Shown here: one piece after another, positions 1 to 35,883 of the stretch
Layout of the letters: every line of letters begins with the position of its first letter
How positions within the stretch are numbered: the stretch's first letter is position 1
Made by a program: the position numbers and the translations under genes
NCBI GenBank assembly: GCA_031263105.1
Contig: JAISGJ010000236.1
Span: forward strand, 1-35,883
Direction: 5' to 3'
DNA length: 35,883 nt
Source of the DNA: Coriobacteriales bacterium
Lineage (GTDB): Bacteria > Actinomycetota > Coriobacteriia > Coriobacteriales > UBA8131
The notes under the pieces: generated by a model
Database searches by the model: none
Seen by the model: the letters and a program-made list of their open reading frames with translations, nothing else
Told to the model about the DNA's origin: nothing

Positions 1-48
1 CCCCCCCCCCCCCCCCCCCCCCCCCCGCCCCCGCCCCCCCCCCCCCCC
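1..48. repeat. Poly-C end of contig
   Basis: The run is C throughout apart from single Gs at positions 27 and 33. Together with the 24-G run at 35777-35800 it has the orientation expected if reads running outward from the contig ended in false G calls, as two-colour sequencers produce. It is most likely an artefact and not phage sequence. Confidence 0.75.
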
Positions 49-186
49 GGCCTGGGTCGGGGACTGGCTCGGTGCGCTGCTCTGCTCCATGGTGGTTCCC
101 TTCTGTATCGTGTCCGGCCCTGTGCCGGGACATCCCGTTTCGGCCCGGACGTCCGTCCGGGCGTGCCGCCTGCGTCCTCTTATCTA
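49..186. other. Non-coding region downstream of repressor
   Basis: No supported gene is seen. A perfect 8-bp inverted repeat (GCCCGGAC at 143-150, GTCCGGGC at 155-162) lies 25-45 bases beyond the repressor stop in its direction of transcription. It could end the repressor transcript, but there is no T-run on the minus strand, so a canonical intrinsic terminator is not supported. Confidence 0.4.
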
Positions 187-837
187 CTACTTCTTCATCA
201 CGTAGTCGAACGGGAACGTCAGCCAGACGACCTTCCCGATGATGCGGATGCCCTCGGTCTCGGGCCTCCCGAAGTCGTAGGTCTTCGGCTGGAAGGTCGG
301 GTCGGTCGAGTCGGGGACGAGCTCCAGGCCGTTGTTCAGGCGCCTCACGCGCTTGACGGTCGAGTCGTGGCCGTTGACGTTCACGGCGTACACCTCGTCG
401 TCGACCACCTCGGTCTTGTTCGGGTTGACGAGCGCGTAGGAGTACCTCGGCAGCACCTTGTTCATGCTCTCGCCCGAGACCTCGAGCAGGAACGAGCCGG
501 GCTCCCTCTCCATGACCTGGCGCGGAACGGGGAAGTAGTCGTCGACGGGGCACATCTCGACCGGCTCCCCTGCCGGGACCCTGCCGCGTAGCGGGACGTC
601 GATGTAGTCGGGGTCGGAATACTCAAGGATTCTAGTGCTTTCGCTTCCGAGCGACATAGGGTCAAGCCCCAACGCCCTGCATATCGGGAGAATAGTGTCG
701 ATTCCGCTTCCGCCAAGCCCGCGATTAAGGGCGTTGTTGACGGTGCTGTATGGTATCCCTGTTTGCTTGGAAAACTGAGCGACGTTGCCATACAGGTCTT
801 TGATTCTCAGTTTAACCGTTTCCTCTGTTTTGCCCAT
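187..837 (-). CDS. CI/LexA-like phage repressor (HTH + S24 peptidase)
   Basis: This is the predicted lysogeny repressor, 216 aa. The N-terminal 70 residues form an XRE-like helix-turn-helix (FSKQTGIPYSTVNNALNRGL). The C-terminal half is an S24 self-cleaving peptidase with the nucleophile in SGESMNK and the base lysine in DSTVKRV. Such repressors dimerise, bind operators and self-cleave when RecA is activated by DNA damage. The ATG at 837 is preferred over a TTG at 849 because GGGAG sits just upstream of it. An operator-like CCCAATTGG (845-853) overlaps that ribosome-binding site, which suggests autoregulation. The gene diverges from a Cro-like gene. If the genome is circular, its leftward transcript runs towards the DUF4352, toxin and integrase genes at the other end of the window. 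Confidence 0.93.
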   Translation of the reverse strand: MGKTEETVKLRIKDLYGNVAQFSKQTGIPYSTVNNALNRGLGGSGIDTILPICRALGLDPMSLGSESTRILEYSDPDYIDVPLRGRVPAGEPVEMCPVDDYFPVPRQVMEREPGSFLLEVSGESMNKVLPRYSYALVNPNKTEVVDDEVYAVNVNGHDSTVKRVRRLNNGLELVPDSTDPTFQPKTYDFGRPETEGIRIIGKVVWLTFPFDYVMKK

Positions 838-844
838 AGTTTCT

Positions 845-853
845 CCCAATTGG
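845..853. promoter_or_regulatory. Operator O1 (CCCAATTGG)
   Basis: This near-palindrome shares its core with the perfect palindrome at 947-956. It lies over the ribosome-binding site of the repressor gene, where bound repressor or Cro would block repressor expression. The assignment is inferred from repetition and position. Confidence 0.6.
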
Positions 854-905
854 ATGTATCACAAGAAATATTTTCCCAGTAGTACGAAAATTTATCAAGA
901 ACCTA

Positions 906-933
906 TTGCAAGTTTACCCAAATAGGTTATTAT
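906..933 (+). promoter_or_regulatory. Early rightward promoter (PR-like)
   Basis: TTGCAA (906-911) and TATTAT (928-933) are separated by 16 bp, a reasonable sigma-70 promoter reading into the Cro-like gene at 985. The operator-like CCCAAATAGG (917-926) lies inside the spacer and CCCAATTGGG (947-956) just downstream of the start point, the usual layout for a repressor-controlled early promoter. This intergenic stretch is much richer in A+T than its surroundings. Confidence 0.6.
917..926. promoter_or_regulatory. Operator O2 (CCCAAATAGG, imperfect)
   Basis: This is a degenerate copy of the CCCAATTGGG palindrome. It lies between the -35 and -10 elements of the predicted rightward promoter, so binding would block RNA polymerase. 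Confidence 0.45.
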
Positions 934-946
934 TGCTACGTAGTAA

Positions 947-956
947 CCCAATTGGG
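947..956. promoter_or_regulatory. Operator O3 (CCCAATTGGG)
   Basis: This is a perfect 10-bp palindrome and the best copy of the operator core shared with 845-853 and 917-926. It lies downstream of the predicted rightward promoter and upstream of the Cro-like start codon. Confidence 0.6.
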
Positions 957-984
957 AAAACCATAGCAACGGGAAAGGCGAAGC

Positions 985-1410
985 ATGGCGACCTACGGGA
1001 ACCTGAAGGCAGAGATGGCACGAAACGGGATCACCCAGAAACGGCTGGCCGAGTTCCTTGGCATGACACCTCAGAACGTCAAGATGAAGTTCGCAGGTCA
1101 GGTTAAGTTCTCGCTGGATGAGTGCAAGTCGATACGACGCGAGATCTTCCCGGGTCTCTCCCTCGACTACCTCTTCGCCGACAACGACATGGCCGAGGTG
1201 CGCATCGGCGCCCGCCCGCTCACCTATGACGAGTTCGTGAGCGGAGCGCCCGGGCCCGGGCTCGGCGACGACATCTACCTCCTGCCGCGCGACGCCGAGC
1301 GCAGGACGAGGCTGCGCCCCGACGGCGGCGGCGAGCTGTACATGGAGCCCCCCGGCCTGTGCTTGAGGGCGGGCGACGCAGACACGGCGGAGGGAGGCGG
1401 CGCGGCATGA
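985..1410 (+). CDS. Cro-like XRE-family regulator
   Basis: A 141-aa protein whose first ~60 residues are an XRE helix-turn-helix (ITQKRLAEFLGMTPQNVKMK, roughly residues 13-32). This is the first gene of the rightward early operon, divergent from the repressor, the position of Cro in lambdoid switches. The remaining ~75 residues are rich in Gly, Arg and Asp and I recognise no domain in them. GGGAAAGG at 971-978 is a suitable ribosome-binding site for the ATG. The stop overlaps the next ATG (ATGA), indicating translational coupling. Its role as the lytic-side antagonist of the repressor is inferred from fold and position. Confidence 0.82.
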   Translation: MATYGNLKAEMARNGITQKRLAEFLGMTPQNVKMKFAGQVKFSLDECKSIRREIFPGLSLDYLFADNDMAEVRIGARPLTYDEFVSGAPGPGLGDDIYLLPRDAERRTRLRPDGGGELYMEPPGLCLRAGDADTAEGGGAA

Positions 1411-1601
1411 GATACAGGGATTCGAGCCTCGGCCTCAGCCAGAGGCTCGTGTTCGAGGACGGCACCGTGTTCGAGCGGCGCCCCATGCGCGGCCGGCACG
1501 ACAGCACCTGGCGCGAGCAGCACAAGGTGGACGGCAGGGTCGTCGGCCGCGACGCCTGGTGGCAGCGGCTCGAGGCGAAGAAGGGGGGCGAGACGTCATG
1601 A
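1407..1601 (+). CDS. Small early protein of unknown function
   Basis: A 64-aa polar protein rich in Arg and Trp (for example DAWWQRLEAKKGG). I recognise no family. The start is the ATG at 1407, which overlaps the stop of the Cro-like gene by four bases. The stop in turn overlaps the next gene's ATG at 1598. Tight coupling between two DNA-binding proteins suggests a real early-operon gene. Confidence 0.6.
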   Translation: MRYRDSSLGLSQRLVFEDGTVFERRPMRGRHDSTWREQHKVDGRVVGRDAWWQRLEAKKGGETS

Positions 1602-1813
1602 GCGCCCCGTACAGGCCCTCCGTCGTCGTCTACCTCCACCCGGACGTGCCGCTGTACCAGTCCGCGACCGAGGCGGCGGCGACGCTCGGCGTGGGGCGCG
1701 AGACGCTCAGGGAGTACATGCGCCGCGCGCGCGACCCGCTGCCCTTCATCCGTGTCGGGCGCACCCAGAAGATATGCATCCCCGTCGCCGTCGAGTGGCT
1801 GGAGAGGCACTGA
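1598..1813 (+). CDS. Excisionase-like helix-turn-helix protein
   Basis: A 71-aa protein resembling the HTH_17/MerR-like fold of excisionases and small phage regulators. A helix-turn-helix (SATEAAATLGVGRETLREYM) is followed by a wing-like segment (PFIRVGRTQKICIPVAVEWL). The start at ATG 1598 overlaps the preceding stop. It could act as the directionality factor for the integrase at the far end of the window (adjacent in a circle) or as an early transcription regulator. Sequence alone does not separate these roles. Confidence 0.7.
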   Translation: MSAPYRPSVVVYLHPDVPLYQSATEAAATLGVGRETLREYMRRARDPLPFIRVGRTQKICIPVAVEWLERH

Positions 1814-2415
1814 TGGGCGGCCTCCCCTTCGACAACATGACCCGCCGCGACGTCGCCTTCTCGGCCGCCCTCGCCGCCGCCGTCACCCTCGCGCTGGCCC
1901 TCGTGCCGCCCGCCGTGTCGGCCTGCTCGGACGCGCGCCCCGTGTACGCCTCTGCCTCCCTTCTCCCCCCGGACGTCCCCGTCGTCCGGCTGCGGACACC
2001 CCTCCCGCAGCAGCCTCCCCATGCAGAGCCCGCGGAGCAGCCCGAGCAGGCCGTCACGGCGGGCGGTATTGCAGGCGCCGCCCCCGCCGAGGGGGCGGCG
2101 GCGCCCGCCGCCGAGCCGCCGGCGCCGACGTCCCCTGCGGACGCGGCGCCGGCGGCCACCCCTTTGAGCGACGCCGAGTGCGCCGCCCGCATCATCGACT
2201 ACGAGAGCCGGGGCGACCCCTGGGCCGAGAACGGGCGCTACAAAGGCATAGGCCAGCTGGACGAGTCCTACTACCCCCTGTACATCGGCAGGACGTGGGC
2301 CGAGGTGGCCGGGGACTACGATGCCCAGTTCGAGGCCATGAGCGCCTACGTCATGTCGCGCCACGGCTCGTGGCAGGCGGCGTGGGCGCACGTCGAGAGG
2401 GAGGGGTGGTACTGA
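1813..2415 (+). CDS. Secreted lytic-transglycosylase/Rpf-like protein
   Basis: A 200-aa predicted exported protein. After a short charged start there is a hydrophobic segment (FSAALAAAVTLALALVPPAV, about residues 16-36) ending near a possible AxA-type signal cleavage site. A long Ala/Pro/Glu-rich linker (about 60-118) and a C-terminal lysozyme-like domain follow. The domain begins AARIIDYESRGDPWAENGRY, with the likely catalytic Glu at about residue 131, then KGIGQLDESYY, as in transglycosylase and resuscitation-promoting-factor domains that cleave peptidoglycan glycan strands. Its location in the early operon, not the lysis or tail region, is unusual. ATG 1813 overlaps the previous stop. Confidence 0.72.
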   Translation: MGGLPFDNMTRRDVAFSAALAAAVTLALALVPPAVSACSDARPVYASASLLPPDVPVVRLRTPLPQQPPHAEPAEQPEQAVTAGGIAGAAPAEGAAAPAAEPPAPTSPADAAPAATPLSDAECAARIIDYESRGDPWAENGRYKGIGQLDESYYPLYIGRTWAEVAGDYDAQFEAMSAYVMSRHGSWQAAWAHVEREGWY

Positions 2416-2546
2416 TGGGCCGCGATCCGCTGAGGCGAGGCACGGGCGCCGCCGCCGGGTGCGGGTGCGGGTGCGCCGTCATGGGCCTCCTGCTCGCGGC
2501 CGGGTGCCTGTGCGTGGCGCTGGCGGCGAGGGCTCTGGGGCTTTAG
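2415..2546 (+). CDS. Small Cys/Gly-rich membrane protein
   Basis: A 43-aa protein with a basic N-terminus (MGRDPLRRG), a GCGCGCAVMG stretch and a hydrophobic helix to the C-terminus (GLLLAAGCLCVALAARALGL). It fits one transmembrane segment. Its ATG overlaps the stop of the transglycosylase-like gene (TGATG), so the two envelope proteins are probably co-translated. A role in modifying the infected cell envelope, for example superinfection exclusion, is a guess. Confidence 0.55.
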   Translation: MGRDPLRRGTGAAAGCGCGCAVMGLLLAAGCLCVALAARALGL

Positions 2547-2616
2547 GAGGACGGTATCGACGGGCGCGGCGTGCGCCCTGGTACGGACATGACGGTCGGA
2601 CGAAGGAGAGAGAGAC

Positions 2617-3060
2617 ATGGACGACGGAGTGACGATCAGCCTGAGGATCGAGGGCGGCGCCGGGACGGAGCGGATGCGGAGGGTCCTCGGCGCGCTGTGC
2701 GGGGACGCGGGGGCCGCCGCCGCGCCGCCGCCGCCGGAGGCCGCCCCGGCCGAGAAGCCCAAGGCCGCGAAGGCCCGCGCCAGGAAGGGCGCCGCGCCCG
2801 AGCCTGAGCCGGAGGGGGCGAAGGGGCCCGGGGGCGCGCGGCTCCCGGGCGGCGGGCCGGTCGACGCGGGGCCGGTCGGGACGGCGGGGGCCGGGCCCGT
2901 CGGGCTCGAGCGCCTGCGCGAGGTCGCCTACGGGCTCGTCCAGGCAGGCAGGCGCGAGGAGCTCGCGGCCCTGCTGGGAGAGTTCGGCGCCGCGGCGCTG
3001 CCGGAGGTCGCCGAGGCCGACCACACGGCGCTCCTCGCGCGCCTGGAGGCGCTGAGGTGA
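2617..3060 (+). CDS. Hypothetical phage protein with Pro/Ala-rich linker
   Basis: A 147-aa protein. An N-terminal beta-like stretch (MDDGVTISLRIEGG) is followed by a low-complexity Ala/Pro/Lys linker (about 30-95) and a conserved-looking C-terminal helical module (LREVAYGLVQAGRREELAAL) of the kind often encoded just before DUF2800 nucleases. Function is unknown. GAAGGAGAGAGAGAC directly upstream is a strong ribosome-binding site, so this gene may open the replication block. Its stop overlaps the GTG of the nuclease gene. The 70 bases before it hold no gene. Confidence 0.7.
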   Translation: MDDGVTISLRIEGGAGTERMRRVLGALCGDAGAAAAPPPPEAAPAEKPKAAKARARKGAAPEPEPEGAKGPGGARLPGGGPVDAGPVGTAGAGPVGLERLREVAYGLVQAGRREELAALLGEFGAAALPEVAEADHTALLARLEALR

Positions 3061-4226
3061 GCGGCGCGCACGCGCTCCTGAGCGCGTCCGCGTCGCACAG
3101 GTGGCTCGCGTGCACCCCCTCGGCGCGGCTCGAGGCCGGCATGCCCGAGGGCGCCAGCGTGTACGCGGAGGAGGGCACCGCCGCGCACGAGTACGCCGAG
3201 CTGGAGCTGTCCCACAGGCTCGGCAAGGTGACCAGGGCCGCCTACAGCAGGCGCCTGAAGGCCGTGAAGGCGGGCGCGCACTGGTCTGCGGAGATGGAGC
3301 GCCACATAGGCGACTACGTCGCCCAGGTGCTCGAGCTCGTGGCGGCGCTCGGGGCCTCGGGGCTGAAGCCCTACGTCGACCTGGAGCGGAGGGTCGACTT
3401 CAGCCGCTTCGTCCCCGAAGGCTACGGGACCGCTGACGTGGTCGTCTTGGCCGGGGGCGTCCTGCACGTCATAGACCTCAAGTACGGGAAGGGCGTGCCC
3501 GTCGCCGCCGAGGGCAACCCCCAGCTCATGCTGTACGCGGTCGGCGCAGTAGAGGGCTACGGCATCCTGTTCGACTTCGCCGACGTCGAGATGACCATCA
3601 TGCAGCCCCGCCTGGGCGCGACGAGCGGCTTCTCCCTGTCGCGCGAGGAGCTCCTGGCGTGGGCGAGCGACTACGTGGCCCCGAGGGCCGGGCTCGCGGC
3701 GGCGGGCGAGGGCGAGTACGCGCCGTCCGACGGCGCGTGCCGCTTCTGCAGGGCCAGGCCCGTCTGCCGCGCCCGGGCGGACGCCGCCCTCGCCGCCGCG
3801 CGCGAGGACTTCGCCCTGCCGCCGGCGCTCTCCGTCGAGGAGGTCGCCGGGCTCCTGCCCAGGCTGCCGGGCGTCGAGGCGTGGGCCAAGGACGTGCAGG
3901 AGTGGGCCCTCGGGCAGGCCCGCGACAACGGGGTCGCCTTCGCCGGCTACAAGCTGGTGGAGGGCCGCTCGGTGCGGAGGATCCCCGACGCCTTCGCCGC
4001 CGAGACGGTGCTTAAAGACGCGGGCTACCCGAAGCGCGACTACCTCAAGCCCACGGAGCTCAAGGGCGTCACCGACCTGGAGAGGCTGCTCGGCAAGCCG
4101 AGGTTCGCCGAGATGCTGGGCGGCCTGGTCGTGAGGCCCCCCGGCAAGCCGGTGCTGGTGCCGGACAGCGACAGGCGCCCGGCGCTCGGCAGCGCGCAGG
4201 GCGCGGCGGAGGACTTCAAGGACTGA
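3057..4226 (+). CDS. DUF2800 family Cas4/RecB-like nuclease
   Basis: A 389-aa member of the phage DUF2800 family of PD-(D/E)XK nucleases. Visible elements are GTAD (Asp about 127) and VIDLKYGKG (Asp 140, Lys 142), which form the metal-binding core, then the QLMLYA helix and a C-terminal cysteine cluster (Cys 228, 231, 237) likely to hold a metal site as in Cas4/AddB-like nucleases. These proteins are regularly coupled with DUF2815 single-strand binding proteins and probably act in phage recombination or end processing. The GTG start at 3057 overlaps the preceding gene by four bases. Confidence 0.88.
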   Translation: MSGAHALLSASASHRWLACTPSARLEAGMPEGASVYAEEGTAAHEYAELELSHRLGKVTRAAYSRRLKAVKAGAHWSAEMERHIGDYVAQVLELVAALGASGLKPYVDLERRVDFSRFVPEGYGTADVVVLAGGVLHVIDLKYGKGVPVAAEGNPQLMLYAVGAVEGYGILFDFADVEMTIMQPRLGATSGFSLSREELLAWASDYVAPRAGLAAAGEGEYAPSDGACRFCRARPVCRARADAALAAAREDFALPPALSVEEVAGLLPRLPGVEAWAKDVQEWALGQARDNGVAFAGYKLVEGRSVRRIPDAFAAETVLKDAGYPKRDYLKPTELKGVTDLERLLGKPRFAEMLGGLVVRPPGKPVLVPDSDRRPALGSAQGAAEDFKD

Positions 4227-4256
4227 CCGGGGAACCGACAGAAAGGAAGCACGGAA

Positions 4257-4853
4257 ATGGCAAACGGAAAAGCAGGCACCGTCACGAACCAGACCACCAA
4301 GGTTGTCACCGAGGAGGTGCGGCTGAGCTTCGTGCACCTGTTCGAGCCCTTCGCCTTCGACGACACGCAGGAGGCCAAGTACAGCGTGATGGCGCTGATC
4401 CCCAAGACGGACAGGAAGACGCTCGGCCGGATCAAGGCCGCCCAGCAGGCGGCGGTCGAACTCGGCGTCAGGAACAAGTGGAACGGCAGGAGGCCGGCGA
4501 AGCTCGGCAACACCCTGCGCGACGGCGACGAGGAGATGGAGGGCGAGGAGTTCGAGGGCTGCTACTTCATCCGGGCGTCGTCCAGGACCAGGCCCGGCGT
4601 CGTCGACGCCGCCTTGAACACGATCCTCGACTCCACCGAGGTCTACAGCGGGTGCTACGGGCGGGTGTCGCTCAACTTCTTCCCCTACGCCCACGCCGGC
4701 AACAACGGGATCAGCGCAGGGCTCAACAACGTGCAGAAGACCCGCGACGGCGAGCCCCTGGGCGGGCGCAGCAGGGCGGAGGACGACTTCGACAGGTACG
4801 ACACGGGCGAGGACGGCCTCTCCGGCGCCGACGCGGACCTGCTGGGGCTGTGA
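4257..4853 (+). CDS. DUF2815 single-stranded DNA-binding protein
   Basis: A 198-aa DUF2815 family protein, a phage ssDNA-binding OB-fold family. The opening strand (VRLSFVHLFEPFAFDDTQEA), the central KYSVMALIPKTDRKTL and the VSLNFFPYAHAGNNGISAGL segment are typical. The tail is acidic (DDFDRYDTGEDGLSGADADL), as in SSB proteins whose tails recruit partners. It would coat single strands during replication and recombination with the neighbouring nuclease and polymerase. GAAAGGAAG precedes the ATG. Its stop overlaps the polymerase GTG. Confidence 0.9.
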   Translation: MANGKAGTVTNQTTKVVTEEVRLSFVHLFEPFAFDDTQEAKYSVMALIPKTDRKTLGRIKAAQQAAVELGVRNKWNGRRPAKLGNTLRDGDEEMEGEEFEGCYFIRASSRTRPGVVDAALNTILDSTEVYSGCYGRVSLNFFPYAHAGNNGISAGLNNVQKTRDGEPLGGRSRAEDDFDRYDTGEDGLSGADADLLGL

Positions 4854-6769
4854 GGACGCTCGGCATAGACATAGAGACCTTCTCCGACGAGGACCTGGGG
4901 GCGGTGGGCGTCCACCGGTACGCCGCGTCGCCGGGCTTCAGGGTGCTGCTGTTCGGCTACTCGGCGGACGGCTCGCCGGCAGAGGTCTGCGACCTCGCGA
5001 ACGGCGAGCCGCTGCCGCGCGAGGTCGCTCGCGCGCTCGATGACCCGCAGGTCGTCAAGCGGGCCTTCAACGCCCAGTTCGAGCGGGTCTGCCTGAGCGA
5101 GCATCTGCGCCGGGGCCGCCCGTTCGACGGCTACCTGGACCCCGCGCAGTGGCGCTGCACGATGGCGCAGGCCGCGTACTGGGGCGCCTCCGGCGGCCTC
5201 AGGCAGGCAGGGGCCTGCCTCGGGACCGACGTGCAGAAGGACGCCGCCGGGACGCGCCTGATGAACCGCTTCTCGAGGCCGCAGCCCGCGCCCGTCCCCC
5301 GCGAGGGCGAGGACTGGGAGCGCTTCGTGGCGTACTGCAGGACGGACGTGGAGTGCGAGACGGCCATAGCCGCCGCGCTCCCCGGCCCCCTCCCCGAGCG
5401 CGAGCAGCGGCTGTACGTGCTGGACCAGCGCGTCAACGACGCCGGCGTCAGGGTGGACAGGGCCCTGGCCCGATGCGCCGTGAGGATGGCGGAGGACAAC
5501 GACGAGCGGCTGCAGGCGAGGCTCAGGGCCGTCACCGGCCTCGCCAACCCCAACAGCGTGGCGCAGCTCAAGGGCTGGCTCGACGCGCAGGGCGCGTGCA
5601 TGCCGAGCCTCAACAGGGAGGCCGTGGAGGCGGCGCTGGCCGGCGGCGGGGAGCTGAGCGACGCCGTCCGCGAGGCCCTCTCCCTGCGCCTCGCCGGCGC
5701 CAAGGCGACCAACAAGAAGTACGCCGTCGCGGCGCGCGCCGCCGGGGAGGACGGCCGCCTGCGCGGCTCCTTCCAGTTCTACGGCGCGTCCACCGGCCGG
5801 TGGGCCGGGCGCCTCGTGCAGCTGCAGAACCTCGCGCGCGGGGATCTTCAGGGTCGCGACCGGGACATGGCCCGCGAGCTCGTGCGCGCAGGCGACGCCG
5901 ACGGCGTGAGGATGCTCTACGGCGACGTCGCGGAGACGCTCAAGAGCCTCGTGCGCACGGTGCTGGTGCCGGCCCGAGGCGCCGCGCTGGTGGTCTCCGA
6001 CTTCGCCTCCGTCGAGGCCCGCGTGCTCGCGTGGCTCGCGGGCGAGGAATGGGCGCTGGACGTCTTCAGGACGACCGGGCGCGTGTACGAGGCGACCGCC
6101 GCGCGCATGTTCCGGGTCGCCGAGGGGGAGGTCACGAAGGAGCTCAGGCAGCGCGGCAAGGTCGCGACGCTCGCGCTCGGCTACCAGGGCGGGCCCGCCG
6201 CCCTGGAGCGCATGGGGGCGCTCAGGGCGGGCGTCGACAAGAGGGACCTGCCCCGGCTCGTCAGGATGTGGAGGCTCGCCAACCCCGGGATCGTCAGGCT
6301 CTGGGCGGAGACGGAGGACGCCGTGCGCGCCGTGGCGGCCAGGGAGGCCGGGCGCCTCGCCGTGGCCAAGGGGCGCATCGAGGTCTCGGGCGCGGGCTTC
6401 GGGGTCCTGGTGCGCCTGCCGTCCGGCCGCGCGCTCGCCTACCGCGGCATGAGGGCCGACCCCTGCGACGGCAGGCTCTCATACGTCGCGGCCGGCTCCC
6501 GCACGGAGACCTACGGCGGCAGGCTCGTCGAGAACGTCACCCAGGCGGTGGCCCGCGACCTCCTGGCGGAGGCGATGCTCGAGCTGCACGGGGACGGGCG
6601 CCGCATAGTCGCCCACGTCCACGACGAGGTGGTCATGGAGGCGGACGAGGCCGAGGCCGCCTCGGTGCTGGGCGCCGCCAGGGCCGCGATGTCGAGGGCC
6701 CCCGAGTGGGCGCCCGGACTGCCCCTGAGCGCCGAGGGGTACGTCTGCGACTACTACCGCAAGGGGTGA
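4850..6769 (+). CDS. Phage family A DNA polymerase
   Basis: A 639-aa DNA polymerase I-like enzyme that would replicate the phage genome. The N-terminus carries the 3'-5' exonuclease motif (IDIETF, Asp 7 and Glu 9) and a YCRTDVECE exonuclease motif near residue 165. The polymerase part shows motif A (SDFASVEARVLAW, Asp about 384), an O-helix-like RQRGKVATLALGYQG and motif C (HVHDEVV, Asp about 592). There is no 5'-3' exonuclease domain, as usual for this phage type. The GTG at 4850 is chosen because the exonuclease motif starts within ten residues of it and it overlaps the DUF2815 stop. Confidence 0.95.
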   Translation: MRTLGIDIETFSDEDLGAVGVHRYAASPGFRVLLFGYSADGSPAEVCDLANGEPLPREVARALDDPQVVKRAFNAQFERVCLSEHLRRGRPFDGYLDPAQWRCTMAQAAYWGASGGLRQAGACLGTDVQKDAAGTRLMNRFSRPQPAPVPREGEDWERFVAYCRTDVECETAIAAALPGPLPEREQRLYVLDQRVNDAGVRVDRALARCAVRMAEDNDERLQARLRAVTGLANPNSVAQLKGWLDAQGACMPSLNREAVEAALAGGGELSDAVREALSLRLAGAKATNKKYAVAARAAGEDGRLRGSFQFYGASTGRWAGRLVQLQNLARGDLQGRDRDMARELVRAGDADGVRMLYGDVAETLKSLVRTVLVPARGAALVVSDFASVEARVLAWLAGEEWALDVFRTTGRVYEATAARMFRVAEGEVTKELRQRGKVATLALGYQGGPAALERMGALRAGVDKRDLPRLVRMWRLANPGIVRLWAETEDAVRAVAAREAGRLAVAKGRIEVSGAGFGVLVRLPSGRALAYRGMRADPCDGRLSYVAAGSRTETYGGRLVENVTQAVARDLLAEAMLELHGDGRRIVAHVHDEVVMEADEAEAASVLGAARAAMSRAPEWAPGLPLSAEGYVCDYYRKG

Positions 6770-6777
6770 CGGGGGGC

Positions 6778-9153
6778 ATGGGAGACAGGCTCTACGACGT
6801 GGCGAGGGCCCCCGGCGCCCGCTCCGGGCGCTGGAAGAACACGCGCATGTCCTGGGCGGAGTTCGTCCGGTGGCAGCGCGAGCCGCGCCGCACAGAAGAG
6901 AGCGCGGCCGAGTACAGGGCCATGACGAAGGCGCAGCAGGCGGCCGCCAAGGATGGCCCGGCATACGTCGCGGGCCGCCTCGAGGGCGGCAGGCGCACCA
7001 AGGCGGCCGTCAGGAGCCGCTCCATGCTCACGCTCGACGCGGATGCGGCGGCGGCGGGCCTCTGGGACGGGTACCGCCTGCTCGTGGGCGCTGCGGCGCT
7101 CATGCACTCCACCCACTCGCACACCGGCGAGGAGCCGAGGTGCCGCCTCGTCGTCGCGCTCGGCCGGGACGTCGCGCCCGACGAGTACCGGGCGCTGTCC
7201 ATGAAGGTCGCCGAGTGCATAGGGCCCGGCAGCTTCGACCCCACGACGCACCAGCCCGAGCGCCTCATGTACAAGAGCAGCTGCAGCGCCGACGCCCCCT
7301 TCGTCTTCGAGGAGCTGGACGCCGCCCCGCTCGACGTGGAGCGCTGGCTCGCGACGTGCCCCGACCGGCACGGCGCGCCGTGCGCGGCGGACGCGGCCAA
7401 GGCGCAGGACCCCGCCGCCAAGCCCGGCGCCATAGGCGCGTTCTGCCGCCTGTACGACATCGACGCGACGATAGCGGCCTTCCTGCCCGACGTGTACGCC
7501 GAGGCGGGGGAGGGGCGCTACACCTACAGGGGCGGCAGCTCCTGGGGCGGGCTCGTGGTCTACGGGGACGGGAAGTGGGCGTACTCCAACCACGCGACCG
7601 ACCCCGCCGGAGGGCGGCTCGTCAACTCCTTCGACCTGCTGCGGCTGCACAGGTGGGGCGGGACGGACGCGGGCGCCGAGGAGGGGGCGCCGGTCATGTC
7701 GCTGCCGTCGATGAGGGCCGCGCTGGACTTCGCCCTGTCGCTCGAGGACGTGGCCGCCGAGGTCGCCCGAGGTCGCCTGTCCGCCCCCGAGGAGGACTTC
7801 GGCGCCGTGGGCGCCCCGGACGGCGACGAGGGGGACGGCTGGCTCGGCAGGCTGTCCAGGAGCCGCAAGACGGGCGAGGTGCTGCCGACGGCGGCCAACA
7901 TAGGGCTCGTCTTCCGGCACGACGCCGGGCTGGCGGGCAAGGTGAGGTGCGACGTCACGACGGGGCTGCCCTGCGTGGTCGCCGACGCCCTGCCGTGGCG
8001 CAGGGTCGAGGGCGCGTACTCGCGCTGGTCCGACGGAGACGACGCGAGCCTGCGCATCCACCTCGAGACCCGCTACGGCATCGTGAACAGGGCGAAGGTG
8101 GACGACGCCCTGTCGCACGAGGCGAACAGGCGGCTGTACGACCCCGTGCGCGAGCACCTGGAGGCCCTTCCCGCGTGGGACGGCGTCCCGCGCGCGGACA
8201 CGCTCCTGATCGACCTGATGGGCGCCGAGGACGGCCCCTACGCCCGCGCCGTCACGCGCAAGACGCTGTGCGCCGCCGTGCACAGGGCGCTCCACCCGGG
8301 CTGCAAGTTCGACTACATGCTCATCCTGGAGGGCGTGCAGGGGCTGGGAAAGAGCTCGCTGTTCCAGCTGCTCGCCGGGCGGTGGTTCACAGACTCGCTG
8401 AGCCTGTCCGACCTGTCCAGGGACAAGGTGGCCGCAGAGAAGCTGCAGGGGTACTGGGTATGCGAGGTGGCCGAGCTCGACGGGATGGCGAAGGCGGACA
8501 TAGAGCGGCTCAAGGGCTTCCTCACGACGCCCAAGGACAGGTACCGCGCCGCGTACGACCGGCGGGTGGACGAGCGGCCGAGGCGCGGGATCATCGTCGG
8601 CTCGGTCAACAACCTGGACGGCTACCTGAGGGACGCCACGGGCAACCGCCGGTTCTGGCCCCTGCGGGTGCACACGAGGCTCGACAGGCGGCGCCTGGAC
8701 GCCGGCACGGTGGCGCAGGTGTGGGCCGAGGCCAAGGTGCTCGACGCGCTGGGCGAGCCGCTGTACCTGTCCGACGAGCTGGAGAGGGAGGCGGGCGCGA
8801 GGCAGCGCGAGGCGATGGAGACGGACCCGCGCGAGAGCCTGGTGCGGATGTACCTCGACACGCCCGTGCCGCCCGACTTCGACCGGTGGACCCTGCCGGC
8901 GCGCAAGGACCACTGGGCGGCCGCCGCCGAGTTCGACGGGCCGGAGGCCCCGACGGAGGGCCGCGCGGGGCGCTCCGAGGTGTCGGTGATCGAGGTGTGG
9001 ACGGAGGCCCTGCGGGAGGTAACCACGAAACCAAACCGTTACGACAGTTACCAGATCAGCGCGATCCTGAAGCGCCTGGGGTGGGAGCCGAGCGGGAAGG
9101 TGAGAAAACTGAGGGCCTACGGGGCGGTGAAGACGTATGAAAAAGGTAACTAG
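6778..9153 (+). CDS. VapE-type primase-helicase
   Basis: A 791-aa two-part replication enzyme. The N-terminal ~330 residues resemble the primase-polymerase-like region found before VapE helicases (LTLDAD, RLVVALGRDV, QPERLMYKSSC). The C-terminal half is a virulence-associated-E superfamily 3-like helicase with Walker A (GVQGLGKSS, about 519-527), a Walker B-like segment (VCEVAELDGM, about 561-570) and the GSVNNLDGYLRDATGNRRFW sensor region. It should prime and unwind at the origin. The ATG at 6778 is used; an in-frame GTG at 6766 overlapping the polymerase stop is an alternative. Its 3' end runs into the repeat-rich candidate origin. Confidence 0.92.
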   Translation: MGDRLYDVARAPGARSGRWKNTRMSWAEFVRWQREPRRTEESAAEYRAMTKAQQAAAKDGPAYVAGRLEGGRRTKAAVRSRSMLTLDADAAAAGLWDGYRLLVGAAALMHSTHSHTGEEPRCRLVVALGRDVAPDEYRALSMKVAECIGPGSFDPTTHQPERLMYKSSCSADAPFVFEELDAAPLDVERWLATCPDRHGAPCAADAAKAQDPAAKPGAIGAFCRLYDIDATIAAFLPDVYAEAGEGRYTYRGGSSWGGLVVYGDGKWAYSNHATDPAGGRLVNSFDLLRLHRWGGTDAGAEEGAPVMSLPSMRAALDFALSLEDVAAEVARGRLSAPEEDFGAVGAPDGDEGDGWLGRLSRSRKTGEVLPTAANIGLVFRHDAGLAGKVRCDVTTGLPCVVADALPWRRVEGAYSRWSDGDDASLRIHLETRYGIVNRAKVDDALSHEANRRLYDPVREHLEALPAWDGVPRADTLLIDLMGAEDGPYARAVTRKTLCAAVHRALHPGCKFDYMLILEGVQGLGKSSLFQLLAGRWFTDSLSLSDLSRDKVAAEKLQGYWVCEVAELDGMAKADIERLKGFLTTPKDRYRAAYDRRVDERPRRGIIVGSVNNLDGYLRDATGNRRFWPLRVHTRLDRRRLDAGTVAQVWAEAKVLDALGEPLYLSDELEREAGARQREAMETDPRESLVRMYLDTPVPPDFDRWTLPARKDHWAAAAEFDGPEAPTEGRAGRSEVSVIEVWTEALREVTTKPNRYDSYQISAILKRLGWEPSGKVRKLRAYGAVKTYEKGN

Positions 9154-9340
9154 AAGCTCTGCGGCAATGTCTGGTAAAGCTCTGGTTACCGGACAAATGA
9201 GCAGGCAGACCGGCGAAAATCGATGTTTTGTAACCAAGTTACCAGATCCCTATAGGTATAAGAGCAAAAAAGAGAGAAATAATAATATACATATACGCGT
9301 AACGCTACGTGCGCCTGCGGGCGCGCGCGTTCTATATATG
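9018..9340. other. Candidate replication origin (iterons plus AT-rich tract)
   Basis: Seven copies of a GTTAC(C)/GGTAAC core lie within 231 bp: 9018-9024, 9038-9042, 9047-9052, 9145-9150, 9184-9190, 9230-9235 and 9238-9243. Two are extended identically as GTTACCAGATC (9047-9057 and 9238-9248). A strongly A+T-rich tract follows (about 9249-9300, with AAATAATAATATACATATAC) in an otherwise GC-rich genome, suited to strand opening. The site spans the 3' end of the primase-helicase gene and the ~245-bp gap before the next gene. Origin function is inferred from iterons, base composition and position. Confidence 0.62.
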
Positions 9341-9397
9341 CGCGAAAAAACGCCGACGCGCCCGGCGGCGCCCGGCGGCGGGCCCCGGTGACGGCGG

Positions 9398-9667
9398 ATG
9401 GAGAGGGACGTGGAGAAGGTGTTCGTGGCCGAGGGGAGGAGGCGCGGCGCCCTGGTGCTCAAGCTGGCCTCGCCGGGGTGCGCGGGCGTGCCCGACCGGA
9501 TGGTCCTGCTGCCGGGCGGCGTGTGCCGGTTCGTGGAGGTCAAGGCGCCCGGCAGGGGGCCGAGGCCGCTCCAGCGCAGGGTCTTCGGGCGCTTCGCCGC
9601 CCTGGGCCATGCGGTCGACGTTGTGGACAGCGCCGACGCGGCGCGGTCGTGGTGGGAGGGGCTGTGA
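9398..9667 (+). CDS. VRR-NUC domain nuclease
   Basis: An 89-aa stand-alone VRR-NUC protein of the PD-(D/E)XK superfamily. Visible elements are the N-terminal helix with Glu (MERDVEKVF), GCAGVPDRMVLLPGG containing the catalytic Asp, and RFVEVKAPG containing the E-x-K pair, then the QRRVFGRFAALGHAVDVV segment. Stand-alone VRR-NUC proteins in phages are structure-specific nucleases, probably resolving branched DNA. They are nearly always next to an SNF2-like helicase, as here. Its stop overlaps the helicase GTG. Confidence 0.93.
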   Translation: MERDVEKVFVAEGRRRGALVLKLASPGCAGVPDRMVLLPGGVCRFVEVKAPGRGPRPLQRRVFGRFAALGHAVDVVDSADAARSWWEGL

Positions 9668-11073
9668 GGGCGGCGCTGCACCCGTACCAGGAGCGCTGCG
9701 TGAGGTGGCTCGTGGAGCACGAGGCCGCGGCGCTGCTCCTGGACATGGGGCTCGGCAAGACCCTGGTGACCCTGACCGCGCTCTGCGACCTGCGCCTGCT
9801 GGGCGAGGCGACGGGCAGGATCCTCGTCATAGCGCCCCTGCGCGTGGCGCTGCACGTGTGGCCCGCCGAGATCGACAAGTGGGACCACACGAGGGGCCTG
9901 ACCTACAGCGTCGCGGTCGGCGACGAGCGCGCGCGCAGCGGGGCGCTCGCGGCGGACACCGACGTCTGCATCATAAACCGCGAGAACGTCGCGTGGCTCG
10001 TGGAGCAGTGCCGGGGCAGGAGGTGGCCCTTCGAGACGGTGGTGGTGGACGAGCTGTCCGGCTTCAAGTCGCACCGCTCGAAGCGCTTCAGGGCCCTGCG
10101 CTCGGTGCGCCCCTGGGTGAGGCGCGTCATCGGCCTCACGGGCACGCCCGCCGCCAACGGGCTCATCGACCTGTGGGCCCAGATGTACCTGCTGGACCGG
10201 GGCGAGAGGCTGGGCGGGTCCGTCGGCGGCTACCGCAGCCGGTACTTCCGGCCCGCGCAGCAGTCCGGCCGCGTCGTCTACCGGTGGGCGCCCCGGCGGG
10301 GGGCGGAGGACGCGATACACGCCCGCATCGGCGACGTCGCCGTGTCCATGAGGGCCAAGGACGTCCTCGGGCTGCCGGGCAGGGTGGACAGCGTGGTGGA
10401 GGTCGAGCTCGGCGACGCGGGGCTCAGGGCCTACAGGCGCATGGAGCGCGAGCAGGTGCTGGCGCTCGAGGGGCGCGACGTCACGGCGGCCTCGGCGGCC
10501 GTCGTCGCGGGCAAGCTGCTGCAGATGGCCAACGGGGCGGTCTACGACGACGAGGGCGGCACCGTCGTGCTGCACGGGGCCAAGCTCGACGCCCTGCGCG
10601 AGGTCGTGGAGGGCGCCCAGGGGTCCCCGGTGCTGTGCTACTACGCCTACCGCCACGACCTCGCGCGCCTCCGCGCCGCCTTCCCCGGCGCCGTGCGGAT
10701 AGACGAGGCCGGGGCCATCGACAGGTGGAACAGGGGGGAGGCGCCCCTGATGCTCGCGCACCCGCAGAGCGCCGGGCACGGGCTCAACCTCCAGTACGGC
10801 GGGCACATAGTCGCGTGGTTCGGCCTGACGTGGAGCCTGGAGCTGTACCAGCAGGCCAACGCGCGCCTCGACCGGCAGGGGCAGGCCGGGACCGTGGTGG
10901 TCCACCACATCGTGGCCAAGGGCACGATGGACGAGAGGGTCATGAGGGTGCTTCAGGGCAAGGGCAGCGTCCAGGACGCGCTGCTCGACGCGCTGCGGGC
11001 GGAGAGAGAGGACCCGGGAATGAGCGACATCAGGAGGATCGAGGCGGACGTGCAGGAGGCGACGGGGCCGTGA
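9664..11073 (+). CDS. SNF2-like DEAD/DEAH-box helicase
   Basis: A 469-aa superfamily 2 helicase/translocase of the SNF2 type. Motif Q/I: LHPYQERCVRWL and LLLDMGLGKT (Walker A at about residues 27-33). Motif II is DELS (about 129-132) in place of DEAH. Motif III is LTGTPAANG. The second RecA domain has the SAGHGLNLQYGG and QANARLDRQGQ motifs (V and VI). It probably works with the VRR-NUC protein on recombination intermediates. The GTG start at 9664 overlaps the nuclease stop. The last residues (QEATGP) lie in a 33-bp direct repeat also found at the end of the next gene. Confidence 0.93.
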   Translation: MRAALHPYQERCVRWLVEHEAAALLLDMGLGKTLVTLTALCDLRLLGEATGRILVIAPLRVALHVWPAEIDKWDHTRGLTYSVAVGDERARSGALAADTDVCIINRENVAWLVEQCRGRRWPFETVVVDELSGFKSHRSKRFRALRSVRPWVRRVIGLTGTPAANGLIDLWAQMYLLDRGERLGGSVGGYRSRYFRPAQQSGRVVYRWAPRRGAEDAIHARIGDVAVSMRAKDVLGLPGRVDSVVEVELGDAGLRAYRRMEREQVLALEGRDVTAASAAVVAGKLLQMANGAVYDDEGGTVVLHGAKLDALREVVEGAQGSPVLCYYAYRHDLARLRAAFPGAVRIDEAGAIDRWNRGEAPLMLAHPQSAGHGLNLQYGGHIVAWFGLTWSLELYQQANARLDRQGQAGTVVVHHIVAKGTMDERVMRVLQGKGSVQDALLDALRAEREDPGMSDIRRIEADVQEATGP

Positions 11074-11084
11074 GGCGAGAGGAG
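11052..11084 (+). repeat. Direct repeat, copy 1 (33 bp)
   Basis: This segment is identical to 11681-11713. It begins GCAGGAGGCGACGGGGCCGT and ends GCGAGAGGAG. It covers the last codons and stop of the helicase gene and the ribosome-binding site of the next gene. With copy 2 it brackets the methyltransferase gene. Confidence 0.9.
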
Positions 11085-11090
11085 GCAGCA

Positions 11091-11702
11091 ATGACCGAGG
11101 AGGCCGCCCACGCGATCGAGGACGGGAAGTACGCCGCCGCCCCAGCGGCGCTCGGGGACGGCAGCGAGGCGAGGCCGGGCGTCGTGACCGCGCCCGTGCT
11201 GGACGCCTGCTGCGGCTCCCGCACCATGTGGTTCCCCGGCTACAGGGACAGCCCCCTCGTCGAGTTCTGCGACGTGCGCGACGAGGCGCTCTTCTTCAGG
11301 GAGCGCGGGCGCGACCGCGTCGTGGAGGTGCGCCCCGACACCGTGGCCGACTTCGCCGACCTGCCGTTCCCCGACGGGTCGTTCGCGCTGGCCGTCATGG
11401 ACCCGCCGCACCTTCTGCGGGCGGGGAGCGGCGCCTTCAGGGCCAAGTACGGCGAGCTCGGCGAGGGCTGGGAGGGCGACGTCAGGCGCGGCGTCTCCGA
11501 GTGCATGAGGGTGCTCAGGCACGAGGGCGTGCTCGTCTTCAAGTGGAGCGAGGCCCAGGTGCCGCTGTCGCGCGTGCTCGCCGCCCTCGAGTGGGAGCCG
11601 CTGTTCGGGCACACGACGACCAAGCGGGGCACTCACTGGATGTGCTTCGTGAAGGGCGTCTCCCGGCGGCGCGGGCACGCGCAGGAGGCGACGGGGCCGT
11701 GA
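11091..11702 (+). CDS. Class I SAM-dependent methyltransferase (probable DNA MTase)
   Basis: A 203-aa Rossmann-fold methyltransferase. Motif I is VLDACCGSRTMWF (Asp about 38), followed by the acidic FCDVRDEALF strand. The catalytic motif is MDPPHLL (about 103-109), a DPPH variant of the D/N-PP-Y/F motif of amino-methylating enzymes. LPFPDGSFALAVMD and the terminal HWMCFVKG strand also fit. It probably methylates phage DNA, perhaps to evade host restriction; the target cannot be read from sequence. It is bracketed by 33-bp direct repeats, so it looks like an exchangeable cassette. The ATG at 11091 follows AGAGGAGG. Confidence 0.85.
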   Translation: MTEEAAHAIEDGKYAAAPAALGDGSEARPGVVTAPVLDACCGSRTMWFPGYRDSPLVEFCDVRDEALFFRERGRDRVVEVRPDTVADFADLPFPDGSFALAVMDPPHLLRAGSGAFRAKYGELGEGWEGDVRRGVSECMRVLRHEGVLVFKWSEAQVPLSRVLAALEWEPLFGHTTTKRGTHWMCFVKGVSRRRGHAQEATGP

Positions 11703-11713
11703 GGCGAGAGGAG
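11681..11713 (+). repeat. Direct repeat, copy 2 (33 bp)
   Basis: This is the exact second copy of 11052-11084. It again covers an ...QEATGP-stop gene end plus the ribosome-binding site of the following gene. Recombination between the copies would remove the methyltransferase gene while leaving the helicase reading frame intact. Confidence 0.9.
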
Positions 11714-11719
11714 AGTGAC

Positions 11720-11893
11720 ATGACGGGACGCATCGACAGGGACGCGCCGCCGCGGCGGCTCGACGAGACCGCAGACGACGCGGAGGACGACGCCTTCGTG
11801 CCCGCGTTCGGGGCGACCTGCACCGGGGTCGGCGTGTGCTCCGGGGAGATGTGGGAGGACGACGGAGAGAGGAGAGGCGACGATGCTGCATGA
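11720..11893 (+). CDS. Small acidic hypothetical protein
   Basis: A 57-aa strongly acidic protein (LDETADDAEDDAFVP, EMWEDDGERRGDDAA) with two cysteines. No family is recognised. GCGAGAGGAGAG upstream, part of direct repeat copy 2, is a good ribosome-binding site for ATG 11720. It overlaps the following gene by 11 bases. Small acidic early proteins sometimes mimic DNA, but nothing specific supports that here. Confidence 0.5.
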   Translation: MTGRIDRDAPPRRLDETADDAEDDAFVPAFGATCTGVGVCSGEMWEDDGERRGDDAA

Positions 11894-12176
11894 GCTCAGG
11901 ACCGCCAAGAGGTTCTTCGACCTGACGTGGGCGGGGTTCAAGACCGACGAGGTGCGCTGGGACGACCGCGACTACCGCCCGGGCGACCGCGTGAGGATGT
12001 CCCGCGACGGCTACCTGTGGGGACCCGTGATCGAGGCCGAGGTGGCGTCCGTGACGCAGCTGGACGACGTCGGGTGCCCGCCCGGATGGGTGCTGCTCGG
12101 CCTGCGCATCGTCAAGCGCGACGACAGGGGGATTCCGCTCGTGCCGTTCATGGACGAGGATAGGAGACCGCAATGA
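11883..12176 (+). CDS. DUF3850/ASCH-like protein
   Basis: A 97-aa protein resembling DUF3850, a PUA/ASCH-like beta-barrel family common in phages. The typical opening is visible: LHELRTAKRFFDLTWAGFKT, then EVRWDDRDYRPGDRVRM and the closing GWVLLGLRIV strand. ASCH-like domains bind RNA or modified nucleotides; the role in phages is unknown. It starts at ATG 11883 after GGAGAGAGGAGAGG, overlaps the previous gene, and its stop overlaps the ATG of the next (ATGA). Confidence 0.75.
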   Translation: MLHELRTAKRFFDLTWAGFKTDEVRWDDRDYRPGDRVRMSRDGYLWGPVIEAEVASVTQLDDVGCPPGWVLLGLRIVKRDDRGIPLVPFMDEDRRPQ

Positions 12177-12559
12177 CCGAGGAGACGACGAGAGAGGAGA
12201 CAGCGATGACCGAGGAGGCCGCCAAGCGGGCGTTCCTGTCGTTCCCCATGCGGGGCAAGACCTACGACGAGGTGCGCCGCGAGTGGGGGGCGTGGGCGGA
12301 TTGGGTCAGGGAGACATGGGGCTACGAGGCCGTCGACAGCACCTGCACGGAGTTCGGCGACAACGCCGACCACAGGGCGCTGTACTACCTCGGCCACTCG
12401 CTGCAGAGGATGGACGAGGCCGACGTGGCCGTGTTCCTCGGCGGGTGGGAGTCCGCCGACGGCTGCCGCGTCGAGCACATGGCGGCGCTGCTGTACGGGG
12501 TGCCGACGCGGTACGGGCCGACGGAGCGGGACGGCGAAGAGACGGAGGGGGAGGGATGA
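12173..12559 (+). CDS. Nucleoside 2-deoxyribosyltransferase-like protein (DUF4406 type)
   Basis: A 128-aa protein like the DUF4406/nucleoside 2-deoxyribosyltransferase-like phage family. It shows AFLSFPMRGKTYDEVRREW at the start of the fold, ALYYLGHSLQRMDEADVAVF, then GGWESADGCRVEHMAALLYG with the conserved Glu in the RVEH segment. It may alter or salvage nucleotides during phage growth. There are two possible starts: ATG 12173, overlapping the previous stop, and ATG 12206 behind its own AGAGGAGA. The first 18 bases at 12206 are identical to the methyltransferase start at 11091, hinting at cassette recombination. Confidence 0.75.
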   Translation: MTEETTREETAMTEEAAKRAFLSFPMRGKTYDEVRREWGAWADWVRETWGYEAVDSTCTEFGDNADHRALYYLGHSLQRMDEADVAVFLGGWESADGCRVEHMAALLYGVPTRYGPTERDGEETEGEG

Positions 12560-12801
12560 CGCGCAACACGCTGGGCGACCTCAACAACCACCTGTTCGAG
12601 GCGCTGGAGAGGATCAACGACGAGTCGCTGGAGGGCGCGGCGCTCGACGCCGAGATACGGCGCGCGCAGTCGGTCGCCGGGATATCGGCGCAGATCATCA
12701 AGTCCGGCCGCCTCGCCCTGGCGGCGCTCAGGGCCAAGGACGAGGCGTGCGACGCGGGCATGGCGCTCCCGCCGATGCTCAAGGCGGGCGACGGCAGGTG
12801 A
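12556..12801 (+). CDS. Conserved phage protein upstream of HNH nuclease
   Basis: An 81-aa alpha-helical protein of a small family seen in many tailed phages just before the HNH/terminase region. Recognisable parts are NTLGDLNNHLFEALERINDE, LDAEIRRAQSVAGISAQII and a closing LPPMLKAGDGR. No biochemical function is known to me. ATG 12556 follows GAGGGGGAGGG and the stop overlaps the GTG of the next gene. Confidence 0.8.
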   Translation: MTRNTLGDLNNHLFEALERINDESLEGAALDAEIRRAQSVAGISAQIIKSGRLALAALRAKDEACDAGMALPPMLKAGDGR

Positions 12802-13352
12802 GGCACCGGTGGACCGACGAGGAGCGCGGGTTCCTGCGCGGGGCCATCCCCGGGCGCTGGCGGGCCGAGGTCTGCGCCGCCTTCGAGGAGAGGTTCGGGA
12901 GGCCGGTGACGCAGGCGCAGGTAAAGGAGTTCGCCTCCTGCCACCGCGTCCTGTCCGGCGTGAGGGGGACGCCCCCCGGCAGCCCTTCGGAGCGGACGCG
13001 CTTCGGGCCCGGGCACGTCCCGCACAACCGGCGGCCCATCGGCTCCGAGGAGTGGAGGCTGGGATACCTGTGGCGCAAGGTGGCGGAGACGAGGCCCTCC
13101 CGCCTCGGGTGGGCCCCGGTGCACCGCCTCGTGTGGGAGGAGGCCCACGGCCCCGTCCCGCAGGGCTGCGAGGTCGCGTTCTGCGACGGCGACCGGACGC
13201 GCATCGAGCCGGGCAACCTCATGCTCATCACCGGGGCCGAGCACGCAGTGATGGCAAGACGGGGGCTGTTCGGCGCCGGGGAGGCCGGCAGGGCGTGCGC
13301 GGACCTTGCGATCGCCGCGAGCAGGCGGCGGCGGGAGGCGGGGGGCCGGTGA
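12798..13352 (+). CDS. HNH endonuclease
   Basis: A 184-aa phage HNH nuclease. The N-terminal ~60 residues look like a DNA-binding module (RWTDEERGFLRGAI, AFEERFGRPVTQAQVKEFAS). The HNH part is VHRLVWEEAHGPVPQGCEVA, FCDGDRTRIEPGNLMLIT. The position often holding a second His before DGD is Phe here, as in a common phage subtype. Such HNH proteins next to terminase genes help cleavage of packaged concatemers in some phages; a homing nuclease is the alternative. The GTG start overlaps the upstream stop. Confidence 0.85.
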   Translation: MRHRWTDEERGFLRGAIPGRWRAEVCAAFEERFGRPVTQAQVKEFASCHRVLSGVRGTPPGSPSERTRFGPGHVPHNRRPIGSEEWRLGYLWRKVAETRPSRLGWAPVHRLVWEEAHGPVPQGCEVAFCDGDRTRIEPGNLMLITGAEHAVMARRGLFGAGEAGRACADLAIAASRRRREAGGR

Positions 13353-13792
13353 GGGCGGCGAGGGACGTCCTTGCGGAGTACCGCGCGGCGAAGGACAGGC
13401 TCAGGGCGAAGCAGGACGCGATCGAGGGCCTGATATGCGAGCTCACCCGCACGTCGGCCAGGCTCGGCGAGGTCGGGCTGCGGCAGGGGGCGGGCAGGGA
13501 CAGGATCGGGAGGATCGTCGCCGACATGGAGGACGCCTACGCGGAGGTCGTCGGCGCCGGGGCCGCCGCCGCCGAGGGGCTGGAGTGCGCCCTGAGGCTG
13601 ATAGAGCGGGCCCCGACCGAGCGCCAGCGCCTGCTCCTGACCCTCCGCTACGTGAAGGGGCTCACGTGGGAGGGCGCGGCGCGGGAGGCCGGCGTGAGCA
13701 GGCGGCACGCGCTGAGGGCGACGGACGACGCGCTGGGCGTGCTCGACGCCCATCTGGCGGGGCTCGACGGCAGGTACTCGGCGGAGCCGTGA
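13349..13792 (+). CDS. Sigma-70 region 4-like late transcription regulator (DUF1492/ArpU type)
   Basis: A 147-aa protein. A long helical N-terminus (EYRAAKDRLRAKQDAIEGLI) is followed by a sigma-70 region-4-like helix-turn-helix (LLLTLRYVKGLTWEGAAREA, then GVSRRHALRATDDALGVL). This matches the DUF1492/ArpU/RinA group of phage regulators that activate late genes from just upstream of the terminase operon. The late promoter directly downstream lacks a -35 element and carries tandem repeats at that position, a plausible binding site. The GTG at 13349 overlaps the HNH stop. Confidence 0.83.
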   Translation: MRAARDVLAEYRAAKDRLRAKQDAIEGLICELTRTSARLGEVGLRQGAGRDRIGRIVADMEDAYAEVVGAGAAAAEGLECALRLIERAPTERQRLLLTLRYVKGLTWEGAAREAGVSRRHALRATDDALGVLDAHLAGLDGRYSAEP

Positions 13793-13823
13793 GGGCGGGG
13801 GAGGCTCCTCGGGTTTTTTCGGG

Positions 13824-13858
13824 AATGTCACCAAATGTCACCAGAAATGTGGTATTCT
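13824..13858 (+). promoter_or_regulatory. Late promoter with tandem activator repeats
   Basis: AATGTCACCA occurs twice with 10-bp spacing (13824-13833 and 13834-13843), and a shortened AAATGT follows. An extended -10 element, TG-G-TATTCT (13850-13858), follows. The repeats lie where the -35 box should be, so an activator such as the region-4-like protein encoded just upstream probably replaces sigma contact there. Transcription would enter the terminase, head and tail genes. The motif TGTGGTA recurs in two other predicted promoters (18938 and 19061 regions, minus strand). Confidence 0.65.
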
Positions 13859-13887
13859 GGCAGCCTGAAGAAGTGTCGAAGAATCCG

Positions 13888-13914
13888 GAAGCCCCCTCGC
13901 GGGGCTTTCTTCGT
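13888..13914 (+). terminator. Leader terminator before terminase genes
   Basis: GAAGCCCC (13888-13895) pairs with GGGGCTTT (13901-13908) around a CTCGC loop and is followed by CTTCGTTT. It lies between the late promoter and the small terminase gene, so late transcription would have to pass or be antiterminated at it. The T-run is interrupted, so strength is uncertain. Confidence 0.6.
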
Positions 13915-13928
13915 TTGGGGGCGACGCC

Positions 13929-14351
13929 ATGCTCACCGAGAAGCAGCGGGCCTTCTGCGAGCACTACGTGGCGTCCCTGAACGCGACCGACGCGGCCCGC
14001 AGGGCCGGGTACAGGAAGCCCTCCGAGCAGGGGTACGAGAACCTCAGAAAACCTCAGATCCAGAAGCACATCGACGAGGTGCTCGGGGCGCTGTCCGCCG
14101 AGCGCGTGGCGACCGCGCAGGAGGTGCTCGAGTACCTGACCTCCGTCGCGCGCGGCGAGGAGGCCGAGGAGGTCGTCTCGGTCACCGACGCGGGCGTCGC
14201 GCGGTGCGAGAGGCGGGTCGCGACGCGCGACCGCATCAGGGCCGCCGAGCTGCTGGGCAGACGCCACGCGCTCTTCACCGACCGCTCCCTCGTCGAGGCC
14301 AGGGTGGACCCCACGGGCCTACTCGACGAGATCGCCCGGCAGATTGGATAG
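13929..14351 (+). CDS. terS: Terminase small subunit
   Basis: A 140-aa small terminase. The N-terminal helix-turn-helix is typical (MLTEKQRAFCEHYVASLNAT, DAARRAGYRKPSEQGYENLRK), followed by a helical oligomerisation region (QKHIDEVLGALSAERVATAQ). It recognises the phage packaging site and feeds the large subunit. This is the first gene of the late operon, immediately upstream of the ATPase/nuclease subunit, which it overlaps by eight bases. Confidence 0.93.
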   Translation: MLTEKQRAFCEHYVASLNATDAARRAGYRKPSEQGYENLRKPQIQKHIDEVLGALSAERVATAQEVLEYLTSVARGEEAEEVVSVTDAGVARCERRVATRDRIRAAELLGRRHALFTDRSLVEARVDPTGLLDEIARQIG

Positions 14352-15720
14352 CCTGCGCTTCCCGCTCTCCGAGAAGTACCGCGACTTCCTGCGCCACGAG
14401 GCCCCCGTCGAGTTCATGGAGGGCTCCACGGCGTCGGGCAAGACGACGGTGGGGGCGGTCAAGTTTCTGCTGAAGGCCCACGCGTCGCCCAGGCGCCAGC
14501 ACCTCATCGCGGGAGTCGACCTCGGCACCATCGAGCGCAACGTCATCAACCGCGACATGGGCGTGCTCGACGTGTTCGGCGACGCGCTGGCCTACCACCC
14601 GTCGGGGCACGCGGGCACGACGCTCCCGCACCTCACGCTCGGGGACAACACCGTCTACCTCTTCGGGTACGCCGACCGGGCGCGGTGGAAGAAGGCGCTC
14701 GGCGGCCAGTACGGCTGCGCCTACATCGACGAGATCAACGTCGCCGACACGGCGTTCCTCCACGAGGTCTTCATGCGCAGCGACTACGTGCTCGCGAGCC
14801 TCAACCCCGACAGCCCGGGCCTGCCGGTCTACGGGGAGTACATCAACCACTCCAGGCCCGTGCCCAAGTACGCCGACGACGCGCCGGCGGAGCTGCTCCG
14901 GATGCTCGACCGCCCCGCGAAGCCGGGCTGGACGTGGTGGTACTTCTCGTTCAGGCACAACGCGGCGCTCTCGGACGAGAAGCGCGAGCGGATCATCGCC
15001 AACACGCCGGTCGGCACCAAGGAGCACAAGAACAAGGTGCTGGGGCTCAGGGGCAGGGCGACCGGGCTGGTGTTCCCCAACTTCGACCGCGCCCGGCACG
15101 TGGTGAGGGCCGCATGGGTGCGCGAGGAGGTCAGGCAGAAGCGGATCGTGTGGAGGCAGTTCAGCTGCGGCGTGGACACGGCGTACTCGTCGCGCTCCAA
15201 GGACACCATCGCGCTGACCTACTGGGGCGTCGCGACCGACGGGCGGGCCCTCCTGCTCGACGAGCGCGTGTACGACAACGCAGGGCTGGCCGTTCCGCTC
15301 GCCCCCTCCGACACCGTCGTGAACATCGTCGCGTTCATGGAGCGCAACGCGAAGGCGTGGGGCTTCACGCGCCACGTGTGGGTGGACAGCGCGGACCAGG
15401 CCACGCTGACCGAGGCGAGGAAGTACAACCGGACGCACCCGCCCGTCTGCACGTTCAACCCGGCCTGGAAGAGGACGCCCGTCATCGACCGCATCAACCT
15501 CCAGCTCGGGTGGCTGCACCACGGGCGGATGCTCGTCACGGACGCCTGCCCGGCCTACGTCGCCGAGATGGAGTCCTACAGCTGGGACGAGCGGAAGGAC
15601 AGCACGCCGGAGGACGGCAACGACCACTGCGTGAACTCAGGGCAGTACGCATGGCTGCCCTACAGGCACCTGATAGGGGCGGCGGAGCCCGAGGAAGAGG
15701 ACAGGAGGAAGGGCACATGA
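14344..15720 (+). CDS. terL: Terminase large subunit
   Basis: A 458-aa packaging motor. The ATPase domain has Walker A (EGSTASGKTT, about 26-35) and Walker B (AYIDEIN, Asp 129, Glu 130). The C-terminal nuclease domain has its first acidic residue in GVDTAYSS (Asp about 278), and YSWDERKDSTPEDGNDHCVN near the end holds the third motif. It translocates DNA into the prohead and cuts it. The TTG start at 14344, overlapping the small subunit, gives a normal N-terminus (DSLRFPLSEKYRDFL). Confidence 0.95.
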   Translation: MDSLRFPLSEKYRDFLRHEAPVEFMEGSTASGKTTVGAVKFLLKAHASPRRQHLIAGVDLGTIERNVINRDMGVLDVFGDALAYHPSGHAGTTLPHLTLGDNTVYLFGYADRARWKKALGGQYGCAYIDEINVADTAFLHEVFMRSDYVLASLNPDSPGLPVYGEYINHSRPVPKYADDAPAELLRMLDRPAKPGWTWWYFSFRHNAALSDEKRERIIANTPVGTKEHKNKVLGLRGRATGLVFPNFDRARHVVRAAWVREEVRQKRIVWRQFSCGVDTAYSSRSKDTIALTYWGVATDGRALLLDERVYDNAGLAVPLAPSDTVVNIVAFMERNAKAWGFTRHVWVDSADQATLTEARKYNRTHPPVCTFNPAWKRTPVIDRINLQLGWLHHGRMLVTDACPAYVAEMESYSWDERKDSTPEDGNDHCVNSGQYAWLPYRHLIGAAEPEEEDRRKGT

Positions 15721-17195
15721 GCCTCATGGACGCCGTGCGCGAGGGCGCGCGGGACTGGCTGCGCATCAGGGACGCCGAGCCCTTCCGGGCCGAGATACGG
15801 CAGCTCCTGACCTACGAGGGCAACGCCTTCAAGAACCGCATGTGGTACCGGGGCGACGCCTACGAGCTCGACCAGTTCTTCAAGGCCTACGCCGGGCACA
15901 CCCGCTCGTTCTGGGGCTCCGTCCCGAGCAGGGGCCTCGAGATGCGCAAGCTGCACTCGGGGCTGCCGCAGCTCGTCGTGGACACCCTGACCAACATCAC
16001 GCTCGCCGACCTCAACGGCGTCGCCGTCACGCAGGGCGGGGAGCCGTCGGGGCGGCTGCAGGGCGTCTGGGACGGCGTCGCCGGCGGGGCCGAGGCCGAG
16101 AGGCTCTTCCAGCGGGCGACGCGCGAGGCCCTGATAGTCGGCGACGGCGCCTTCCGCATGACGCTGGACGGCGCGGACGTGCGCCCGCGCATCGGGTTCG
16201 TCGGCGGCGAGCGCGTCGGGTACACGACGGACAGGGGCCGGGTGTCCGAGGTGGTGTTCAGGACGGCCTACCGGAAGCGGGACGAGACCTACACCCTGTG
16301 GGAGGCCTACGGGCACGGCTACGTGACGTACCGGCTGACCAGGCGGGGCAAGGAGGTGCCGCTCTCGGAGCTGCCCCAGACGGCGGGGCTCGCGGACGTG
16401 CGCTTCGACGACGCGCTCATGATGGCGGTGCCGTTCCGGGTGTTCGAGAGCGAGCGCCACCCGGGGCGCGGGCAGTCGGTCTACGAGGGCAAGTCCGACG
16501 CCTTCGACGCCCTCGACGAGTGTCTGAGCCAGTGGGTGGACGCCCTGCGGGCGGGCCGCACCAAGACCTACATCCCGGAGAGCCTCGTGCCGAGGGACCC
16601 GAGGAACGGCTCGCTGATGAGGCCCAACCCCTTCGACAACCGCTTCGTCACCGTCGGGGACGACACGCACGAGACGGGCGCCAACAGGATCGACGTACAG
16701 CAGCCCGCGATCCCGTCCGACAGCTACGTGGAGACCTACACGACCTTCCTCGACCTGTGCCTCCAGGGGCGGGTCAGCCCCTCGACGCTGGGCATCGACG
16801 TCAAGAAGCTCGACAACGCCGAGGCGCAGCGCGAGAAGGAGAAGGCAACGCTGTACACGCGCCAGTCGATCGTGGGCGCCCTCCAGGGCGTCATCCCGCA
16901 GGTCGTGCGCTGCGCCGTCAACACCTGCCGCGTGCTGCGCCGCCAGGCGCCGGTCGACGCGGGGGCCGAGGTCGGCTTCGGCGGGTACGCCAACCCCTCG
17001 TTCGAGGCGCAGGTCGAGACGCTGTCCAACCCCAACGCCCCCATGAGCGTCGAGGCGCGCGTGGAGGAGCTCTGGGGCGACACGAAGGACGCGGCGTGGA
17101 AGGCCGAGGAGGTGGCCCGCGTCAAGGAGCAGCAGGGCATCGGGCGGGCGAGGGAGCCGGACATGGGCTTCGGCGGCGCCGATGCCGGCGTATGA
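15717..17195 (+). CDS. Portal protein (SPP1 gp6-like)
   Basis: A 492-aa portal protein that forms the dodecameric DNA channel at one capsid vertex. Order (large terminase, portal, MuF minor head protein) and length are as in SPP1-like phages. Recognisable stretches are YEGNAFKNRMWYRGDAYELD near the N-terminus, HSGLPQLVVDTLTNITLADL, and GKSDAFDALDECLSQWVDAL in the stem region, and SPSTLGIDVKKLDNAEAQRE towards the C-terminus. The ATG overlaps the terminase stop (ATGA). Confidence 0.9.
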   Translation: MSLMDAVREGARDWLRIRDAEPFRAEIRQLLTYEGNAFKNRMWYRGDAYELDQFFKAYAGHTRSFWGSVPSRGLEMRKLHSGLPQLVVDTLTNITLADLNGVAVTQGGEPSGRLQGVWDGVAGGAEAERLFQRATREALIVGDGAFRMTLDGADVRPRIGFVGGERVGYTTDRGRVSEVVFRTAYRKRDETYTLWEAYGHGYVTYRLTRRGKEVPLSELPQTAGLADVRFDDALMMAVPFRVFESERHPGRGQSVYEGKSDAFDALDECLSQWVDALRAGRTKTYIPESLVPRDPRNGSLMRPNPFDNRFVTVGDDTHETGANRIDVQQPAIPSDSYVETYTTFLDLCLQGRVSPSTLGIDVKKLDNAEAQREKEKATLYTRQSIVGALQGVIPQVVRCAVNTCRVLRRQAPVDAGAEVGFGGYANPSFEAQVETLSNPNAPMSVEARVEELWGDTKDAAWKAEEVARVKEQQGIGRAREPDMGFGGADAGV

Positions 17196-18873
17196 CGTCC
17201 GGGAGGCCTTCGAGCGGATAGAGCTCTCGCTCATCCGGTCGATGGCCCGGAACCTCAGGGGGCACCGCGACTGGGAGCTCTCCGAGGGCTTCGACTGGAC
17301 GGCGTGGCAGGTCGAGCAGCACAGGAGCCTCAGGGCCTTCTCGGACGCCAACGCGAGGATGTGCCCGGAGCAGTTCGGGCGCATCAACGCGGAGATCGAC
17401 GGCCTCATACGCTCGATGCACGGGCAGGGCGGGCTCGACGAGGAGGCGGGGATACTCTCGGCGCTGAGAGGCGGCTACAGGCCCCCGAGGACGCCGCTGG
17501 ACGCCGAGGGCTTCTTCGGCGTGGACGACGCCAAGCTCCAGGCGCTCCTTGCGGCCACCAGGCAGGACATGGAGCGCGCCGAGCACGCCGTGCTGCGCTT
17601 CGCCGACGACCAGTACCGCCGCGTCATCTTCAACGCCCAGGTCTACGCCAACACCGGGGCGGCGTCGCTCCACCGGGCCGTGGACATGGCCACGAAAGAT
17701 TTTCTTTCCAAGGGCATCAGCTGCATCGAGTACTCCGACGGGCGGCGCGTCAACATCGCGTCGTACGCCGAGATGGCCGTCCGCACCGCCAACAAGCGTG
17801 CCTACGTACAGGCCCAGGGCGACATGCGGCGGCGCTGGGGCATGTCGCTCGTGGAGGTGGCCCCCAACGGCGCGGCCTGCCCCCGGTGCCTGCCGTGGCT
17901 CGGCCGGGTGCTCGTGGACGACGTGTGGTCGGGCGGCGCGCCCGACGGCAGGCACGCGCTCATGAGCGAGGCCATAGCGCAGGGGCTCTACCACCCCAAC
18001 TGCCGCGACGTGCACACCACGTGGCTCGGCGACGGGGACGACGAGGAGGCCTTCGAGTACACGGACGCGCAGCGGGAGGCCGACGAGGAGCGGTACCGCG
18101 TCGAGCAGGGCATGAGGACAACCGCGAACGGCCTGCAGCGGGCCAGGCGCCTCGAGGTGGGGTCGCTGCTGCCGGAGAACCGGGCCAGGGCCGCAGGCAC
18201 GATAGGGCGGCTGAGGGACGCCTGGAACGCCCAGGCGGCAGAGGCCCGGAAGACGGGCATCATACCGCCGGGCTTCGTGGCGGCGGGCCAGGCGTGGGAG
18301 TCCATCAAGGCCAGCGTCAGGAGCGTGTACGCGCCGAAGGGCCCCTATTATGCCACAGCCTATGAGAAGGCCGCTGCCACGATAGGGAGCCGCGACCGCA
18401 GGCTTGTAGAGGCAGAGCTGGCTCGGCGCGATCCTGAGTGGGTAAAAACCGGGAAGCCGGGAAAAACAAGCTACGACTCGGAAAAGCTCCGAGAGCAGGT
18501 TGCGACGAAGAGGGCGCATGAAGCGCTTACTTCCGAGCGGCTGAACAAGCAGGGCCTCGATTTCCACTTCATCGAAGCGACAAACACGTACAGATCAAAA
18601 ACGCTTGACGGGATGGTTGACCCGGAACACAGGCTGTGGGAGCTGAAGGCGCCGAGCGGCGACAAGCAGAGCACGATAGACAACCTGCTGCGCGACGCCA
18701 AACGGAAAGAGGCGGACTACGTTGTGATCGACAACCAGCCCGGGAGAACGGCCCTGAGCGACGCAAAGCTGGAGGAGTTCGTGCGAAGAAGCATAAAGTC
18801 CCCGTATCGAAGATTCGCCGAGGTTCTGATAGTCAGAACGAACGGCGACCTGCTCAGAATAGACGGGCAATAG
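17182..18873 (+). CDS. MuF minor head protein with C-terminal CdiA-like nuclease toxin domain
   Basis: A 563-aa protein. Residues ~1-290 are a minor capsid 2/SPP1 gp7-like head protein with the MuF zinc-like site (CPRCLPW at ~233-236 and YHPNCRD at ~270-275). After a helical linker, residues ~390-563 form a different domain resembling the tRNA-nuclease toxin domain of CdiA C-termini: MVDPEHRLWELKAPSG with the E-L-K of a PD-(D/E)XK core (Glu 487, Lys 489), then TIDNLLRDAKRKEADYVVID and AEVLIVRTNGDLLRI. From about 18345 base composition becomes more A+T-rich, consistent with a swapped-in cassette. It may be packaged and delivered with the DNA. No immunity gene is evident directly after it. Confidence 0.85.
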   Translation: MPAYDVREAFERIELSLIRSMARNLRGHRDWELSEGFDWTAWQVEQHRSLRAFSDANARMCPEQFGRINAEIDGLIRSMHGQGGLDEEAGILSALRGGYRPPRTPLDAEGFFGVDDAKLQALLAATRQDMERAEHAVLRFADDQYRRVIFNAQVYANTGAASLHRAVDMATKDFLSKGISCIEYSDGRRVNIASYAEMAVRTANKRAYVQAQGDMRRRWGMSLVEVAPNGAACPRCLPWLGRVLVDDVWSGGAPDGRHALMSEAIAQGLYHPNCRDVHTTWLGDGDDEEAFEYTDAQREADEERYRVEQGMRTTANGLQRARRLEVGSLLPENRARAAGTIGRLRDAWNAQAAEARKTGIIPPGFVAAGQAWESIKASVRSVYAPKGPYYATAYEKAAATIGSRDRRLVEAELARRDPEWVKTGKPGKTSYDSEKLREQVATKRAHEALTSERLNKQGLDFHFIEATNTYRSKTLDGMVDPEHRLWELKAPSGDKQSTIDNLLRDAKRKEADYVVIDNQPGRTALSDAKLEEFVRRSIKSPYRRFAEVLIVRTNGDLLRIDGQ

Positions 18874-18937
18874 AAAAGCGACAAGACGGCCATCCAAAGT
18901 TGGTCGGCGTATGTCGCTTTCGTGCATCTTACCACAC
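18868..18937 (-). ncRNA. Candidate small hairpin RNA unit A
   Basis: On the minus strand an extended -10 promoter (TGTGGTAAGAT within 18926-18936) is followed by a 9-bp perfect stem, AAAGCGACA/TGTCGCTTT (18912-18920 with 18875-18883), closing a 28-nt loop. TTTCTATT follows it. Promoter, hairpin and U-rich end together form a minimal ~50-nt transcription unit. It points back towards the 3' end of the MuF-toxin gene, ends inside it, and resembles unit B in design. Transcription is unproven. Confidence 0.45.
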
Positions 18938-18984
18938 ATTGCCCCCTTGTGGGGCGGGGTTGTGAGACCGCACAGACGATATCG

Positions 18985-19060
18985 AAACAAAAGTTAAAGG
19001 CGGTTACAGATGAGCCGTAGGGCCCAACCGTCCGCCTTTGTGACACGCATCCTACCACAC
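18985..19060 (-). ncRNA. Candidate small hairpin RNA unit B
   Basis: On the minus strand, TTGCCT, a 17-bp spacer and TAGGAT (19049-19054, with extended TG) form a promoter. It shares the 13 of 14 bases of GTGTGGTARGATGC with unit A (19047-19060 versus 18924-18937). The following transcript holds an 8-bp perfect stem, AAAGGCGG/CCGCCTTT (19032-19039 with 18996-19003), and then AACTTTTGTTTCG. It is the second of two similarly built units in the gap between the MuF-toxin gene and the next gene. Confidence 0.42.
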
Positions 19061-19080
19061 CTCGCATAAGGAGGCAACCC

Positions 19081-19269
19081 ATGGGCATCCAAGACCTGCT
19101 GACCGACGAGACCGCCGCGAGGTTCAAGGACCTGCCCGAGGACAAGAGGCGCAAGGTCGAACGGCGCGTGGCCGCCAGGTGCTCCATGCTGGCGGCAGGT
19201 GCGCTGGTGGCGACGGTCACCTTCGTCGCGCTGCTGGTCAAGCTCTTCGCCTTCATCGTAGGCGCGTAA
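19081..19269 (+). CDS. Small membrane protein between toxin and scaffold genes
   Basis: A 62-aa protein with a charged N-terminal half (LTDETAARFKDLPEDKRRKV) and a C-terminal transmembrane helix (AAGALVATVTFVALLVKLFA). TAAGGAGG precedes the ATG at 19081. It lies where an immunity gene for the upstream MuF toxin would be expected, but I see no similarity that supports that role. A membrane helix would not obviously neutralise a cytoplasmic nuclease. A terminator follows immediately. Confidence 0.65.
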   Translation: MGIQDLLTDETAARFKDLPEDKRRKVERRVAARCSMLAAGALVATVTFVALLVKLFAFIVGA

Positions 19270-19296
19270 GGAGCGGCCCCACCTATCGGGAAACAG

Positions 19297-19324
19297 AGCC
19301 GTCTCCTCCGGAGGCGGCTTTTTT
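19297..19324 (+). terminator. Intrinsic terminator inside the head operon
   Basis: AGCCGTCTCC pairs with GGAGGCGGCT (10 bp, one G-U) around a TCC loop and is followed by six Ts. This is a canonical terminator between the 62-aa membrane protein and the scaffold gene. It would reduce expression of the capsid genes unless they have their own promoter or antitermination acts. It also marks the right border of a possible cassette starting in the toxin domain. Confidence 0.85.
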
Positions 19325-19429
19325 CATGTCCGGAACATGCCTACGACACTAAAAGGCGCATGGGAGGCCGACGGGCCCGAAACGCAGGCACGCACGGCGA
19401 CGGCCGGAAAACGGAAAGGAAGGCACGCA

Positions 19430-20077
19430 ATGGCAGAGGACGGACAGGGCGCAGACGGCGCCCCGGGCGCAGGAGCGGTGGCAGGGGCGGCGACAGGCGC
19501 CCCGGGCGCACAAAGTGGCGCACAGGGCGCACAAGGCCCGCAGAGCGGCTCTGAGTGGCTCACGGACGACGCGGCGCGCAACGCCAAGATCGACCAGATC
19601 ATCGAACGCCGCGCGGCGGGCATCATCAAGGCCGCGCTCAAGGAGAACGGCATGACGGACGACGCGGACATCAAGGCCGTCATCACCGGGTACCATGCGA
19701 GCAAGAGGGCGCAGTCCGACACCGGCGCGAAGCAGGTGGCGGAGCTCGAGGCCCGGGTCGCGGCGCTGACCGCCGAGAGGCAGCAGCAGGCGCTCTCGGC
19801 AGAGGTCGCGCGAGTCGCGGCCGAGCTCGACGCCGATCCCGCGCGCATCGCCCACCTGTCAAGGCTCGCGGACCTCTCGGCGGCGCTCAAGGACGGCGAG
19901 CCCGACAAGGACGCCATCAAGGGCGCGCTGGAGAAGGTCCTGGAGGACGTGCCGGAGTTCAAGAAGACGAAGACGGGCGGCATACGCATAGGGGCCAGCG
20001 ACGACGGGGCCGGACAGGGCGCGTCGGAGCTGGAGTCTATGCTCAGGGCCGCCGGGCTCAAGACGAAAAAGGAGTAG
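19430..20077 (+). CDS. Scaffolding protein
   Basis: A 215-aa protein with a low-complexity Ala/Gly/Gln N-terminus and a long charged coiled coil (AKQVAELEARVAALTAERQQ) in the middle. The C-terminus is ALEKVLEDVPEFKKTKTGGI, then SELESMLRAAGLKTKKE, the typical capsid-binding end of phage GP20-type scaffolds. It directs prohead assembly and lies immediately before the major capsid gene. The ATG at 19430 follows GAAAGGAAGG; an in-frame ATG at 19337 is less likely. Confidence 0.85.
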   Translation: MAEDGQGADGAPGAGAVAGAATGAPGAQSGAQGAQGPQSGSEWLTDDAARNAKIDQIIERRAAGIIKAALKENGMTDDADIKAVITGYHASKRAQSDTGAKQVAELEARVAALTAERQQQALSAEVARVAAELDADPARIAHLSRLADLSAALKDGEPDKDAIKGALEKVLEDVPEFKKTKTGGIRIGASDDGAGQGASELESMLRAAGLKTKKE

Positions 20078-20080
20078 GAA

Positions 20081-20971
20081 ATGCCAAACAGCATCGCATA
20101 CGCGGAGAGGTTCGTACCGGTCCTCGACGCGATCTACCAGGACGCCGCCCTCTCGGGCGCGCTCGACACCTCGGGGAACCTCCTGGGCTGGCTCGCCGGC
20201 ACAAGGGAGTTCCGCCTGGGCAGGCTCTCCATGGACGGGCTGGGCGACTACGACCGCTCGCTCGGCTACCCCGCCGGGGACGTCACCCTCGACTGGGAGA
20301 CCCATGCCCCCGACTGGGAGCGCGGGCGCATGTTCACCGTGGACTGCCTCGACAACGAGGAGTCCCTCGACCTCGTGTGGGCGAACCTCTCCGGGGAGTT
20401 CCTGCGCACCCACGTGGCGCCCGAGCTCGACGCCGTGCGCTTCGCGAAGTACGCGGCCCTCGCGGGCAACACCGTGGCCGCGCGCATCGCCGACGCCGCC
20501 GCGCTCCTCGCCGCGCTGCGCGTCGCCACCAACACGCTCGACGAGGCGCAGGTGCCCGACACCGACCGGCTCCTGTTCGTCACCCCGTCTTTGATCGCGG
20601 GCGTCGACGACCTGGACACCACCAAGAGCCGCGCGGTCCTCTCCCGGTTCTCCTCGATCGTCCACGTCCCGCAGGCGCGCTTCTACACCGCCGTCGAGAC
20701 GCTCGACGGCAAGAGCCCCGGCGAGGAGGCGGGCGGCTACGCAAAGGCCGACGGCGCCGAGGACGTCAACTTCCTCGTCGTCCACAGGCCCGCCGTCCTC
20801 CAGGCGCTCAGGCACGTCGCGCCCAAGATCGTCGACCCCGCCGCCAACCAGAGCGCGGACGCGTGGAAGTTCGGCTACCGGGCCTACGGCATCGCCGACG
20901 TGCAGGAGCTGAAGGCCGTCGGCCTCTACCTGCACAGCGACCTGACGCCGGCCCCGCCGGCGCAGGGCTGA
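20081..20971 (+). CDS. Major capsid protein
   Basis: A 296-aa HK97-fold-type capsid protein by position, size and pattern: ERFVPVLDAIYQDAALSGAL at the start, ERGRMFTVDCLDNEESLDLV in the middle and VHRPAVLQALRHVAPKIVDP near the end. The order scaffold-capsid-connector is that of SPP1/A118-like phages. It starts three bases after the scaffold stop, behind AAAAAGGAGTAGGAA, a strong site fitting a highly expressed protein. Confidence 0.92.
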   Translation: MPNSIAYAERFVPVLDAIYQDAALSGALDTSGNLLGWLAGTREFRLGRLSMDGLGDYDRSLGYPAGDVTLDWETHAPDWERGRMFTVDCLDNEESLDLVWANLSGEFLRTHVAPELDAVRFAKYAALAGNTVAARIADAAALLAALRVATNTLDEAQVPDTDRLLFVTPSLIAGVDDLDTTKSRAVLSRFSSIVHVPQARFYTAVETLDGKSPGEEAGGYAKADGAEDVNFLVVHRPAVLQALRHVAPKIVDPAANQSADAWKFGYRAYGIADVQELKAVGLYLHSDLTPAPPAQG

Positions 20972-20982
20972 GAGGAGCAGGC

Positions 20983-21147
20983 ATGAGACGCTACGGAACG
21001 CCGGCGCCCGGCCCCCAGGGGGCGGACGCCGCACCGAAGGGCAAGGCCGCACCGAAGGGCAAGGCCGCACCGGCCCCCAAGGAGCCGGAGGCGACGGCGG
21101 CAGTTGCCGAGGAGCCAGAAGAGGCTCCGCAGGAGCCGGAGGAGTGA
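20983..21147 (+). CDS. Short low-complexity head-region protein
   Basis: A 54-aa Ala/Pro/Lys/Glu-rich protein with an exact tandem repeat (APKGKAAPKGKAAPAPKEPE) and an acidic tail. GAGAGGAGCAGGC precedes ATG 20983. Similar short disordered proteins often follow major capsid genes, sometimes as decoration or frameshift-like extension products. No function can be assigned. Confidence 0.6.
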   Translation: MRRYGTPAPGPQGADAAPKGKAAPKGKAAPAPKEPEATAAVAEEPEEAPQEPEE

Positions 21148-21160
21148 GGGAGGCGAGGAC

Positions 21161-21550
21161 GTGTCCCAGTACCTGACGTACCAGCAATACACAGCCATGG
21201 GCGGGCATGTCCTCGCCGAGGACGACGCCGACGGGTACCTGACGGCGGCGTCCTCGCGCGTCGACGGCCTCACCTTCAACCGCATCGTGCTGCTGGGCAT
21301 CGACGCCCTGACGCCGTTCCAGCAGGAGCTCGTCAGGCTCGGCGTCAAGGAGCAGGCCGACTTCGAGTACGAGAACGCCGACGTGATCGGGAGCGCCCTC
21401 GCCGCCTACAGCATCAACGGCGTCTCGGTGAGCTTCGGCGGCGGCCTCGGCGTCGAGGTCATAGACGGCGTGGCCGTCAGGCGCTCGGCCGCCGACGCGC
21501 TCAGGCAGACCGGCCTCATGTGCCGCTCGTTTAACTGGAGGCGGCAGTGA
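21161..21550 (+). CDS. Head-tail connector protein
   Basis: A 129-aa protein matching the head-tail adaptor that docks under the portal (SPP1 gp15-like) in size and order. It is helical with YLTYQQYTAMGGHVLAEDDA near the N-terminus and VDGLTFNRIVLLGIDALTPF in the core. The GTG at 21161 follows GGGAGGCGAGGAC. It overlaps the next gene by four bases. Assignment rests on gene order and general pattern. Confidence 0.8.
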   Translation: MSQYLTYQQYTAMGGHVLAEDDADGYLTAASSRVDGLTFNRIVLLGIDALTPFQQELVRLGVKEQADFEYENADVIGSALAAYSINGVSVSFGGGLGVEVIDGVAVRRSAADALRQTGLMCRSFNWRRQ

Positions 21551-21879
21551 GGTGGCCGAGGCTCGTGCGCGAGGCGAGGACGCCCTGCAAGGTGACCGTC
21601 TGGGCCGAGGGCATCGGCGAGGACGGAAGCCCCGTGGTCGCCCTCGACGCCGACCTCGTGTGCAACTACCAGTCCAGGGCGAGGACCGTCCGCACGAAGG
21701 ACGGGACGGCGGTCGAGGTGTCCGGCACGTGCCTCTTCGACGGCGACATATGCCCCGGCGTGGCCGAGCTCGCAGGCGGCGAGGTCTCCGTCTTCGGCGA
21801 GCGCCGCGCCGTGGCGCTCGGCTCGAAGGCCAGGAACCCGGACGGCACGGTCAACCACACGAGGCTGGAGCTCGTATGA
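21547..21879 (+). CDS. Minor capsid protein 1 (head closure)
   Basis: A 110-aa member of the Minor_capsid_1 family, equivalent to the head-completion protein (SPP1 gp16-like) that closes the channel. A basic N-terminus (RWPRLVREARTPCKVTVW) is followed by beta-rich segments such as VCNYQSRARTVRTKDGTAVE and SGTCLFDGDICPG. The GTG start overlaps the connector stop and its own stop overlaps the next ATG. Confidence 0.82.
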   Translation: MRWPRLVREARTPCKVTVWAEGIGEDGSPVVALDADLVCNYQSRARTVRTKDGTAVEVSGTCLFDGDICPGVAELAGGEVSVFGERRAVALGSKARNPDGTVNHTRLELV

Positions 21880-22244
21880 GGATAGACATCGACAAGGGCG
21901 CGGTGAGGGGCGTCGAGCACGCCGTGACGGCCGCCCTGGCACAGACGGCGGAGTGGATCGTCAGCGACGTCCGCAAGGCGCAGACCGTGCCGCGCGACAG
22001 GGGCGTGCTGCAGGGCGAGGCGATGCACGTGGTCGCGTCCGCCCTCGAAGGCGTCGAGATCGTGCAGTCAACCCCCTACGCCCGCCGCCTCTACCACCAT
22101 CCCGAGTACGACTTCTCCAAGGAGGCCAACCCCAACGCGGGGGCGCTCTGGTGGGAGCCGTACATCGACGGCGGGAAGCGCAGGGACGTCGAGCGCGCGT
22201 TCCTCAGGGCGTGCAGGCGCAACGGGCTGGACGTGGCCCCATGA
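21876..22244 (+). CDS. Minor capsid protein 2-type tail completion protein
   Basis: A 122-aa protein of the Minor_capsid_2 group. Typical signatures are VPRDRGVLQGEAMHVV and STPYARRLYHHPEYDFSKEA, then NPNAGALWWEPYIDGGKRRD. Proteins in this position join the head-completion complex to the tail terminator. ATG 21876 overlaps the preceding stop and its stop overlaps the next start. Confidence 0.87.
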   Translation: MRIDIDKGAVRGVEHAVTAALAQTAEWIVSDVRKAQTVPRDRGVLQGEAMHVVASALEGVEIVQSTPYARRLYHHPEYDFSKEANPNAGALWWEPYIDGGKRRDVERAFLRACRRNGLDVAP

Positions 22245-22639
22245 CGCTGACGGACATCAAGGACTGGCTGCACGGACTCCTGGGCGACGGGCCGAGCTAC
22301 TACGTCGGCGTCCTCGACAGGAAGAGGGAGCGCTCCATAGGCGTCTACCAGCTCCACAGGCGCAACGACGCCGACCCCCATGTCGGCGGCGGGGCGGCGA
22401 CCATGCGCAAGTGCGCGTCGATACTCGTCCACTGGGACCGCAGCGCCTCGTCGACCGAGGCGGTGGCGCAGACGGTCCACAGCAGGATACGCGAGGCCTA
22501 CAGGGGACAGCCCATCGGCCCGCACACGGCGGACTACGTCCGCCTGCTCGAGAACGAGCCAATCGACGTCGGACAGGACGACGCGGGCGTGTTCGAGCGG
22601 GTCATCAACATCGAGGTCTACTACAGGAAGGAACAGTGA
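22241..22639 (+). CDS. Minor capsid protein 3-type tail terminator
   Basis: A 132-aa protein of the Minor_capsid_3 group. Recognisable parts are SYYVGVLDRKRERSIGVYQL, SILVHWDRSASSTEAVAQTV and VFERVINIEVYYRKEQ. It should form the ring that caps the tail tube and interfaces with the head. It starts at ATG 22241, overlapping the previous gene, and ends one base before the tail tube gene. Confidence 0.87.
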   Translation: MTLTDIKDWLHGLLGDGPSYYVGVLDRKRERSIGVYQLHRRNDADPHVGGGAATMRKCASILVHWDRSASSTEAVAQTVHSRIREAYRGQPIGPHTADYVRLLENEPIDVGQDDAGVFERVINIEVYYRKEQ

Positions 22640-22640
22640 A

Positions 22641-23087
22641 ATGGGACTCATCGCAGGCGGGGTCTACCCCGTGTTCGAGAACGTGTTCAAGGTCGGCGTC
22701 GAGGGCAAGGCGTCCTCCGAGTCCGACATGAAGCCGATAGCCGACGTCGAGACGTTCTCCGTCAGCTTCGACGACAACGTGGAGGAGTGGACGCCGATGA
22801 CCACCAAGGGGTGGAGGCGGGCCCTCAAGACGGGCAAGGCGTTCACCGTCTCCCTCTCCGGGAAGCGCAACATCGGCGACGAGGGCAACGACTACGTGGC
22901 CGGGCTCGCGTTCAAGACCGGGCAGGACTGCGAGACGAGGTTCGAGTGGGTGCTGCCCGACGGCACGACCGTCAAGGTCGGCTGCATCGTCAACATCACC
23001 GGCGGCGGCGGCGACAGCACCAACGTCGACGGCCTCGATTTCGAGGTCATGTCGAACGGCGAGCCGACGGTGACGGCCGCCGGATAG
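22641..23087 (+). CDS. Major tail tube protein
   Basis: A 148-aa beta-rich tail tube protein. Visible are GGVYPVFENVFKVGVEGKAS, then VETFSVSFDDNVEEWTPMTT, RALKTGKAFTVSLSGKRNIG and the closing DGLDFEVMSNGEPTV. Its polymer forms the long non-contractile tail around the tape measure. GAAGGAACAGTGAA precedes the ATG. The 71 bases after it hold no gene. Confidence 0.88.
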   Translation: MGLIAGGVYPVFENVFKVGVEGKASSESDMKPIADVETFSVSFDDNVEEWTPMTTKGWRRALKTGKAFTVSLSGKRNIGDEGNDYVAGLAFKTGQDCETRFEWVLPDGTTVKVGCIVNITGGGGDSTNVDGLDFEVMSNGEPTVTAAG

Positions 23088-23158
23088 GGCGCCGCGCATC
23101 ACACGACCGGCGGGGGAGCGGACGCACCCGCCTCCCCGCCCGACATTAGGAGGCACCA

Positions 23159-23482
23159 GTGGCACGAGTGGTGGACATCACCCAGAGGCTCAGGACCGAG
23201 CCGGTCTTCTTCGTCCTGGACGGCAGGGAGTACAGGCTCAACGACGACAAGAACACGGTCCTTGCGGCCATGAAGGCCGTCCAGGACGGCGGGGACGGCG
23301 ACACGGAGGGCATGGACGAGGCGCTCGCGCTGTTCCTGGGCGAGGGTCCGGCGCGGGAGGTCGCCGAGGGCCTGTCGTTCGCCGGGTACAACGCGCTGTT
23401 CACCTCGGTCATGGCCGAGGTCACCCAGACGCCCTACGAGGAGGCCGAGGCGCGGTTTCAGCAAGAGCGGCAGGGCGGCTGA
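23159..23482 (+). CDS. Tail assembly chaperone (gpG-like)
   Basis: A 107-aa tail assembly chaperone, the shorter product of a frameshifted pair that binds the tape measure protein. It contains VVDITQRLRTEPVFFVLDGR, EYRLNDDKNTVLAAM and a helical C-terminus. The GTG at 23159 follows TTAGGAGGCACCA. Near its end the codons CGG-TTT-C provide a possible +1 slip site leading into the frame of the next gene. Confidence 0.85.
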   Translation: MARVVDITQRLRTEPVFFVLDGREYRLNDDKNTVLAAMKAVQDGGDGDTEGMDEALALFLGEGPAREVAEGLSFAGYNALFTSVMAEVTQTPYEEAEARFQQERQGG

Positions 23483-23810
23483 GGCGCACTACGACCTCTT
23501 CGAGGACTGGGCCCTGATCGAGGCGAGCTTCGCCCAGCAGTACGGCATCAGGCTCAGGCACGAGGACGACATGCCCTTCGGCGAGTTCGCGACGCTCCTG
23601 GGCGGCCTCAACGGCGACACGCCGCTGGGGGCGACCGTCCAAATCAGGGCCGAGAGGGACCGGAAGGCCATCAGGAAGTTCTCCCGCGAACAGCGGCGCA
23701 TCTATAACGACTGGCACCGCAGGCGCGCCAAGGCCGTCACGCGCGAGGAGTACGAGAGCGCCATGAAGGGGCTCTCGCAGGCGTTCAGAGGACTGGGAGG
23801 TGAGAAATGA
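23460..23810 (+). CDS. Tail chaperone frameshift extension (Gp15-like, gpGT)
   Basis: An open frame of 116 codons without a usable start before ATG 23571. Conserved sequence of the Gp15 family clearly begins upstream of that ATG (HYDLFEDWALIEASFAQQYG, IRLRHEDDMPFGEFATLLGG). It must therefore be read by a +1 (or -2) frameshift from gpG, most simply at TTT-C (23456-23459), giving EARF-SKSGRAAEAHYDL. The C-terminus (REQRRIYNDWHRRRAK) is family-typical. The longer product is needed in small amounts for tail assembly. The stop overlaps the tape measure ATG. Confidence 0.82.
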   Translation, partial: SKSGRAAEAHYDLFEDWALIEASFAQQYGIRLRHEDDMPFGEFATLLGGLNGDTPLGATVQIRAERDRKAIRKFSREQRRIYNDWHRRRAKAVTREEYESAMKGLSQAFRGLGGEK

Positions 23811-26800
23811 GCAGCGTAGGGACCATCGACCTCGGCCTCAAGCTGGACAAGGCGGGGCTGAAGAGCCTGGCCGGGCTGAACAAACAGACGTTCAACACCG
23901 GCAACGCCAAGGCGTTCAGCGCCGAGCTGTCCGGAGTCGGCAGGAAGGCGAACGGGCTCATAGGCGCCTTCGGCAAGGTCGCCGTCGCCGCAGGGCTCGC
24001 GCTCGGGGCCGCAGCGGCCGTGAAGTTCGGCAACGAGTGCGTCAAGGCGGCATCGACCGCCCAGGGCGCGTTCATGGGCCTGCAGTCCATCCTCGCCGCG
24101 CAGGGGCGCAGCTTCGGCGACGCGAAGGGCTGGGTCGACGACTACGTCAAGGACGGCCTCGTGCCCCTGCAGAACGCCGTGACGGCCTACAAGAACCTCG
24201 CCGCGAGAGGCTACGACGACGCCCAGATACGCGGCACGCTGGAGGCGCTGAAGGACTCCGCCGCCTTCGGCCGGCAGTCGTCCTACACGCTGGGCGAGGC
24301 CGTCCAGTCCGCCACCGAGGGGCTGAAGAACGAGAACTCGATCCTCGTGGACAACGCCGGCGTGACCAAGAACGTCGCCAAGATGTGGCAGGAGTACGCA
24401 GGCTCGGTGGGCAAGACCACGGCGGAGCTCACGCAGGCCGACAGGATACAGGCCGAGTACCTGGGCATCATGAGGGAGACCGCCTTCCAGACCGGCGACG
24501 CGGCCAGATACACGCAGACCTACCAGGGGCGCGTCTCGGGCCTGTCCGCCGCGTGGCTCGACCTCAAGACCAACCTGGGCGCGATGCTCATGACGGTGCT
24601 CTCGCCGCTTGTCGGGGCGCTGCAGTCGGCGGTGTCCTGGGTCAACTCGCTCGTCACGGGCTTCATGACGCTGGTCTCGACGCTCACGGGGGTGTCCTTC
24701 TCGCTCATCGGCGAGTCGGCGGGGGGCGCCGCCTCGGGCGTGCAGGGCATAGCCGACGGCCTCGGCGAGGTCGAGGGCGCGGCCTCCGGCGCCGGGGGTG
24801 CCGCCAAGAAGGCAATGAAGGCCCTCATGGGCTTCGACAGCCTCAACGTGATGCCCGCCAAGGACGACGGGGGCGGAGGCGGCGGGAGCAGCGGAGGCGG
24901 CGGAGGGGGAGGCGGGTCCGCGCCGAAGGCCGTTGCCCCCGCCATCGACGCCGGCGGGGTGCTGGCGCAGATACAGGGCGTGTCCGAGGGCATGAAGGGC
25001 TTCTTCGACCCGATGGTGCAGGCGTGGAGCACGAAGGGCGCCGGGGTCGTCGCGTCCTTCAAGACCGCCTGGGGCGGCGTGACCGCCCTGTTCGGCGAGA
25101 TAGGCAGGAGCTTCGCGACCGTGTGGACGAACGGCACGGGGCAGCGGACGCTCGAGCTCGTATTCGGCCTCGTCACGAGCATCAACACCGCCATAGGCGG
25201 GATGACCGGCGCCTTCGCCCTCGCTTGGGCGGCGGGCGGGCGCGGCACCTCCATCGTCCAGAACGTCTGGGACGGCGTCAACAACCTGCTCTCGATAGTC
25301 GGGGGCGTGGCCGAGGAGATCGCGAAGTGGTGGAACAGCGAAGAGGGGAAGAGCTTCGCGGACGCCGTCGTCGAGACCGTCGCCAAGATATCGGACGCCT
25401 TCGAGCGCGTGACCAAGGTCATAAAGGACATCTGGGACAACGGAGGCCGCGAGACGTTCGGGCTCATCCTCGACGTCATAGGAGGGGTGATCGAGGTCGT
25501 CTCCGTCGTGATCGGCTACGTCGCCGAGCTGTCGGCGGAGCTGGCGGAGTGGGTGCAGCCCGCCGTCGAGGCCTTTTTGAACAACGTCCTGAACCCGGCG
25601 CTCGAGGCCGTCAAGGACGCCCTCAAATGGCTCACGACCGACGGGAAGCCCGTGCTCGAGGTCGTCGCCGCCCTTGTCATCGGCGTCGCCACCGCAGTGG
25701 GGATCGTGACCGCAGCGCTCAAACTGATGGCGCTCGCCCAGGCGGCGGTCAACCTGGTCATGTCGGCCAGCCCCCTGACGTGGATCGTCTTGGCCGTCGG
25801 CGCCCTGATAGCGGTCATCATCCTCCTGGTCACGCACTGGGACGAGGTCACCGCGGCGGTCAAGGGTGCGTGGGACGCGATCGTCGGGGCGTTCGGCGAC
25901 GCCGCGAAGTGGATAGACGACAACGTCGTCAAGCCCATCGTGGAGTTCTTCACCGGGCTCTGGGACGGGATCGTCAAGACCTTCAAGGGCGCGGGCAAGT
26001 GGTTCAAGGACCGCTTCACCGAGGCCTGGAAGGGGCTGACGGACGCCTTCTCCGCGATAGGCACGTGGTTCTCCGACCGCTGGAACGACGTCGTGAGGGC
26101 GCTCGCCGCCATCCCCGCCTGGTTCAGGGAGAGGTTCCAGGAGGCGTGGACGAACCTGACGCTCGTCTTCGCTGCGCTGGGCACCTGGTTCACGGACAGA
26201 TGGAACGACCTCAAGACCGCGCTCGCCGCCATCCCCACGTGGTTCAAGGAGAAGTTCCAGGCCGCGTGGACGAACCTGACGCTCGTCTTCACCGCGTTGG
26301 GCGCATGGTTCGGCACCAAATGGGGCGAGCTCAAAGACAAGCTCGCCGCCATCCCCACGTGGTTCAAGGAGCGCTTCCAGGCCGCCTGGACGAACCTCAC
26401 GGGCGTCTTCAGCGGGATCGCCGCATGGTTCGGGACGAAGTGGGGCGAGCTCAAGTCGAGGCTCGCGGAGATACCCACATGGTTCAGGGACAGGTTCAAC
26501 GCGGCGATAGAGAACATCAAGTCCGTGTTCAAGAACCTCCCGGAGTGGTTCAAAGGGGTGATCGACAAGATAGTCTCCGCGCTGAGCAACATCGGCTCGA
26601 CCATAGGCGGCGCCATCTCGCAGGGGTTCAAGACCGCCATCAACACGCTGATCGGCGGGATCGAGGGCGTCATCAACTCGGCCGTCGGCAAGATCAACGG
26701 CATAACCAGCCTGCTGGGCTTCGAGCTCGGCACGGTCGCGCTGCCCCGCCTCGCCTCCGGCGGCTACGTCGCGGCCAACACCCCGCAGCTCGCCGTCATC

Positions 26801-27022
26801 GGGGACAACAGGCACGAGGGCGAGGTGGTCGCGCCGGAGTCCAAGATGAGGGAGATGGCGATGCAGGCCGCCGCCGCCGTCGTCCGGGCGATGGCCCCGC
26901 AGCAGCAGGCCGCAGGGGCGGGAGCGGACATCGTCATCCCGCTGTACCTGGACGGGGCCGAGGTCGCCCGCGCGGTCCGCAGGGCGGACGCCGACACGCG
27001 GCTGAGGTCGGGGGGCTGGTGA
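23807..27022 (+). CDS. Tape measure protein
   Basis: A 1071-aa protein that sets tail length and lines the tail tube. A helical N-terminal region (to ~300) is followed by a Gly/Ser hinge (~353-373, near 24868-24930). Hydrophobic transmembrane-type segments lie at about 617-680 (LVIGVATAVGIVTAALKLMA and WIVLAVGALIAVIILLVTHW). An array of 40-residue Trp-Phe repeats fills about 726-925. The C-terminal motif LASGGYVAANTPQLAVIGDN is common in tape measure proteins. Its length predicts a tail of very roughly 160 nm at 1.5 A per residue. Confidence 0.95.
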   Translation: MSSVGTIDLGLKLDKAGLKSLAGLNKQTFNTGNAKAFSAELSGVGRKANGLIGAFGKVAVAAGLALGAAAAVKFGNECVKAASTAQGAFMGLQSILAAQGRSFGDAKGWVDDYVKDGLVPLQNAVTAYKNLAARGYDDAQIRGTLEALKDSAAFGRQSSYTLGEAVQSATEGLKNENSILVDNAGVTKNVAKMWQEYAGSVGKTTAELTQADRIQAEYLGIMRETAFQTGDAARYTQTYQGRVSGLSAAWLDLKTNLGAMLMTVLSPLVGALQSAVSWVNSLVTGFMTLVSTLTGVSFSLIGESAGGAASGVQGIADGLGEVEGAASGAGGAAKKAMKALMGFDSLNVMPAKDDGGGGGGSSGGGGGGGGSAPKAVAPAIDAGGVLAQIQGVSEGMKGFFDPMVQAWSTKGAGVVASFKTAWGGVTALFGEIGRSFATVWTNGTGQRTLELVFGLVTSINTAIGGMTGAFALAWAAGGRGTSIVQNVWDGVNNLLSIVGGVAEEIAKWWNSEEGKSFADAVVETVAKISDAFERVTKVIKDIWDNGGRETFGLILDVIGGVIEVVSVVIGYVAELSAELAEWVQPAVEAFLNNVLNPALEAVKDALKWLTTDGKPVLEVVAALVIGVATAVGIVTAALKLMALAQAAVNLVMSASPLTWIVLAVGALIAVIILLVTHWDEVTAAVKGAWDAIVGAFGDAAKWIDDNVVKPIVEFFTGLWDGIVKTFKGAGKWFKDRFTEAWKGLTDAFSAIGTWFSDRWNDVVRALAAIPAWFRERFQEAWTNLTLVFAALGTWFTDRWNDLKTALAAIPTWFKEKFQAAWTNLTLVFTALGAWFGTKWGELKDKLAAIPTWFKERFQAAWTNLTGVFSGIAAWFGTKWGELKSRLAEIPTWFRDRFNAAIENIKSVFKNLPEWFKGVIDKIVSALSNIGSTIGGAISQGFKTAINTLIGGIEGVINSAVGKINGITSLLGFELGTVALPRLASGGYVAANTPQLAVIGDNRHEGEVVAPESKMREMAMQAAAAVVRAMAPQQQAAGAGADIVIPLYLDGAEVARAVRRADADTRLRSGGW
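25981..26580 (+). repeat. 120-bp tandem repeats in tape measure gene
   Basis: Five units of 120 bp (starting near 25981, 26101, 26221, 26341 and 26461) encode 40-residue repeats of the type IPTWFKEKFQAAWTNLTLVF followed by ALGAWFGTKWGELKDKLAA. The central units are nearly identical at DNA level (GCTCGCCGCCATCCCC begins three of them) and the outer ones have diverged. The exact period suggests unequal recombination that can lengthen or shorten the tail. Confidence 0.9.
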
Positions 27023-27369
27023 TGGCGGTCATCAAGGTGGGCGGCCTGAGCCTGCCGGACGGCAACCTGACCTCCTACGACCTCAAGCGCTCCGACATCG
27101 ACTCGGCGGCCACCGGCCGGAGCGAGGACGGGCGCATGATCCGCGACCGGGTGAGGCAGAACGTGTGCTCGCTCGAGGCGACCTACGAGATGCTCACGGA
27201 CGCCCAGGTGGCGCAGCTCTTTTCCGCCACCGACGCGGCGCAGCTCACCGTCGTCATCGACGACGGCGGCGGTGCCGTCACCAAGACCATGATGCGCTCG
27301 GGCGACATCCAGAAGACCATGCGCTGCGCCGGGTACTGGGACGTGGCGCTGTCGCTCGTCGAGTACTGA
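27022..27369 (+). CDS. Small distal-tail-region protein (DUF6711-like)
   Basis: A 115-aa protein between the tape measure and the baseplate protein. It opens AVIKVGGLSLPDGNLTSYDL, followed by DIDSAATGRSEDGRMIRDRV and a closing RCAGYWDVALSLVEY. This fits the small phage tail proteins of the DUF6711 type encoded at this position in Bacillota phages. It probably takes the place of a distal tail or tail-tip adaptor protein. The ATG overlaps the tape measure stop (TGATG). Confidence 0.72.
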   Translation: MAVIKVGGLSLPDGNLTSYDLKRSDIDSAATGRSEDGRMIRDRVRQNVCSLEATYEMLTDAQVAQLFSATDAAQLTVVIDDGGGAVTKTMMRSGDIQKTMRCAGYWDVALSLVEY

Positions 27370-27384
27370 GGAGGAGAGACACGC

Positions 27385-28989
27385 ATGTACCCTGTGCCCG
27401 ACGCCTACAAGGAGGCCATAGACGGCAACGACCGCGAATACGCGCTCGCAGGCACCCTGACGCTCGGGGACGGCTCCGTGCACGCCCTGTCCGACGCGTC
27501 GTTCCTCGCGGGCTCCGTGTCCGTGTCCTACGACTGCGTGACGGGCGAGTCCCTCGCCCTGGGCGCTGCCATGGCGGCGTCGCTGAAGGCCACGCTGCTC
27601 GGGCTCGCCCTCGACCGCTACGCGCTCTACGGGGCGTCGGCCGTCCTCGCCTTCGTGCTGGGGGACACGACGGTCCCCCTCGGCGCCTTCACCGTCACCG
27701 AGGCCGTGTCCAAGGGCGACGCGCTCGTCGTGTCCGCAGTCGACGACATGTGCAGGACCGACGTGCCCGCAGCGCTCGGGGCCGCGTCGGGGACCCCCTA
27801 CCGGTGGCTCACGGACCTCTGCGGGGCCTGCGGCCTGCGCCTCGCCCAGAGCGAGGAGGAGGTCGAGGCGATGCCGAACGGCACGGCGACGCTCGAGATG
27901 CCCGTGGCCGGCGCGGACGCGAACTGGCGCGACGCGCTCTGCCACGTCGCCCAGGCGCTGGCGGGGTTCGCCGTCATCAACAGGGCGGGGGAGCTGGAGG
28001 TCAGGGCGTTCGGGACGGCCCCCGTGGCCGTCGTCCCGAAGGGGCGGTGCTACTCGCTCGCGCCGGCCGACTACGTGAGCCGCCACACGTCCCTGTCCTG
28101 CGAGAGCGGCACCGACGTGATAGTGGTGGCGGGGGAGCCGAACGACGGGCTGAACCTCGCGGTGCGGGGCAACCCGTTCTTCGACGTGGGCGAGGCGACC
28201 GACCACTACCAGACGGTCGCGAACATGTACGGGGCGGTCGAGGGGCTGGCCTACGTCCCCGGGCAGTGGTCGTATGCGGGGAACCCCGCGCTTGACGCGG
28301 GCGACATGGTGACCATCGACGGGCGGGACGTGCTGCTCACGGGCATCGTGTTCAGGTACCACGCCCCCCAGGACCTGCGCAGCGCCGGCGCGAACCCCCG
28401 CCACGGGTCGGTCGTGCCCGCGAGCGAGAGGCGCCAGCACGAGGCCAAGGTCCTGACCCTCGAGGAGATCAGGCGCGTCCAGGGCGAGCTCGTCGACGTC
28501 AACGCCCAGATCGTCCGCACCCAGGACAACATACAGCTCTGGGTGCAGGACACCTACACGGCGTCCGCCGACTACTTCTCGAAGGTCACCGAGCTCCAGA
28601 GCCTCATCGAGCAGAACGCCGAGTCGATCTCCCTCAGCGTGGGCGAGCTGACGGCCGTCATAGCCGACCTCGACGACGCCCTGACGAGCCGCATCGACGG
28701 CATGAACACCTCGCTCCTCATCGACGCCGCCGGCGTCCACATACGCAAGTCCGTCGACGGGGACCTCGGCAGGTACGAGGTCTTCATCGACGAGGCGTCG
28801 TTCCGCGTCCGCTCCATAACCGCCGACGCGCCGCCCTCCGACCCGTCCGCCGACACGGCGGCGGTCGCGTGGATAGACAACGACGACATGCACATCCACA
28901 ACGCCACCGTCGTCAACGCGCTCGACCTGGGCTCGTTCCGCTTCGAGCCGCGCTCCTCCGGCAACCTGTCCCTGGTCTGGAAGGGGTGA
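27385..28989 (+). CDS. Tail tip/baseplate protein (Tal-like)
   Basis: A 534-aa tail protein. The N-terminal ~340 residues resemble the tail-associated (gp27/Tal-like) fold: LTLGDGSVHALSDASFLAGS, then VSYDCVTGESLALGAA, and a later DAGDMVTIDGRDVLLTGIVF. A coiled-coil-like region (residues ~355-430, RRVQGELVDVNAQIVRTQDN and SKVTELQSLIEQNAESISLS) leads to a beta-rich end that could bind the fibre. It should form the tail tip hub. GGAGGAGAGACACGC precedes the ATG. Confidence 0.83.
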   Translation: MYPVPDAYKEAIDGNDREYALAGTLTLGDGSVHALSDASFLAGSVSVSYDCVTGESLALGAAMAASLKATLLGLALDRYALYGASAVLAFVLGDTTVPLGAFTVTEAVSKGDALVVSAVDDMCRTDVPAALGAASGTPYRWLTDLCGACGLRLAQSEEEVEAMPNGTATLEMPVAGADANWRDALCHVAQALAGFAVINRAGELEVRAFGTAPVAVVPKGRCYSLAPADYVSRHTSLSCESGTDVIVVAGEPNDGLNLAVRGNPFFDVGEATDHYQTVANMYGAVEGLAYVPGQWSYAGNPALDAGDMVTIDGRDVLLTGIVFRYHAPQDLRSAGANPRHGSVVPASERRQHEAKVLTLEEIRRVQGELVDVNAQIVRTQDNIQLWVQDTYTASADYFSKVTELQSLIEQNAESISLSVGELTAVIADLDDALTSRIDGMNTSLLIDAAGVHIRKSVDGDLGRYEVFIDEASFRVRSITADAPPSDPSADTAAVAWIDNDDMHIHNATVVNALDLGSFRFEPRSSGNLSLVWKG

Positions 28990-28993
28990 CGTC

Positions 28994-31219
28994 ATGAATA
29001 ACGTCAATGTGAGGATCGGCAACGCCCTCTTCGGATCCACAGCGACGGCGACGATGGAGGGCATCCCGGGCGACAAGGTCCGCAAGGTGGTCTGGTCGGT
29101 CAACGGGCACACGACCACACAGACAGGCACCGGCCCCTCGGCCTCGCTGGGGATGGACCCGGCGTGGGCCGGGGCGCTCACGTCGGGGCAGTACGTCGGG
29201 GCGACGTGCACGGTCACGGTCTACCAGAGCACAGAGGTCATAGGAGAGGGGAGCGCATCCTTCGGCGTCGGGATGCCAGCGAGGTCCACGGCGGGCGTGC
29301 AGGCCACGTCCTTCGGCGCGGCGGTCGCGGTCTCCATCGCCCGGAGCGCGGCGTTCCTCACCCACACCGTGACCTGGCAGGTGGGCTCCCACAAGGCGTC
29401 CTCGACGAGGGTGGCGACATCGGCCTCCTACACCGTCCCCGCGTCATGGGCGGACGCCGCGCCGTCCGCGACCTCGGCGTCAGGCACGGTCACGGTGGAC
29501 ACCTACAACGGCGCGACCAAGACAGGCTCCGTGACCGTGCCCTTCACCCTGACGGTGCCGAGCAGCTACCTGCCCACGGCGGGGGCGCTCGGAGTCGCCC
29601 GCGTCGACGGGCGGGTGCCTGCGGGCTGGGGCGTCTACGTGCAGGGCCAGTCAAGGGCCACGCTCTCGCTGCCGTCGGCGGCGGGCTCCAACGGCTCCGC
29701 CATAGCGCTCAAGACGCTTTCTGTGAACCGCCTCCTAACCGCTGACGTCCTGTTCTCGGGCGCGGGGGGCGCGTCCTACACCTTGACGACGGGGTACCTG
29801 CCTGCTGGCAACGTCGAATGCCGTGGCAAGGTCAAGGACAGCCGTGGGCGCGAGGCCTTAGCCGAGTCACGGGCGTTCACGGTCCTCCCGTGGTCGCCCC
29901 CGGAGATCACGTCCGTCTCGGCCCAACGGTGGACGACCGGCGACGCGTCGGGCACGGCCTCCGACGACGGCACGTTCATCCGGGTCCTCGTCACCGACAG
30001 GGTCTCGCCCGTCGACGGCAAGAACACGTTCTCCCGCGCCTGGCACCGGCGGCGGGTCGGCACGGAGGACTGGACGGTCGGGCCGTACACGCCCGGCACG
30101 CCCCTTTGGCTGTCCGGGGCCTCGGCCGAGTGCAGCTACGAGGTCGCGTTCACGCTCGCCGACGCCTTCGGCAGCGTCTTCACGAGCGTCCTGGTGCCCA
30201 CCGCGCACGTCGCGATGGACTTCAGGGCGGGCGGCAAGGGCATCGCCGTCGGCAAGGTGTCGGAGAAGGAGGGGCTCGAGGTCGACTGGCCGTCGTTCTT
30301 CAACGGGCCGGTGTACCTCTCCGCCCTGACGCTGGACGGCACGGACCTCTCCCTGCCCGTGTCCGTGGCCAACGGCGGCACGGACGCCCGGAACGCGGCC
30401 GATGCCCGGACGAACCTGGGCTTCCCGAAGACGGGCGCCGCCAAGCAGAAGCTGCTGTACCTGCCGCCGGGCTCCAACGCCCCCGGCCTCGCGTGGTCGG
30501 GGGACGCCGACACGAGCAACCTCTTCGTCGTCTACCGCAACGGCTCGCTGTCGTCCTCGGCCATCCCGCTGGGCCGGGGTGACGGGGGCACGGGCGCGTC
30601 CGACGCGGCCGGCGCACGGGAGAACCTGGGCGCACAGGCCGATGTCCGCAACGTGGGTGCGCTCGAGCTTAGCCAGAACGTCGGGGCCAACGCAAACTCC
30701 TACATAGACTTCCACTCGCTCGGCGGCTCGGACTACACCTCGCGCATCATCAACAGCAGCGGGAGCTGGACGCTCCAGGTCATCGCGGGCGAGGGCAGCG
30801 GCACGGGCCCCCTCTACCTCCGGGCGCTCCACACCTTCGTGCCGAGCGCGTACGCCGACACGACCTCTGCGGGGGCGAACGTGTCCGTCGGCTCCACCGG
30901 CCAGCTGTACCGCTCGACCTCCTCGCGGCGCTACAAGAAGAACATCGAGCCCCAGGAGGCCGACCTCGGCGCGGTGGACGGCCTCATGCTCTGCACATGG
31001 GAGCCCGCCCGGGACGACCTGGGCATCGACGAGGGCCGCTACGCGGGCCTGGTGGCCGAGGACGTGTCCGACGCGCTGGGCGGCCTGTACGTCACGCTCG
31101 ACTCCGAGGGCCGCCCCGACGCCATCGAGTGGGCCGCCGTGACGGGCTACCTCGTGGAGCAGGTCAAGGACCTGCGGGCGCGGGTGGCGGCGCTGGAGGG
31201 GAGGGGGGCGCAGGCATGA
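28994..31219 (+). CDS. Tail fibre/spike with C-terminal S74 chaperone domain
   Basis: A 741-aa receptor-binding fibre. The first ~480 residues are Ser/Thr/Gly-rich beta repeats like DUF859 fibres. Residues ~455-540 have fibre repeats (VSVANGGTDARNAADARTNL and GDGGTGASDAAGARENLGAQ). The C-terminus is an intramolecular chaperone of the peptidase S74 type with SSRRYKKNIEPQEADLGAVD and GLVAEDVSDALGG, ending in a coiled coil. The chaperone trimerises the fibre and usually cuts itself off at a Ser near the start of the domain (SSRRYKKN). It should determine host range. Confidence 0.9.
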   Translation: MNNVNVRIGNALFGSTATATMEGIPGDKVRKVVWSVNGHTTTQTGTGPSASLGMDPAWAGALTSGQYVGATCTVTVYQSTEVIGEGSASFGVGMPARSTAGVQATSFGAAVAVSIARSAAFLTHTVTWQVGSHKASSTRVATSASYTVPASWADAAPSATSASGTVTVDTYNGATKTGSVTVPFTLTVPSSYLPTAGALGVARVDGRVPAGWGVYVQGQSRATLSLPSAAGSNGSAIALKTLSVNRLLTADVLFSGAGGASYTLTTGYLPAGNVECRGKVKDSRGREALAESRAFTVLPWSPPEITSVSAQRWTTGDASGTASDDGTFIRVLVTDRVSPVDGKNTFSRAWHRRRVGTEDWTVGPYTPGTPLWLSGASAECSYEVAFTLADAFGSVFTSVLVPTAHVAMDFRAGGKGIAVGKVSEKEGLEVDWPSFFNGPVYLSALTLDGTDLSLPVSVANGGTDARNAADARTNLGFPKTGAAKQKLLYLPPGSNAPGLAWSGDADTSNLFVVYRNGSLSSSAIPLGRGDGGTGASDAAGARENLGAQADVRNVGALELSQNVGANANSYIDFHSLGGSDYTSRIINSSGSWTLQVIAGEGSGTGPLYLRALHTFVPSAYADTTSAGANVSVGSTGQLYRSTSSRRYKKNIEPQEADLGAVDGLMLCTWEPARDDLGIDEGRYAGLVAEDVSDALGGLYVTLDSEGRPDAIEWAAVTGYLVEQVKDLRARVAALEGRGAQA

Positions 31220-31584
31220 CGGAGCTCAAGGCGATCCTCGACCTCGTGGGCGACCTGGGCGCGACCTCTACCCTCGCGCTGGCGGCCGCGCTGTTCGCGG
31301 CCCGCAGGAGGCTCTTCGCGTACCTGCGCGTCGTTCTCGGCATCGAGGCCGTCGAGTGCAAGGTGCTGCGCGAGACCATACTCAACAACATCCGCCACGC
31401 CCCCCACAAGGCCGAGGCCATCAGGTCGGACTACGACGACTACAAGGCCATGAAGGGCAACACCTACCTCGACAAGGTGGTGGCGGAGTGGCACGAGTCC
31501 TACGAGCGGGGCCTCATCGCAGAGAGGCTCGGCACGTGGGACGGGCATGAGCGGCGAGGACGGGAGGGAGGTGAATCGACATGA
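31216..31584 (+). CDS. Hypothetical membrane-associated protein of lysis region
   Basis: A 122-aa protein with one hydrophobic segment (LGATSTLALAAALFAARRRL, about 13-32) and a polar helical rest containing IRSDYDDYKAMKGNTYLDKV. The YxxYKxxxGNxY pattern is shared with small proteins encoded before holins in many phages of Gram-positive bacteria. A holin-like or lysis-accessory role is possible but unproven. The ATG overlaps the fibre stop and its own stop overlaps the holin ATG. Confidence 0.65.
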   Translation: MTELKAILDLVGDLGATSTLALAAALFAARRRLFAYLRVVLGIEAVECKVLRETILNNIRHAPHKAEAIRSDYDDYKAMKGNTYLDKVVAEWHESYERGLIAERLGTWDGHERRGREGGEST

Positions 31585-31817
31585 ACCTTTTAGCAATCGG
31601 GAAGCGCAAGTACCTGTACTACGTGACGGCCATATACGCCCCGAGCGTGATTCTGGCCGTGGCGCTGATGAACGTGTGGGGGGCCCCCTGCACGGAGCAG
31701 GTGACCTACACGCTGGAGGCCGTGGGGACGTTCCTGGGCGCGATATCGGGCGTGTTCGGGCTGGCGAACTACAGCCCGGCGCAGGGCGCACAGGCAGGGC
31801 CGGAAGGCACCGACTAG
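31581..31817 (+). CDS. Holin
   Basis: A 78-aa protein with two predicted membrane helices, YLYYVTAIYAPSVILAVALM (about 11-30) and EAVGTFLGAISGVFGLANYS (about 46-65). A short loop and a polar C-terminus complete it. Size, topology and position just before the endolysin fit a small two-helix phage holin, which permeabilises the membrane at lysis. GGGAGGTGAATCGAC precedes the ATG. Confidence 0.85.
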   Translation: MNLLAIGKRKYLYYVTAIYAPSVILAVALMNVWGAPCTEQVTYTLEAVGTFLGAISGVFGLANYSPAQGAQAGPEGTD

Positions 31818-31833
31818 AGAGAGAGGTAGTGAC

Positions 31834-31926
31834 ATGGAAGACAAGACCGCTGACGGGGCCATGGGCCAGGAGGAGATCGAGGCCATGGGGCCGGGCGACG
31901 ACATGCCCGAGGAGGTGGCGTCATGA
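31834..31926 (+). CDS. Very short acidic protein between holin and endolysin
   Basis: A 30-aa open frame (MEDKTADGAMGQEEIEAMGP to the end DDMPEEVAS) with AGAGAGAGGTAGTGAC upstream. It is coupled to the endolysin by an ATGA overlap at 31923. It is acidic with no membrane segment. It may be a genuine small protein or a leader whose translation couples endolysin expression to the holin. Confidence 0.5.
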   Translation: MEDKTADGAMGQEEIEAMGPGDDMPEEVAS

Positions 31927-32888
31927 GCCTGGATATCGTGCAGATCCCCGCCGACCCCTCCAACTACACGCGGAACCGCGCCGCGCAGGGCGGGCGCGTC
32001 ACGCACGCCACCGTCCACCACGCGGCGGGCACCTCGCTGCAGGGGGTGGACAACACGTTCCGGACGCCGGGCCGCAGCGCGAGCACCCACTACGGCGTGC
32101 AGGACGGGCAGGTGCACCAGTACCTGCCCGAGACGGACGTGCCGTGGTCGGACGGGAGCTGGGCGAGCAACATCAGCACGGTCAGCATGGAGCTGGTGGA
32201 CGCGGGCGGCGCGCCGGACTGGCCGGTGTCGGAGGCCACATTCGACACGGCGGCGCAGCTCGTGGCGGACATCCTCAAGCGTCACGGCCTGGGCCCCGCC
32301 GTCAAGGGCGTGAACGTGTGCTGGCACCAGATGTACTCCGCGACGGCCTGCCCCGGGCCGTGGATGCTCCGCAACATGGACAGGTTCGTGGCATTGGTCA
32401 ACAAGTACATGGAGGTTCCCGTGACAAAAGAGAAGAAGGTGCAGATGTACGCGTACAACGGCACCGACGCCCAGATGTGGAGGCCCGTCCTCGTGGCGGA
32501 GAACGCCTACACGCTGGAGAGCAAGGCCAAGCCCGGGTACTTCCTCGGGGTCGCAGGCGGCGCACACAGGGCGGGCGTCCTCATTCAGGCCCAGCCCAGG
32601 ATGGCGAACGCCGCGAGGCAGCAGTTCAAGCTGGTGCACTATGCCGACCGTAAGTACGTCCCTGCATGGGCGGCCCCTTTGCAGATAGTGCCCTGCACCG
32701 GCAACGGGAAGGGGCTGAGGCTCGACGTCAAGGCCGCATCGAAAGACGACGGGGCGGCCCTTCAGCTGTACGCGGCCAACGCGACCGCCGCCCAGAAGTT
32801 CGTCATATACGACCACGGGGACGGCTATTGGAGCCTTGCCTGCATAGGCACAGGAACGGTCGTCGACCTCGCCGCAGGCGGGAGGTAG
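31923..32888 (+). CDS. Endolysin: N-acetylmuramoyl-L-alanine amidase with ricin-type domain
   Basis: A 321-aa endolysin. Residues ~1-160 are an amidase_2 zinc amidase that cuts the bond between muramic acid and the stem peptide. Zinc ligands are likely in TVHHAAG (about residue 32) and WHQMYSATACPGPWM. Residues ~175-321 contain ricin-like lectin repeats (NGTDAQMWRP, ANAARQQFKLV, ATAAQKFVIYDHGDGYW) for wall binding. The last repeat stops early at VVDLAAGGR. The amber stop is followed in the same frame, one codon later, by the start of the SH3 protein. Confidence 0.93.
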   Translation: MSLDIVQIPADPSNYTRNRAAQGGRVTHATVHHAAGTSLQGVDNTFRTPGRSASTHYGVQDGQVHQYLPETDVPWSDGSWASNISTVSMELVDAGGAPDWPVSEATFDTAAQLVADILKRHGLGPAVKGVNVCWHQMYSATACPGPWMLRNMDRFVALVNKYMEVPVTKEKKVQMYAYNGTDAQMWRPVLVAENAYTLESKAKPGYFLGVAGGAHRAGVLIQAQPRMANAARQQFKLVHYADRKYVPAWAAPLQIVPCTGNGKGLRLDVKAASKDDGAALQLYAANATAAQKFVIYDHGDGYWSLACIGTGTVVDLAAGGR

Positions 32889-32891
32889 GTC

Positions 32892-33236
32892 ATGGGCAGG
32901 ACCAAGGGCAAGGCCGTGACCGGCCCCGTCAACGGCGTCACCCTCAACGGGGCGACCGTGGCCCTCCCTGGGACGGAGCTCACCACCGGCCGTGCGCGCG
33001 TGGTGCCCTACGTCCCGTCGGACGCCCCCGAAGGGGCGAAGCCCCCGAAGGCGGGCGAGAAGGTCACGGTGATCCCGAGGGAGGCGCACGTCCGCTCCAC
33101 GCCCCGGAGGCTCGACGACCTCTCCAACGTCGTCGGCGCGGTCCGGCGCGGCGACGCGCTGGACGTCCTCGAGCGGCTGGACGGGTGGGTGCGCGTCGGC
33201 GAGGGCAGGTACGTCTTTGCCGAGTGCGTCAGGTAG
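32892..33236 (+). CDS. SH3-domain wall-binding protein (endolysin accessory)
   Basis: A 114-aa protein ending in a bacterial SH3 domain (VTVIPREAHVRSTPRRLDDL, then GAVRRGDALDVLERLDGWVR and YVFAECVR). Such domains bind peptidoglycan bridges. It lies in the same reading frame as the endolysin, separated only by TAG-GTC. GGAGG at 32881-32885, inside the last endolysin codons, is a correctly spaced ribosome-binding site for ATG 32892. It may bind the endolysin as a separate subunit or arise partly by readthrough. Last gene before the terminator. Confidence 0.8.
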   Translation: MGRTKGKAVTGPVNGVTLNGATVALPGTELTTGRARVVPYVPSDAPEGAKPPKAGEKVTVIPREAHVRSTPRRLDDLSNVVGAVRRGDALDVLERLDGWVRVGEGRYVFAECVR

Positions 33237-33251
33237 GCCGCAGCAGAGTCA

Positions 33252-33291
33252 GGCCCCCGTCCGGATCGTCCGGGCGGGGGCCGTTTTTTTT
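33252..33291 (+). terminator. Strong terminator of late operon
   Basis: A 14-bp stem (GGCCCCCGTCCGGA with TCCGGGCGGGGGCC, one G-T pair) around a TCG loop ends at 33282 and is followed by eight Ts (33284-33291). It ends the ~19.5-kb late transcript directly before the attachment region, keeping late transcription out of the opposing integrase gene. Confidence 0.95.
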
Positions 33292-33317
33292 GTGCCCGGA
33301 GCCGGCCCCCGCCGCCG

Positions 33318-33367
33318 TGTGCCATCCTGTGCCATCGGGTGTCAAGATGTGCCGTGATGTGCCGTTG
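33318..33367. repeat. Left arm-type integrase sites (10-bp array)
   Basis: TGTGCCATC occurs at 33318 and 33328, a degenerate GGTGTCAAG at 33338, and TGTGCCGT at 33348 and 33358: five units at exact 10-bp, one-helical-turn spacing. They lie about 80-130 bp from the att core. Similar units lie on the other side at 33513 and 33523, as expected for arm-type binding sites of a tyrosine integrase. Confidence 0.65.
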
Positions 33368-33447
33368 TCGTGGTAAGTCGCGGGGTGACGCGGGGCGTAA
33401 GATTGTGGCGCCTGCCTCGCAAAACGGGGTTTTCCCACAAAGCCGGG

Positions 33448-33470
33448 TGGCGGAGGGACAGGGATTCGAA
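33448..33470 (-). other. attP core: 3' end of tRNA-Ser gene
   Basis: Read on the minus strand, these 23 bases are a T-loop (TTCGAAT), T-stem half (CCCTG), acceptor half (TCCCTCC), discriminator G and CCA. This is the 3' end of a tRNA, and discriminator G with a GGAGGGA acceptor fits tRNA-Ser. Neighbouring bases do not continue the tRNA, so this is a phage-borne identity segment that restores the host tRNA after integration. It lies 50 bp from the integrase stop. Confidence 0.85.
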
Positions 33471-33512
33471 GGCCGGGGCATAGTGCATCTGCCTGCACAA
33501 ACGCGTTTTGGG

Positions 33513-33532
33513 TGTGCCGTCAGGTGCCGTTC
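33513..33532. repeat. Right arm-type integrase sites
   Basis: TGTGCCGTCA (33513-33522) and GGTGCCGTTC (33523-33532) repeat the left-arm motif in the same orientation with the same 10-bp spacing. They overlap the last codons of the integrase gene. Confidence 0.6.
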
Positions 33533-34614
33533 GCTGCCCTCGCGTAGGCCCGGTCGATCGCCTTCGCGTCCTCCTTGAGGTCCGTCAGCAGGGGGCGGAC
33601 GTAGCGGTTCAGCGTGGTGGTCACGTCGGTGTGCCCGAGCCACTTGGAGACGGACGCGACGTCGATGCCCGCCCGGATCGCGGCGGTCGCGAAGGAGTGC
33701 CGCAGCGTGCTCATGTTTATCCTCGGGACGTCGTGCGCCTCCCTGAAGCGCTCGATGAGGGTGGTGGCGCGGCGCGGCTTCACCGGGCGGCCGCCGTGGT
33801 CGGCCACGGGGCCGGCGATGCGGGTGACGCCGCCGCAGTCGCGCAGCGCGACCATCTGCCCGAAGGCGAAGTCGGTCATGGGGACCGTGCGCCGCGACTG
33901 CCTCGTCTTCGGCGGCGTCATGTCCGGCTCGCCGACCGTGTACGTGTAGGTCTGCCTCACATGTATCTCGCGCCTGCCGAAGTCGACGTGCCCCCACTCG
34001 AGCCCCAGTATCTCGCCCTTGCGCAGCCCGAAGCACAGGCCCAGGACGAGCAGCGCCCGCGTCTCGGCGTCCCCGGCGAGCCCGATCACCCTCCTGTGCT
34101 CGCCGAACGACGTGAGCCACTCGCCCCTGCGGTCGCGCGTGCTCTCCTTCGGCGGCATCCTGTAGCGGCCGGCCGCGGGGTTGTGGGCGAGCACCTCGTT
34201 GTCGACGGCGTGGGACAGGACGCAGCGCAGCGTGTCCCGGGCGTTCTCGGCGATGCTCGCCGTGTCGCACGCCGACAGCATCCTCTGTATCTCCGAGTGC
34301 GTGACGTCCCCTATCAGGCGCCCGCCGAGCCAGGGGCGTATCCTCAGCTCTATGTCGCGCCTGTACCCGGCGAGGGTGTTCTTGCGCAGTATCTCCTCCT
34401 TGTCCGGGAGGAAGTGGCCGTCGATGTACGCGGAGAGCGTGATGCGGTTCGAGCGCCCCCGCAGGTCGCGCTTGAGCATCTGCAGGTCGATCTCGGCCCT
34501 CCTGGCCTCCTTCGCCGTCCTGCACGAGGCCGTCTTGCGGTCGCGGCTGCCGTCGGGCCTGGTGCCGATGTCCACCTGGACGCGGTAGCCGGTCTTGGTC
34601 CTGTAGATGCTCAT
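33520..34614 (-). CDS. int: Tyrosine integrase
   Basis: A 364-aa phage tyrosine recombinase. The N-terminus has an AP2-like arm-binding beta sheet (YRTKTGYRVQVDIGTRPDGS) and a SAM-like core-binding domain (~60-150, LSAYIDGHFLPDKEEILRKN). The catalytic domain shows Arg I in LCFGLRKGEILGLEW and the motif II region STLRHSFAT, where Ser stands at the usual first His of HxxR. It continues with WLGHTDVTTTLNRY, with the His and probable nucleophile Tyr. It would integrate the phage at tRNA-Ser. AGGAGGCGCACG precedes the ATG. The gene ends beside the att core and arm sites. Confidence 0.93.
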   Translation of the reverse strand: MSIYRTKTGYRVQVDIGTRPDGSRDRKTASCRTAKEARRAEIDLQMLKRDLRGRSNRITLSAYIDGHFLPDKEEILRKNTLAGYRRDIELRIRPWLGGRLIGDVTHSEIQRMLSACDTASIAENARDTLRCVLSHAVDNEVLAHNPAAGRYRMPPKESTRDRRGEWLTSFGEHRRVIGLAGDAETRALLVLGLCFGLRKGEILGLEWGHVDFGRREIHVRQTYTYTVGEPDMTPPKTRQSRRTVPMTDFAFGQMVALRDCGGVTRIAGPVADHGGRPVKPRRATTLIERFREAHDVPRINMSTLRHSFATAAIRAGIDVASVSKWLGHTDVTTTLNRYVRPLLTDLKEDAKAIDRAYARAANGT

Positions 34615-34648
34615 CGTGCGCCTCCTGTGGCCGTTCTCTGCGCCTGCT

Positions 34649-34678
34649 TTGACACGCCCCCTGCGTCCGTGCTACAAT
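34649..34678 (+). promoter_or_regulatory. Consensus sigma-70 promoter facing the toxin gene
   Basis: TTGACA (34649-34654), 18-bp spacer, TACAAT (34673-34678): the best promoter I see in the window. It lies 35 bp upstream of the integrase start but fires the opposite way. No plus-strand protein follows; instead the sequence holds three hairpins ending in a terminator. Confidence 0.8.
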
Positions 34679-34684
34679 CTCCGT

Positions 34685-34765
34685 ACAAATTCCTTCGGGA
34701 TCGCCCCCGCGAGAGCGTGGGGCTAACAGGACTGGCCGAGCAGCAGCTCGGCCAGCTTCCTTTTC
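34685..34765 (+). ncRNA. Predicted three-hairpin small RNA convergent with PemK/MazF-like toxin
   Basis: From the predicted start near 34685 the RNA would fold into a short UUCG-type hairpin (TCC-TTCG-GGA, 34691-34700) and an 8-bp hairpin with one bulge and a GAGA tetraloop (34703-34723). A perfect 10-bp hairpin, CTGGCCGAGC-AGCA-GCTCGGCCAG (34732-34755), is followed by CTTCCTTTTC. The last hairpin lies inside the toxin's final codons on the other strand. A strong promoter, compact structure and terminator make an RNA gene likely. As no protein antitoxin is present, an RNA antitoxin role is the leading inference. Confidence 0.65.
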
Positions 34766-35124
34766 AGGGCGTCGAACTCCTCCTGGCCGACCATCCCCGT
34801 CTTGTTCGCCAGCCTCGCGCTGTCCCAGACCCCGGCCTGGCTCAGGAGGGCGACGCTCGGCCTTCCCTTGACCGTGACCTCGTGGTAGTGCCTCCCGCGA
34901 TTCCTGGTGGTCGAGAGCGGGACGCCCCAGAACAGCCAGTCGTTGAACTTCTTGACGACCAGCACCGGGCGGCGGAACATGGGCCCCTTCCCGTCCTCCT
35001 CGAACCCGACGTTCTCGCCGATGCTCGTCCAGAAGACGTCGCGCTCCTTGAACGACGCGTGGCGGCCCGCGTTGTTCACCCCCGCCTTGACGGGCATCCA
35101 CCTGCTGTAGTCCTTCTCGCCCAT
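34723..35124 (-). CDS. PemK/MazF-like toxin
   Basis: A 133-aa protein of the PemK/MazF endoribonuclease type. Visible are FKERDVFWTSIGENVGFEED, then PMFRRPVLVVKKFNDWLFWG and VPLSTTRNRGRHYH, corresponding to the beta strands around the MazF active site. VALLSQAGVWDSARLANKTG and a C-terminal helix (EEFDALKRKLAELLLG) complete it. MazF-fold toxins cut mRNA and arrest growth. ATG 35124 is chosen since GAGAAGAGAGGGAGC precedes it; an upstream in-frame start gives only low-complexity residues. No small antitoxin ORF adjoins it. Position between integrase and repressor suits a phage-defence or addiction gene. Confidence 0.82.
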   Translation of the reverse strand: MGEKDYSRWMPVKAGVNNAGRHASFKERDVFWTSIGENVGFEEDGKGPMFRRPVLVVKKFNDWLFWGVPLSTTRNRGRHYHEVTVKGRPSVALLSQAGVWDSARLANKTGMVGQEEFDALKRKLAELLLGQSC

Positions 35125-35195
35125 GCTCCCTCTCTTCTCCTCTCCGCCTTCCGGCCCCTCCGGCCCCCTCCCCCTCGCCCGCTGCGGCCCAGAGG

Positions 35196-35840
35196 CTACT
35201 GCCCGACACTCCACGCGACGTAGTCCTGCTCGCTCGAGAAGATGCTGTTCCCGTAGAGCAGCTTCGCTATCCCGTCCTCCTCGAGGAAGTACAGGTGCTT
35301 CGTGAAGGACCCGCCGGGCGCGAGGTTCCCCGACGACATCTCGTCGGTCGCCCCCTCGACCATGAAGGCGGTGCTGTCCCGCACGCCGCTCACGGTCTGC
35401 GCCTGCCAGTCGAACGGGTTGAACGAGTGCTCGCGGTCGGAGCCGTTCGTGTAGGACACCGTCACCTGTATCGCGGGCTTGTCCTCGTAGTCGTACCAGC
35501 CCGCCTCCACCGCGTCGACCGAGACGGTCAGCCCGTCCTGCACCTCGTAGGCCGTGCCGACGGGGAGGTTCTGCGGGTCGGGGCCGGGCTCCGGCTCGGG
35601 CTCCTCCGCGTCGGGAGCCGCCGCCCCCGTGGCCCCGCCCGGCTCCTCCGCCACGGGCCTGTCGGCGGGAGGCGCGTCCTCGCCGCCGCCGCTGCTCGCC
35701 GCCGCTATGCCGATGCCGATGACGGCCACGACGAGGATCCAGAGCCAGGGACGCTTATAGACCGGCTTCTTCACCCGGGGGGGGGGGGGGGGGGGGGGGG
35801 CCGGGGTGGGGGAAAGGCACGGTGCGCGCAGGTGGACCAT
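35196..35840 (-). CDS. DUF4352-type membrane-anchored protein, N-terminus uncertain
   Basis: A protein of up to 214 aa. A basic segment (VKKPVYKRP) precedes a membrane helix (WLWILVVAVIGIGIAAASS). An acidic Pro/Gly linker and a C-terminal immunoglobulin-like DUF4352 domain follow (LTVSVDAVEAGWYDYEDKPA, IQVTVSYTNGSDREHSFNPF, NLAPGGSFTKHLYFLEEDG). It should sit outside the cell, attached to the membrane. Such genes beside phage repressors are probably lysogenic-conversion genes. Sequence upstream of ~35776 passes through a 24-base homopolymer, so the true start cannot be trusted and may be missing. Confidence 0.72.
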   Translation of the reverse strand: MVHLRAPCLSPTPAPPPPPPPRVKKPVYKRPWLWILVVAVIGIGIAAASSGGGEDAPPADRPVAEEPGGATGAAAPDAEEPEPEPGPDPQNLPVGTAYEVQDGLTVSVDAVEAGWYDYEDKPAIQVTVSYTNGSDREHSFNPFDWQAQTVSGVRDSTAFMVEGATDEMSSGNLAPGGSFTKHLYFLEEDGIAKLLYGNSIFSSEQDYVAWSVGQ

Positions 35841-35883
35841 TGGGGTTCACATAGTTTTCTTTGGCGCCCACTTGGCGGGACAA
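35777..35883. other. Poly-G run and unreliable right end
   Basis: Positions 35777-35800 are 24 consecutive Gs, followed by 83 bases with no supported gene apart from the doubtful N-terminus of the DUF4352 protein. Mirrored by poly-C at the left end, this looks like read-end poly-G artefact joined to unrelated or low-quality sequence. Confidence 0.65.

What the first reader, a model, noticed from the sequence alone, without database searches (positions are those of the whole stretch)
34649..35124. PemK/MazF-like toxin with a convergent structured RNA in place of a protein antitoxin
Seen: a near-consensus promoter (TTGACA-18-TACAAT), ~80 nt with three compact hairpins (UUCG-type loop, GAGA loop, perfect 10-bp stem) and a terminator, facing and overlapping the 3' end of a MazF-fold gene. 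No small protein antitoxin adjoins the toxin. Known: MazF-fold toxins are normally paired with protein antitoxins (type II), while ToxN/CptN/TenpN, also MazF-like in fold, are held by upstream repeat RNAs (type III). Inferred: this is a different arrangement, a downstream, convergent, non-repetitive RNA acting by binding the toxin or by antisense pairing with its mRNA. Embedding the terminator stem in the toxin's last codons ties the two together in evolution.
Basis: partly seen in the sequence, partly recalled or inferred. Interest (0 to 1): 0.87.

Follow-up and report, generated by a model that had tools for sequence, protein, structure and literature searches.

The report
MazF-like toxin paired with convergent RNA
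A prophage carries a MazF-like RNA-cutting toxin that has no protein antidote next to it but has a tiny, separately transcribed, folded RNA pointing at its end; the same toxin-plus-RNA pair recurs in gut actinobacteria and across Campylobacterota, so it is probably an overlooked family of toxin-antitoxin systems with an RNA antidote.

Summary
The + strand promoter (11/12, 0.1 expected by chance) starts a short RNA, convergent with a PemK/MazF-family gene. The same layout recurs at the 3' end of homologous toxins: the own-genome paralogue, other Coriobacteriia, and many Campylobacterota (toxin in 59 of 397 genomes sampled), including C. jejuni plasmid pVir and prophage CJIE4. The conserved part is two hairpins (34681-34727), with compensatory changes (97% of cells paired; 67 double-change cells against 22 shuffled). 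The third hairpin is local to this copy. RNA architecture follows the toxin tree. Canonical MazF genes of the same phylum lack the RNA and have a small upstream ORF. Where the toxin is fused to nucleotide-sugar enzymes, promoter and RNA sit antisense inside the linker, so the element is not merely a toxin terminator. Best reading: a toxin-antitoxin family whose antitoxin is a convergent structured RNA, more likely binding the toxin than silencing its mRNA. Precedent: CjrA, an RNA antitoxin reported on pVir of C. jejuni 81-176 and filed as type I, is very probably this RNA; I could not read that paper. The cross-phylum family seems undescribed; Rfam has no match. Expression and mechanism are untested here.

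The parts
34723..35124 (-). PemK/MazF-family toxin gene (133 aa plus stop), subfamily with an extra N-terminal helix
   Evidence: PF02452 33.5 bits; profile matches EndoA/MazF from query position 24 on; AF2 model and Foldseek give MazF fold
34649..34678 (+). promoter of the convergent RNA: TTGACA-18-TACAAT with TG before the -10
   Evidence: 11/12; 0.1 expected; promoter conserved in relatives
34681..34727 (+). conserved RNA core: single-stranded 5' CCGUACAAAUU, hairpin 1, hairpin 2, GCUAAC tail
   Evidence: found by R1, built from Campylobacterota only (13.7 bits, E 0.49); best R2 hit in the own genome (E 4.5e-7, window is in R2's training set)
34691..34700 (+). hairpin 1, UCC-UUCG-GGA
   Evidence: fold; outer pair varies UA/GC across relatives
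34703..34723 (+). hairpin 2, GCCCCCGC-GAGA-GCGUGGGGC
   Evidence: fold; all six modelled pairs of hairpin 2 show double changes in relatives
34732..34766 (+). terminator-like 10-bp stem with T-rich tail, lying in the toxin's last codons; particular to this copy
   Evidence: not seen at this place in L010, L011 and others
33520..34614 (-). tyrosine integrase (neighbour, not part of the system)
   Evidence: PF00589, E 1e-18
35196..35840 (-). DUF4352-like membrane or secreted protein upstream of the toxin (neighbour, not an antitoxin)
   Evidence: PF11611 23.5 bits, below cut-off

Best explanation
This is a two-part toxin-antitoxin system of a prophage. The toxin is a MazF-fold endoribonuclease of a PemK subfamily with an added N-terminal helix. 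The antitoxin is a short, separately promoted, convergently transcribed RNA with a single-stranded 5' UACAA-like segment and two hairpins. I infer that the RNA folds and binds the toxin protein, perhaps offering the UACAA-like segment at the substrate groove, and so holds it inactive; loss of the element would leave the stable toxin without fresh RNA. Shown here: the anatomy, conservation, covariation, co-evolution with the toxin and absence of a protein antitoxin. Inferred: transcription in this organism, toxicity, neutralisation, and direct binding. Sub-probabilities: RNA antitoxin of some kind 0.87; acting by binding the toxin protein 0.65; acting by pairing with the toxin mRNA 0.2.
For: Same layout in the own-genome paralogue (57% identical toxin) and in Coriobacteriia and Campylobacterota relatives, including L021, L024, L025 and L023. 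Antisense at the toxin 3' end, 66 of 84 loci have a -10 plus strong fold, against 20 (sense strand), 11 (further downstream) and 9 (shuffled). Covariation: 13 sequences, 100% of cells paired, 18 double-change cells against 5.1 shuffled; 39 distinct sequences, 97.4% paired, 67 against 21.6, while slid controls fall to 45-64% paired. Type B hairpin 2: 100% paired, 10 against 2.8. Genome-wide search of 397 Campylobacterota: of 52 RNA hits with E up to 6e-6, 34 lie convergent at a toxin 3' end, and others lie by toxin remnants, as second copies, or at contig ends. In the own 2.9-Mb genome the two best hits are exactly beside the two subfamily toxins, and the C104 one was not in the model (E 2.6e-4). 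Canonical MazF controls: 2 of 32 RNA-like, 30 of 32 with a small ORF just upstream. RNA architecture needs 2 changes on the toxin tree against 25.8 shuffled. Fused toxin-enzyme ORFs keep promoter and RNA antisense in the linker. Wobble pairs favour the convergent strand, 18 G.U against 4 A.C. CjrA, an RNA antitoxin, is reported on pVir of 81-176.
Against: No RNA-seq or toxicity data for any copy were available here. CjrA was classed as type I (antisense), which argues for mRNA pairing if it is this RNA. A convergent RNA is always complementary to read-through toxin mRNA, so antisense action cannot be excluded from sequence. No pseudoknot signal between the 5' strand and the tail was found, unlike ToxI. 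Some RNAs stand without a toxin. The CM alignments were fitted to the structure, so pair counts and the wobble asymmetry lean towards it. The R1 score for the window alone is weak (E 0.49 in 0.3 Mb).
Confidence: 0.65

Rival explanations
1. Type I system: the convergent RNA is an antisense RNA that pairs with the 3' end of the toxin mRNA and blocks its translation or promotes its decay.
For: Convergent, overlapping layout; the reported C. jejuni RNA CjrA is called an antisense RNA antitoxin of a type I system.
Against: Antisense action needs complementarity only, which is automatic; it does not predict helices kept by double changes across two phyla, a shared single-stranded UACAA-like motif, or RNA architecture that follows the toxin clade. 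The overlap is with the extreme 3' end or 3' UTR, not the ribosome-binding site.
Confidence: 0.2
2. A bidirectional terminator of the toxin gene with a chance promoter; no antitoxin function.
For: Hairpin 2 is often followed by a few T; in this copy a third stem is terminator-like.
Against: Promoter and hairpin 1 are conserved too. In fused ORFs the element lies inside the coding region, where a terminator of the toxin mRNA would cut off the enzyme. Canonical MazF genes lack it.
Confidence: 0.06
3. An attachment site or regulatory site of the neighbouring integrase, unrelated to the toxin.
For: In the window and in L010 the element lies between toxin and integrase.
Against: It is present without an adjacent integrase in plasmids, between terminase and portal genes of CJIE4, and in chromosomal loci; it follows the toxin, not the integrase.
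Confidence: 0.02
4. The toxin has an unlinked or unrecognised protein antitoxin, and the RNA only tunes expression.
For: Orphan toxins with distant antitoxins exist; an antisense RNA that tunes a protein-based mazEF locus has been described (PMC8749433, abstract).
Against: Upstream small ORFs are found in only 31 of 79 loci and are mostly not homologous to each other, against 30 of 32 in canonical MazF controls.
Confidence: 0.07

Closest known systems
CjrA RNA antitoxin system of C. jejuni 81-176 plasmid pVir (Shen et al. 2016, doi 10.1111/mmi.13431; partner named CjpT from memory)
   Same: 81-176 pVir carries a subfamily toxin (WP_011117588) with a convergent structured RNA (L025); IA3902 pVir has a YafQ protein TA at the same site, which matches the report of TA systems on both pVir plasmids. 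So CjrA is very probably this RNA.
   Different: The paper is not held here, so gene identity is inferred. It is reported as a single type I antisense case; the family, structure and spread were not noted in any paper I could read. The pVir RNA is the longer type B; the window RNA is the two-hairpin type A.
Type III systems ToxIN / AbiQ-AntiQ, CptIN, TenpIN
   Same: MazF-like fold endoribonuclease held by an RNA rather than a protein (if the inference is right).
   Different: Type III antitoxin RNA lies upstream of the toxin, in one transcript, before a terminator (PMC8167048), as tandem repeats (general knowledge). Here it is downstream, convergent, with its own promoter, single copy; the toxin is in PF02452, closest in sequence to EndoA/MazF.
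Type II MazEF / PemIK / EndoA
   Same: Toxin fold and Pfam family PF02452.
   Different: No MazE-like or other small protein antitoxin upstream; extra N-terminal helix; convergent RNA.
Type I systems with convergent antisense RNA (e.g. BsrG/SR4 type, from general knowledge)
   Same: Convergent RNA overlapping the 3' end of the toxin gene.
   Different: Those toxins are usually small hydrophobic peptides; here the toxin is a MazF-type nuclease and the RNA keeps a covarying fold tied to the toxin clade.

Membership tests
Type III toxin-antitoxin (ToxIN, CptIN, TenpIN) | Antitoxin RNA upstream of the toxin in the same transcript | tested here: not met
   RNA is downstream, on the opposite strand, with its own promoter
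Type III toxin-antitoxin (ToxIN, CptIN, TenpIN) | Tandem-repeat RNA | tested here: not met
   Single copy at nearly all loci; a second copy seen only at L089, L110, L050
Type III toxin-antitoxin (ToxIN, CptIN, TenpIN) | Pseudoknotted RNA | tested here: inconclusive
   No signal for 5' strand pairing with the tail or for loop-tail pairing; other pseudoknots not tested
Type III toxin-antitoxin (ToxIN, CptIN, TenpIN) | RNA binds and inhibits the toxin protein | not testable with these tools
   Inferred from covariation and co-evolution only
Type II MazEF/PemIK | MazF-fold toxin of PF02452 | tested here: met
Type II MazEF/PemIK | Protein antitoxin gene adjacent, normally upstream | tested here: not met
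   Window: DUF4352-like protein upstream; relatives: no conserved small ORF, against 30 of 32 controls
Type I toxin-antitoxin | Antisense RNA complementary to toxin mRNA | tested here: met
   Opposite strand and overlapping the toxin 3' end in the window; complementarity is automatic
Type I toxin-antitoxin | RNA acts by pairing with the toxin mRNA | not testable with these tools
   Reported for CjrA by classification only
CjrA system of C. jejuni pVir | Same locus type: subfamily toxin plus convergent RNA on pVir of 81-176, absent from IA3902 | tested here: met
   L025, IA3902 pVir has a YafQ TA at that site
CjrA system of C. jejuni pVir | The RNA here is CjrA's homologue by sequence | tested here: inconclusive
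   CjrA sequence not available; paper not held

The most novel reading that the evidence does not exclude
A cross-phylum family of toxin-antitoxin systems in which a true PemK/MazF toxin is inhibited by direct binding of a single-copy, separately promoted, convergent two- or three-hairpin RNA: a kind neither type I nor classical type III, in which the RNA gene may even sit antisense inside the linker of toxin-enzyme fusion proteins.
Probability: 0.6. Interest if true: 0.9.

Novelty: new variant of a known kind. Interest (0 to 1): 0.78.

Why it matters
Many PemK/MazF genes annotated as type II toxins without a partner may be RNA-held. This explains a set of orphan toxins across Campylobacterota, including pVir and the CJIE4 prophage of C. 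jejuni. It suggests that a known type I case (CjrA) may act by another mechanism. It also offers a compact RNA inhibitor of a MazF-type nuclease, with natural variants ready for structure and specificity work, and shows that MazF-fold toxins have come under RNA control in an arrangement unlike ToxIN.

Tried and rejected
Rfam at gathering threshold on the window and at E up to 1 on six related loci: no relevant match. DNA similarity to known phages: none. Exact 18-mer search of IMG/VR: none. PADLOC: no match. The idea that the element is an attachment site of the integrase was rejected because it occurs without integrases beside it. Terminator-only was rejected because of the fused ORFs and the conserved promoter. 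A small coding frame was considered and set aside: RNA lengths differ by non-multiples of three and no start codon follows the expected transcription start. A pseudoknot between 5' strand and tail was tested without signal. The first alignments by MAFFT (A3, A4) misaligned hairpin 2 and were replaced by a consistent 13-sequence seed (A5) and a CM realignment (A6). Shen et al. 2016 was sought by DOI and PubMed id and is not held.

Full report
What is there. The window is a whole contig (G000:C174) of a metagenome-assembled genome. A near relative of its toxin lies in a contig titled Coriobacteriia (L022). It carries a prophage. On the minus strand, a DUF4352-like gene (35196-35840), a PemK/MazF-family gene (34723-35124) and an integrase (33520-34614) follow one another. 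On the plus strand, between toxin and integrase and running towards the toxin, lies the only good sigma-70-type promoter of the stretch (11/12; 0.1 expected). It is followed by about 80 nt of strongly folding RNA (z -5.06) and a terminator-like stem.

Conservation. The own genome has a second copy of this toxin subfamily on contig C104 (57% identical). There the same promoter and the sequence TACAAATTCCTTCGGGAT plus a second, different hairpin lie in the same convergent place. The same holds for relatives L011-L013, L015, L018, L022 and L029, and for Campylobacterota: a Sulfurovaceae contig (L021), a Nitratiruptor plasmid (L024), C. jejuni pVir (L025), the CJIE4 prophage (L023), C. coli and Helicobacter plasmids. 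A profile search found the toxin subfamily in 59 of 397 genomes of the Campylobacterota but in only 4 of 400 of the window's own class. The window's group of toxins nests inside the Campylobacterota type A clade, which suggests transfer between phyla.

The RNA. In a crude automatic test, 66 of 84 toxin 3' ends have on the antisense strand a -10 (at least 5/6) followed by a fold of -12 kcal/mol or better. The same region on the sense strand gives 20, the stretch further downstream 11, and shuffled sequence 9. By eye most of the rest also carry a recognisable element. Three architectures occur. Type A, to which the window belongs, has a 5' strand like UUACAAUU, hairpin 1 (often C-UUCG-G) and hairpin 2 with a tail rich in A. 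Type B (Campylobacter, Helicobacter and others, pVir included) is longer. Type C is a further variant. For type A, 13 sequences gave 100% paired cells and 18 double-change cells against 5.1 in shuffles. The realigned set of 39 distinct sequences gave 97.4% and 67 against 21.6, while sliding the partner by one to three columns cut pairing to between 45% and 64%. That alignment is fitted to the structure and leans towards it. Type B hairpin 2 gives 100% and 10 against 2.8. G.U wobbles on the convergent strand outnumber A.C cells 18 to 4, with the same caution. No pseudoknot signal was seen.

Specificity. A model from 13 Campylobacterota RNAs finds the window RNA at the right place, though weakly (13.7 bits, E 0.49 in 0.3 Mb). 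The second model, which includes the window, finds in the whole own genome first the window RNA (E 4.5e-7) and then the C104 RNA (E 2.6e-4), which it had not been trained on; the next hits have E of 2 or more. In 397 Campylobacterota genomes, 34 of 52 hits with E up to 6e-6 lie convergent at a subfamily toxin's 3' end. Others lie next to toxin remnants, are second copies 110-205 nt further on, or lie at contig ends; a few stand alone. Canonical PemK/MazF genes of Campylobacterota and of the own genome behave differently: 2 of 32 are RNA-like and 30 of 32 have a small ORF just upstream. In the subfamily 31 of 79 have such an ORF, and these are mostly not homologous to each other. RNA type, assigned by reading the RNAs and so not blind, needs only 2 changes on the toxin tree (25.8 in shuffles).

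Fused toxins. In five loci (L068, L084, L085, L095, L096) the toxin continues in frame into nucleotide-sugar enzymes: Epimerase, GDP_Man_Dehyd and RmlD families (for L068, L085 and L096; L084 and L095 by sequence likeness). In each, a TTGACA-TATAAT-type promoter and the RNA lie antisense within the linker. The element therefore cannot be just the toxin's terminator, and its retention inside coding sequence is the strongest sign that the toxin needs it close by.

The toxin. It belongs to PF02452, with closest solved relatives EndoA/MazF. AlphaFold2 (pLDDT 78, pTM 0.70) and Foldseek give a MazF fold plus an N-terminal helix. The profile match to solved MazF starts at position 24, so the N-terminal segment is extra and a candidate RNA-binding part (inference). 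EndoA, from general knowledge, recognises UACAU; the UACAA-like 5' strand of the RNA could be a substrate mimic (inference).

What is known. PMC10470494 states that CjrA is an antisense RNA antitoxin of a type I system in C. jejuni 81-176, citing Shen et al. 2016, and PMC7826846 places cjrA on pVir. The paper itself is not held. On pVir of 81-176 a subfamily toxin with convergent RNA lies between WP_011117587 and the relaxase gene; on pVir of IA3902 that place holds a YafQ-family TA instead. Since TA modules are reported on the pVir plasmids of both strains and the RNA antitoxin from 81-176, CjrA is very probably our type B RNA. This makes the antitoxin role likely, and removes the claim that the arrangement is wholly without precedent. 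What appears undescribed is the family: two phyla, a covarying structure, types that follow the toxin, and embedding in fusion genes. Rfam has no match.

Mechanism. A convergent RNA can always pair with read-through toxin mRNA, so sequence alone cannot exclude type I. Conserved helices, a shared single-stranded motif and RNA type following toxin clade fit recognition by the protein better. I put 0.65 on toxin binding, 0.2 on antisense action, and the rest on other readings. Transcription, toxicity and rescue remain to be shown for this copy.

Noticed in passing
L068, L084, L085, L095, L096 (C-terminal fusions); L067, L069 (N-terminal fusions): Subfamily toxins fused in frame to polysaccharide or nucleotide-sugar enzymes (Epimerase, GDP_Man_Dehyd, RmlD, cytidylyltransferase) or to a CysN-like GTPase; in the C-terminal fusions the RNA gene lies antisense in the linker. 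May tie surface-polysaccharide genes to the toxin.
   Followed up: partly
L072 (G751:C83:1813-3324): Three subfamily toxins in tandem, each with its own convergent promoter and RNA.
   Followed up: partly
L150:993-1042 +, L151:1031-1077 +, L152:1038-1085 -, L154:1039-1089 +: Well-formed type A RNAs with promoter but no toxin beside them; possible remnants or toxin-free antidotes.
   Followed up: partly
L197:30375-30924 against L025:1480-1985: The same pVir site carries a YafQ-family protein TA in IA3902 and the PemK toxin plus convergent RNA in 81-176, an exchange of TA systems at one place.
   Followed up: yes
L023:1468-1977: In C. jejuni phage CJIE4-3 the toxin and RNA lie between the large terminase and portal genes, inside the structural operon.
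   Followed up: no
window 35777-35800: A run of 24 G near the contig end inside the upstream DUF4352-like ORF; probably an assembly or sequencing artefact, so the start of that ORF is unsure.
   Followed up: no
L010:30-3133: The own-genome paralogue lies in another prophage-like module: LexA-like repressor, small membrane protein, toxin, RNA, integrase.
   Followed up: no
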